Part shown: positions 1 to 45,655 of the stretch, in pieces
Layout of the letters: each line of letters begins with the position of its first letter
How positions within the stretch are numbered: position 1 is the stretch's first letter
DNA from: a virus
Virus record (IMG/VR): IMGVR_UViG_3300028829_000410
Coordinates: 1 to 45,655 of that record
Direction: 5' to 3' (one strand)
DNA length: 45,655 bases
Program-made: the position numbers and the translations under genes
The notes under the pieces: model-generated
Told to the model about the DNA's origin: nothing
Database searches by the model: none
What the model saw: the letters and a program-made list of their open reading frames with translations, nothing else

Positions 1-1
1 T

Positions 2-40
2 GAAGAACTAGAAAAACTTATGGAGAATAGCTATGGTTGA
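2..40 (+). CDS. 3' end of an upstream gene (partial)
   Basis: Only the last 12 codons and a TGA stop lie in the window; the tail reads EELEKLMENSYG. The stop overlaps the start of the next gene by 8 bases, the same tight coupling seen throughout this arm, which supports it as a real gene end. Nothing can be said about its function. It shows that the rightward operon begins to the left of the window. Confidence 0.5.
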   Translation, partial: EELEKLMENSYG

Positions 41-299
41 TGACATGGACAGTCTAGTAAACATATCTAGAGAAATATTTATAGAGGATTGTTGGGCTAA
101 GATGTTTGCGATGCATATTATGTGTCCTTGCCCTGACCCCCAAGTAAAAAGATTATTTATAAACTTTGTAATCGGAAGATGTAATTATACAAATGTTGAT
201 AAAATTACAGAGCAGTTTGTATTTGATTGCTTTCCTATGTTTATAAATCATAAGTGTCTTGGTAACAAGGTGCTTGACACCGAGGTGGATTCGTGCTAG
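33..299 (+). CDS. Hypothetical protein, 88 aa, cysteine-rich
   Basis: An 88-residue protein of unknown function with six cysteines (for example CPCPDP near residue 32), which might bind metal, though no standard zinc-finger spacing is evident. A GGAG sequence lies seven bases before the ATG. It is first in the visible rightward replication arm, ahead of the single-strand binding protein. A sigma70-like promoter for the next gene overlaps its last codons. I do not recognise the family. Confidence 0.6.
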   Translation: MVDDMDSLVNISREIFIEDCWAKMFAMHIMCPCPDPQVKRLFINFVIGRCNYTNVDKITEQFVFDCFPMFINHKCLGNKVLDTEVDSC

Positions 300-302
300 A
301 CT
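274..302 (+). promoter_or_regulatory. Candidate sigma70 promoter for the replication operon
   Basis: TTGACA at 274-279, a 17-base spacer and TAGACT at 297-302 (4 of 6 consensus positions). It lies across the end of the first complete gene, and a start near 309 would give a roughly 33-base leader with an AAAGGAG ribosome site before the SSB gene. The -35 box sits inside a small dyad (GGTG/CACC). Prediction from sequence only. Confidence 0.45.
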
Positions 303-341
303 CCCCTCTCAAACTGAAGAAAACCAAAGGAGAAATTATAT

Positions 342-776
342 ATGGTTTATGAAGGCATTGCTTATTGGGCATCTATTACCACACCTAACACTAGGTTTGA
401 GCCAAAGTATTCTGTCGATTTAGTTGTTGATAAAGATACTGCTCAAGACTTAAAAGAGAAAGGCTTTAGTGTTAAGTTCGATAAAGAAGAAGGCCCGACT
501 ATAAGTATAAAGCGTAATGTAAATGGCCCTAATGGTATGGTGCGTAAAGCTCCTAAGCTACTGGACAAAGACAAGAATGAACTTGATTGCCTTGTTGGTA
601 ATGGTTCTAAGGTTAAGGTTCAGTGCAAGCCGTGGGAAATAAACCGTAATGGTCAAGCGTTCAAAGGTCTTGAGCTACAGGCAGTACAGGTAATAGACCT
701 AGTACAGTACAGCTCAGGAGATGGCGATGAGTTTGACGCTATTACAGATTTAGAAACTGAGGTGGATGAACTATGA
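342..776 (+). CDS. T7 gp2.5-like single-stranded DNA-binding protein
   Basis: A 144-residue protein that probably coats single-stranded DNA at the phage replication fork. The N-terminal two thirds alternate hydrophobic and basic residues as in a beta-barrel OB fold. The C-terminal 20 residues are strongly acidic and end in EVDEL, like the acidic tail by which T7 gp2.5 contacts polymerase and helicase-primase. Position directly before primase-helicase and DNA polymerase fits. A strong AAAGGAG site precedes the ATG, and the stop overlaps the next start (ATGA). The assignment rests on tail, size and context more than on a diagnostic motif. Confidence 0.7.
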   Translation: MVYEGIAYWASITTPNTRFEPKYSVDLVVDKDTAQDLKEKGFSVKFDKEEGPTISIKRNVNGPNGMVRKAPKLLDKDKNELDCLVGNGSKVKVQCKPWEINRNGQAFKGLELQAVQVIDLVQYSSGDGDEFDAITDLETEVDEL

Positions 777-1012
777 GTGAAGGTAATGTAGCGTATGTAC
801 TTGATGATGTATCTTACGAAGCTAGTAAGTTTACTGATGAAGGTAAGATAGTGTTTGCTAGACTTGTTGAAGTGCAGAAAGATATACAAAATCTTAATAG
901 AAAGATAGAGATATTACAAGCTGCTGCTATTACACTAAATGTAAAACTAAAAGACCAACTAACGGAGGACATGCGAACTACTGTAGAGGATGCAGAACAA
1001 GTAGCATCTTAA
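773..1012 (+). CDS. Small coiled-coil protein, DUF6447-like
   Basis: A 79-residue acidic protein with a short N-terminal strand region (YVLDDVSYEASKFTDEGK) followed by a predicted helix rich in V, L, I, N and Q that could form a coiled coil. The pattern 'Y-x2-DDV-Y...L...I..L..KI..LQ.A' resembles the small phage family DUF6447 as I remember it; the function of that family is unknown. It is translationally coupled to the SSB gene by an ATGA overlap and precedes primase-helicase, so a role around replication is possible but unproven. Confidence 0.65.
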   Translation: MSEGNVAYVLDDVSYEASKFTDEGKIVFARLVEVQKDIQNLNRKIEILQAAAITLNVKLKDQLTEDMRTTVEDAEQVAS

Positions 1013-1024
1013 CTGAATGACCTT

Positions 1025-1043
1025 GGCAAGTCGGTAAACTGCC
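1025..1043 (+). terminator. Weak hairpin before the primase-helicase gene
   Basis: A stem of GGCA-GT against AC-TGCC with a one-base bulge and a six-base loop, followed by a broken T-rich run (TTTACTTTA). It sits in one of the few untranslated gaps of the left arm (1013-1066). It could be an attenuator or RNA-processing site; it is too weak to call a strong terminator. Confidence 0.25.
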
Positions 1044-1066
1044 TTTACTTTATAGGAGATTACACG

Positions 1067-2719
1067 ATGGCTTTTGTTAAGTACCATCAACCATGTTATT
1101 TATGTGACTCCAGCGATGCGGTATCTGTCAACGATGATGGTAGTGCATATTGTTTTAGTTGCGATAAACGAATACCAGACTACGAAGTAAAAGAAGGAGC
1201 AGATAAAAATATTGTACAGGAAATAAAAGTGCATAGAACAAACTCAGTAAATGAAATTGAAGGAGAGTTCTTAGCTCTTAATGATAGAGGTATTTCTCTA
1301 GCAACCGCTAAGAAATATAATGTTAAATCAACTACAAACCAGAATGGTGATGTAGTCCAACACTTCTACCCATACTGCATAGCTTCAGAAGTTACAAGCT
1401 ATAAGGTTCGGGGTGAAGGCAAACACTTTACATGGCGCGGTAGCTCTCAAGGCACTGGTCTGTTTGGTGAATCCGCTTTCAAAGATAGCGGTAAGTTTAT
1501 TACATTAGTCGAGGGCGAATGTGATGCGATGGCAGCGTATGAATTACTAGGTTCTAAGTGGCCTGTAGTTAGCGTTAAGTCAGGTGCAGCAGGAGCAGCT
1601 AGGGATGTTAAAAATTCACTGGAGTTTCTAGAAAAGTTTGACTGTGTAGTAATTAACTTTGACAATGATAAAGCAGGGCGTGAGGGTGCAAAGGCTGTAG
1701 CTAGATTACTAACACCTAGTAAGGCTAAAATACTTACAATGCCAGATGACTTTAAAGATGCTAACGAAATGCTCAGAGCTAAACGGGCACAAGCCTATGT
1801 AGATGCTTGGTGGGGTGCGAAGTTATATACACCATCAGGAGTTCTTAATATATCTGAACAGAAGTTAGACTTTAATAATCGTGAGCAACGTGAGAGCATA
1901 CCCTACCCTTGGGCTGGTCTTAATAAAAAACTATACGGCATGAGACGAGGTGAGCTTGTGACACTGACAGGTGGTACAGGGCTTGGTAAGTCTAGTATTA
2001 CCCGTGAGTTAGAACACTGGCTAATCACTCACACCAAGGACAACGTAGGTATCATAGCATTAGAGGAAGATTGGAGGCGTACTGTTGACGGTATACTTTC
2101 AATCGAGGCTAACGCTAGGCTTTACATTGACCAAGAGCGTGAGCAGTTCTCAGAAGATGACCTTAATAAATACTTTGATAATATTTATGGCGGTGAAAAT
2201 AAAGATAGGGTGTGGATACACAGTCACTTTGGCATTACTAACATTGATGAAATCTTTAGTAAGTTAAGATTTTTAATCGTTGGTTGTGGTTGTAAGTGGG
2301 TATTTGTAGACCACCTACACATGCTTGTTAGCTCTATGTCGGAAGGCGATGAGCGCAGGGCTATAGATAATATTATGACTAGGCTCAGAAGTATTGTTGA
2401 GGAGACAGGTGTAGGGCTAGTGCTTGTTAGTCACTTACGTAGAGTAGATGGTAATCGAGGACATGAGAATGGTATCTCGGTAAGTCTATCACACCTACGT
2501 GGCTCTCAAAGTATTGCTCAGTTATCTGATTGCGTTATAGCTTTAGAGCGTGACCAGCAATCCGATGACCCCGAAGAAGCTAATACTACACACATGAGAG
2601 TACTTAAATCTAGGTACACTGGTGATGTAGGTATGGGTACTCACTTGCTTTATGACAGAGAAACTGGTAGACTTCGGGAAACATTTATTGATGATGACAA
2701 CGAGGTAGATGAGTTATGA
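1067..2719 (+). CDS. Bifunctional primase-helicase (T7 gp4-like)
   Basis: A 550-residue enzyme that makes RNA primers and unwinds DNA at the fork. Visible domains: N-terminal zinc ribbon with C10-x2-C13 and C29-x2-C32; TOPRIM domain with the acidic motif VEGECD (E149) and DNDKAGR (D199, D201); then a RecA/DnaB-type helicase with Walker A GGTGLGKS (302-309), Walker B VFVDHLH (D415) and the LVLVSHLRR strand. Length and order match T7 gp4. The acidic C-terminus DDDNEVDEL repeats the EVDEL end of the SSB protein. A TAGGAG site precedes the ATG, and the stop overlaps the polymerase start (ATGA). Confidence 0.96.
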   Translation: MAFVKYHQPCYLCDSSDAVSVNDDGSAYCFSCDKRIPDYEVKEGADKNIVQEIKVHRTNSVNEIEGEFLALNDRGISLATAKKYNVKSTTNQNGDVVQHFYPYCIASEVTSYKVRGEGKHFTWRGSSQGTGLFGESAFKDSGKFITLVEGECDAMAAYELLGSKWPVVSVKSGAAGAARDVKNSLEFLEKFDCVVINFDNDKAGREGAKAVARLLTPSKAKILTMPDDFKDANEMLRAKRAQAYVDAWWGAKLYTPSGVLNISEQKLDFNNREQRESIPYPWAGLNKKLYGMRRGELVTLTGGTGLGKSSITRELEHWLITHTKDNVGIIALEEDWRRTVDGILSIEANARLYIDQEREQFSEDDLNKYFDNIYGGENKDRVWIHSHFGITNIDEIFSKLRFLIVGCGCKWVFVDHLHMLVSSMSEGDERRAIDNIMTRLRSIVEETGVGLVLVSHLRRVDGNRGHENGISVSLSHLRGSQSIAQLSDCVIALERDQQSDDPEEANTTHMRVLKSRYTGDVGMGTHLLYDRETGRLRETFIDDDNEVDEL

Positions 2720-4467
2720 AATCTTTAGTATTCGATATTGAAACTGACGGGTTACAGCCTACAAAAGTTTACTGTATGTCTGTCCTCGATGTTGAAACTC
2801 AAGAGCAGTTTAATTTTAATCCAAAGAAACTAAGTGAAGGAGTTAAGTTATTACAAGAAGCAGATAAATTAATTGGTCATAACATTATTGGGTTTGATAT
2901 ACCCGTTGTTAAAAGATTAATGAACATTGATTTATCAGGTAAGAAGTTAGTTGATACATTAGTACTTTCTAGATTGTTTAATCCAGTAAGAGCATCGCAT
3001 AGCTTACAAGCTTGGGGATACAAGTTACAGTTTCCTAAGATAGAGTTCGATGACTACACTAGATACTCAGAAGAAATGATGAAGTACTGCGCTCAGGATG
3101 TATTCTTAAACTATAAAGTTTACGAAGAACTTAAACGTGAGAGCAGGGGATTCACTGGTGAGAGTGTTAATGTTGAGATGGATACTTATAAAATTACTAC
3201 AGCTCAAAAAGACTATGGCTTTATGTTAGATAAAGATAAAGCTAACAAGTTGTTGGAGGAACTGACCAGTGAGCTTAACAACACTCAAGAGGTTGTGCAT
3301 AAAACATTTACTCCTAAGATAAATGAAAGGGTAATCTACCCACAGCACACACATGATGGAGTGTTACGTAAGTTAGGTATAGATAAAAATGGCAAGCAAG
3401 CCAGACTGTCTGATGAGGAGTATAATATATTTAAAGATTGTACTGCTTCAGAGATTGTACGAACTGCAAAGGAAGAATTTAATTTAAGTTCTCGACAGCA
3501 GATAGGTACATACTTACAGGAGTTTGGTTGGAAGCCTAAAGTATTTACACCTACAGGGCAGCCGAAGGTTGACGAGAAGATACTAGCTACTGTTACGGAC
3601 ATACCCGAAGCAGCAATGATAGCTAACTATTTAATGTTACAGAAACGGATAGCGCAAGTACAGTCGTGGTTATCTTTTTTAGATGGTGACAGAGTGCATG
3701 GCTCAGTTATATCTAATGGTACTATCACTGGCAGAATGTCGCACCGTGACCCTAACATGGCTCAGATACCTAGCCTATCATCTCCCTACGGTAAGGAGTG
3801 TAGAGCTTGCTGGACAGTTCCTAGGGGCTATAAGTTAGTAGGTGTGGATGCTAGTGGTCTTGAGCTACGGATGCTTGCACACTATCTTAATGACAAGGAG
3901 TTTATAAATGACATACTCAACGGAGACATACACACAGCTAATCAAGCAAGGGCGGGATTGCAATCAAGATCTCAGGCTAAAACTTTCATCTATGCATTCT
4001 TGTACGGAGCAGGAGATGCAAAGATTGGACAAGTGGTTGGAGGAAACAAAGCTCAAGGTAAACGAGTTAAGCAATCTTTTCTCAATAATTTCCCATCACT
4101 TAAGTCTTTTAGAAATAGAGTTAAGAGAGAAGCAGATCAAAGAGGTTACATCAAAGCTCTAGATGGACGTAAAGTATTTATACGCAGCTCACATGCTGCA
4201 TTAAATTCTTTACTGCAAAGTGCTGGAGCTATCGTTATGAAGAGAGCTTTGGTTATACTTAATAATAAATTACTTTCGAGCGACATTGATGCTCACGTTG
4301 TAGCAAATGTGCATGACGAGTGGCAGATAGAAACTTGGGAGAATGATGTAGATAGACTAGGTTCTATGGCGGTTGACTCCATCGTGGAAGCTGGTGTATA
4401 TTATAAACTAAAGTGTCCGATGGATGCTGAATATAAAATAGGAGATAACTGGAGTGACACACACTAA
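2716..4467 (+). CDS. DNA polymerase, family A (T7 gp5-like)
   Basis: A 583-residue replicative polymerase. The N-terminal 3'-5' exonuclease shows DEDD-type motifs: FDIETDG (D7, E9), GHNIIGFD and YCAQDVF. The polymerase part shows TGRMSHRDPNMAQIPS, motif A VGVDASGLELR (D378), motif B R418-x3-K422 with FLYGAG, and motif C VHDE (H533-D534-E535). At the position equivalent to E. coli F762 / T7 Y526 it carries Tyr (Y426), as in T7, a state associated with fast lytic replication. It is shorter than T7 gp5 (704 aa). It overlaps primase-helicase by four bases and the HNH gene by 14. Confidence 0.97.
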   Translation: MKSLVFDIETDGLQPTKVYCMSVLDVETQEQFNFNPKKLSEGVKLLQEADKLIGHNIIGFDIPVVKRLMNIDLSGKKLVDTLVLSRLFNPVRASHSLQAWGYKLQFPKIEFDDYTRYSEEMMKYCAQDVFLNYKVYEELKRESRGFTGESVNVEMDTYKITTAQKDYGFMLDKDKANKLLEELTSELNNTQEVVHKTFTPKINERVIYPQHTHDGVLRKLGIDKNGKQARLSDEEYNIFKDCTASEIVRTAKEEFNLSSRQQIGTYLQEFGWKPKVFTPTGQPKVDEKILATVTDIPEAAMIANYLMLQKRIAQVQSWLSFLDGDRVHGSVISNGTITGRMSHRDPNMAQIPSLSSPYGKECRACWTVPRGYKLVGVDASGLELRMLAHYLNDKEFINDILNGDIHTANQARAGLQSRSQAKTFIYAFLYGAGDAKIGQVVGGNKAQGKRVKQSFLNNFPSLKSFRNRVKREADQRGYIKALDGRKVFIRSSHAALNSLLQSAGAIVMKRALVILNNKLLSSDIDAHVVANVHDEWQIETWENDVDRLGSMAVDSIVEAGVYYKLKCPMDAEYKIGDNWSDTH

Positions 4468-4849
4468 CGTAATAGCAATGACTAGAAAAGAAAGGTATGC
4501 TCTTGTTGAGTCTAATCCGCAGAGTAAAGATTATAAATTATCTATACTAAGAGCTGCTAAAAGACGAGCAAGAAAAAGAAACATATTCTTTGACTTAACT
4601 GTTGATGATATACATGTAGGTACACATTGCCCTATACTAGGTACTATGCTTGAGGTCGGGTCAGACAACTGGCAGAACTCTCCAAGCCTAGACAGGATTG
4701 ATAACAACAGAGGGTATGAACCTGACAATGTTATGGTAGTATCTATGATGGCTAACTCAATTAAGAACCAAGCTACACCTACACAAATAAGAAAGGTTGC
4801 AGACTTCTATGAAAAACTCTACGCAGAAAAACTTATCAACATTAGTTAA
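4454..4849 (+). CDS. HNH-type endonuclease
   Basis: A 131-residue basic protein with a compact HNH-like core: CPILG at about residue 58, then SPSLDRIDNNRGYEPDNV and a MANSIKNQAT helix. The phrase 'SLDRIDN..GY.PDNV' is diagnostic of a widespread phage HNH nuclease group. The start is uncertain: GTG at 4454 has a GGAG nine bases upstream, while ATG at 4478 has no clear ribosome site. It lies between polymerase and the PD-(D/E)XK nuclease, so it could be a replication/packaging nuclease or a free-standing homing nuclease; I cannot tell which. Confidence 0.82.
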   Translation: MTHTNVIAMTRKERYALVESNPQSKDYKLSILRAAKRRARKRNIFFDLTVDDIHVGTHCPILGTMLEVGSDNWQNSPSLDRIDNNRGYEPDNVMVVSMMANSIKNQATPTQIRKVADFYEKLYAEKLINIS

Positions 4850-5672
4850 TGATATATATGATACTGTATCTGATTTAAATATAGGAGAAAAACAAATACC
4901 TGATGAGCTGTTAGCTGATGTTACAGCAGGTATAGGTAATGCTATAATTGAATGGGCAACTCCGAGGGATAGAAGCAATTCTGTCCTTCGGATGTCGAGC
5001 ATTGGTAAACCTTCAAGACAGTTATACTACGCAGATAAGTATAAAGAAAGTTTTCCGCCTGACGCAGCTACTTTAATTAAGTTTTTGTATGGTCACATAC
5101 TTGAGGAGCTGCTTTTATTTTTAGTTAAACTAGCAGGTCACGAAGTTACTGACCAACAAAAAGAAGTTAATGTTAAAAACATCAAAGGTCATATGGACTG
5201 TAAGATTGATGGCGAGGTTATAGATGTTAAGAGTGCTTCTGGCTTTTCATTTAAGAAGTTTCAGCACGGCACTCTTAGAGAGAATGATCCCTTTGGTTAC
5301 ATGTATCAGCTTGCTGGTTATGAGAAAGCAGAAGGTACGAATGAAGGTGGCTTCTTAGCCATTAACAAAGAGTCTGGAGAGGTTGCTTTGTACCAGCCAG
5401 AAGAACTAGATAAACCTAATGTCGAAGCTAGAATAGACGATTTAATAGAGATGTTTAGTATACAGGAGCTTCCTGACAAATGTTATCAGCCTATACCAGC
5501 AGGTACTAAAGGCAACATGAAGCTACCTATGGGCTGCGTGTACTGCTCACACAAAATAGAATGTCATAGTGATACTAATAATGGTAAGGGCTTACGTATG
5601 TTTAAATATGCTAAGGGTATAGAGTATCTTACTAGCGTTAGGTCTTTACCTAGAGTAGAAGAAATAATATGA
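4809..5672 (+). CDS. PD-(D/E)XK nuclease (RecB/Cas4-like exonuclease)
   Basis: About 287 residues. The active site reads GHMDCKIDGEVIDVKSAS: the D of HMD, then D-x-K in IDVKS, typical of lambda-exonuclease/RecB-family nucleases. A downstream MYQLAGY helix is the usual Q-x3-Y element. The C-terminal C-x2-C and C in MGCVYCSHKIEC resemble the cysteines of Cas4/AddB-type nucleases and may bind iron-sulphur or zinc. It takes the place of T7 gp6 in degrading host DNA or processing ends. I start at ATG 4809 rather than the in-frame TTG at 4797, which has no spacing to the GAAAGG site. It overlaps the HNH gene by 41 bases. Confidence 0.85.
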   Translation: MKNSTQKNLSTLVNDIYDTVSDLNIGEKQIPDELLADVTAGIGNAIIEWATPRDRSNSVLRMSSIGKPSRQLYYADKYKESFPPDAATLIKFLYGHILEELLLFLVKLAGHEVTDQQKEVNVKNIKGHMDCKIDGEVIDVKSASGFSFKKFQHGTLRENDPFGYMYQLAGYEKAEGTNEGGFLAINKESGEVALYQPEELDKPNVEARIDDLIEMFSIQELPDKCYQPIPAGTKGNMKLPMGCVYCSHKIECHSDTNNGKGLRMFKYAKGIEYLTSVRSLPRVEEII

Positions 5673-5977
5673 GAAAGAAAACATTAAAACAAATTGATGC
5701 TAAAGTAGATAGTTTACTGGTTGAGTGGGTTAAGAGCTTGTTGAGTGACGAGGAGCAAGAACAAGTTACTCTTGAAAATTATAAAACTTTATTACCTAAA
5801 GAAGAATACATATTAGCTAGAGGTACAAACTACTTATCATTTTATACTTGCCGATGGGCTAGGCAAAATATAAAAAAATTAATTCGTAAAGGCGTAGACT
5901 TAGACAGTATAACTATTGGAGATTTAGAATGGATGCTGAAAAAGACAAGCACGAACCGTCAGTTGAACAGCTTCTAA
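5669..5977 (+). CDS. Hypothetical protein, 102 aa
   Basis: A basic helical protein with N-terminal MRKKTLKQIDAKVDSLLVEW and a Trp/Arg-rich centre (CRWARQNIKKLIRKG), suggesting nucleic-acid contact. Its ATG overlaps the stop of the nuclease gene (ATGA), so the two are translationally coupled. Its 3' end overlaps the next small gene by 49 bases. I do not recognise a family. Confidence 0.65.
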   Translation: MRKKTLKQIDAKVDSLLVEWVKSLLSDEEQEQVTLENYKTLLPKEEYILARGTNYLSFYTCRWARQNIKKLIRKGVDLDSITIGDLEWMLKKTSTNRQLNSF

Positions 5978-6093
5978 TTATTATGGCTTGCACGTTACAG
6001 TTACGTGGTGGTGATTTAGAACTTGAAGAATTAATATTTCTTAAACAAGCAATAGATAAAGGAATAGAAAGCCACAGAAAGGAGATACATTGA
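5929..6093 (+). CDS. Hypothetical small acidic protein, 54 aa
   Basis: A short reading frame starting MDAEKDKHEPSVEQLL and ending at TGA 6091-6093. It is helical and acidic, with a leucine-rich stretch LELEELIFLKQAIDKGIE. A GGAG-like sequence (TTGGAGATTTAGA) precedes the ATG. The stop overlaps the TTG start of endonuclease I, so it bridges what would otherwise be a gap between two coupled genes. This supports it as real despite its size. Function unknown. Confidence 0.55.
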   Translation: MDAEKDKHEPSVEQLLIIMACTLQLRGGDLELEELIFLKQAIDKGIESHRKEIH

Positions 6094-6596
6094 AAAGAAA
6101 ACCACGTAAGAAAAGACCTAAGCATATAAAAATAGATGGGTACGATAGTATATGGGAATACATACTACACGATACCTTACTCAAAGAATGGGAGCATCAC
6201 TCAGAAAAAGTAGAGTACACTGTTAAACATACCTACGAACCAGACTTTAGAAGGACTTTACAAAACAAGACAATTCTGTTAGAATCTAAGGGTAGATTTT
6301 GGGATCACGCTGAGTACTCTAAGTACATATGGATACGTGAAAACCTACCAAAGAATACCGAGTTAGTATTTTTATTTGCTAACCCCTCCGCACCAATGCC
6401 TAATGCTAAAGTAAGAAAGGATGGAACTAAACGCAGCCACGGTGAGTGGGCTAGTGTCAACGGGTTTACTTGGTATTCAGAAGATACCTTACCTGACAAG
6501 TGGGTTAATATGAAAGCAAGAGAAACAGAAGAATTTTTATTAAGAAAACGTGCAACAGAAGAAGCAAGCAAGGAAGAAACTAATGTCGAGATTTAA
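6090..6596 (+). CDS. T7-type endonuclease I (Holliday junction resolvase)
   Basis: A 168-residue protein homologous to T7 gp3, which cuts branched DNA and helps degrade host DNA and resolve replication intermediates. Diagnostic stretch: Y-E-PDF (residues ~49-52), then LLESKGR (the catalytic E-x-K) and the WIRENLPK helix, followed by the SHGEWASVNGF element that aligns with SYGEWCEKHG of T7 gp3. The N-terminus is very basic. I accept TTG at 6090 as start: AAAGGAG lies five bases upstream and there is no nearby in-frame ATG. It overlaps the DUF3310 gene slightly. Confidence 0.9.
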   Translation: MKRKPRKKRPKHIKIDGYDSIWEYILHDTLLKEWEHHSEKVEYTVKHTYEPDFRRTLQNKTILLESKGRFWDHAEYSKYIWIRENLPKNTELVFLFANPSAPMPNAKVRKDGTKRSHGEWASVNGFTWYSEDTLPDKWVNMKARETEEFLLRKRATEEASKEETNVEI

Positions 6597-6900
6597 ACAA
6601 TATGATTTACCAATACAGGCTATATTAGAAAAAGATAGGGAAGATGTAGTAAACAATCCTATCCATTATAATAAAGGTAAAGTTGAGTGTATCGAAGCTA
6701 TCGAAGCTATGCTAACTAAAGAAGAATACCTTGGGTATCTTAGGGGTAATGGCTTTAAATATCGCTGGCGTTTTAGATACAAAGGTAATCCCTTAGAAGA
6801 TTTAAATAAAGCAGAATGGTATGATACTAGAGCTAAACAATTTGTTATAGACAATCCTGAGTTGACGGAGAAATCAAATGACGATGGAAAGAAAAGCTGA
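6583..6900 (+). CDS. DUF3310 family protein
   Basis: About 105 residues with the signature of DUF3310: NNPIHYNKGKVECIEAIEAM, then YLRGNGFKYRWRFRYKG and a final DLNKAEWYDTR. This small protein is very common in phages near replication genes and is sometimes annotated as a nucleotide kinase-like protein; its biochemical role is not settled. I start at ATG 6583, which has AAGGAAG seven bases upstream, rather than at the in-frame GTG 6550. It overlaps the endonuclease I gene by 14 bases. Confidence 0.9.
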   Translation: MSRFKQYDLPIQAILEKDREDVVNNPIHYNKGKVECIEAIEAMLTKEEYLGYLRGNGFKYRWRFRYKGNPLEDLNKAEWYDTRAKQFVIDNPELTEKSNDDGKKS

Positions 6901-7033
6901 GCGAACCGCTAAGTTTAATAAAAATAAAAAATCAAAAACTAAACAGAAATCTAAACGATACAAAAAAGAAAAAAAGGAATACACGAATGACTTTGAAAAC
7001 TCAAGAGTATCTTGGGATACAGATAGATTATGA
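6878..7033 (+). CDS. Possible lysine-rich small protein, 51 aa
   Basis: A frame starting MTMERKAERTAKFN, then an extremely Lys-rich centre and a tail FENSRVSWDTDRL. GGAG lies seven bases before the ATG. It fills the 86-base gap before nrdA, overlapping DUF3310 by 23 bases and nrdA by 47. The strong ribosome site argues for translation; the long overlap and A-rich low complexity argue for caution. If real, it may bind nucleic acid. Confidence 0.4.
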   Translation: MTMERKAERTAKFNKNKKSKTKQKSKRYKKEKKEYTNDFENSRVSWDTDRL

Positions 7034-8864
7034 TAAAGAAAAAGAACTTAGTCAATTTTCATTAGACACATTAAAAGATAGATACTATTGGGAGGAAGAA
7101 GATCATGCTCAACAAGCTTTTGCTAGGGCTGCAATATTTGGGTCAACGTACAAAGGACACACTGATTACGGTCTTGCACAAAGACTTTATAACTACGCAA
7201 GTTCTTGCTGGTTTATGTTTAGTACCCCTATACTTAGTAACGGGGGAACCTCTCGCGGTCTCCCCATTAGCTGTTTTCTTAATTTTGTCCCTGATTCCCG
7301 TCATGGGTTATCTGATCACTATGATGAAAACATATGGTTGGCATCAGCAGGTGGAGGTGTCGGTGGATATTGGGGTGCTGTTCGGAGTAACGGTACTAGC
7401 ACTACTAACGGTAGCAAATCTACTGGCTCTATCCCTTTTATGCATGTCGTAGATTCACAGATGCTAGCCTTTAATCAGGGCGTTACAAGGCGTGGTAGCT
7501 ATGCAGCCTACATGGATGTAAGCCATCCTGAGATTGAGGAGTTTATAGCCATGCGTAAGACTACAGGAGGAGACTTAAACCGTAAGTGCTTGAACCTACA
7601 CAACGCAGTAAACATAACCAATGAGTTTTTAGATGCGGTACGAGATGATTTATCTTGGAGATTGATTGATCCAAAAACCAAGACAGCCGTAAAAAATGTA
7701 AGTGCTAGAGACTTATGGTGGCAGATAATACATACACGCTCTGAGACAGGTGAGCCATACATAGTTAATCTAGATAACTGCAATGACGCACTACCCAAAG
7801 AACAAAAAGACTTAGGCTTAGAGATACGCCAGAGTAACCTATGCTCAGAAATTACTTTACCTACTAACGAAGAACGTACAGCGGTCTGCTGTTTGTCTAG
7901 TGTTAACCTAGAAAAGTTTGATGAGTGGTCTACCGACAGTTTGTTTATTGATGACCTTGTTACTATGCTTGATAATGTAATAGAACATTTCATTGAGAAC
8001 GCAGTAGACACAGACGAGCTAGGAACATACAGAGCTAACGCAGACAGATTTAAAAATCATATTAAGGAGGGAATGAATGGATATAAAAAATCAACTTACT
8101 CGGCTTATCGAGAGAGGAGTATCGGGCTGGGAGCGATGGGTTTCCATAGTTACCTCCAAAGCAAAGGAATCCCTTTTGAAGGTATGTACGCGAGTTCGTT
8201 TAACAACAGAGCGTTTAACCTTATCAAAACTAAAGCAGTTGACGCAAGTAAAAGACTTGCTGAAGAAAGGGGCGAAGCACCTGATATGGCTGGTAGCGGA
8301 TTACGTAATGCTCATCTCTTGGCTGTTGCTCCTAACGCTTCTAGTTCCATTATATGTAATGGTACAAGCCCTAGTATTGAGCCTTCAAGGGCTAATGTGT
8401 ATACTCACAAAACGCTAACAGGATCTTACCGCGTACAAAATAAGTACCTTGAGAAACTTTTAGAAAGTAAAAATAAAAATACAGATAAAGTATGGAAGGA
8501 TATATCAGCACATGAGGGGTCAGTGCAGCACCTAGACTTTTTAACTGATGAAGAAAAAGAAGTATTTAAAACTGCACCAGAAATAAATCAGATATGGATA
8601 ATAGAACACGCACACCACAGACAAAACTATATATGTCAAAGCCAAAGCGTAAACTTATTCTTTGCTCCACCTAAAGCTACTGAGCCACAGGAAGTACACG
8701 ATGCTTTTCTACAGTATGTTAATGATGTTCATTGGGCAGGAGCTAAAAACTTAAAGTCTCTGTACTACTTGCGGTCTGACGCTGCAAGAAATGCAGAAAA
8801 TGTAAACATAAAAATACCACGCATAGACTTAGAAAATGTCGAATGTCTAGCGTGTGAGGGATAA
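6987..8864 (+). CDS. nrdA: Ribonucleoside-diphosphate reductase alpha subunit (class I)
   Basis: The 625-residue large subunit that reduces ribonucleotides to deoxyribonucleotides for phage DNA synthesis. The active-site triad N284-x-C286-x-E288 (NLCSE) is present, as are the redox cysteines C96 (ISCF) and C301 (AVCC), and a C-terminal CLAC pair (C620, C623) for re-reduction. There is no N-terminal ATP-cone: the sequence goes almost straight into the catalytic barrel, so overall dATP feedback is probably lost. An AAGGA site precedes the ATG. nrdB follows after two bases, forming a classic pair. Confidence 0.97.
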   Translation: MTLKTQEYLGIQIDYDKEKELSQFSLDTLKDRYYWEEEDHAQQAFARAAIFGSTYKGHTDYGLAQRLYNYASSCWFMFSTPILSNGGTSRGLPISCFLNFVPDSRHGLSDHYDENIWLASAGGGVGGYWGAVRSNGTSTTNGSKSTGSIPFMHVVDSQMLAFNQGVTRRGSYAAYMDVSHPEIEEFIAMRKTTGGDLNRKCLNLHNAVNITNEFLDAVRDDLSWRLIDPKTKTAVKNVSARDLWWQIIHTRSETGEPYIVNLDNCNDALPKEQKDLGLEIRQSNLCSEITLPTNEERTAVCCLSSVNLEKFDEWSTDSLFIDDLVTMLDNVIEHFIENAVDTDELGTYRANADRFKNHIKEGMNGYKKSTYSAYRERSIGLGAMGFHSYLQSKGIPFEGMYASSFNNRAFNLIKTKAVDASKRLAEERGEAPDMAGSGLRNAHLLAVAPNASSSIICNGTSPSIEPSRANVYTHKTLTGSYRVQNKYLEKLLESKNKNTDKVWKDISAHEGSVQHLDFLTDEEKEVFKTAPEINQIWIIEHAHHRQNYICQSQSVNLFFAPPKATEPQEVHDAFLQYVNDVHWAGAKNLKSLYYLRSDAARNAENVNIKIPRIDLENVECLACEG

Positions 8865-8866
8865 CA

Positions 8867-9829
8867 ATGAGCCTACTTAATACCAGAGATTACTACAAAC
8901 CTTTTGACCATCCTTGGATGTTTGATTACTACGTACAGCAGAATCAGATGCATTGGTTTCCAGAGGATGTACCACTACACAATGACGTTAAAGATTGGCA
9001 AGACCTTAACGACACAGAACGCAGCTTGCTCACACAGATATTTAGATTGTTTACTCAGTCGGATGTAGATGTAGGGTCAGGCTATGTAGATAAGTACATG
9101 CGTATCTTTAAAAAACCAGAAGCTCGTATGATGATGGGGTCTTTTGCTAACATGGAAAGCATACACCAACATGCATACAGCTTACTGTTAGACACGGTAG
9201 GTATGCCTGAGACAGAGTACAAAGCGTTTGCAGAGTACGAAGCTATGGCAGACAAACATGAATACATAAACAATATAAAGGTTACTGTTAAAGATAAAGA
9301 AAGTATTGCTAAAGCGTTGGCTGTGTACAGTGGATTTACCGAGGGGCTGCAGTTATTTAGTAGCTTTATAATACTTTTAAACTTTCCAAGATTCGGAAAG
9401 ATGAAAGGTATGGGTCAGATAATCACATACTCTATACGGGATGAGTCCTTACACGTAGAGGCTATGACAAAATTGTTTCGTGAGTTTATACAAGAGAACA
9501 TAAACCTGTGGACTGATGACTTTAAGAAAGAAATTTATCAGGCTTGTAGAGATATGGTAGACCTAGAGGATAGATTCTTAGACTTGGTGTTTGAGGTAGG
9601 AGAGATAGAAGGATTAACTAAAGAAGAAATGCAGCAGTACATTAGATACATTGCAGACCGCAGACTACTACAGCTAGGATTAAAACCTAACTATGATGTA
9701 CACGATAATCCTTTAACTTGGCTTGATGATGTGCTAGGCGTAGAACACCAGAACTTTTTTGAGGGTCGCTCTACTTCTTACATGAAGGCAGGGCTACGAG
9801 GCGACTTAGAAAAGGTGAAGTTTGTATGA
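8867..9829 (+). CDS. nrdB: Ribonucleoside-diphosphate reductase beta subunit (class I)
   Basis: A 320-residue ferritin-like subunit that makes the radical for NrdA. The metal ligands can be placed as D66, E97, H100, E159, E193 and H196, and a Tyr (Y104) stands in the radical position four residues after H100 (ESIHQHAY), consistent with a tyrosyl-radical enzyme. Other landmarks are EGLQLF and YSIRDESLH. It follows nrdA by two bases and overlaps the next start (ATGA). The cofactor metal (Fe or Mn) cannot be decided from sequence. Confidence 0.96.
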   Translation: MSLLNTRDYYKPFDHPWMFDYYVQQNQMHWFPEDVPLHNDVKDWQDLNDTERSLLTQIFRLFTQSDVDVGSGYVDKYMRIFKKPEARMMMGSFANMESIHQHAYSLLLDTVGMPETEYKAFAEYEAMADKHEYINNIKVTVKDKESIAKALAVYSGFTEGLQLFSSFIILLNFPRFGKMKGMGQIITYSIRDESLHVEAMTKLFREFIQENINLWTDDFKKEIYQACRDMVDLEDRFLDLVFEVGEIEGLTKEEMQQYIRYIADRRLLQLGLKPNYDVHDNPLTWLDDVLGVEHQNFFEGRSTSYMKAGLRGDLEKVKFV

Positions 9830-10041
9830 ATAAAAAAGAAGGAAACATAATATCGTTCAGAGTTTTTATAGATTCAAAAGGTAACTTAGTTACGGAGTTT
9901 AAGAAACTTCCTGAAAAAGAAATCAATAATATATTTGACGAGCATGACTCGCCTTTAGTATCAAAGATAATTAACGAGCTAAACCCCAAACTAGAGGGGC
10001 TTCACTCGCATCTAGAAAAAGAGTTAGGGGTTCTACGTTAG
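9826..10041 (+). CDS. Hypothetical protein, 71 aa, last gene of the rightward arm
   Basis: A 71-residue charged protein (MNKKEGNIISFRVFID... ending LEKELGVLR) whose ATG overlaps the nrdB stop. The start resembles a short beta-hairpin (ISFRVFIDSKGNLVTEFKKLP) followed by helices. The stop codon overlaps the stop of the pqqA-like gene on the other strand, so the two operons meet tail to tail. No family recognised. Confidence 0.6.
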   Translation: MNKKEGNIISFRVFIDSKGNLVTEFKKLPEKEINNIFDEHDSPLVSKIINELNPKLEGLHSHLEKELGVLR

Positions 10042-10112
10042 CGCATGTTTATGTACATCGTAACTTCAAAGCCATATCTCATATCTATGTATGTTGGTTT
10101 TTCCCATATCAT
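10038..10112 (-). CDS. pqqA: Pyrroloquinoline quinone precursor peptide PqqA
   Basis: A 24-residue peptide beginning MIWEKPTYID and continuing with MRYGFEVTMYINMR. It matches the short beta/gamma-proteobacterial PqqA pattern at nearly every conserved place: W3, K5-P6, D10, R12, G14, the core E16-V-T-x-Y20, and the final Arg. In PQQ synthesis the Glu and Tyr of the E-x3-Y core are cross-linked by the radical SAM enzyme PqqE with PqqD, so both atom donors of PQQ are present. A GGAG ribosome site lies nine bases upstream, and the gene starts 15 bases after the previous stop at the far end of the late transcript. No other pqq gene is in the window, so host PqqB-F would be needed. Confidence 0.9.
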   Translation of the reverse strand: MIWEKPTYIDMRYGFEVTMYINMR

Positions 10113-10127
10113 TGTAAATATCTCCTT

Positions 10128-10373
10128 TTAACTTACTGCTTTAATACCTAATCGTCTATTCAGCACCATTTGTTCTGATGTGCTTAAAACAAAATTAGAA
10201 TGTTTACATATCTGCTCTATCAATAATTTTTTTAAAGCATCGTCTTTTCTGTTGCTCTCAGCACAACCGTATATCTCAGAGAACATCGTGCCTAAATGTT
10301 GTAGGGCATCGGTGTTTACTCTGATTGTGGCTGCTTCTGGAGACTCTGTTTGAAAATTAAAAAACTCATCCAT
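10128..10373 (-). CDS. Hypothetical protein, 81 aa
   Basis: An 81-residue soluble protein (MDEFFNFQTESPEAATIRVN..., ending RRLGIKAVS) with predicted helices and two cysteines (GCAES, ICKHS). It lies four bases after the adenylate cyclase stop and 15 bases before pqqA, so it is co-transcribed with both. No family recognised; context makes a role in the same cassette likely but undefined. Confidence 0.6.
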   Translation of the reverse strand: MDEFFNFQTESPEAATIRVNTDALQHLGTMFSEIYGCAESNRKDDALKKLLIEQICKHSNFVLSTSEQMVLNRRLGIKAVS

Positions 10374-10377
10374 TTCA

Positions 10378-12174
10378 TTATGCCTCTAAGTCAGTTGTAA
10401 AAACTTGAAGTGGTTGCTCCTTACCTTTAACTGTAATCTCATTCATCTTTGTTAAATTGTATTTACTTTTACCTGCTGTAGATTCACCTATTAATATATC
10501 TACCTGTTGTTCTTTAGTAGCAGATTCTAAACGGGCTGCTGTATTTACAGCGTCACCTATAGCTGTATAGTCAAACCTTGAATCACTTCCCATATTACCT
10601 ATGACAGCTTCTCCTGAGTTTATACCTATACCTATAGCAATCTTCGGTAACCCTTCTTTAACAAGCTTGTCATTCAACAAGTCCATATTAATTAGTATTT
10701 GATTAGCACAGTTAATAGCTCTGTATTCGTGGTTATCTTGGTCAAGTGGCGCATTAAAGATAGCCATCATAGCGTCACCAATATACTTATCTACCATCCC
10801 ACCATACTTCTGTACCGCAGTTTGCTGTGCCGTTAAAGCTTTGTTCATAATATAAGTTACTTTTTCAGGCGGTAAAGTCTCGGACATACTCGTAAACCCT
10901 CTAACATCCGTAAATAAAAAGGTAGCGTATCTCTTTTCTCCACCTAATCTAAGCAAGCTTGGGTCTTTTTGTAGCTGTTTAACCTGTCTAGGGTCTAGAT
11001 AATGCTCAAATTGTTTCTTTATTTGTTGCCTAAGCCTATGTTGGGTACGGTAATTTAAAAAGTAGGCCACCGTAGAGGCCAAAATCTGGGTGATTAATGC
11101 CCAAGTTGTATCTATTAGCAGCCCATTCTTAACAAATAGTATTTCTGTTGCTGCTGTACCACCAAAAATTACCAGTAAAGAAAGCACTCCTCCGACCACA
11201 CCTAAGCCACTGACTAACATCCACACCAGAGTCACTGTAGTGATGTATATGAGGAGTTCTAGCAACAATGCATAGTTGGGTACATGTGGACTGTTCTCTA
11301 TCAACATGGACTCTGCTAGGGCTGCTTGAATGTATTGAGGTTCTAGAAGTCCTATGGGCGTTGCTACCTGTGGCATTACTCCATCGGCTGTAACACCTAC
11401 AAAAACAAACCTACCTTCTATGTCGTAAGAATCGTACATCTCATCTATCAAAGAAACCTCGTAAGTCTTTACCCAAGATACCCACTTCCTACCTAACGAG
11501 TCTACTTTAACAGGCGGTATACCTTGTACTGTAACTTCTTCTAACCCATTCTGACCAGTTGTTATTATATATGTCTGTGCATCTGCCAGTACCTTTAGTA
11601 CCTGTGTACCAAAAGAAGCCAGCCAACCGTCAGGAGTCTTGTATAGTAGCGGTACTCTGCGTACTAAGTTGTCTACCTCTACAGGAGCTGTTGCTATACC
11701 CTGCTCAGTCCAATCCGAGTCCTTTAGTATATCTATGTTTTGAGCTACACCGTTTGATAAGTAACCGCCTTCTCCCTCACCACGTATAACAGTTCCTACG
11801 GTTTCGGGGTACTCTCCACTGTTGTTACCAAACAAGGCTAACACTGTAGATGTGTGGCTTAGAGACTTAGCAAAGGCTTCATCTCCTCCGAGCCTGTCTG
11901 GATGTGGAAAGGACATAACCCATCCTACTCCTGTAGCACCTCTACGCAATAAGCTGTTGTTTATCTCTGCTAGTCTAGCGCGAGGTAGTGGATACCCACC
12001 CTCTCTGTCTATATCTTCTGCTGTAATGTTTAGTATTGCAAAGTAACCAGACTCCTCTGGTGTCTCTACAAGCCTATCAAATGTTCTCATCTTTAGAACT
12101 TGATAAGCTGTAGGCTGTAGCAGTAGGGGAAGTATAAGTAAACTTATTAAAATAAAACCGTATAAATTTTTCAT
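10378..12174 (-). CDS. CHASE2-domain class III adenylate cyclase
   Basis: A 598-residue membrane sensor that should make cAMP. Order: N-terminal membrane anchor (residues ~4-23), periplasmic CHASE2 sensor (~30-300, with PRARLAEIN, WVMSFPHPDRLGGD and FVFVGVTADG), three membrane helices (~300-375), then a cytoplasmic cyclase domain (~412-595). Catalytic residues are intact: metal-binding D423 (FTDVRGF) and D467 (IGDAMMA), adenine-selecting K463 with T537 (DYTAIGD, class IIIb pattern), and transition-state N544 and R548 (NTAARLE). The start overlaps the FecR gene stop (TAATG). FecR-domain/CHASE2-cyclase gene pairs are familiar in bacterial chromosomes; here the pair sits in a phage late operon. 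Confidence 0.95.
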   Translation of the reverse strand: MKNLYGFILISLLILPLLLQPTAYQVLKMRTFDRLVETPEESGYFAILNITAEDIDREGGYPLPRARLAEINNSLLRRGATGVGWVMSFPHPDRLGGDEAFAKSLSHTSTVLALFGNNSGEYPETVGTVIRGEGEGGYLSNGVAQNIDILKDSDWTEQGIATAPVEVDNLVRRVPLLYKTPDGWLASFGTQVLKVLADAQTYIITTGQNGLEEVTVQGIPPVKVDSLGRKWVSWVKTYEVSLIDEMYDSYDIEGRFVFVGVTADGVMPQVATPIGLLEPQYIQAALAESMLIENSPHVPNYALLLELLIYITTVTLVWMLVSGLGVVGGVLSLLVIFGGTAATEILFVKNGLLIDTTWALITQILASTVAYFLNYRTQHRLRQQIKKQFEHYLDPRQVKQLQKDPSLLRLGGEKRYATFLFTDVRGFTSMSETLPPEKVTYIMNKALTAQQTAVQKYGGMVDKYIGDAMMAIFNAPLDQDNHEYRAINCANQILINMDLLNDKLVKEGLPKIAIGIGINSGEAVIGNMGSDSRFDYTAIGDAVNTAARLESATKEQQVDILIGESTAGKSKYNLTKMNEITVKGKEQPLQVFTTDLEA

Positions 12175-13316
12175 TAAGATCCTTGTAGTATTCTTATTGT
12201 TGAATCTGAGCCACCATTAATCTTGACAATCTTCTCGACACCTTCTTGCATAAGGACTACGGTATACGCATTACTTCCATCTACGTCTAACCTAACTTTG
12301 TGTCCTACGAATCTTTGCAGCGTAACTATCTGCCCATTTACTAGCGTAGTAATCTGTGTATCTTTATCCTGACCTAGTGCTGTACCTGTAATCTGCATCG
12401 TACTAGATTGTTTCAATTTATCTTCTTCTTCGGCAACTGCAAGAGCATCTAGCACATTTAACAGATCTTCCAAGAAGTTAACATCAAGATAATTAATATC
12501 TAATTCAGTAAATTCAAACTCTGAGGACTCGTCAAGGAAATCATCCGCTAAAAAGTCCACATCTAACCCTGAAAAATCTAAGTAAGGATTGCTTTCTGCT
12601 ACAGTTTCTACCTCCTCGGCACGTTCGGCTCTTTTAGGAGGAGTTACAATCAACATGTTATCAATTAAATCTAATGTTAAATTTAATATAGCAGGTTTAG
12701 TCGGGGCATTTACAAACAACGAAGCTGTAGTAGCTTGATAAGGTTTGTTTAAGGTTACGCTACCAGCTGCTGTCGAAACTACAATCTCTCCAGACGACAA
12801 ACCGTTAGCATCAGGCAGTAAAATAATTAAACTTTTACCAAGCTCATCTACTGTACATGTAAAGTCTGTACCTAGTATTGCAATGTTTGCTGTAGGTGTA
12901 GATAAGTTAATATTCTTTTTATCTATTTTACCTAGCTTACCTGTAAGAAACCTAGCCGTACCTCTAGCAAATTTCAGAGTCATCTTAGATTTGCTAGGGT
13001 TTGGATTGTAAATGTACTCATTAATTAGTAACTTGCTATGCTCAGTAAGTCTTACTTTACTGTCATCTTCAAAAGTTATAGCCATCCTACCTCTAGAAGT
13101 TTCTACATTATCTAAAGATTGTATGCCTAAGTTAAGCTCTGCTCCTAACTCTTTGTCTCTGATTATCCTACCACGACCGTTAAGCTCTGATATAGCTCCT
13201 ATGTCAGCAGCCCACAGCGGTTCCTTGATCGTCTTGCTCAACACAAACAGAACCATTAGAGCCATCAGAAGTAATTTTGAGCCAATCGTTATTTTGTGTA
13301 CTTGTTTGTGAAACAC
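12174..13316 (-). CDS. Secreted FecR-domain protein
   Basis: A 380-residue exported protein. A signal peptide (LLLMALMVLFVL... ending near WAA at ~35) is followed by a FecR domain at ~38-170: GIQSLDNVETSRGRMAITF and DDSKVRLTEHSKLLINEY match the 'GD.V.T...G...I.F.DGS.L.L...S.L' pattern. A very acidic stretch (~250-300, rich in LD/FL/ED) and a beta-rich tail follow. Such proteins are usually periplasmic regulators or partners of CHASE2 cyclases. The GTG start at 13316 has AAGGA upstream and overlaps the curlin-like gene by 113 bases; ATG 13265 is an alternative that keeps the signal peptide. It is coupled to the cyclase by TAATG. Confidence 0.85.
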   Translation of the reverse strand: MFHKQVHKITIGSKLLLMALMVLFVLSKTIKEPLWAADIGAISELNGRGRIIRDKELGAELNLGIQSLDNVETSRGRMAITFEDDSKVRLTEHSKLLINEYIYNPNPSKSKMTLKFARGTARFLTGKLGKIDKKNINLSTPTANIAILGTDFTCTVDELGKSLIILLPDANGLSSGEIVVSTAAGSVTLNKPYQATTASLFVNAPTKPAILNLTLDLIDNMLIVTPPKRAERAEEVETVAESNPYLDFSGLDVDFLADDFLDESSEFEFTELDINYLDVNFLEDLLNVLDALAVAEEEDKLKQSSTMQITGTALGQDKDTQITTLVNGQIVTLQRFVGHKVRLDVDGSNAYTVVLMQEGVEKIVKINGGSDSTIRILQGS

Positions 13317-13902
13317 TGAATGTCCTTGAACCTCCTGTATGATCTAACCAAAAATAACCGCCAGAACTAGCATTAACTCCTGTACCTGTATAGGTTACAG
13401 TATTGTCGCTGCCGTCAATATCCATGTAGTTAGTTGCTTGATCAATGTTTATGCTAGATGTAATTGTGTTATTACTTCCCTGTATTATCCAATCTAAATC
13501 AAGAGTACTTGCTGCTGCGCTAGTTGCTTGATTTAGCGTCATGGTATTGCTACTACCCGTTACATTTACATTTACGTTAGAACTGTCTGCCCCATACGTA
13601 TTGCTTGTATCAGTTGAAACTGTCATATCATTTGAATCACCTGTAAACTGAAAAAATCCAGTGTACTCTCCTTTCCAAAGGTTGCTTGAACCTATTTGAT
13701 TTATATCTAGAGTATTTGTTGTACCTATGAAGTCAAAATCTGTAAGCGTACCTGCTACAGAACCAACACCACCTATCAGGTTAGAACCGCCCTGTTGTTC
13801 TAGGTCAATACTTGCAGTCGCTCCTGATTGATCCATATATATCTCGTTATCAGCTAAAACAAAATGCATAACAGAAAAAAATAATATAAACGCTTTAATC
13901 AT
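13204..13902 (-). CDS. Curlin-like repeat protein (putative amyloid subunit)
   Basis: A 232-residue exported protein: signal peptide (MIKAFILFFSVMHFVLA) and then a chain rich in N, S, T, G, Q and D with almost no Lys or Arg. Imperfect curlin-type units recur, such as NEIYMDQSGA, NTLDINQIGSSN, NTMTLNQAT, NTITSSINIDQATN and a final VCVEQDDQG. These fit 'N-x-I/L-x-I/V-x-Q-x-G-x2-N', the beta-arcade of CsgA/CsgB. A GGGAG site precedes the ATG, and the gene overlaps the csgG-like gene by eight bases. Two Cys near the C-terminus could form a disulphide. Repeats are degenerate, so another beta-solenoid adhesin is possible; csgG/csgF next door make a curli-type cargo the best reading. Confidence 0.72.
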   Translation of the reverse strand: MIKAFILFFSVMHFVLADNEIYMDQSGATASIDLEQQGGSNLIGGVGSVAGTLTDFDFIGTTNTLDINQIGSSNLWKGEYTGFFQFTGDSNDMTVSTDTSNTYGADSSNVNVNVTGSSNTMTLNQATSAAASTLDLDWIIQGSNNTITSSINIDQATNYMDIDGSDNTVTYTGTGVNASSGGYFWLDHTGGSRTFSVSQTSTQNNDWLKITSDGSNGSVCVEQDDQGTAVGC

Positions 13903-14737
13903 TTTTTATCTCCCAGTATTTTTTGCTTATCCCTTCGTTAATAGTTTGTAGTACTGCTGTCTCTATTGCTGCTTGAAGGGCAATGTTTATCGATTCATTC
14001 TGCACCGAACCATTTTCAATTTCTATTAGTTCAGTTCCTTGAGCTACAAATTTAAAAACATCTTGGTTGTATCCTACACTTAGGACACTCTTAGTTACTA
14101 AAGTTTCTATTAGTACCCTACCAGTAAGTACAGAAACTGTTCTTAATGATACAGTAATAATATCTTGTCTGTATTTTCTGGAAGCTCCGATACCTAAGTA
14201 CCTTGCTCCAGAACCTCCAGAAAGCACATTACTTTCGTAACCTACGACACTTCCCTCCATAAGCAACCCTGCAAAAAGTAAAGGCTTTAACTTTTGCTTC
14301 TCATCAAAGTCTGCTCTAGCTGACCTGATAAGCTGCCTTTCCTTTGCAAGATGCTCTAGCCCTACTCTATCGACTACATCGAAGAACCCACGCTTCTCAG
14401 AACCTGCGTGGTGTAACGCTCGTATAAGATACGCTACAGGCTTTTGAGTTACGGCAGTACTGAAGCTTGCATACTCCCCGTTGCTTCTTCTCTGCCCCGT
14501 GTCATCTAAGAAAGCTCCTGCATACACCGCAACTACGGGTTTTTTAATCGGTGCATTTACTCTTGCAAGTTCTTTTATAAGAAGCTTTCGTATAACTGGT
14601 TGTTCTATTTTGGGAGATATATGTCCTTTTATTCCTCCTGTATTTGCACAACTAGAAAGTAAAGCTGCCAATAGGAACAGTAATAGTAGTTTCACCACCT
14701 TCCGTGTCTGTAATTTTAAGTGAAACAAAACTTCCAT
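13895..14737 (-). CDS. csgG: CsgG-like curli secretion pore lipoprotein
   Basis: A 280-residue homologue of the outer-membrane nonameric pore that exports curli subunits. The lipobox LLSSC places the lipidated Cys at residue 30. The match to E. coli CsgG is extensive: VVAVYAGAFLDDTGQ (VSVYNIQDETGQ), FSTAVTQ, GLEHLAKERQLIRSA (GLQNLLNERKIIRAA) and especially MEGSVVGYESNVLSGG-GARYLGIGA, then TVSLRTVSVLTG and the C-terminal AIETAVLQTINEGI--YW. GTG 14695 would give a more typical lipoprotein signal, so the start is open. It follows the csgF-like gene with an overlap and precedes the curlin-like gene. Confidence 0.96.
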   Translation of the reverse strand: MEVLFHLKLQTRKVVKLLLLFLLAALLSSCANTGGIKGHISPKIEQPVIRKLLIKELARVNAPIKKPVVAVYAGAFLDDTGQRRSNGEYASFSTAVTQKPVAYLIRALHHAGSEKRGFFDVVDRVGLEHLAKERQLIRSARADFDEKQKLKPLLFAGLLMEGSVVGYESNVLSGGSGARYLGIGASRKYRQDIITVSLRTVSVLTGRVLIETLVTKSVLSVGYNQDVFKFVAQGTELIEIENGSVQNESINIALQAAIETAVLQTINEGISKKYWEIKND

Positions 14738-15092
14738 CTGTACTATAATCCACCTTATTACCTTCTAATGTAAAGCTTCCGCTTTCTGATTTAGTTTCTC
14801 CAAACATATTGTCTACTAGCTGCCTAGATAACTCTGCATATATGCGACTTTCTAAGTTACGAATAAACCTAGCAAGCGTTGTGTTATTTTGGTCACGTAA
14901 TAGTTCTTCTTTATACGCTTGAATTTCTTCTTTAATTTTTTCTTCACGACTGTGTTCTTGGTTTTCTATAGTAAGGTAGTGCGCTGACGTACCGTTACCA
15001 GAAAAACTAGGACTCTTAAATTTAAATAACATCTCATCAGCAGAAATGACATTTAAAAATAAACTACATACAACACTAAGTAGTAGTTTCAT
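14652..15092 (-). CDS. csgF: CsgF-like curli assembly factor
   Basis: About 146 residues: signal peptide MKLLLSVVCSLFLNVISA, then DEMLFKFKSPSFSGNG, which matches the CsgF N-terminus (MTFQFRNPNFGGNP) that plugs into the CsgG pore. A middle helix (ESRIYAELSRQLVDNMFG) corresponds to SQILGGLLSNI, and the C-terminal strands (YSTDGSFVSLKITDTEGGETTITVP) match [25 protein letters not shown] of E. coli. I choose ATG 15092; GTG 15116 would add eight residues. It lies directly before csgG, the usual partner; CsgF caps CsgG and couples secretion to nucleation. Confidence 0.92.
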   Translation of the reverse strand: MKLLLSVVCSLFLNVISADEMLFKFKSPSFSGNGTSAHYLTIENQEHSREEKIKEEIQAYKEELLRDQNNTTLARFIRNLESRIYAELSRQLVDNMFGETKSESGSFTLEGNKVDYSTDGSFVSLKITDTEGGETTITVPIGSFTF

Positions 15093-15336
15093 CGTTGTTT
15101 TTGCTTTCAACTTCACGTAACTCTATAACCGTATCTAGTTTTTGTTGCAGCCGTATAATGTCATTGTCCAACATCCTTATGCGATCTATCAAGCCGACTA
15201 GAGTTCCCATTGTCTCTCCTAGCTTGGCTTTTATTTGTTTGGTTATAAACTCCCATATGAAGTAAATCATGTACAGCAAACCTACCGTAGCTACAATAGG
15301 AAAACCATACTCTCCAATAATCTGTGCTACGTTCAC
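15076..15336 (-). CDS. Small membrane protein A (holin-like paralogue)
   Basis: An 86-residue protein with one N-terminal membrane helix (GFPIVATVGLLYMIYFIWEF) and a C-terminal coiled coil (IDRIRMLDNDIIRLQQKLDTVIE). It shares the IxExGFPI start and an 'ID.R...ND..R' segment with the next upstream gene, so the two are paralogues. GTG start with AGGAG upstream; the GTG overlaps the previous stop (TAGTG). One membrane span plus coiled coil is seen in several small phage holin-like or UviB/BhlA-like proteins, but it could equally serve the csg genes that follow. Confidence 0.72.
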   Translation of the reverse strand: MNVAQIIGEYGFPIVATVGLLYMIYFIWEFITKQIKAKLGETMGTLVGLIDRIRMLDNDIIRLQQKLDTVIELREVESKNNDETTT

Positions 15337-15617
15337 TAATCTCTCCTCGCATCTTCTTTTCCATTAGCTCTAGATATTCTATCTAAGTCTGGTCGTATAC
15401 CTAGAACTGTACACATAGTACAATCTATCCTAACCATATCGTGATTCATTGTTTTAACTCTGTTGTCAAGATTAAACACAATATTATGTATTGCATTTAC
15501 TTCTCCAATAACAGACTGTAGTATGTACTTTATGGTAAGAAAAATAAAAAAGCCACCTATAAGTGACATTGCAATGGGAAACCCTACCTCAGCTATTAGT
15601 GTAAATACATCGTTCAT
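15336..15617 (-). CDS. Small membrane protein B (holin-like paralogue)
   Basis: A 93-residue paralogue of the following gene: one membrane helix (VGFPIAMSLIGGFFIFLTIKYIL) and a helical C-terminal part (IVFNLDNRVKTMNHDMVRID) ending in a C-T-M-C pair and a charged tail. The pair of paralogues might form a holin/antiholin set or a membrane complex. Its ATG overlaps the stop of a 25-residue membrane peptide gene upstream. Function not assignable from sequence. Confidence 0.7.
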   Translation of the reverse strand: MNDVFTLIAEVGFPIAMSLIGGFFIFLTIKYILQSVIGEVNAIHNIVFNLDNRVKTMNHDMVRIDCTMCTVLGIRPDLDRISRANGKEDARRD

Positions 15618-15691
15618 TTTGATCTGTCTTTAATAACCTCTCTAAGTATCACCACAAGAAAAATTACAAATGTTACTTGAATTAAACTCAT
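15614..15691 (-). CDS. 25-residue single-span membrane peptide
   Basis: A tiny frame starting MSLIQVTFVIFLVVILREV and ending KDRSK: a 14-residue hydrophobic core followed by a charged tail, typical of phage small membrane peptides. It is coupled on both sides, with the upstream stop overlapping its ATG (TAATG) and its TGA overlapping the next ATG (ATGA), and it exactly fills the only gap between these genes. A six-base longer start at 15697 is possible. Function unknown; lysis timing is one option. Confidence 0.55.
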   Translation of the reverse strand: MSLIQVTFVIFLVVILREVIKDRSK

Positions 15692-16005
15692 TACCATTTC
15701 ACTTTGTCTGCCCAATAAGCTGCACTCATTTTACCCTTAGCAATGTTTTTACCATGCCGAGCTTTAAATGATTTACGTCTCATCTTCTGTGTACGTGACT
15801 CACCAGCTTTAGGTTTACCAGCAGTCTTAACTCCCTGCTGACCAAAGCGTATAGTCTTAACCTTATCACCTTGCTTAGCTACAACTACGTGCGACTTAGT
15901 TGGATGCTTAGGAGTTCGTTTAGGTTTGTTGTATCCGCTAACACCTGCTCTTTTTAAGCGCGAGTCCTTAGCTTTACCACCTTTCTTGTATTCTTCTCGC
16001 ATCAT
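15691..16005 (-). CDS. Lysine/arginine-rich protein, 104 aa
   Basis: A very basic 104-residue protein (pI clearly high) with KTIRFGQQGVKTAGKPKAGE and a C-terminal KSFKARHGKNIAKGKMSAAYWADKVKW. I recall near-identical C-termini in many marine phage and cyanophage proteins without assigned function. The composition suggests binding to DNA or RNA, perhaps packaged DNA. The start overlaps the stop of the next upstream basic gene (ATGA), and its stop overlaps the membrane peptide start. Confidence 0.8.
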   Translation of the reverse strand: MMREEYKKGGKAKDSRLKRAGVSGYNKPKRTPKHPTKSHVVVAKQGDKVKTIRFGQQGVKTAGKPKAGESRTQKMRRKSFKARHGKNIAKGKMSAAYWADKVKW

Positions 16006-16178
16006 TTTTTACGATACCTCCTAGTTTTCTTAGCTATCTTTTTAGGTTGTTTACTGTGTTGCTTACCTTTCTTAGTATCTTCACGTTTCTTTTTAGTAGT
16101 TGCAGCATACTCCTTACTCGACAAAGCTTTGATGGCTTTTGTAGGCTTGAGGGACTTCTGAGGTTTTTTAAGAGCCAC
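16002..16178 (-). CDS. Lysine-rich protein, 58 aa (GTG start)
   Basis: A frame beginning with GTG at 16178 (VALKKPQKSLKPTKAIKAL) and ending KTRRYRKK, roughly one third Lys/Arg. No ATG-started frame is present, but the GTG overlaps the stop of the 56-residue gene upstream and the TGA overlaps the ATG of the gene downstream, so it completes an unbroken coupled series. Second of four consecutive small basic proteins. Likely nucleic-acid binding by composition only. Confidence 0.5.
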   Translation of the reverse strand: MALKKPQKSLKPTKAIKALSSKEYAATTKKKREDTKKGKQHSKQPKKIAKKTRRYRKK

Positions 16179-16338
16179 GAGCTTTCTTCTGTGCTTTCTT
16201 AGATAATTCTTTTAAATGGTATAACCGTTGACTAGTTTTACCGTGGGTCTTACCTGTATGCAGTTGACCATTAGGCATCTTGTGTGTGTTACCTTTCCAC
16301 TCTGTTCCATCTCGTTTGTAGTGTTTAACACCTTTCAT
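16168..16338 (-). CDS. Small basic protein, 56 aa
   Basis: A frame beginning MKGVKHYKRDGTEWKGNTHK and ending KKAQKKARGS, rich in Lys and His. It starts on the stop of the previous gene (TAATG), and similar 'Y-x-RDG-x-W-x-G-x-x-H-KMP-NG' peptides occur in marine phages, to my recollection. The regular motif MPNGQLHTGKTHGKTS suggests a folded basic peptide rather than random sequence. Function unknown. Confidence 0.6.
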   Translation of the reverse strand: MKGVKHYKRDGTEWKGNTHKMPNGQLHTGKTHGKTSQRLYHLKELSKKAQKKARGS

Positions 16339-16532
16339 TATTTGTAACCTCCACCAGCAGCTTTGTATTCTTTAGCAAGCATCTGAGCTTTTCTTGCAGA
16401 CCACTGACCTGCCTTACCACCCTTAGTGCCTGCTTTAATTTTATTAAACAATCGCTTACGCATAGCAGGTTTAGTGTAGTTACCTGCTTCATTTACTTTA
16501 GACTTAGACTTAGTTTTTTTCTTTGTAGCCAT
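16338..16532 (-). CDS. Small basic protein, 64 aa
   Basis: A 64-residue Lys-rich protein with the conserved-looking end KPAMRKRLFNKIKAG, GGKAGQWSARKAQMLAKEYK and AAGGGYK. This 'GGK-GQWSARKAQ.LA..YK..GGGY' pattern is common in marine phages and environmental sequences and I associate it with a DUF5872-like family, function unknown. It directly follows the holin-like gene (overlap at 16532). Probably nucleic-acid binding. Confidence 0.75.
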   Translation of the reverse strand: MATKKKTKSKSKVNEAGNYTKPAMRKRLFNKIKAGTKGGKAGQWSARKAQMLAKEYKAAGGGYK

Positions 16533-16978
16533 TACTTGTTCCTTGTCATTGCAGCACTACCGAAGTAGAAGCCTATGATGTTCATTATAGATACTGGTAA
16601 CCACTCTGGAGTTACCCAACCTTCTAGGGTAAGATACTCTGTAACAGTGTGGGTACTGTCAAAGATACCGAATAAGAACTTACTACCGTGTGTAACTTCT
16701 ACTGGTATGTTGGTGACTTGGTTTAAAAGAGGAGCCATAAAAACAATACCGATGCCAGCTAACATTGCAGTAACCACAATAAATCTACGTATCCAAGCAG
16801 CGTTAGGATTCTGGTACGCTCTTGCGCTGTCTACACTTTCCTGAACTTGTTGATTAGCTTGTAGCATCATCTTGTGTTGCTCTGCTTTGTCTGCTTGAGA
16901 CTGTGACCACATCTTCATAACCCCACCTAAAGCGGTAGAGCCTAGCATTGATATTGCTTCTACTGGTAATCCAAACAT
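16532..16978 (-). CDS. Holin-like membrane protein, 148 aa
   Basis: Cytoplasmic-looking N-terminus with a Gln/Lys-rich helix (SQADKAEQHKMMLQANQQVQ), then two membrane helices (RRFIVVTAMLAGIGIVFMAPLL and SIMNIIGFYFGSAAM) joined by a ~45-residue loop. The shape resembles the holin family with 2-3 spans found in marine podoviruses and gene transfer agents. It lies just after the 1992-residue protein carrying a hydrolase domain, a sensible place for a lysis gene. No catalytic motif; the holin role is inferred. Confidence 0.65.
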   Translation of the reverse strand: MFGLPVEAISMLGSTALGGVMKMWSQSQADKAEQHKMMLQANQQVQESVDSARAYQNPNAAWIRRFIVVTAMLAGIGIVFMAPLLNQVTNIPVEVTHGSKFLFGIFDSTHTVTEYLTLEGWVTPEWLPVSIMNIIGFYFGSAAMTRNK

Positions 16979-16982
16979 TTTA

Positions 16983-19900
16983 TTACTCCTTTACAGGCTC
17001 AGGGTATCCTGATGTATTAAAAATATGATCTTTAAACCTGTATGTGTTTATATTTTGCGATGCATCTTCAGGAGCATCAAACCTTCTAAAACCTGTAATA
17101 TTCATTAATTTAGAAATATCTTCTTCGGGTATACTATTATCTATTAAATATTGTTTATAATTATTATCGTCTGCTGCAGTAAGCCAAGTTTCTTTCATCC
17201 TATTTATTTTTTCTTTAGAAATTTGATTATTGATTCGCCCATCACTTACAGGAGAGTATTGTTTATCAGCATTAATTATACTAATATAGTCAGGAAGATC
17301 ATTAGGTTTTAAATTGTAAGTGTAGTTTGGTTGTTTAAAATCATTTAAAACTTTATGTCTATTACGTATTGTCCTAGCTACTAAAACTTGACCCATTTCT
17401 GTTTGATTTTCTGCTTCTGCATTTATTAATTTAGCTATTATATCTAGTACAGGATTTTGTTTTTCTAAATTTAAAGCTTCAGGTTTAAGTTCAGGTTTCA
17501 TATCTCCTGTACCAAATGTTTCTACAGAAACTTTTTTAGGTTCTTTAGATTTAAAATAATCTTGTACTTGTTGTGCTTTTTTATAATTGTTTGTAGCAAA
17601 CCAAGCTGCTTGTTTTTCATTATCAAATTCTATAAACTCTCCTGTTTGTATAGCTCTTTCAAAAGCAGCTTTACCTGTTAATTTTTCAAGCTCATTAGTT
17701 TCAGGGTTTACAAAAATTGTAGGGTACGCAAAGTTACCTCTGTTTGCCATGCGGTGAGTTTCTCTACCTTCTTTTGTTTCAATAGCCTTTGTGTAGTTTG
17801 GATTGTTACTATCAACCATTCTATTTATAAAAGGAATATTTTTATTTGTTTCTATAATTTCTGTAGCAAATTTCTTATCTATTTTATTTTGTATTTCTTT
17901 AGACATTTGTAAATTTTTACCATCATAGTCAGCACTAAATCTACCACCTTGTTGCTTAACACTTATGTCTGGAGAACTTTTTACAGGAGTTGGTCTAGGT
18001 TTTATATCTACCGTTCTTACTGAAACAGGTGTTTTTGGTGTACGTTTAAATATGTTTTTTATTGCATCAACAATTTTACCGCCGTTAAATTCTTTTACTC
18101 TACCACCATACCCAAAACCTAACCTAGCAAGAGGGTCAACAGCACCGCCACCCATAAACCCTAAACGTCTCAGAGGGTCATCAGCATCCATGTAAGCAGT
18201 TCCAGCTTGCATGTTGTAGGGTAGTCCTGTAAACTTATCTATACGCTCGTCAGGCTCAGCAGGAGCGTTTGGTACTTCTACCTTACCACCTGTATTTTTA
18301 AAAACTCTGTAATCTTCTAATAAACCTGTGTTAGGGTTTAACATCTTTTCTTTAACTCTGTCGTAAGTACTTTCTTGAAAATAATAAAGAGTAGGCTTAC
18401 CTTTTTTTATATCTTTAATTTCACCCTTAACAATACTTACCATTTCATCACTTGAAGTTAAAGGACTTAAATTAGTATTTCTTATACGGTCTGTATAAGA
18501 TTCTATTATTCTAAAAACTTCGTGGTTTTCTCCATACATTTCTTTAGCTGCTTCTAATTTTTTATCATCTAAAGTTGCAGGACTAAACCTACCATCCATT
18601 AAAGTAAGTAATTGTTTTTTTGATATTTTAGAGTCTCTTTCTTCTAAAACATCTATAATTTTATATTTATTATATGTAGGTAATTGTTGAAAAGCTTCTA
18701 GTTGCCTGTGAAACATTTGATCAAATTCAAATTTAGATGCTTGTCTTTTTATATAAGCTTCACCAAATCTTTTAGCTTCTGCATCAATTTGTTTTTGACT
18801 TACAATTTTTCTTTTTGTAGTAGGTAAATTAAAATTTACAGCACTAGAATACTCTCCAGCTTTTCTTTGAAGTATTGCAGCAAAATCTATTTCTTTAACA
18901 GAAACGCCACTTAAAAATTCACCTAATTTAAATCTTGCTTTTTTAACTTCTCCTGTTGTTGGGTTAGGAGTTCCTTGAACAGCCCTTGACATATCTCTTA
19001 TGTCACTAAAAATTCCCGGCCCTGCTGCGTAAGCTAAAAATTTCATAGCATCTACTAAAGTTGTATCAATAGTACGATCTTCTAACTCACGAAAAACTGA
19101 TCTTCCATCAGGGGTTACACCTTTTTTATTTTGATAAGCATAAGTAAAATCTTTATAAAATTTTAAACCTATAGATTCTTCGTGAGCAAACCTGAGTCCT
19201 TCAGATACAGCATTAATAATAGCATCTTGTGTTTGTTGTCTAGAAGAATCTCCATTAAATTTTCCTTCGTGATAAGCTGCTAATACTGCATGAGCTGTTC
19301 CAGAAAAATAATCATAAGGATTTAAATAAGTAGGATCTATATAATAAAAAGTATCACCATATCTACCAATTATTTTGTTACGTCTTTTAGACCACGGAGC
19401 TTCTAGTATTGTTTGCATTGCTTCGTTTTGTTCTGCAGTTACATTCATTTGTGTATAACCATAAGCAGAAGAACCTACCCAACCTCCTTTAACAAGACTA
19501 AAACCGCTTAGCCTAGCAAGACCTCTTTTCATAAGTACAGGATTACCACTTGCCATTTCATTTACAGAACGCTTTAATATATTTGCAGATGTTCTAATAA
19601 TTTCTGGAGTGTAACTTACGAAGTTTCCAAAAGGCAAATAAGCTAATGATTTAAACCCAGCTGGAACTCCAGCGTCATAGTTAGGTAATTGATCTCTTAC
19701 AATTTGAGATGCTTCATCCATTAATTCTTTTAATAAAACATTAGGTTTTGCTTTTTGTAATGTTTCTAATTCTGAAAACCACATACTCATCTTAAAAAAA
19801 TTATCAACTTCAGCATAAACTTTTTGAGGCAAATCAAAAGGGTCATTATTAATTTTTTCTGATAATTTAGTATCTTTTGAAACCCATTTAGTATCAATTT

Positions 19901-22900
19901 GATTACCTTTTAAATCAATACCAGATCTGTTTATTAAGTTTTGAACTTTTTCTGTAAACCACATAGTAAATTCTGGCATGGTTTTACCATCAGCACCGCG
20001 CATTAAAGTTTCCCAATCACCTTGAGCTAAGTTAGTGTTGTTAATTCCTTGTTTTTGAAAGTAAGTATATATAGTATTAAAATCTTCACTACGCATAGTG
20101 CTTAATTGATTTTTAACTACAGCACCTGCAATCCTTCCATTTTTAAAAGGAATCCAACCATTAGCAGTTACCATTTGTGCACCACCACCAAAGTTTCTCA
20201 TTTGTGTTGTAGGATCAAAAACAGTTTTGTTTTTTTGAGTAATAGTTTTTGTGTATCTCCAAGCAGCTACAAAAGAATTTTCATGTAAAAATCTTGAAAA
20301 CAAAGCTGTGTTATGCATACCTTCTAAAGACTTTGCTAATTCTGGAGTAGTATAATAACCTTCATCAAGAATACTACCTGTATTTGTAATAGGCGTTTCA
20401 AATCCTTTAGGGGCAGAATCTTTATCACGAAAAATATATTTAGGCTGTGTATAATAATGATCTATGTCTCTAATTAATTTTTCTTGTTGTATAAAAGGAG
20501 CTTTGTCTATTATTTTTTCATACTCTACTTCTGTTAAAGTTCTAAGTAATCTATCATTAACAACAATTTCCATGTCTTTAGGATACACATATTCTTCTTT
20601 AACAGCACCAGTTTCGTCTTTAATTTTTACTTTATACTTACCTGCGTTTTTGCCTTTTTTTATTTTGCCTAATACTTCACCAACACTAGTATAGTCACCA
20701 AAATCTATAACAGCATAAGCATCTTTAAAAACATCTTCGGGTTTTATTTTACTTGTACCTGCTGGAAAAGCAGCTTCTCCTACAAAAGAAGGATCAATAG
20801 GTCTACCTTTATATGTAACCTCTATCATTTTTTCAGCGTCTACAGTTGCTTTTACAGTATCTCTAACAATATTAGTAGCTTCATCCCATAAAGCAGGATA
20901 TCTAGGTCTACCTCCAGAACCTAAATCTGCTACCCCACTAAAAAATCTATTGCTTTCAACTAAATCTACTAGCTTACTAGCAGTTTGTAAAACATTTACA
21001 GCAGGAGATTCAATCTCACCCATTAACGCTCTAATTTCAGGAGCTATTATTTGTCTTTCTTTTAAAACAGATTCGTTAACTTTTTGAGAATTGCTAATAG
21101 CTTGGTTATATGCTTTTTCATTTTTACCTAAAACTTTGTTTATCTGTATTCTAGCATAACGAGCAGCAGCATCTTTCATTACTTGACTAGTATTTTCATA
21201 ATCAAGACCTCTACCTTTTGTTCTTAGCCATTCGTTTACAAAATATCTTTCAGCATCTTGTACAACTTTAGTAGGAGGAGTCCAGCTATTTTGTGTATAT
21301 AATTTATACGAACGATTAACATAACTACCAATATTACTTTGTATTGCTTCTCTCATTAATTCTCTTGAGCTTTCTTTAGCTGCTTGAGTTACATAACTTA
21401 CTTGATTAAGTTTTAAATATTCGGTTGATAACTCATCAATTAATCTTCGAGATTCTAAAATACTTTCAGAAAGATCTTCTGGTAAATTAAATTTATTACT
21501 TAAATATACAACCCTTTCGTCTAAAGGAATTTTTAATTTGTCTAAATTTATTTTAAGAGCTTCGTTAACATTTTCTATTTTAGTTGGTGTCTTTGCTCCT
21601 TTAGGAACAACAGATGTACCAGTACTAAGAGAATTATTTATGTGTGAATTAATAAGACTTTCTAATTTTATTGATATATTATATGCTTTATTAGTTCCTG
21701 CTCGCACATTTCGTCTACTATTTTGATAAAGATTATCTATATTTTTAGTATAGAATCCATTTCTAGTAAGCCATCTTTGTCTTGTTCTATATAGTAAAGT
21801 TGGAGCTGCTTCTAAAACTGATTCATTAGTTGTAAAAGCTTGTTTTTTTATTTGGTTAACAGCTTCTTCTGTATCTTCTTTTATAACTATTGGTATTTCT
21901 TTAATAGTATCAACTTCTTTTTTCATTTCTGGTAAAACTTCATCTAAAAGTTTTTCTTCTTCAGCAGTAGTTAAACTGTCTAATGCTTTGTTAAACAGTC
22001 TTGTAGAGGTTTGTTTTAAATAAGTAATACTAAACCCTAAACCTTTTAAAAATGTTTGCGCTCCAGTAGCAATCATACCATCTTGCAATAACATTTTGGC
22101 TCGTTTTTTTAAATCAGAATCATCTTCATCTGCTGCTAAATAATTAATTAACGGAGCTATTGGATTATCCTTATCAAGATATTCTGACTCTTTTAATTGG
22201 GTTGCTATAGTTTCGTCTGGATTAAACAAAATTTGTGCTGCTGGAGTAAAAGCTATTTCACCTCTTATAATATCTTTTATAAAGTTTTTAGCACCTACAG
22301 TAAATTTATTTTGTTTTTGAGTTCTGTAATCACCAATAAATTTTTTTGTAGGATCTTTAGAAGTAGACACAACACCTGTTTTATTATCGGGTGTTCTTTT
22401 AAAAAGTTTAGTTTTTCCTAATGCTTGATAACCTGCTAAGCCACTTGCAAATAAAGCAGTTAAATCTAAAGCATGACCTTCTAAACTTTCATAAGGTTGT
22501 ACTACACCAGTTTTTTTATCGACAATTTTTTCTGATTCAACACCAAATTCTTCACCAACTATGTCAGCTACCTTACCAAACAATTTAACTTTAGAAGATT
22601 CTAGTGCTTTTGCTTTTTGTCTAGTTTCTGGATTACTAGATAATTCTAAAGCACCTGTAGCTACATCAGTAAGTACATCAGGAAGGCCTGTAAGTGCTTT
22701 ATAAGTAAATTTAGATACTTCTTTATTACTTAGTGCTTCAAGTTCTGGATCAAGTTCTTTACCTGTTATTTTTCTTTTATAAAGACTACTGAGTATATTT
22801 GCTTTACCATAAAAACCAAGCTCAGGTTTTTCTTCTTTTTCTATATAATCAGGAACTTTAGTTTCAATACCTGATGACTGTACTTCAGAACCTTCTACAG

Positions 22901-22961
22901 GCACACCATAGAAATTTTTAGATATTACATGAGGCGCTGTTTTTTTAAATAATTCAGACAT
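16983..22961 (-). CDS. Giant internal virion/ejection protein with C-terminal SleB-like hydrolase
   Basis: A 1992-residue protein, the largest in the window, placed after two other probable internal virion proteins as T7 gp16 is. Residues ~1-1560 are mixed helical sequence without motifs I recognise. A Gly/Phe-rich linker follows (~1625-1660, GFMGGGAVDPLARLGFGYGG). Residues ~1835-1985 resemble the SleB/Hydrolase_2 fold: INAEAENQTEMGQVLVARTIRNR parallels the 'E.(A/G)EA.(G/N)...GQ..VA..I.NR' helix pair with the catalytic Glu. This would let the ejected protein open peptidoglycan. Codon use in this gene is notably A/T-rich. Confidence 0.75.
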   Translation of the reverse strand: MSELFKKTAPHVISKNFYGVPVEGSEVQSSGIETKVPDYIEKEEKPELGFYGKANILSSLYKRKITGKELDPELEALSNKEVSKFTYKALTGLPDVLTDVATGALELSSNPETRQKAKALESSKVKLFGKVADIVGEEFGVESEKIVDKKTGVVQPYESLEGHALDLTALFASGLAGYQALGKTKLFKRTPDNKTGVVSTSKDPTKKFIGDYRTQKQNKFTVGAKNFIKDIIRGEIAFTPAAQILFNPDETIATQLKESEYLDKDNPIAPLINYLAADEDDSDLKKRAKMLLQDGMIATGAQTFLKGLGFSITYLKQTSTRLFNKALDSLTTAEEEKLLDEVLPEMKKEVDTIKEIPIVIKEDTEEAVNQIKKQAFTTNESVLEAAPTLLYRTRQRWLTRNGFYTKNIDNLYQNSRRNVRAGTNKAYNISIKLESLINSHINNSLSTGTSVVPKGAKTPTKIENVNEALKINLDKLKIPLDERVVYLSNKFNLPEDLSESILESRRLIDELSTEYLKLNQVSYVTQAAKESSRELMREAIQSNIGSYVNRSYKLYTQNSWTPPTKVVQDAERYFVNEWLRTKGRGLDYENTSQVMKDAAARYARIQINKVLGKNEKAYNQAISNSQKVNESVLKERQIIAPEIRALMGEIESPAVNVLQTASKLVDLVESNRFFSGVADLGSGGRPRYPALWDEATNIVRDTVKATVDAEKMIEVTYKGRPIDPSFVGEAAFPAGTSKIKPEDVFKDAYAVIDFGDYTSVGEVLGKIKKGKNAGKYKVKIKDETGAVKEEYVYPKDMEIVVNDRLLRTLTEVEYEKIIDKAPFIQQEKLIRDIDHYYTQPKYIFRDKDSAPKGFETPITNTGSILDEGYYTTPELAKSLEGMHNTALFSRFLHENSFVAAWRYTKTITQKNKTVFDPTTQMRNFGGGAQMVTANGWIPFKNGRIAGAVVKNQLSTMRSEDFNTIYTYFQKQGINNTNLAQGDWETLMRGADGKTMPEFTMWFTEKVQNLINRSGIDLKGNQIDTKWVSKDTKLSEKINNDPFDLPQKVYAEVDNFFKMSMWFSELETLQKAKPNVLLKELMDEASQIVRDQLPNYDAGVPAGFKSLAYLPFGNFVSYTPEIIRTSANILKRSVNEMASGNPVLMKRGLARLSGFSLVKGGWVGSSAYGYTQMNVTAEQNEAMQTILEAPWSKRRNKIIGRYGDTFYYIDPTYLNPYDYFSGTAHAVLAAYHEGKFNGDSSRQQTQDAIINAVSEGLRFAHEESIGLKFYKDFTYAYQNKKGVTPDGRSVFRELEDRTIDTTLVDAMKFLAYAAGPGIFSDIRDMSRAVQGTPNPTTGEVKKARFKLGEFLSGVSVKEIDFAAILQRKAGEYSSAVNFNLPTTKRKIVSQKQIDAEAKRFGEAYIKRQASKFEFDQMFHRQLEAFQQLPTYNKYKIIDVLEERDSKISKKQLLTLMDGRFSPATLDDKKLEAAKEMYGENHEVFRIIESYTDRIRNTNLSPLTSSDEMVSIVKGEIKDIKKGKPTLYYFQESTYDRVKEKMLNPNTGLLEDYRVFKNTGGKVEVPNAPAEPDERIDKFTGLPYNMQAGTAYMDADDPLRRLGFMGGGAVDPLARLGFGYGGRVKEFNGGKIVDAIKNIFKRTPKTPVSVRTVDIKPRPTPVKSSPDISVKQQGGRFSADYDGKNLQMSKEIQNKIDKKFATEIIETNKNIPFINRMVDSNNPNYTKAIETKEGRETHRMANRGNFAYPTIFVNPETNELEKLTGKAAFERAIQTGEFIEFDNEKQAAWFATNNYKKAQQVQDYFKSKEPKKVSVETFGTGDMKPELKPEALNLEKQNPVLDIIAKLINAEAENQTEMGQVLVARTIRNRHKVLNDFKQPNYTYNLKPNDLPDYISIINADKQYSPVSDGRINNQISKEKINRMKETWLTAADDNNYKQYLIDNSIPEEDISKLMNITGFRRFDAPEDASQNINTYRFKDHIFNTSGYPEPVKE

Positions 22962-22973
22962 AAATTTTAAATC

Positions 22974-24800
22974 CTATGGTCTGGGAAATAAAGAAGGAGG
23001 ATTAAATAATGGATCAGTACGAGCTGGTTGTAGCTTATCTTTTAAAAGACTTTTTAATTCAGGTCTAGCAGTTACTTCTTTTTTAGGAGCAAATTGACTT
23101 GTTTTTTCTATACTTTCTTCAAGAAAGTTTTGACGTACAGTTTCAGAAACATCTCCTTGCTCATTCCAATATTGAACAAAAGCAACAGTAGTTTCTTGTA
23201 GTTTGCGTTGTGCAGATATTTTGGCATCTTTTTGACTTAAATGTTCAGCTAATAATTTACCTAGTGCTGGAGTCATACCTTCAGGAAGGTTATTTTTATT
23301 TGCATTATAAGCTAGTCGTTCTTTTTCGTTAGGTATAATAAGCTTTAAATCTTTTAATTGTAATCTTGTGTCTGGATCTACAAAAAATGCTGAATCATTA
23401 ATATCCTTTTCTAAGACAGGATATGGTCTGTATGCATCTCTTACTGACTCCTTCATTCCGTTTACCATAGAAGATATAGCAGTTATTGTAGCAGCTCTTT
23501 CTTCAGCAGGTTGTTTTCTAAATTCTCCTTGATTTTGTACAGAAATTACATTTATAGCTTGCATCATAAAATCATATTGTTCTATAGTTATATCTCTACT
23601 CGATGGAGTTAAAGGATTTCCTGAGCCATCAACTAAATTTTGGTTATCTATTATTTCTGTAAGTTGCGTCATACCTCGGTTGCTTAAATATTTCATTCCT
23701 ACATGATAAGCATTTGTTGATGGTCTACTTTGAAAATCATTACCCATCAACCTTCCTTCAGCGTCATTTATATTTGTTAAAGGTTCTCTAACTTCGTGAC
23801 TTTTTTCACCAGCAGCAGTTGTATATGTATATTTTGTTAATTTATACAACCCATTGTCACCACTTTCTATAGTTTCTACTTTTTTACCAGTAGCTCCTAA
23901 CTCATTAAATTTTTTAATTAAAAAATTTTCTTGGAAAATTTCTTCTTTTTCTAAATTTAAAAGAGCTTGAGCATCTCTTGAAAAAGTACTGTCTATATTT
24001 TCTAAAGCTCTTTTAGTTTCTACAATACGCGCAAACCTTTTATCTTTTATAAGATCTTCATCGTTACTAGCTATATTATCTATAGCTCTAGATAACCTTT
24101 CGTCATTATCTCCTTTATCAAATATATTTTTAATTTTAGAAGTAATAAACTGTCCGAAATTTTTAGGACTATCCATTCCTGTAAAAGTTAATTTTCTTGT
24201 TTCTCCAGTAGGTATATTTGTTTCATAAATATTTTTAAAATTATCGTATTTATTTGCCAATAAAGTAAGGTAACTATTGCCGTTAACATCTTTACTTTCA
24301 TCCATTGCTTGATAAACCATATTTTTTAAAACGTCTTTATCTAAATCTTTTACTGAAAATCCAAGACCTTCCATACCTTTTATTTTAAGGTCGCTTACTT
24401 TACCCTGTCTATTTAATTCTTTAATATATTCTGCTATTCTTTCGTCATTAAAATGTTTTTCAAAAGCTATAAATTCTCTAGAGTGTCCTTTTTCTATACC
24501 ATCTTTTTCGTGTTTAACCCAACTATTATATTGTTGATCTGTTTTTTCTAAGTTAGTCCTAAATTTTCTTCTATCAGGATTCATAAATTTTTCTGCTGCC
24601 CTTTGTTCAAAAGGTTCTTTTAAAAATTTATCAGAAACTCCAGAAAAAAGTGAAGCTCCAGCATCTAAAGTTTCTTTAGCAAAGTAATCTCCAGTTCTTG
24701 CAACCATAGATCTTTTAAAAACATCTACTAAGTCATCTTCGCTGTTCTTTCTACGTTTAGTATAAGCATCACCTATTTCAGTTGCTAATAATGAAGGCAT
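22974..24800 (-). CDS. Probable internal virion (ejection) protein, 608 aa
   Basis: A 608-residue, highly charged, mostly helical protein without signal peptide or catalytic motif that I can see. Its place between the amphipathic 396-residue protein and the giant hydrolase protein corresponds to T7 gp15, which forms part of the ejected core and trans-envelope channel. It overlaps the preceding gene by one base. Assignment is by position, size and composition only. Confidence 0.55.
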   Translation of the reverse strand: MPSLLATEIGDAYTKRRKNSEDDLVDVFKRSMVARTGDYFAKETLDAGASLFSGVSDKFLKEPFEQRAAEKFMNPDRRKFRTNLEKTDQQYNSWVKHEKDGIEKGHSREFIAFEKHFNDERIAEYIKELNRQGKVSDLKIKGMEGLGFSVKDLDKDVLKNMVYQAMDESKDVNGNSYLTLLANKYDNFKNIYETNIPTGETRKLTFTGMDSPKNFGQFITSKIKNIFDKGDNDERLSRAIDNIASNDEDLIKDKRFARIVETKRALENIDSTFSRDAQALLNLEKEEIFQENFLIKKFNELGATGKKVETIESGDNGLYKLTKYTYTTAAGEKSHEVREPLTNINDAEGRLMGNDFQSRPSTNAYHVGMKYLSNRGMTQLTEIIDNQNLVDGSGNPLTPSSRDITIEQYDFMMQAINVISVQNQGEFRKQPAEERAATITAISSMVNGMKESVRDAYRPYPVLEKDINDSAFFVDPDTRLQLKDLKLIIPNEKERLAYNANKNNLPEGMTPALGKLLAEHLSQKDAKISAQRKLQETTVAFVQYWNEQGDVSETVRQNFLEESIEKTSQFAPKKEVTARPELKSLLKDKLQPARTDPLFNPPSLFPRP

Positions 24801-25357
24801 TATTCTTCTCCTTTATCTAACAATGATGGCATATTTTCTATGCGTTCTTTCATTGGGTTATCTTCATCATCTTTTGGATTAGTAATTGTTTGTAACTTAC
24901 TTCTAAATAAATCTTCTTCTTCACCTTCTTCAATAGGTGAATGATATCCTTTTATTATTGCATCATCTTCTGCAACTTCAGGATCTTCATCATCTTCTAC
25001 AATAGTAGCTACAATACCATGTCGTTCAGCAAAACCAAGTAAAATATAAGCTACAGGTTCTGCTAACATCATCATCATATCAGGATTTATTTCGCCTCTT
25101 CTAAAACTATTCATTAATATTAATTGAACTACATCCATTACAGGTACACCTTCTTCAAGTATATCCATAAAATCACCAAATCTTTCTTCGTCAGTTATGT
25201 AATCAAAAAAATAATTTATAGCTTCTTCTCTGCTTGTAAATTTTGGTGGCTTTAAATAAGGTGCAGGTGTAGAAGGATCTTCTGTAAGAGACTGACCTGC
25301 TATTTTTCTTGTATTGTTAACTGCGTAGTTATCTATATCTTCTATAGTTAATTCCAT
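24800..25357 (-). CDS. Acidic hypothetical protein, 185 aa
   Basis: A very acidic protein (for example EDDEDPEVAEDDAIIKG and EEGEEEDLF). The middle has a hydrophobic helical region (VMDVVQLILMNSFRRG... PVAYILLGFAERHG). It sits within the internal virion gene set, so it may be a minor structural or assembly protein. No family recognised. Confidence 0.55.
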   Translation of the reverse strand: MELTIEDIDNYAVNNTRKIAGQSLTEDPSTPAPYLKPPKFTSREEAINYFFDYITDEERFGDFMDILEEGVPVMDVVQLILMNSFRRGEINPDMMMMLAEPVAYILLGFAERHGIVATIVEDDEDPEVAEDDAIIKGYHSPIEEGEEEDLFRSKLQTITNPKDDEDNPMKERIENMPSLLDKGEE

Positions 25358-25369
25358 GAGTGTTAAATC

Positions 25370-26560
25370 CTATACATATGACGGTGAATTAATATTCATC
25401 CACTGATTATAATTAATTGGTTGAAAATTAGAAGTATTAAAAGTTTCCTGAGGGCTATTTATAAAACTATTAAAAAATTGTGTTGGTGTTCCTGCTGTTG
25501 CTTTTTGCAAATTTGCATTAAATAAATTTCTAGTAGGTTGAATTTGTAAACTGGTATCTACTGGAGCATCAGTTGTCATGCTTGATCCATATAACTGTTG
25601 AGTTAAGGCAGTTCCTCCAGTAGTAGTTAATCCACTTTTAGAAAAAGTATTTGCAAAGCCTTGAGAAGCACCAGCTTTAGCTCTTGCAAGCATTGAGCCA
25701 ACAGGTTTTGCAGCTCCGATTGTAGGATCTTTAAGTGCTTTAAAATTAGGGGTTGTAATTTTATCGGTCAAAGGATCAACAGTATTTAACAATTCATCTT
25801 TAAATAAATTTTCATTGCTTAAAGCTTTAAAATTACCTATAGGTGTATCTCTAAGATTCATAGGATCATCTTTAAAATTCATTCTATCTAAAATTGTAGA
25901 ATTAGCATCTGGTCGTTGACTAAGTATTGAAGCTTTAAATTGTTCTCTTGCTGAAGAATTATACGCAAGATTTTTAGTAACTGGATCTTCAGCACCTACT
26001 GGAGTAAAAGTTCTAAAGTCACTTTTAACTGGGCCTTTCCCAACAGCATCTTTCAAAAAATTTCCAGCATCACCAAGAGCAGCAGAAGTATCTTTTGCAA
26101 TATTACCGCCATACTTAGATCCTACTTTACCAAGACTATCCCACAAACTTCCTGTGCTTGAAGTGCTAAAAGTAGTACCAAACATTTTATTACTCATGTG
26201 AGAACCTACATCTTTTAGAGCACTAAAAGCTCCTTTAGTAACATTTTTAAATACACTTGATCCTATTTTTAAAGGAGCAGCTACTACAGTTTTAATACCT
26301 GTTAAAGTACTATAAGCCATCTTAGCAACTATATTGCTGCTTTGACTAAGCCCTTGCATAAATCCTGCACCCATAGTACTCATTGCCCCAAAAGCTGCAT
26401 TAGCAATTCCTCCTGTAAGCAACATCATTCCTACTTGACCAAAGATACCCATTTTATTAGCAAACTTTCCAATGGCTTTAAAACCTTTCATAATACCTTT
26501 GCCAATTTTTTTAAAAACTTTTCCTACACCTTTAAAAGCTTTTTTAATAAACCCAAACAT
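25370..26560 (-). CDS. Virion protein with amphipathic cationic N-terminus, 396 aa
   Basis: The N-terminal ~35 residues repeat Lys and hydrophobic residues in a helical pattern (FIKKAFKGVGKVFKKIGKG), like a membrane-active peptide, and are followed by a hydrophobic Gly/Ala/Met segment (~40-70). The rest is Thr/Ser/Asn-rich. In marine podoviruses such proteins lie before the ejection proteins and may act like T7 gp14, which inserts in the outer membrane. GGAG precedes the ATG. Function is inferred from composition and position. Confidence 0.6.
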   Translation of the reverse strand: MFGFIKKAFKGVGKVFKKIGKGIMKGFKAIGKFANKMGIFGQVGMMLLTGGIANAAFGAMSTMGAGFMQGLSQSSNIVAKMAYSTLTGIKTVVAAPLKIGSSVFKNVTKGAFSALKDVGSHMSNKMFGTTFSTSSTGSLWDSLGKVGSKYGGNIAKDTSAALGDAGNFLKDAVGKGPVKSDFRTFTPVGAEDPVTKNLAYNSSAREQFKASILSQRPDANSTILDRMNFKDDPMNLRDTPIGNFKALSNENLFKDELLNTVDPLTDKITTPNFKALKDPTIGAAKPVGSMLARAKAGASQGFANTFSKSGLTTTGGTALTQQLYGSSMTTDAPVDTSLQIQPTRNLFNANLQKATAGTPTQFFNSFINSPQETFNTSNFQPINYNQWMNINSPSYV

Positions 26561-26578
26561 TATATATTCTCCTTACTA

Positions 26579-29155
26579 CTAAAGTCCTATAGTTGTTTCT
26601 AATCTAGGAGCTAATACATCCCTAGAATATCTATGTTTTTTATCTGTCATTAACTCAGCATTTCCATAAATAGCAGTTAGTACATTCATTGCTCTTTCTC
26701 TTGTAGATTGCTCTGAAGCAGCATCTCTAGCAGCTTGATCTCTTAATTCTTGCCAAAGATAATTTTGTTCTGCCTGAGACATACCAAAAGCAAATTGCGC
26801 TGCTTGCTGGTTAGAAGCATTTTGAGCTGCTGTAGCTGCTGTGTTAGCTTGCCTACGCCAATTAATATTAGATTGCTCTACTGCTTGAGCGTTTTGAGCG
26901 TTCCATAATTCTGTTTTATAATCTAAATCAGCATCAAATTGTCTAACTTGAGTGATTAATTGTTGATTAAATTGGTCAGCAGCCATAGAGTTTTGAGCGT
27001 TTACAGCACTAGCCTTGTTAGATTCTGAAGCATTAAACTGTGACATAGCACTTAACATAGATGAATTTTGTAATTCTATTTGCTGTGCTAGACTAGACAT
27101 AAACTGATTAGTTTGATTTTCAGAAGTAGCATTAAATTGAGCTGCTGCATTTTTAGCTGCTTGATCTGATAGCATTCGCTGTTGTGCTGATTGCTGATCT
27201 AACATAACAGCTTGTTGTGAATTACTTAAATTAGCCATGTCCATTTGTAAAAAGTTTTGAGCATTTGTAATTGCTAATTTAGTTCTTTGATCTGCTGCTG
27301 CTAAATCCATACTTGCCATCATCGTAGCATTTTGCATTGCTGATTGTTGATTAGCATTAAAATCTGTTAACGTCATAGACTGCATAAACTTACTGTTAGC
27401 TAATTCACTTTGTTGAGCTGCGTTAAATTTAGTCATATCTATTCTAGCAACTGTATTAGCATTTTGTATTGCTGTTTGTTGGTCTACATTTAACTGAGCT
27501 AACCCCATCTGTTGTGCTATCTGCGCTTGAAGTTTGTTAGTCTCTAAAGTTCTATTAAGATTTGCTAACTCTGTTTGTTGGGCTGCCGTTAAGTTTTGTG
27601 ACGATGCCTGATTCAATGCAGTTAAGTTAGCAAGACGCATTTGTTGATCGTTAGAAAGATTTGCTAAATCCATCTGTTGTTTAAAGCCAGCATTTTTAGC
27701 TAAGAAATCTGCAGCTGTCTGCATCTCTGCAAGCCTTTCTTGGTTAACAGCAGCTTGGTCAGCTCCAGCAGCTTGTGCTTCTATCTGTAAGTTAGCAAGG
27801 TTTACCTGTTGCTCGTTTCCTAAGTTTTGAGCATTACTAGCTTGCTGAGCTTGTAAGTTAAGTGTTGCTGCTTGCTGACGATTTTGCAAGTTTTGCATTG
27901 TAGTTTGTTGTTGCTGTTGACCAGAAAGCATTGCAGCATCTTGTGTAAACTGACTCTGCATAACATTCATTTGTTGTGCCATTTGTGCAGTTTGTGATGC
28001 GCTAGTTTGTCTATTTGCAAGATTAGCCATGCGTAGTTGCATAGATTGCGTAGCTTGTGTTAGATTAGCTTGTTGTTCATTTGTTAAGTTTTGTGCTGCT
28101 CTTTGTTGCAGTGCTTGTGCATTGCTTTGTGCTATAGGCATTGCTGATTGTATAATAGCATTAAATAAAGAGTCTCTACCAACAGTAGAAACACTAAGCC
28201 CTCTAGCAGCCATTTGACTTTGTACTGCTGCTACGGCTGGTCTAGCCCACGTAGGAGTTACTCCCTCATCCATACCTGCTAAAAGAGTTTCTATTTGTGA
28301 TGACACTAAAGCTTCTGTAGGAAGTGCTGCAATAGCTGCTTGTACTTCTACAGGTTGTGTGTCTACTTGTGCTGTAACTGTAGCAGGATTTTCTACGATA
28401 GCTGCACTAATGTCTGCTGGTATATTACCAACCTCTGCAACCATAGAGGCTGCTGCACCTTTAGCTTCTGTACCTGTAACAGTTCTGCGTTGTGCTGCTT
28501 CGTAACCTGCTGTATTTATTATTTGAGCAGCTTCACCATCAGTTGCAGAAACACCTGTAATAGCTTCTCGTTGCTGTTGTTCTGCAGCTGGAGTTGCAGC
28601 TACAGTTATTTGTTGCCCTGTAACTTCATCTACCATAGACCTAGTGTCCATAGTAAAGTCTTGAGCTTGTGCCTGTGCTGCAGTTTCTTGAGCAGTATCA
28701 CGTTGAGCTGTAGCTACTTTGTTAGCGTCAGTAAACTCTGGCCCTTGTGCTGTAGCTGCTCCTTGAGTTACAGTGCCTTGAGCTGCTTGAGTAGCTGCTA
28801 AATCTCCTGCGGTAGCTGCTTCCATTGTTGCAACTTTTATAGGATCTTGTTGAGCTGCTGTAGTTGCTGTACCTTGCGTTGTTTGCACCGTAGGAGCTGC
28901 AACAGCTGTAGGAGCTTGAATATTAGCTGGCTTATCCATTTGCTGAACATCAGTAGTTTGAATAGTAGCATCTCCAGAAACTACATTAGCTTTTAGTTTT
29001 CCTGCTTCTTTTGCAATTTCTTCTGGTGTTTTTTCTTTGTATTTTTTTACCATTGGTGTGCTTCCTGTGCTTCCTGTGCTTTTTGTGTTTGCTGTTGTTG
29101 TAGCATTGGGTATTATTGGCTGTAGTTTTCCCTCTACAAATTTAAAAAGTCCCAT
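26579..29155 (-). CDS. Ala/Gln/Asn-rich repeat virion protein, 858 aa
   Basis: Residues ~80-330 are Ala/Thr/Gln-rich; residues ~330-760 carry many degenerate repeats of about 20 residues, such as NLQNRQQAATLNLQAQQASN and NLTALNQASSQNLTAAQQTELAN, which should form long helices or a helical bundle. The C-terminal ~90 residues are ordinary sequence ending in LAPRLETTIGL. It lies between tail-fibre-associated genes and ejection proteins, so it is probably a structural or injected protein. I recognise no enzyme motif. Confidence 0.6.
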   Translation of the reverse strand: MGLFKFVEGKLQPIIPNATTTANTKSTGSTGSTPMVKKYKEKTPEEIAKEAGKLKANVVSGDATIQTTDVQQMDKPANIQAPTAVAAPTVQTTQGTATTAAQQDPIKVATMEAATAGDLAATQAAQGTVTQGAATAQGPEFTDANKVATAQRDTAQETAAQAQAQDFTMDTRSMVDEVTGQQITVAATPAAEQQQREAITGVSATDGEAAQIINTAGYEAAQRRTVTGTEAKGAAASMVAEVGNIPADISAAIVENPATVTAQVDTQPVEVQAAIAALPTEALVSSQIETLLAGMDEGVTPTWARPAVAAVQSQMAARGLSVSTVGRDSLFNAIIQSAMPIAQSNAQALQQRAAQNLTNEQQANLTQATQSMQLRMANLANRQTSASQTAQMAQQMNVMQSQFTQDAAMLSGQQQQQTTMQNLQNRQQAATLNLQAQQASNAQNLGNEQQVNLANLQIEAQAAGADQAAVNQERLAEMQTAADFLAKNAGFKQQMDLANLSNDQQMRLANLTALNQASSQNLTAAQQTELANLNRTLETNKLQAQIAQQMGLAQLNVDQQTAIQNANTVARIDMTKFNAAQQSELANSKFMQSMTLTDFNANQQSAMQNATMMASMDLAAADQRTKLAITNAQNFLQMDMANLSNSQQAVMLDQQSAQQRMLSDQAAKNAAAQFNATSENQTNQFMSSLAQQIELQNSSMLSAMSQFNASESNKASAVNAQNSMAADQFNQQLITQVRQFDADLDYKTELWNAQNAQAVEQSNINWRRQANTAATAAQNASNQQAAQFAFGMSQAEQNYLWQELRDQAARDAASEQSTRERAMNVLTAIYGNAELMTDKKHRYSRDVLAPRLETTIGL

Positions 29156-29367
29156 TATATTATCCCCATAATAAGAGTAGCCATACTACCCGTTACTGTT
29201 ACAACCACAAACCATGCTAACTTCTCCCACCTTGCAGCATGAGTTTGAGCTTTCTGATTCAACTCCCGAAGCTCCACAGCAACTTCCGCCCACCGAGCAG
29301 CACACTCTTTTTCGTGTTCTGCTATCTTCTCCAAAGCCTCCACAGCACGATTGCTTTCCGCTACCAT
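29155..29367 (-). CDS. Small coiled-coil/membrane protein, 70 aa
   Basis: N-terminal helix (AVEALEKIAEHEKECAARWAEVAVELREL) then a C-terminal membrane span (LAWFVVVTVTGSMATLIMGII). This shape recalls small phage haemolysin/holin accessory proteins (XhlA-like) but no sequence family is certain. A decayed or shortened paralogue lies 200 bases upstream (29570-29629), with almost identical DNA around the start. No strong ribosome site is seen before the ATG. Confidence 0.65.
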   Translation of the reverse strand: MVAESNRAVEALEKIAEHEKECAARWAEVAVELRELNQKAQTHAARWEKLAWFVVVTVTGSMATLIMGII

Positions 29368-29414
29368 CAGACTGACTCATTGTTCTTCAAATGTAATTGC
29401 ATGTCATACTTCCT

Positions 29415-29570
29415 TTAACTAGTTAATGCTTTTATATTTCCTGCTATAATAAAACAGCAAGTAGTAATGTGTAGTAGTACCCAAGCTGTTCTAACGTAGG
29501 CTACCTTGTCAGCTTGTTTAGTATTTTCGAATGCTTTGTTTCCTAAAGCCTTGCACCATATCTTCCACAT
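29415..29570 (-). CDS. Small membrane protein, 51 aa
   Basis: Starts MWKIWCKALGNKAFENTKQADKVAY and ends in a membrane helix (WVLLHITTCCFIIAGNI). Similar 'W.LWCKALG.KA....' proteins are, to my recollection, frequent in marine phages. I start at ATG 29570, which overlaps a stop (TAATG); an upstream in-frame ATG at 29642 would run through a duplicated segment read in the wrong frame. Function unknown. Confidence 0.6.
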   Translation of the reverse strand: MWKIWCKALGNKAFENTKQADKVAYVRTAWVLLHITTCCFIIAGNIKALTS

Positions 29571-29629
29571 TAAGTCTCTTCTGCTGCTATTCTTTCTAGA
29601 GCTTCTACAGCAGCATTGTTTAGATCCAT
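29570..29629 (-). CDS. 19-codon remnant or minigene (MDLNNAAVEALERIAAEET)
   Basis: A 19-residue frame whose product matches the first ~20 residues of the coiled-coil/membrane protein at 29155-29367 (AVEALERIA versus AVEALEKIA). Its ATG overlaps the previous stop (ATGA) and its stop overlaps the next start (TAATG). It may be a shortened duplicate kept as a translational bridge, or simply a decaying copy. Confidence 0.4.
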   Translation of the reverse strand: MDLNNAAVEALERIAAEET

Positions 29630-29850
29630 CAGACTGTCTCATTATCTCTTAAGTAAATGTCGTTAGCTCCTCCAGCTACTCTAGGAGCTTCTGGATGCTG
29701 TATACTATTTGCTCCACCACCAACAGGCTGTGAGTCAGTTAGATAGATAGAAGTACTAGCTACCTTAGATACAGGAGGATTGTAAATGTTGTTAGCTCCT
29801 CCAGAAATTTTTGGTGAAGCGTTTAAGTAGTTTTGTGATTTTGGTTGCAT
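29629..29850 (-). CDS. Small repeat protein with GGANxI motifs, 73 aa
   Basis: Three repeats spaced about 25 residues apart: SGGANNIYNP, GGGANSIQHP and AGGANDIYLR. Pro/Asn/Gly-rich and without predicted helix. It belongs to the group of small genes after the tail fibre; a virion decoration or fibre-associated role is possible. GGAG precedes the ATG. No family recognised. Confidence 0.6.
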   Translation of the reverse strand: MQPKSQNYLNASPKISGGANNIYNPPVSKVASTSIYLTDSQPVGGGANSIQHPEAPRVAGGANDIYLRDNETV

Positions 29851-29866
29851 TATTGTCTCCTTTATA

Positions 29867-30409
29867 TTATGTAAAAGTCATTGTAATCCAATGCAATGAG
29901 GGATTGTCGGGAAAATTTTCTTCCCAAAATTCCTGCATATAAACACTAGACGACCATGTACAAGGTGCTAAATTATTTTCACAAGAAGCTTTCATATAGT
30001 TAAACATGGTTTTTGTAGAAATAACAGGGCCGTGTAGTTTAGTATATCCTTCTTCTTTCCAAAAATTTACAAACGAGTACCACATTCCGTTTTCATCATA
30101 AATAAATGCTTTAGAATTAGTACTGTCTGGTCGAATAAAAATCATGTGTGATATTAATTTGTCTCCATCATCTATAGCAGGTATTAATACCACAGGGTAA
30201 TTATCTTTTGCTACTTGATAAACGCAGCTATGCTCACGATTAGTAGTATCGGATAATTCTTGAATTGAGTAATCCTTGTGCTCAGCCACAGGCGACGCAT
30301 CGTTCTTTGGAAGAGTACCCTCCGTTAAATAATAATCTGTTCCAGCTTCCCAAAAAGCCTCAGCTAAATCTGGGCTTACTGAATCAAGCTTTGTGCATAC
30401 ATAACTCAT
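29867..30409 (-). CDS. Hypothetical protein, 180 aa, tail-region
   Basis: A 180-residue mixed alpha/beta protein (MSYVCTKLDSVSPDLAEAFWEAG...). The middle, with VVLIPAIDDGDKLISHMIFIRPD followed by a WKEEGYTKLHGPV stretch, vaguely resembles a GNAT-like fold but the acetyl-CoA loop is not clear. Its ATG overlaps the stop of the small tail protein upstream. Could be a fibre assembly factor; not assignable. Confidence 0.6.
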   Translation of the reverse strand: MSYVCTKLDSVSPDLAEAFWEAGTDYYLTEGTLPKNDASPVAEHKDYSIQELSDTTNREHSCVYQVAKDNYPVVLIPAIDDGDKLISHMIFIRPDSTNSKAFIYDENGMWYSFVNFWKEEGYTKLHGPVISTKTMFNYMKASCENNLAPCTWSSSVYMQEFWEENFPDNPSLHWITMTFT

Positions 30410-30945
30410 TGGGTCATCACTATCGTTATTTGCTGACCACTAGAACCAACGTAGTTTGTGCTGGTATTTAGATAAAACTCTCCATTTGCCCCTGTTCCAA
30501 AAGATGTTCTATTTAAAGTATTACTGCCGATTTTAATTGAAGTCCAACCAGTGCTGTTATTTTGAATTTGAAAATGAAGTCCCACTTCACTTCCAGCTTG
30601 CCTGTGCCAAAGTGCCTTGTATGTTTTATTTAAAAAATCAATACTGTTGTCTGACACAGAACCGAAAGAACCACTTAAACCATCAGAATATCCAATAAGA
30701 GGGAGCTTACCACCGCCATTCCCATTAGTCTGAGTCATCGTCCAAGTTACTACAGGTGAAGTGTTGTTTTGACCATAAAAATTATTTAAAGATATAGTAC
30801 CAGACGTAGGTACACCACTATTGTTACTGTGGTTAAGCACAAAAGATCCACCTCTGTACATTTCACTTAAAGCAATAGACCCGCCATTACCATACTCAGT
30901 TCTGAGGTTGTTAAAACTAATAGCTCCTGAACTCTGTAATGCCAT
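30406..30945 (-). CDS. Probable tail tip/fibre-associated protein, 179 aa
   Basis: N-terminus MALQSSGAISFNNLRTEYGNGGSIALSEMYRGG and the repeat-like PTSGTISLNNFYG are typical of short structural proteins in marine phages that follow tail fibres ('SSGAISF.N...E.GG...ISLSEY..GG'). The rest is beta-rich, with Asn, Gly, Ser and Thr. It overlaps the tail fibre stop by one base. Exact position in the particle is unknown. Confidence 0.65.
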   Translation of the reverse strand: MALQSSGAISFNNLRTEYGNGGSIALSEMYRGGSFVLNHSNNSGVPTSGTISLNNFYGQNNTSPVVTWTMTQTNGNGGGKLPLIGYSDGLSGSFGSVSDNSIDFLNKTYKALWHRQAGSEVGLHFQIQNNSTGWTSIKIGSNTLNRTSFGTGANGEFYLNTSTNYVGSSGQQITIVMTQ

Positions 30946-33900
30946 TATGCACTTCCTTTAGATTTTAGTTCTTCAATTTCTTTTTTAAGTTCTTTTATAC
31001 CTTCAATTAATAAAGGTACTATTTTGTCGTAGTAAACTGTTTTATAGTCAGTATCTAATTTATGTGTCTTAACTATGGGTGCTTCTGTAATAACTTCTGG
31101 CAAAACTGCTTCTACTTCTTGAGCATTTACACCAACCTCAAGACCTTCTTTAAATACATCTGAATCTATACTTTTAGCTGTGTCGTTCCACTCATAGTAG
31201 TATCCATTTAGTTTTTCAATTTTATCTAATGGGTTGTCAATTTTACCTTTAAAATCTTTTAACCGAGAGTCAGAACTATAAGCTGTAATATTTCCTGTTG
31301 CAGAAAAATTACCTGAATAAGAGCCTGACATTGAAAGTGTGCCTGTTCCAGTAATTGTACCTCCAGTTAATCCATTACCAGTAGCAACTGAAGTAACACC
31401 ACTTGAAGTTACGTAACCACTATTATTTGTAAGCTGCGATATGTTTCCAGAAATTGCTCCAGACAAAGTTGTTGCTGTTAAAGTACCAGTTACTGTAACG
31501 CCACCTGAAGCTGTAGCTAGTTTAGCTGCGTTGTTGTGATAAAGGGTGACTGCGCCATCACCATCAAAAACTGCCGATGTTTTTCCAGAACCGGTTATAT
31601 TAAAATTGCCACTCGCTACTTGTACAAAACCGCCTGACCCATCTCCACTTGAAGAAAGCCTTACATCAAAATCATCACTACTCGGAGTTTTAAGGTCTAT
31701 AAAAGCTGCATTACTAGCTGCTGCTCCAATTTCCATAGACGCTATGCCGTTAGATGATGTAATAGATATTGATCTATTTCCAGAGCCGCTTACAGCTACA
31801 TCGGTTGCATTTACAACACCACCAGAACTATAAATTACCGCTTTACTGTTTACAACAGACCCTGGACTAGAGCCGTCTAACAAGTTTAATTCAGTTGCAG
31901 TACTTGTTACACCGTCAAGGATATTAAGCTCAGCTGCAGTACTTGTAACACCGTCTAGAATATTTAACTCTGCTGCAGTACTTGTTACACCGTCTAGGAT
32001 ATTAAGTTCAGCTGCAGTACTTGTAACACCGTCTAAGATATTAAGTTCTGCTGCAGTAGAAGTTACCGCTGTACCAGCAATAGAAAAAGCATCTGTTTCA
32101 AGAGTTCCATCTACATCAACATCTCCACTAATATCTAAAGAAGAAGCTTCTATCTCACCGCTTGCTTTAAATATTACATTGTCGCCTCCTGATACCTCAA
32201 AAATAATTTGATTATCAGTGCCAAATTTTATTAAGTTATCATCATCTCTACCAACAACAAGGCTTGTATTTTTTATAGATGTTATTCCTGTTTGCGCTGC
32301 GTCTACTGATCCTCCCGAAGCATCTACGTATGCTTTTACAGATTGCTGAGTAGGTATAAGAGTTGCGGAATCAGAAGCCATGTTATCTTCATCTACAAAA
32401 GCCGTAACCGTTATAGTTCCATCTGATATACTTCCAAAAGATACAGTGCCTGTTGTAGTAATAGCTGACGAACCATTATTAATTGCACCAAAGCCACTTG
32501 TAATGCTTCCAGAGTTTAATGCACCTGTCGTAACAATATTACCTCCACCTACTGAATGAGAAGCAAAGTATGTAGACACCGTATCAACATTTGTCATACG
32601 CATTGTGCCAGCATCGTTAATTAGTATTCCGTCGCCACTGGCTACTGCGGTAGTTCCTCTAGCTGTGTCACCATCTATTAAGTTTATTTCTGCTGCAGTA
32701 GTCGTCACACCATCAAGAATATTTAGTTCTGCTGCGGTGCTTGTAACACCGTCAAGGATGTTTAGTTCTGCTGCGGTGCTTGTAACATTAGTACCGCCAA
32801 TATCTAGCGTAGTCATTGAAACTTCACCAGCTACAGTTAAGACACCATCGGCTACTGTCATTAAATCAGTATCATCGCCATGCCCTATTGTTGCACCATT
32901 AATAACAACATTATCTACAGTTAATGCAGTTAATGTACCTAATGACGTAATGTTTGATTGAGCTGCATCTATTGTAAAAGTTAAATCGTAAGGATCTCCA
33001 TCTGTACCATTATCAGTGTCAGTCCAATTTATAGTTATTCCATCACCAATAAATTTCATTTCTTTGTTTTTAGTAATGGTAACTTCTGTACCGTCCCCAT
33101 CTTCCATAACAAAACTAGTAGCTGCAAAGTCTTGACCATCTACATACGCTTTGACTGATTGCTGTGTAGGTATAAGAGTTGCAGAGTCAGAGGACATATC
33201 ATCCTCGTCTACAAAAGCTGTGGCTGTTATTGTACCGTCTGTTATGCTTCCAAAAGTAATTGTACCTGTTGTGCTAATATTAGATGAGCCATTATCTATA
33301 GCTCCAAAACCTGATGTAATGCTTCCAGAGTTCAATGCTCCAGTAGTTACAATGTTACCACCACCTACGTTATGACTAGAAAAATAAGTAGATACAGTGT
33401 CTACATTAGTCATTCTCATCGTACCAGCGTCATTTATAAGGATACCATCACCAGAAGCTACAGCAGTTGTACCACGGCTAGTATCGCCATCTATTAAATT
33501 TATTTCTGCTGCGGTTGTTGTAACTCCATCTAATATGTTAAGCTCAGCTGCGGTACTTGTTACACCATCCAGTATGTTTAACTCAGCTGCAGTACTTGTT
33601 ACACCATCTAAAATATTAAGTTCTGCAGCAGTACTAGTAACGCCATCAAGTATGTTTAGCTCTGCTGTTGTACTTGTGACACCATCTAGAATATTTAACT
33701 CAGCTGCTGTAGTTGTAACTGCTGTGCTACCTATTAATAGTTTATCTTTAACAATGTCTATAGTTGTAGCACCTGCTGTTAATAACTTATCAGCTGACTC
33801 ATCCCAAAGCAAATATGCTCCTGAAGTAGCACCAAAAAACTTAACGTCAACGCCTGTGTCATCAACACCAAATGTAGTCACACCATCTATTTGTACTGTA

Positions 33901-34589
33901 CCATCTATATCTACTGCGTCAAGATTTGCAGTACCGTCTATGTCAGCATCACCGCTAATGTCTAATGTAGCTGCATCAAGCTCACCTGAAATAGTAATGT
34001 TTCTACCACCACTAATGTCTTTGTTTGAGTCTGTTATGATAGCTTTACTTGCTATTACTGTTCCATTTGTTATTCCATCTATAAGATTAATGTCTGCTGC
34101 ACTTGCTGTAACACCGTCTAGTATATTTAATTCTGCAGCTGTTGAGGTAACACCATCCATAATATTCAATTCAGCAGCAGTTGCTGTAATTGCAGTACCG
34201 TTAAAATTTATTGCATCTGCGTAGACTGTACCATCAAAGTATCCATCTTTAAATTCTAAAGAGCTTGTACCTAAATCAATGTCATTATCTGTTACTGGTA
34301 CTATCGCGCCATCCTGAATCCTTATTTGTTCTACAGCAGAACTACTTACTTGAACAAAAACTCCCCAACGATTGTTTGTACTATCTACTACAATCTTGTT
34401 TAAAAAATCTTGATCACCTATAGTATGTATATTACCACCTTCACCAGCTGTGCCATCATGTTGATGCCCTGTTGTTCCCGATGTAGCATAAGCAAAAGCA
34501 TTTAATATTTGATTATATTCGTTATTAAATAACGCTGCTGTTATAGTATCTCCATCAGAAAAACTACTTTGTCGTGTGTAACTTGTCAT
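30945..34589 (-). CDS. Tail fibre with S74 self-cleaving chaperone domain
   Basis: A 1214-residue fibre for host recognition. The N-terminus (DGDTITAALFNNEYNQILNA) resembles fibre attachment domains. The shaft has 17 units of a 14-residue repeat (consensus TSTAAELNILDGV) in four blocks and a ~125-residue segment present twice. The C-terminal ~110 residues are an intramolecular chaperone (Peptidase_S74): SDSRLKDFKGKIDNPLDKIEKL, then GVNAQEVEAVLPEVI and a final coiled coil. The cleavage Ser is expected at the S-D-x-R-L-K start. It lies after the tail proteins. Confidence 0.93.
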   Translation of the reverse strand: MTSYTRQSSFSDGDTITAALFNNEYNQILNAFAYATSGTTGHQHDGTAGEGGNIHTIGDQDFLNKIVVDSTNNRWGVFVQVSSSAVEQIRIQDGAIVPVTDNDIDLGTSSLEFKDGYFDGTVYADAINFNGTAITATAAELNIMDGVTSTAAELNILDGVTASAADINLIDGITNGTVIASKAIITDSNKDISGGRNITISGELDAATLDISGDADIDGTANLDAVDIDGTVQIDGVTTFGVDDTGVDVKFFGATSGAYLLWDESADKLLTAGATTIDIVKDKLLIGSTAVTTTAAELNILDGVTSTTAELNILDGVTSTAAELNILDGVTSTAAELNILDGVTSTAAELNILDGVTTTAAEINLIDGDTSRGTTAVASGDGILINDAGTMRMTNVDTVSTYFSSHNVGGGNIVTTGALNSGSITSGFGAIDNGSSNISTTGTITFGSITDGTITATAFVDEDDMSSDSATLIPTQQSVKAYVDGQDFAATSFVMEDGDGTEVTITKNKEMKFIGDGITINWTDTDNGTDGDPYDLTFTIDAAQSNITSLGTLTALTVDNVVINGATIGHGDDTDLMTVADGVLTVAGEVSMTTLDIGGTNVTSTAAELNILDGVTSTAAELNILDGVTTTAAEINLIDGDTARGTTAVASGDGILINDAGTMRMTNVDTVSTYFASHSVGGGNIVTTGALNSGSITSGFGAINNGSSAITTTGTVSFGSISDGTITVTAFVDEDNMASDSATLIPTQQSVKAYVDASGGSVDAAQTGITSIKNTSLVVGRDDDNLIKFGTDNQIIFEVSGGDNVIFKASGEIEASSLDISGDVDVDGTLETDAFSIAGTAVTSTAAELNILDGVTSTAAELNILDGVTSTAAELNILDGVTSTAAELNILDGVTSTATELNLLDGSSPGSVVNSKAVIYSSGGVVNATDVAVSGSGNRSISITSSNGIASMEIGAAASNAAFIDLKTPSSDDFDVRLSSSGDGSGGFVQVASGNFNITGSGKTSAVFDGDGAVTLYHNNAAKLATASGGVTVTGTLTATTLSGAISGNISQLTNNSGYVTSSGVTSVATGNGLTGGTITGTGTLSMSGSYSGNFSATGNITAYSSDSRLKDFKGKIDNPLDKIEKLNGYYYEWNDTAKSIDSDVFKEGLEVGVNAQEVEAVLPEVITEAPIVKTHKLDTDYKTVYYDKIVPLLIEGIKELKKEIEELKSKGSA
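31880..34200 (-). repeat. Four blocks of 42-bp tail-fibre repeats and a large internal duplication
   Basis: Within the tail fibre gene, 42-base units encoding TSTAAELNILDGVT recur at about 31880-32065 (5 units), 32700-32790 (3), 33505-33725 (6) and 34090-34200 (3). In addition, a ~370-base stretch at 32318-32700 is repeated at 33141-33510; both copies run from the INLIDGDT element to PTQQSVKAYVD. The unit DNA differs mainly at third bases. Confidence 0.85.
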
Positions 34590-34594
34590 TCAAA

Positions 34595-36211
34595 TTATCT
34601 CCTGTTAGCTGGTGTATAGTCTACGTATATACCATTGATAGCGTAGGGAGGATTTTTATCCTCTGAGCGTATTCTAAAACTTGTAGTGTGTCCATTACCT
34701 TGAACTGCTTGTCTAACTGTAGGATCAAGAGTTCCTCCAAAAAATGCTGAACCAAAAACACTTGTACCAAATGTAGCAGGTGTTCTTATTGTACTTAATG
34801 TGTACTCTGCTGGTTGCGGTAAATTTGGATCTTCGTAATCGTAACGAACTCTTAATTTAGGTTCTACCGTTCCTTCAGGACTTACAGAAAGTTTTACGTA
34901 GTTTACTGTTTTTCTAGTACCGTGATCTCCAAAGTCATAGTTAGGAGTTGTATAAGTTGCTAGTATATTTGCCTCTGTTCCTGCATAATTAAAAGAACTT
35001 CCAGAGTCGTGTAAATAAACATACCCATTATTATCGCCATGGTACTGTCGCTCAATTCCAGAATTATCAAAACCTGACGCAATAGACCTAGCTTGAATGC
35101 CTTTAGTTTCTGACCAAGCCATTCCGTTTGTTGTTAAACTTCCTATAATACCTTTAGATTCTGTAGCTGCTTGAGAAGCTCCTGTATAAAATAATCTATA
35201 TTGCGACTTATTTCTAAGTACTGCACTAGAAACTATATAGCTACTTATATTTCTTGCTAATTCATTTGTAATTGGTTGTATCGGTCTACTAATAGAGCTT
35301 AACTCTACGTCACCAATTCTAGTTGTACCTGCAAGAGTCCGAACTCCATCAGGGCTTAAAAATACTAAGTCGCCACTAAATTCTTGAATACTAAAATTAT
35401 CTAAGCAACCTACGTTTTGAGTAATTGGAGTAACAACTATTGAAGAACTTACATTTATATTTTGAAGTTTATAAATACTATTCTGACAAAAGATTATAAG
35501 ATCTTGACGAAAAGTACGAATGCCTACAACTTTGTCATCTAGTTTTATACTACCTGATCCAGTACTTGTAAAGTCATCTATGTCATCTGTACCACTGTAA
35601 TAAATAGTATTAGGATTGTTTGTGTCTCCTGCAACAACTAAATGTTTGTCGTGTATTATACAAGTCTTAGGAAAAACACTTCCGTCAACTGTAATTTCTT
35701 TTACAAAGTAAGTTCTATTAGTTAAAGCTCCTGTACCTGTCATTTTAAAATAAAAAGGCTTTGTAGCAGAGCCTTGATCTGTTATGATTACTTCACCATA
35801 AGTAGAGTCACCTTCGTACAAAGCAAAGTTAGCTTGGCCTTGGCTCGTTCTTGTTAATGTTCCTCTACCTGTAAATGCAGAATAGTTATCACCACCTGCG
35901 TCTACCGAAGATCTATTAATTTGTAACCAAGTAATACCATCTAACGTAAAATAAATATTTGTTCCTGAGCAAGCTATTAACCCATCTGCATAAACAAAAA
36001 GACCTATAATAGCGTTTGTGCTATTAGGTCTTGCAGCATCGTCACCACCAAAAGGTGCGAAACCATTAATTCTTCTGTAGCCACCATCTGTATCAACTTC
36101 AAAGTTTTCTAATACTGTAGCAGAACCTGCAACTGTAAGAATTTCAAATTGATTTAAGTTTGTGTTAAGTCCACCTTTACATGATACAGCATATGGTAAT
36201 GATTGTGCCAT
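34595..36211 (-). CDS. Tail tube/stabilisation protein, 538 aa
   Basis: A beta-rich 538-residue protein with GGLNTNLNQFEI near the start, then ENFEVDTDGGYRRINGF and repeated beta motifs, resembling the marine podovirus tail tubular B / P22 gp10-like stabilisation proteins that form the nozzle below the portal. It follows the adaptor-like gene (overlapping by one base) and precedes the tail fibre, the same order as T7 gp11-gp12-gp17. Subfamily uncertain. Confidence 0.75.
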   Translation of the reverse strand: MAQSLPYAVSCKGGLNTNLNQFEILTVAGSATVLENFEVDTDGGYRRINGFAPFGGDDAARPNSTNAIIGLFVYADGLIACSGTNIYFTLDGITWLQINRSSVDAGGDNYSAFTGRGTLTRTSQGQANFALYEGDSTYGEVIITDQGSATKPFYFKMTGTGALTNRTYFVKEITVDGSVFPKTCIIHDKHLVVAGDTNNPNTIYYSGTDDIDDFTSTGSGSIKLDDKVVGIRTFRQDLIIFCQNSIYKLQNINVSSSIVVTPITQNVGCLDNFSIQEFSGDLVFLSPDGVRTLAGTTRIGDVELSSISRPIQPITNELARNISSYIVSSAVLRNKSQYRLFYTGASQAATESKGIIGSLTTNGMAWSETKGIQARSIASGFDNSGIERQYHGDNNGYVYLHDSGSSFNYAGTEANILATYTTPNYDFGDHGTRKTVNYVKLSVSPEGTVEPKLRVRYDYEDPNLPQPAEYTLSTIRTPATFGTSVFGSAFFGGTLDPTVRQAVQGNGHTTSFRIRSEDKNPPYAINGIYVDYTPANRR

Positions 36212-36981
36212 TATATAAACCTTATTCTATCATCTTTAAAATAGCTTGGGGCTGGTTCCATTAAATGCATCTTCATTGTTTTTAATCCACGTTTGTAATC
36301 TTCGTTAGCAAATGCAGATGCTTGAGCATTGTCTTTAAACTGATGCATGTAATATCTTGCTCTGTTTATTAATACAGGTACGTACACATCTGGAAAAACT
36401 ATAGCGTCAGTTGAAGCTGACAAAGCTGTTGGTAAATCATAAGCGTAAAAATAAATTCTATAAACTTTATCAGGTATTGACGAAAGACCAAACTTTCTGT
36501 TGTCTGGACTTTTTATAACTCTATCGGGTGTTCCGTAGTTTTGAGTGTCAGCATCATCGTGATTCTGAGCTATACGAAAATAATCTTTCCATTCTTCAAT
36601 ACTAGTAAATCGTAAATTACGAATAGTATAAGGTGCTGATTCACCACTAACACCTACTGTAGTTAGTAAAAAATTATCCCAATCTATGTAGCCATAATCT
36701 GTTGTGAGACTACTTGAAGCTGGTTTTAATTCATACCATCGAGTACCAGCTACAGTTTCAACATATGTATTGCCGTACATTGGATCTGTAGCACCAGATT
36801 CGCCCGTAGCTAAAAAAGGCCACTGAGGTTCTTCATTGACCATATCTAAGTAAGATCTATTTATTAAATCTTTTACGTGCGTCTGTACTCCTATAGAAGA
36901 TCCAAAGTCAGAACTTGTAAGCTCTACTTCGTTCATTTCGCGTAGAACTTCATTGCATAGTTGTAAGTATGTTGTAGCCAT
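36211..36981 (-). CDS. Head-tail adaptor / tail tubular protein A-like, 256 aa
   Basis: N-terminus MATTYLQLCNEVLREMNEVEL is the typical first helix of podovirus neck adaptors (tail tubular A / P22 gp4 type: 'LL..CN.VLR..GE'), followed by a HVKDLINRSYLDMVNEEPQWPFL helix. It should sit between portal and tail tube. The start overlaps the stop of a 55-residue gene (TAATG). Confidence 0.78.
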   Translation of the reverse strand: MATTYLQLCNEVLREMNEVELTSSDFGSSIGVQTHVKDLINRSYLDMVNEEPQWPFLATGESGATDPMYGNTYVETVAGTRWYELKPASSSLTTDYGYIDWDNFLLTTVGVSGESAPYTIRNLRFTSIEEWKDYFRIAQNHDDADTQNYGTPDRVIKSPDNRKFGLSSIPDKVYRIYFYAYDLPTALSASTDAIVFPDVYVPVLINRARYYMHQFKDNAQASAFANEDYKRGLKTMKMHLMEPAPSYFKDDRIRFI

Positions 36982-37148
36982 TAGTGACCCATAGTTTTCA
37001 TTCGTTGTTCCATATTAAATTTTGAACCTTGCAAATGTCCAGCATTTGTAAACTGTCTTTCTAGTTCAAAAATATTCTTGTATCCTGTTTGACCATCTGA
37101 CACTATTTTGCGATCAGCATCAGTAAGCATTCTTTCTTCATCCATCAT
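36981..37148 (-). CDS. Hypothetical protein, 55 aa
   Basis: Begins MMDEERMLTDADRKIVSDGQ and ends MEQRMKTMGH; charged and helical. The start may be either of two adjacent ATGs (37148, 37145). It overlaps the stop of the gene upstream and is coupled to the adaptor gene by TAATG, filling an otherwise empty gap of 156 bases. Short acidic genes in this place are usual in marine podoviruses. Function unknown. Confidence 0.6.
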   Translation of the reverse strand: MMDEERMLTDADRKIVSDGQTGYKNIFELERQFTNAGHLQGSKFNMEQRMKTMGH

Positions 37149-37320
37149 GTACATCATTTACTTGACTCCCGTTGTTTCTAAAAATACGGTCATAATTATT
37201 TTGATAGTTTTTTAAACTTTCAGAGTTATAAAACTTTCCAGTAAGACCTAATTGCTTACCTCTTTTTTTATTAGCTCCCCGTATAAATACAGGTTTTTCA
37301 TTACTTCCTAGTTGTGGCAT
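37138..37320 (-). CDS. Hypothetical protein, 60 aa
   Basis: A basic 60-residue protein, MPQLGSNEKPVFIRGANKKR then GKQLGLTGKFYNSESLKNYQ. It is the first gene after the capsid terminator-like hairpin. No family recognised; probably a minor head or neck component by position. Confidence 0.55.
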   Translation of the reverse strand: MPQLGSNEKPVFIRGANKKRGKQLGLTGKFYNSESLKNYQNNYDRIFRNNGSQVNDVHDG

Positions 37321-37340
37321 ATAAAAACTCCAAAAGGCTT

Positions 37341-37362
37341 GGGGGCCTAATCAAAGACCCCC
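37341..37362 (-). terminator. Hairpin after the major capsid gene
   Basis: Read leftward, GGGGGTC pairs with GGCCCCC (one T-G wobble) around an eight-base loop, starting 13 bases after the capsid stop, and a GGAGTTTTTAT run follows at some distance. The 5 G-C pairs stand out in this AT-rich genome. It may partially stop transcription or protect the abundant capsid mRNA, since the transcript must continue into tail genes. Confidence 0.6.
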
Positions 37363-37374
37363 TTACCAGTTCTA

Positions 37375-38364
37375 TTAGTCGATTCCGTAGAACGCTGATA
37401 CGAGGGCTTCGCCTCTTAGTACCTTAGCTCCATATACGTGTAGTCCACGTACAATGTCACCAAAGCTATCAGGGTCACGGATGACCTCAGTGCTTGTAAT
37501 AGTCTGAGCAGTTGCAGTAGACGAAATATGTCCAGCAATACATTGACCAGCAGCATTTGTAGTTGCAGCAATGTTATTAGTCTTGTACATATTGAATCCA
37601 CGTAACTTACCAGAAGATACTAGACCGTTTCGGATAGATCCCTGTCCAGCATTATAGTCTACTGAAAGAAGTTTAGAAGAACTTGAAGCAAGTACTTCGT
37701 AGAACTCTGGATTCGCTAAGAACCATCGTCCTTCTTCAGGAACATTTTGCTCATCAAGAAGTCTAGCCATGTGAGACATTACGTCTATAGGGTCGTGTTC
37801 GCTAGAACCAAAACCTATATCCAAGTTACCAGTACCATCAAAAGTACCAGCAGCAAGGTCAGTCGCGTTGTCTGAACCAAGTATGTGGTTAGGGCTAGAA
37901 GCAGAAACGCCAGCAATCATAGTTGCTATAACGCCTTCATCAAAAGCATCACGCAATGCGTAAGCTGCTGAAGAAGTTGCTACGTCTCTGAAGTTAACGT
38001 GAGACATGTTAGTTTCAATATCATCAACGATGAATTTGAAAGCGTTTGCTACGTCAACAACAAGAGTTACTTCTTGGTCGGTTAGTTTAGTCTGAGTCAC
38101 ATCTGCTCCACGTTCATACTGGTATACAGTGATTTCAGGTTCTTTGATAATCCTTACACTATCACCGAAAGCTGCAATTTCTCCAGCATAGTCAGTGTTC
38201 GTAACAGCTTCTGCTACAGAAGATTTACGAAAAAAGTTTAGTACCTGTTTGGAATAAACCTTTGGTAAGAAAAAAGAATTAGTTTGACCACTTACTGAGT
38301 TACCAAAGTTACCGTTAGTATCAGTACCTTGCTCAAAAAATTGGTCGGATTGGTTATAAGCCAT
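37375..38364 (-). CDS. Major capsid protein
   Basis: A 329-residue HK97-like coat protein. Landmarks: SFFLPKVYSKQVLNFFRKSS near the N-terminus, EPEITVYQYERGADV, DQEVTLVVDVANAFKFIVDDIE, and ARLLDEQNVPEEGRWFLANP, the standard marine phage capsid phrase for the E-loop/P-domain region. It follows the scaffold gene, as usual. AGGAG precedes the ATG. No obvious protease gene, consistent with scaffold-assisted assembly. Confidence 0.93.
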   Translation of the reverse strand: MAYNQSDQFFEQGTDTNGNFGNSVSGQTNSFFLPKVYSKQVLNFFRKSSVAEAVTNTDYAGEIAAFGDSVRIIKEPEITVYQYERGADVTQTKLTDQEVTLVVDVANAFKFIVDDIETNMSHVNFRDVATSSAAYALRDAFDEGVIATMIAGVSASSPNHILGSDNATDLAAGTFDGTGNLDIGFGSSEHDPIDVMSHMARLLDEQNVPEEGRWFLANPEFYEVLASSSSKLLSVDYNAGQGSIRNGLVSSGKLRGFNMYKTNNIAATTNAAGQCIAGHISSTATAQTITSTEVIRDPDSFGDIVRGLHVYGAKVLRGEALVSAFYGID

Positions 38365-38387
38365 TGTATTTCTCCTAAGTTAGAGTA

Positions 38388-39242
38388 TTATTTTACTACT
38401 CTACCCTCAGATACTGCAAGATTGATTTCTTCTTCATACTTGTCAAACTGATCTAAGGACATAGCAGCGATTTCCCGTTCAGTCCAGATTTTAGGTTGCT
38501 GTGCGTCTACGGCAGTCGTTTTAGTCGATACCATATCAGCAGCAGACCCTTGTTCTTTTTGTCTGGGCTGCGATTTAGTTTGAGTTTGTAATCCAGCTTC
38601 AAATTTAAAAAGATCTATAGCTTTGGATGCTAGAGCAGCATTGTCTGGATTGTTATAAATCCATTCTTGTATTTGCTCTGGCTGTGCTTCAGCCCAATTA
38701 TGAAAATCTTCAGAACCTCTAATGTCCTCAAAATCAGGGTGCTTAGCTACTAAAGCAGCTTCTGCTTCCCTACGAATAACTTCTTGCTCACGTTGCTGTA
38801 AAGCATTTAGTTTTTCTTGAACTTCATTAACTTGCTCTGAACTTCTCATATAAGCAACAGATTCTACTGTGTCATACAAATCAGGGTACTCTTGCTTAAA
38901 CTTTTCCAGTTCTTCTGGAGTTTTAGGAGCTTGGTATTGTGGCTGTGCATCTCTTGCCATAGCCGTTAACTGTTCTTCCTTTTGTTTAAATTCAGATAAC
39001 TTCTGATCGTAGTGACGTTTTAAATCGTCGTATCTCTTTTTATAATTAGTTCGTTTTTTCTTGGGCGCGTCAGCTTCCGCTTCTTCATCAACAGGGGCTT
39101 CATCTGAGGTAGCCTGTTTATTCGGTCGCTCAAAAAACATACCATCCGCACTGTCTACTTTAGGGCCATCTGGCGTGTGCCATGCCTTATTCATGTTGTA
39201 CGGATTGGAAACTTCTTCCTCCACTTGGTTTACTTCACTCAT
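38388..39242 (-). CDS. Capsid scaffold protein
   Basis: A 284-residue acidic protein with a long charged coiled coil (residues ~65-160, KKRYDDLKRHYDQKLSEFKQKEEQL), Gln/Glu-rich, directly upstream of the capsid gene as in T7 gp9/gp10. The C-terminal 30 residues (MSLDQFDKYEEEINLAVSEG) are the usual helix that binds the coat protein. GGAG seven bases before the ATG. Well supported by composition and position. Confidence 0.88.
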   Translation of the reverse strand: MSEVNQVEEEVSNPYNMNKAWHTPDGPKVDSADGMFFERPNKQATSDEAPVDEEAEADAPKKKRTNYKKRYDDLKRHYDQKLSEFKQKEEQLTAMARDAQPQYQAPKTPEELEKFKQEYPDLYDTVESVAYMRSSEQVNEVQEKLNALQQREQEVIRREAEAALVAKHPDFEDIRGSEDFHNWAEAQPEQIQEWIYNNPDNAALASKAIDLFKFEAGLQTQTKSQPRQKEQGSAADMVSTKTTAVDAQQPKIWTEREIAAMSLDQFDKYEEEINLAVSEGRVVK

Positions 39243-39256
39243 ATTATATCTCCTAC

Positions 39257-39338
39257 GGGGCTTGTACTCTGCAAGGTAGCCATACTAATTCTTTTTTGGC
39301 CTAAAAAAATTCATGGGGCTTGGCTTGTCAAGGTAGCC
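39257..39338. repeat. Direct repeat flanking an AT palindrome in the scaffold leader
   Basis: Two copies of a GGGGCTTG...CAAGGTAGCC element at 39257-39281 and 39315-39338 flank an imperfect 25-base palindrome (39287-39311, T6-GGCC-A7 core). They occupy most of the 107-base gap between the 382-residue gene and the scaffold gene, the largest gap in the structural arm. May be a terminator, RNA-processing site or control element. Confidence 0.6.
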
Positions 39339-39349
39339 GTAAATTAAAA

Positions 39350-40498
39350 TTACCTGAGACTTGGTGCTTGATTAGCACGTAAACTCATTAGTTTACGAAT
39401 TTCATCATCCGTATTTCGTGTGTCACTCTCTAGGTCGTCTGTGCTTGTACTTGGAAGTAATCCTCCTCCATACAAGTCTTTTCTCATCATACCACCGTCA
39501 TAAGCACGTTCAGCATCATCCATCATTGCTTGAAGATTGTCTGCGCCTATTTGATCGGTAGCTTTTTTGGTTATCACAAACTCACCATCTGATAATCTAG
39601 CTGGTATTGAATCTGATAACCCATCCCCAAGGCCGTCTACTTCTCCTGACCCTGAGAACTCAGAAGCTGTCGTAAGAACTTTGTCAAAAATTTGACTTAG
39701 TTGTTCGTCACCTTCTAGAGCGTTCATTAAATATTGTTGTTCTTCTGTGTCTAAAGCTTGATCTAAAACCATTTCCATTTGGTCTTGCTCAACAACTTCA
39801 TCTGGTTCTTGAGCATTTTCTAATTCTTCTGGAGTAGCATTAGGATACGTATCTTCAGGAACATCCATTACTGGTTCTTCAATAGATTCCTCCTCTATTG
39901 GCATGTCCATAGCCATTTCAGGTGGCATCATTAAAGAACCCCCTTCTGCTTTTTCCTCTCTAAGATTAGTATTGTATTCTGTACCTTGAAACATAAATGT
40001 TTTTTTACCAGCATTACGAGATTCTCTAAACTTTTTTTCAAAAGCAGTTCTATCTTTTTTAGGTAAATCTTCACCAGTAAAAACTGTACTTGTTCCTGCA
40101 ATAGTAGCACCTGCAACAGCACCTTGTACAAGTTTAACTTGTTTATCGCGTTTTATTTTTTCTTGTCCTTGCTCAAAAAGTCTACGACCTTGTGCTTTTT
40201 TTGCATCACTTACTTCATCTTTTATAAAAATTTCTTTATTTTTATTAGAAACTGAAAACGGTATATCATTTTCTTTTAATAATGTTTTAGTAGCTTGCAT
40301 ACCAGTTTCTAATGCTTCTTGACCTGCTTGAGTATCTAAAAGTTTTTCTGCATTTTTACCAACACCTTGCACTTTAGCAACCTTTGCAGCAAACTTAATA
40401 ACTCCTCCAAAAGCATATTCTTCTCTTTCTGGAGGAACCATAATAGATCCACCTGACATATACATTTTTTTATCTTTTTTATACTTTGACTTAGGCAT
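39350..40498 (-). CDS. Structural/assembly protein next to portal, 382 aa
   Basis: A 382-residue protein: Lys-rich N-terminus, two GGS-x-M-x-PPE motifs (about residues 16 and 188), an acidic middle (residues ~195-260) and a C-terminal domain with DSIPARLSDGEFVITKKATD followed by an AMMDDAERAY helix. That C-terminal phrase is common in phage proteins near portal and scaffold genes, but the function is unknown to me. It overlaps the preceding small gene by eight bases. Confidence 0.65.
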   Translation of the reverse strand: MPKSKYKKDKKMYMSGGSIMVPPEREEYAFGGVIKFAAKVAKVQGVGKNAEKLLDTQAGQEALETGMQATKTLLKENDIPFSVSNKNKEIFIKDEVSDAKKAQGRRLFEQGQEKIKRDKQVKLVQGAVAGATIAGTSTVFTGEDLPKKDRTAFEKKFRESRNAGKKTFMFQGTEYNTNLREEKAEGGSLMMPPEMAMDMPIEEESIEEPVMDVPEDTYPNATPEELENAQEPDEVVEQDQMEMVLDQALDTEEQQYLMNALEGDEQLSQIFDKVLTTASEFSGSGEVDGLGDGLSDSIPARLSDGEFVITKKATDQIGADNLQAMMDDAERAYDGGMMRKDLYGGGLLPSTSTDDLESDTRNTDDEIRKLMSLRANQAPSLR

Positions 40499-40736
40499 AA
40501 GGTATTCCTTTTTGTTCTCGTTCTTCTAATATTACTTTTACGTTAGCCTTCAACTGCTCTAGGTGTACCAGAGAACTCAGCTTCCCCTGACTGCGGAACA
40601 GCTCCAATTCCGATGTTGCCACCGCCAGTACCTGTTGCTCCAAGGTCTTGCGCTCCTTGAGGTACTCCAGCAGGGCTTCCCATGCCTGCTTGTTGTTGGT
40701 CAGTGGGAGGAGCTTCTTCGCCTGTTGTCTGTCCAT
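40491..40736 (-). CDS. Coiled-coil protein overlapping the portal gene, 81 aa
   Basis: An 81-residue helical protein (MDRQQAKKLLPLTNNKQAWE, then LLEYLKERKTLEQQVLAVATSELELFRSQGKL). The pattern 'L..L...W..L...L......Q...LA.A.....L.R.QGKL..L..L' looks like a real phage protein family placed after portal. It overlaps the portal 3' end by 194 bases in another frame, where the portal is a low-complexity Gly/Pro/Gln tail, so this frame seems to carry the constraint. Function unknown. Confidence 0.65.
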   Translation of the reverse strand: MDRQQAKKLLPLTNNKQAWEALLEYLKERKTLEQQVLAVATSELELFRSQGKLSSLVHLEQLKANVKVILEEREQKGIPYA

Positions 40737-42723
40737 TTTGCATACCTATTATTTGTGCCATGATCGCTGCTTCTTCAGGATCGTTTAGCAGTTCATCGGG
40801 GTCTAAGTCTAAGCTGTAAGCTAACTCAGAAATCAATTTGTTCATTTTAACAAAAGGAGCTACAGCAGGATTTTGTACTGTCTGTAAGAACATAGTTAAT
40901 CGCTGTGACCTTACTTCTTTCTGCATTAAGCTGTTAGTACCTGTTGCTTTAACTTCTAAGTCTCCATCAACACCTAGCTTCTTTTCTAAGAACTGCATGT
41001 TCCATTGAAAAAATGCTTCTCCTAATGGCTTTAATAAAAAGTCATCTAGGTTTTTAATAACTGTTTTAATGTTAAGCGATGCTGCTCCAAGCAACATTGA
41101 CATACCTGACGCTGTTCTTGTCATGCTTTGCACACCTGTTTGTCCGTGTGAGTAGCTTGGTATACCTGTTTGCTCGTCTGCAAGCTGTCTAAACTTGTCA
41201 AACATCATCATATTTTCTGTAGATGTGTTAGGAAACTTTAAACCATTTATTGCTTGTCCGGCTACTCCTGCTTGTCTTTTAAAGACCTTTCCGGGGTATA
41301 TCTCCATACTTTGTCCACCAACAAGTGCAGTTTCGTCTACATCAAATACTAGTGAGCCAGAAAGAGCTAAGTTATCTATAGCCATTCTAGCATGTCCATT
41401 CATTATCTGTTGAGAGTCATCCATGTTTTCTGCTACGCCTATGCCGAAAAAACTATATGGATTTCTTTCATATGGAAAAGCTTGATAAGGAACTCTAAAA
41501 GGAGTAAATGGATTAACGACAGCTCGTAAAAGTTTACCGTTACCTATCCAAGCGTTGATCTGTACTTCATCTAAATCATCAACATCTTCTGGTATATCCA
41601 TACCTACCTGACGAGCGTACTCTGCATCCATGACTCCCCAGTATTCTAAGACTTCGTATTGATTTGCAGAATATTCTTCTGACGCATCTTCGTCTCTTAG
41701 CTCACTTTCGTAGTCTAGCTCTACATAGTTTGGCCCCATAGTAAGGCACTCTCTAATTGCATCCTTATTAAAGTAAGGCATCTTTCCTAATGCCCTGAGT
41801 TGTGTTCTGTTTAGCTTATGCCTGTGAAATATAAACTCTGCTTCATCCATGCTTGTAGCACTTGGATCAGGAAAAAAATCCCAAATAGAAACAAACTCAA
41901 TTCTAGGAACGCGAACATCCACGGGTTTATATACCCTTTCGCCTTCTTCATTTTCATCCCATCTATTAAGCGTTTTATTAAAGTTAAACGGGCCTTTAAC
42001 GATTCCTGTACCAAATAACGAACATTCAAAAAGTGCTGAACGTAATTCTGCAGAACCGCTAGATTCTTCAATTTGGTCATGTATTAATTTCTCCATTCGT
42101 CTTGCTGCTTTTTGAGCAGGGTCTACTTCTAGCATTTGAGGAATAGGACTTAGCCCTTCCTGCATATCAAGTTCTTTTTCAGGTCTAACTACTTCAAAGT
42201 TTCCTGAGCCGTAAGTTGCACCTGCCTTAAGAACTCGACCATCACCTTCGTAACCTACGTCAAATGGATTATCAGTCTCCTCAGTAGATGTATCTTCTTC
42301 CTCTTGTCGAGGAGCTGAGGATTCCAGAGAAGGATTAAAGTTTGCGTGTTCTTCAATCCCCTCTGGCATCTTCGTTTCGGATACACCTATAGGAAACTTA
42401 TTACCGCCAAAAACAACATCTACAAGTTGTCCAAAAGCTGCTAGTACTTTAGTCTTAGTTACTTTAACAAAGACTCTAGACTTTTCAGATTCTCTGAAGC
42501 GAACATGTTTACCATACAAACCACGGTAATTGTGGTAGGCAGTAAGCCATCTTTCCTCGTCAATATCTCTTGATGATTGTGCTACAGAGTAGCGATCTAA
42601 CAAAAGAGCAACAAGGTTATTTTCTAAAGACTCTTCTAATGTAAGAGCCTTTCCGTGTTCATCTTCAACATCTTCAAAGTACAGCCCATTAGCTGTCAAT
42701 GTATTTTCGTTGTTTTCAGCCAT
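40543..42723 (-). CDS. Portal protein
   Basis: A 726-residue portal that forms the DNA entry vertex and binds terminase. Landmarks: LLLDRYSVAQSSRDIDEERW near the start, VTKTKVLAAFGQLVDVVFGG, PRIEFVSIWDFFPDPSATS, GIGVAENMDDSQQIMNGHAR and RTASGMSMLLGAASLNIKTV, all typical of P22/marine podovirus portals. The last ~60 residues are Gly/Gln-rich and disordered, where a second gene is encoded in another frame. Position between terminase and scaffold agrees. Confidence 0.93.
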   Translation of the reverse strand: MAENNENTLTANGLYFEDVEDEHGKALTLEESLENNLVALLLDRYSVAQSSRDIDEERWLTAYHNYRGLYGKHVRFRESEKSRVFVKVTKTKVLAAFGQLVDVVFGGNKFPIGVSETKMPEGIEEHANFNPSLESSAPRQEEEDTSTEETDNPFDVGYEGDGRVLKAGATYGSGNFEVVRPEKELDMQEGLSPIPQMLEVDPAQKAARRMEKLIHDQIEESSGSAELRSALFECSLFGTGIVKGPFNFNKTLNRWDENEEGERVYKPVDVRVPRIEFVSIWDFFPDPSATSMDEAEFIFHRHKLNRTQLRALGKMPYFNKDAIRECLTMGPNYVELDYESELRDEDASEEYSANQYEVLEYWGVMDAEYARQVGMDIPEDVDDLDEVQINAWIGNGKLLRAVVNPFTPFRVPYQAFPYERNPYSFFGIGVAENMDDSQQIMNGHARMAIDNLALSGSLVFDVDETALVGGQSMEIYPGKVFKRQAGVAGQAINGLKFPNTSTENMMMFDKFRQLADEQTGIPSYSHGQTGVQSMTRTASGMSMLLGAASLNIKTVIKNLDDFLLKPLGEAFFQWNMQFLEKKLGVDGDLEVKATGTNSLMQKEVRSQRLTMFLQTVQNPAVAPFVKMNKLISELAYSLDLDPDELLNDPEEAAIMAQIIGMQNGQTTGEEAPPTDQQQAGMGSPAGVPQGAQDLGATGTGGGNIGIGAVPQSGEAEFSGTPRAVEG

Positions 42724-42736
42724 TAATTATTCCCTA

Positions 42737-43213
42737 TTAACCAGCTTGAGTTGTTGTAATACCATCCTGTACTTTGCACATACCATCAACATACCAGTTA
42801 GTACCATCAGACCATACATGAGCAAAATCTCCGTGAACAGCCTTACTAGCTACAAATGAAATAGTGTCAGCATCTGTAACTGTAGCAACACTTCCTGCTG
42901 CATCTTCAGGTGAACTAATATTACCTACAATAATGTTTGCACTTGAAGCTGTTACAACCGTATGAGTTCCAGTAGGTTCTGTAGCTCCTACATAAAACCA
43001 ATACTCAAGTCCTGCAGCTGGTGCAGGTAAAGTTTGTATTTTAGCTGCTGCTACATTAAGAACATAACGAGTTCCTGATTCTGCAGCTGTAATTGTGTTT
43101 GCAGCTGTAATTGCCTCTGTGTCTGAGGGTTTTTGAACTTTTTCAGCTAGTTCACGAACATCGTTTGTTCTAGCTGAGTTACGTCCAGTATCTCTAATAT
43201 CTACAATCGCCAT
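42737..43213 (-). CDS. Small beta-rich structural protein, 158 aa
   Basis: A 158-residue Ala/Thr/Val-rich protein. ITAANTITAAESGTRYVLN, LPAPAAGLEYWFYVGA and a final FAHVWSDGTNWYVDG give a beta-sandwich-like pattern found in phage head decoration or fibre proteins. It lies between large terminase and portal, a frequent site of such proteins in marine phages. Role in the particle is inferred. Confidence 0.6.
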   Translation of the reverse strand: MAIVDIRDTGRNSARTNDVRELAEKVQKPSDTEAITAANTITAAESGTRYVLNVAAAKIQTLPAPAAGLEYWFYVGATEPTGTHTVVTASSANIIVGNISSPEDAAGSVATVTDADTISFVASKAVHGDFAHVWSDGTNWYVDGMCKVQDGITTTQAG

Positions 43214-43226
43214 AATTTTCTCCTAG

Positions 43227-44924
43227 TTAGTATCCGAATGTTGAGTCTGAAGGCGTATAAGCCTGTTCTAAATGTAAATTTCTTATTTGACCATATGGGT
43301 CACTCATACGTGGCCTTGACATAATCAAATACCTTAACGCATCATAAGCATGATCTGGAGCATGAGTATCCACATCTTCGGGATTACTCTTATCCAAAGG
43401 GATACCTGTAAGTTCGCGTATCAGATTAGGGCATGTATTAAATATTTGCAATCGTGGCCTTCTGCTTTGCTGAACTCTTAGGTATTCATGGATTTGAATT
43501 TTCCCTTGGATACGGTTCTTATCTGCTCTACGAAGCTTATGACCTGCACGTTGTAGGGTTTCCCCCACGGTTGGCCCCGTAGTACCAGTTCTTGCCCAAG
43601 CTGCGGTATCCAACACACCTTGCACACTATACGGGTCATAGACTTCCATGTTAGTTATAACCTGAGCTAAGTCTACACCCGTTAAGTTCTTTTGATACAG
43701 CTCTCTATATATAATAAGAGTACCGTCTGTAGGGTCTACTGCACCCCACACACAAGCACTTTCTGAAGCGTACCCGTAGTCAATACCTTTTATACGTTCC
43801 CATCCTACAGGAATCTCAAAAGGAATTACCACATGCACGTTTGGATCAAACTCGGTAAATGCAGCACCTTCTGTAATTTCCCAATTACCTTCAAGTAGCT
43901 GTCTACGCTGTACATCTGGTAATGCCTTTAGCATTTGCTCGTACCTTCCATCTTCGGACAGATACGGATTGTCGTCTAGTCTTGCTGGAATAAACTTTCT
44001 GGATAGTCCATCATGTCCATCAAAACTTTCATTGGGTGGGGCAGGGCTTATATATCGCTTTTTTACCCAATGAGCACCTACACCTCCGGGGTTTGCCGTG
44101 CAACGGAGATACGGTGTTATCTCTGAATCTGTTGTACGCAACCTCGATGCTAAGTAGTTCCAAGCAAACTCTGTGGGTAGGTGGGTAATCTCATCGAACC
44201 CTATCCAAGAGTAGGCTTGTCCTTGGTAACGGTACACATCAGCATCCCTTTCTAGGAAGCCGAACTCTACTTTAGCACCACTCGGAAAATTCCAAAGCTT
44301 CTCTACCTCTCTAAACTTACAGCCATGAAAGGCTTGAGGGTATAGTTCTCGTGACTTATCTATAAGTTCACGTAGCTCTGGCATTGATCTTCTTAGTATT
44401 AAAGCCCTGTGAGCTGCGCGGTGTGCGTACCTCAAAGGGTCTACTAACATAGCGTAGGACTTTCCTCCTCCCGCTGCTCCACCATATAATACATCTATCT
44501 CTGGTGCAGCTAAGAAATCTGTTTGTGGGCCATCATTCGGCTGAAAGATAACATTCTTGTTGACTTCTTCCTTTACTTTTAAAGGAGCTTCATCAATAAC
44601 ATCATCTGTTACTACTTGACCTGTCGTTACTGTTTTGTTGTCAAGTTTATTTAATAATTCTTTGGAGCTGTTTAAAGTCTTTCGTTGTCTTTGCAACTTA
44701 GCTTCTACAGCATCTACTCTCTTTTGCTTGTCTCGTACTGCTTTTTTAGCAGCCAGTTTAGCCTTTGTCTCGCTGTGATAGTTGTAACCTCTACCCTTTG
44801 AGCCTTTAGCTCTCCCTGCTTTCTTACGGGGAGTACCGTCTTTCTTTAGTACGAAGCTTCCAGTGTCATCTTGTTGGTATAACTCTGGATGTAAATCCCA
44901 ATCGTTAATAACTTCTGCAACCAT
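43227..44924 (-). CDS. Terminase large subunit
   Basis: A 565-residue packaging motor. ATPase: Walker A GGAAGGGKS (148-156), Walker B SWIGFDEIT, and the coupling motif RCTANPGG followed by HWVKKRYI. Nuclease: first Asp in GIDYGY, a second acid near GVLDTAAWAR, and DHAYDALRYLIM at the C-terminus with the third Asp. The N-terminal ~130 residues are an unusual basic, coiled-coil extension. The gene overlaps the previous small gene by 20 bases. Confidence 0.97.
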   Translation of the reverse strand: MVAEVINDWDLHPELYQQDDTGSFVLKKDGTPRKKAGRAKGSKGRGYNYHSETKAKLAAKKAVRDKQKRVDAVEAKLQRQRKTLNSSKELLNKLDNKTVTTGQVVTDDVIDEAPLKVKEEVNKNVIFQPNDGPQTDFLAAPEIDVLYGGAAGGGKSYAMLVDPLRYAHRAAHRALILRRSMPELRELIDKSRELYPQAFHGCKFREVEKLWNFPSGAKVEFGFLERDADVYRYQGQAYSWIGFDEITHLPTEFAWNYLASRLRTTDSEITPYLRCTANPGGVGAHWVKKRYISPAPPNESFDGHDGLSRKFIPARLDDNPYLSEDGRYEQMLKALPDVQRRQLLEGNWEITEGAAFTEFDPNVHVVIPFEIPVGWERIKGIDYGYASESACVWGAVDPTDGTLIIYRELYQKNLTGVDLAQVITNMEVYDPYSVQGVLDTAAWARTGTTGPTVGETLQRAGHKLRRADKNRIQGKIQIHEYLRVQQSRRPRLQIFNTCPNLIRELTGIPLDKSNPEDVDTHAPDHAYDALRYLIMSRPRMSDPYGQIRNLHLEQAYTPSDSTFGY

Positions 44925-45144
44925 TTCTTTCTCTGATTACATTTTTTAATCCTTGATGACTTATGCTACGCCCTGTTTTGTGAGCTATCCACGCGGCTCC
45001 ATCTCTTAGCGAGATAGATCCCTCATTAATGAAGTCACTTATCTTGTCTAAAGCCTCTAGTTCTTCTGGTATCTCTACTAACTCTTTCGAGCTTTCTGGA
45101 GATAACTTGTAGCCAAAGGGAGTCTTTCCCTTCTTAAGCCTCAA
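44905..45144 (-). CDS. Small protein resembling a serine-recombinase DNA-binding segment
   Basis: A 79-residue protein. TPFGYKLSPESSKELVEIPE, then a helix ALDKISDFINEGSISLRDGA and a final HQGLKNVIRER follow the layout of the 'Recombinase' domain of large serine recombinases ('G..PYGY.......LV..PEEA..V..IF.....G.SL..IA..L.....W....V..IL'). No catalytic domain is attached, so it is probably a stand-alone DNA-binding protein. TTG start at 45144, with AGGAAG six bases upstream; it overlaps the small terminase stop. It may help DNA recognition for packaging. Confidence 0.7.
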   Translation of the reverse strand: MRLKKGKTPFGYKLSPESSKELVEIPEELEALDKISDFINEGSISLRDGAAWIAHKTGRSISHQGLKNVIRERNGCRSY

Positions 45145-45514
45145 TTATAACTTCCTGTTTTGCTGGTAAGATAAACACACCACCACTTACTTCGTGTTTA
45201 ACATCCATAGTTTCACGCTTACCTAAACCTACACGGTCTAATATAGTCTGTGCAGCCTGTACTCTCATACTTGCTTGAGGTATAGGTTCATTTGATTCCA
45301 TTACTTGTACCAGTTTCTGTGCAGCTTGAGGGGCTGACTGAGCAAGGATGGTCGAAGCCATTTCTATAATTTCATTTTTGAGGGCTTTTACTACATGCCA
45401 GTGCGTTGTATAGCCAGCAAGCTCTGCTGCTCTTTTAGGATCACCTCCTGTTACAAGTAAATGTTCAAGGAAATTCTCTTGTTTGGTGGTTAATTGTTTG
45501 TTGTTATTCTTCAT
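45134..45514 (-). CDS. Terminase small subunit
   Basis: A 126-residue DNA-recognition subunit of the packaging complex. N-terminal LTTKQENFLEHLLVTGGDPKRAAELAGY is the classic 'LT.KQ..F......G....AA..AGY' helix-turn-helix of the Terminase_2 family; a central helical region and an acidic C-terminus follow. First gene of the leftward late operon. The start codon lies only eight bases after a perfect -10 box, so the mRNA may be leaderless; no ribosome site is possible. Confidence 0.88.
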   Translation of the reverse strand: MKNNNKQLTTKQENFLEHLLVTGGDPKRAAELAGYTTHWHVVKALKNEIIEMASTILAQSAPQAAQKLVQVMESNEPIPQASMRVQAAQTILDRVGLGKRETMDVKHEVSGGVFILPAKQEVIIEA

Positions 45515-45522
45515 AGTGTACC

Positions 45523-45551
45523 ATTATAGGGTTGATATGAGGTTTTGTCAA
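45523..45551 (-). promoter_or_regulatory. Consensus sigma70 promoter of the leftward late operon
   Basis: On the minus strand TTGACA (45551-45546), a 17-base spacer and TATAAT (45528-45523): a perfect match in both boxes. It drives the terminase small subunit gene and all the structural genes, unless a further promoter exists. The ATG at 45514 is so near that transcription probably begins at or within a few bases of it. Confidence 0.82.
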
Positions 45552-45578
45552 GTAGTTTGTGCATAAAAGACTTGACAA
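45545..45578. repeat. Inverted repeat spanning the divergent promoters
   Basis: Exact 9-base arms TTGTCAAGT (45545-45553) and ACTTGACAA (45570-45578) separated by 16 bases. Each arm contains the -35 box of one of the two divergent promoters. The arms extend beyond the hexamers by three bases, so a regulatory protein may bind there, though two similar -35 regions alone would give most of the symmetry. Confidence 0.7.
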
Positions 45579-45600
45579 GTTGAAAATACGCCTATATAAT
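45572..45600 (+). promoter_or_regulatory. Consensus sigma70 promoter, rightward out of the window
   Basis: TTGACA at 45572-45577, 17-base spacer, TATAAT at 45595-45600: a perfect consensus match. A start near 45607 would transcribe genes beyond the right edge, presumably early genes; if the genome is circular or circularly permuted these would run towards the replication genes at the left of this window. The remaining 55 bases hold no complete gene; a GTTGCAAC palindrome is present. Confidence 0.82.
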
Positions 45601-45655
45601 AGAGGAACCACTCTGGGGTTGCAACACCTTTATAAAGTAACTCTAGAAACCCGCC

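Follow-up and report, generated by a model that had tools for sequence, protein, structure and literature searches.

The window, our term for the whole 45,655-nt stretch of viral DNA analysed here, contains a 24-codon gene that sequence comparison confirms as a genuine pqqA, and cross-linking of its product by PqqE/PqqD on the way to PQQ is predicted. The gene is part of a wider distribution, since pqqA was found in all six methylophage isolates recovered from 50,697 phage records and in no other phage isolate among them. We consider it likely that a lytic marine phage acquired pqqA and uses it as an auxiliary metabolic gene, one whose product provides substrate to a PQQ-making host.

Identification of pqqA in the window

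The gene (MIWEKPTYIDMRYGFEVTMYINMR) occupies positions 10038 to 10112 of the minus strand, and direct reading of the strand placed the ATG start codon at 10112-10110 and the TAA stop codon at 10040-10038. The peptide scored 41.8 bits (E = 6.6 × 10^-11, cut-off 20) against NCBIfam TIGR02107, a curated equivalog model for the PQQ precursor peptide, and 35.4 bits (cut-off 21.1) against Pfam PqqA (PF08042). The identification as PqqA in the initial annotation therefore held above the curated cut-offs of both families. TIGR02107 matched nothing else in the whole record, and the PqqA DNA motif occurred a single time in the window but never in 100 shuffled versions.

All the residues on which the initial annotation had relied, namely W3, P6, D10, R12, G14, E16-V-T-x-Y20 and the terminal Arg, were read in the peptide, with Met in the variable position of the motif (E16-V-T-M-Y20). 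The atoms of PQQ derive from the Glu and Tyr of E-x3-Y in PqqA, and these two residues, three residues apart, are present in the window and kept in all 11 of its window-type relatives described below. The strong ribosome site that had been proposed was also found, as AAAAGGAGAT at 10120 to 10129 on the minus strand, and the spacing from GGAG to ATG is 9 nt. The gene thus has the size (within about 22-29 aa), start, stop and ribosome site of a free-standing short peptide.

Bacterial PqqA (TIGR02107/PF08042), including the solitary genes of the multi-copy Methylophilaceae, is likewise 23-24 aa long with W-x2-P and R-x-G-[FL]-E-V-T-x-Y, and also shares the basic C-terminus, the strong ribosome site and a frequent location away from pqqBCDE. 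Unlike these, the window gene is encoded by a phage with no further pqq gene in the retrieved flanks, and no close bacterial counterpart of its WEKPTYIDMRYGFEVTMYI type was found by the strict pattern in the genome searches.

The phage and the position of the gene

The window can be assigned to the HMO-2011/HTVC115P-type podoviruses from the homology of its terminase, DNA polymerase and gene order. TerL showed 66.7% identity to its counterpart in Pelagibacter phage HTVC115P, whereas identities of about 50% were obtained with HMO-2011 and with several phages of Roseobacter. The DNA polymerase showed 45.8-49.3% identity to HTVC115P, HTVC103P and HTVC104P (45.8% for HTVC115P), and the window shares about 24 of its ORFs with this group of podoviruses. 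Phage-type terminase, RNR and DNA polymerase genes share the 45.7-kb record with pqqA, indicating a bona fide phage genome. The cultured phages most closely related to the window phage infect SAR11 strain HTCC7211, and pqqA was not detected in them. tRNA genes were sought in the window as a clue to the host and none was found.

As the initial annotation had stated, pqqA lies at the 3′ end of the late operon; it is the final gene of this long minus-strand operon, and its 3′ end overlaps by 4 nt that of a convergent 71-aa gene (orf71, 9826 to 10041, plus strand; phrog_27180, E = 1.1 × 10^-22) that ends the opposite early/replication operon. The gene for the RNR small subunit (8867 to 9829, plus strand; phrog_86, E = 2.1 × 10^-88) marks this conserved convergent junction. 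An 81-aa gene (10128 to 10373, minus strand) without Pfam or meaningful PHROG match comes directly before pqqA in the late operon, and its stop codon is located about 15 nt ahead of the pqqA ATG. It is preceded by late-operon cargo on the same strand, a CHASE2-domain adenylate/guanylate cyclase (10378 to 12174; Pfam CHASE2 88.5 bits, Guanylate_cyc 74.8 bits) and a FecR/curlin-repeat-like/CsgG/CsgF cassette (12174 to 15116), in which FecR, CsgG and CsgF were above and Curlin_rpt was below the Pfam cut-off. A search around pqqA found neither a sigma-70 promoter beyond chance nor an intrinsic terminator.

HTVC115P has a similar genome plan, in which the RNR alpha and beta genes close one operon and the late operon meets it head-on. 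The content of the slot differs: pqqA, the 81-aa gene and the curli/cyclase cassette occupy it in the window, Hsp20 and hypothetical genes in HTVC115P. As a separate observation, a curli-like cassette is here phage-borne beside a CHASE2 cyclase, and a scan with the cyclase yielded at least about 600 IMG/VR relatives.

pqqA keeps its junction while the neighbouring cargo changes

A DNA pattern of the window type identified 11 related IMG/VR contigs, whose peptides fall into two groups, M(I/T)WEKPTYIDMRYGFEVTMYIN(M/I)R and MIWEKPTYADIRYGFEVTMYINTR. Between the two groups, five codons differ silently and three differ in amino acid, at positions 9, 11 and 23 only. W, P, R and G as well as E16 and Y20 are retained in every relative, in agreement with the expectation that E-x3-Y would be conserved in related phages, and the ribosome site is identical in all of them. 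pqqA adjoins orf71 convergently in 11/11 relatives, and RNR-beta follows wherever the contig reaches that far.

The genes on the other side of pqqA were found to vary. In the first peptide group, the cyclase and the 81-aa gene are located upstream, and the 81-aa gene is 95-100% identical in close relatives. In a sister lineage (L212, the same as contig L133), the 81-aa gene is absent and the cyclase stands immediately before pqqA. In L214 (4508-6630, minus strand), the curli/cyclase cassette has given way to unrelated genes for two proteins, one of 559 aa and low complexity and one of 151 aa, while pqqA stays, so this end of the operon acts as a slot for cargo.

The initial annotation had emphasised co-transcription with the cyclase cassette. 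The two do share an operon, but the replacement in L214 shows that the link is positional only and that pqqA is independent of the cassette; a functional tie between them was rejected for this reason.

pqqA in methylophage isolates

The peptide of the window was compared with the 50,697 phage records by tblastn (E ≤ 10), and 12 records matched. Methylophilaceae-type, Pseudomonas-like and enterobacterial-type PqqA queries retrieved the identical 12 records, giving the same result with all four queries. Nine belong to Methylophilales/Methylophilaceae phages, namely Venkman, MEP301, MEP401, MEP402, four variants of Melnitz and P19250A, which correspond to six isolates in five lineages. One more is a metagenomic podovirus (MW202481) that carries pqqA and has about 25 ORFs in common with Venkman. 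The other two, both named 'Acinetobacter phage MD-2021a' (L003 and L010), contain bacterial pqqABCDE loci, look like bacterial contigs and were rejected as contaminants.

None of the ten true phage records annotates PqqA. In Melnitz-1 (L002, 2967-3062) and MW202481 (L005, 2067-2195), the deposited annotation has an ORF antisense to pqqA.

The statement that every methylophage isolate carries the gene refers to the searched collection and the literature searched, not to all isolates. According to a 2023 paper (PMC10580990), Venkman, MEP301 and Melnitz were the only OM43 phage isolates before MEP401 and MEP402. Melnitz is a myovirus (PMC9004378), and P19250A is a freshwater methylophage. The five lineages have few genes in common, and the location and orientation of pqqA differ between them; this varied placement fits repeated acquisition. 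The isolates (Venkman, MEP301, MEP401/402, Melnitz and P19250A) resemble the window in PqqA family, size, ribosome site and phage context. They differ from it in that their peptide is of the Methylophilaceae type, mostly close to MWTxPxATEMRFGFEVTMYVMNK, and in that pqqA has other genomic positions in other phage lineages.

These records bear on whether the gene is a neutral passenger, a small host gene hitch-hiking without function, or comes from bacterial contamination of the records. So small a gene costs a phage little to carry, and two of the 'phage' records were indeed bacterial contamination. This explanation is nevertheless highly improbable in our estimation, because complete phage isolates carry the gene, because the checked cases retain their sequence, their start and stop codons and their ribosome site while neighbours change, and because possession of pqqA separates the six methylophage isolates from every other phage isolate searched. 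The presence of pqqA in every methylophage isolate found suggests instead that these viruses feed the methanol-oxidising machinery of the host during infection.

Distribution among uncultured viruses

A more general PqqA DNA pattern matched at least 120 IMG/VR contigs, compared with a chance expectation of about 0.01 (from base composition, assuming 5 × 10^10 bp). The peptides of the 120 listed contigs are all 23-25 aa long, all start with ATG and all have a stop codon, and a ribosome-site-like sequence is present upstream in 131/131 viral copies (the 120 listed and the window-type set). Because W, P, D/E, R, G, E, V, T and Y were fixed by the pattern itself, their conservation does not count as independent evidence, in contrast to the length, the start and stop codons and the ribosome site. 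Of the 131 copies, 112 showed detectable similarity to the reference phages. pqqB, C, D and E were not detected in the retrieved flanks of these 131 copies with Acinetobacter queries, which divergent homologues could escape. Together with the unannotated genes of all the methylophage isolates found, this breadth agrees with the earlier suggestion that phage pqqA is widespread but overlooked.

A further pattern detected additional PqqA sequence types in viral contigs, including very long ones. Among these, pqqA occurs in contigs of 372 kb (L326), 215 kb (L318) and 144 kb (L325), possibly jumbo or large phages, with types such as MKWETPTYVDLRFGFEVTMYIHNR. Separately, two viral contigs of 52% GC (L312 and L313) carry an enterobacterial-type pqqA (MWKKPEFVDLRLGLEVTLYISNR) with pqqBCDE undetected nearby, and these may represent prophage or chromosomal flank.

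The variety of viral PqqA-like peptides, including those of the very long contigs, would also fit a PqqA-derived RiPP precursor with another use, such as a signal or modified peptide, or a supply of host PQQ to sugar or aldehyde dehydrogenases rather than to methanol oxidation. The lack of a methanol dehydrogenase in the window would agree with such uses. We give them very little weight, as the family matched is defined at equivalog level and the association of the isolates with methylotrophs is complete in the searched collection.

Bacterial pqqA and the host side

Among 398 sampled genomes from the phylum of a gammaproteobacterial MAG, 65 carry pqqA. One family among the carriers had pqqA in 80/80 sampled genomes, with 2-12 copies in 78 of them, and is apparently Methylophilaceae, judged from peptide type, copy number and members of 1.2-1.4 Mb. 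This is in line with the report that Methylophilaceae have 3-12 copies of pqqA while pqqBCDE are mostly single (PMC4109929). Twelve small genomes from this apparent Methylophilaceae family were searched for PqqE, and 11 scored above the cut-off.

Across 84,980 species genomes, the strict window-type pattern matched a single, distant gammaproteobacterial MAG, and it had no match in the 398 proteobacterial genomes; a bacterial PqqA of the exact window type was thus not found in either set. The pqqA of a high-GC gammaproteobacterial MAG (MKWETPAYDDIRYGFEVTMYIYNR; L211, 2410-2490, minus strand) is the nearest bacterial match found to the window type.

Comparison with the host peptides also bears on a possible role of the phage peptide as decoy or brake, in which it would occupy PqqD/PqqE or the protease, be poorly converted, and thereby throttle host PQQ or divert the radical-SAM chemistry. 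A phage that brings only the precursor and no enzyme could equally be bringing a competitor of the host peptide, and several residues of the window peptide differ from those of known host PqqA. We regard this as unlikely, since the cross-linked E16 and Y20 are kept throughout, where a decoy would profit from the loss of one of them, and since methylophage peptides are identical or near-identical to host PqqA, the small genomes of the apparent Methylophilaceae and the phages encoding the same peptide (MWTTPAATEMRFGFEVTMYVMNK, for example in P19250A).

Discussion

The reading that we prefer, supply of substrate to a PQQ-making host, rests on the gene, its motif and ribosome site, the fixed junction despite changing cargo, and the presence in all Methylophilales phage isolates found. 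In the model, the phage would make PqqA late in infection and host PqqD/PqqE would cross-link its Glu16 and Tyr20, after which host proteases, PqqB and PqqC would complete PQQ. The cofactor would then be loaded into PQQ-dependent dehydrogenases of the host, probably for methanol or another alcohol, so that methanol oxidation could continue and serve virion production. The host of the window phage would accordingly be a PQQ-making methylotroph with its own PqqBCDE. Late expression, conversion to PQQ and the resulting PQQ output, the support of a lanthanide methanol dehydrogenase that the initial annotation suggested, and benefit to the phage are the parts of this model that we infer.

One PqqA is consumed for each PQQ whereas the enzymes are catalytic, and therefore the peptide is the only part that the phage must replenish once host transcription fails. 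Supply of the only consumed component explains the lack of an accompanying enzyme. The title of Ge et al. 2015 (cited in PMC9851590) states that one of several pqqA copies is dominant in PQQ synthesis, and, judged from that title, more of the precursor might or might not translate into more PQQ in a healthy cell. Matters would differ in the infected cell, where host transcription is failing.

There is one clear precedent for PqqA in a phage, so it is not entirely new. The Lake Baikal phage population VP_266, with predicted Methylophilaceae hosts, is reported to encode PqqA and methanol dehydrogenase (Coutinho et al. 2020, PMC7678222), and it resembles the window phage in having PqqA as a phage auxiliary metabolic gene. 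It is described there as a T4-like metagenomic phage, and it differs in this and in its methanol dehydrogenase from the window phage, a podovirus that lacks the enzyme; the report covers one population, and the part available does not mention pqqA of other methylophages. In addition, pqqA is included among phosphorus-cycle viral genes in a 2026 paper (PMC13188868), and a PqqA RiPP family is named near defence systems in PMC11118758, where phage-borne pqqA is not described in the available portion. The OM43-phage papers checked make no mention of phage pqqA. The breadth across isolates appears to be new, as judged from a literature search that covered few subscription journals, and the distribution of phage pqqA is the surprising part.

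Taking this distribution as a whole, we lean towards the view that pqqA is a near-universal and repeatedly acquired trait of phages of PQQ-dependent methylotrophs, in which unrelated lineages converge on a ribosomal precursor peptide and not on an enzyme, and that a 75-bp gene missed by standard gene callers marks methylotroph phages and adjusts methanol oxidation. This claim is directly testable, as OM43 phage-host pairs exist in culture. If it is true, viruses of methanol-oxidising bacteria in oceans and lakes carry a metabolic gene that is absent from published annotations, and pqqA would provide a 75-bp marker for predicting the hosts of uncultured phages. It would also represent an unusual type of auxiliary gene, whose product is not an additional enzyme but a refill of the substrate that a RiPP-type cofactor pathway uses up.
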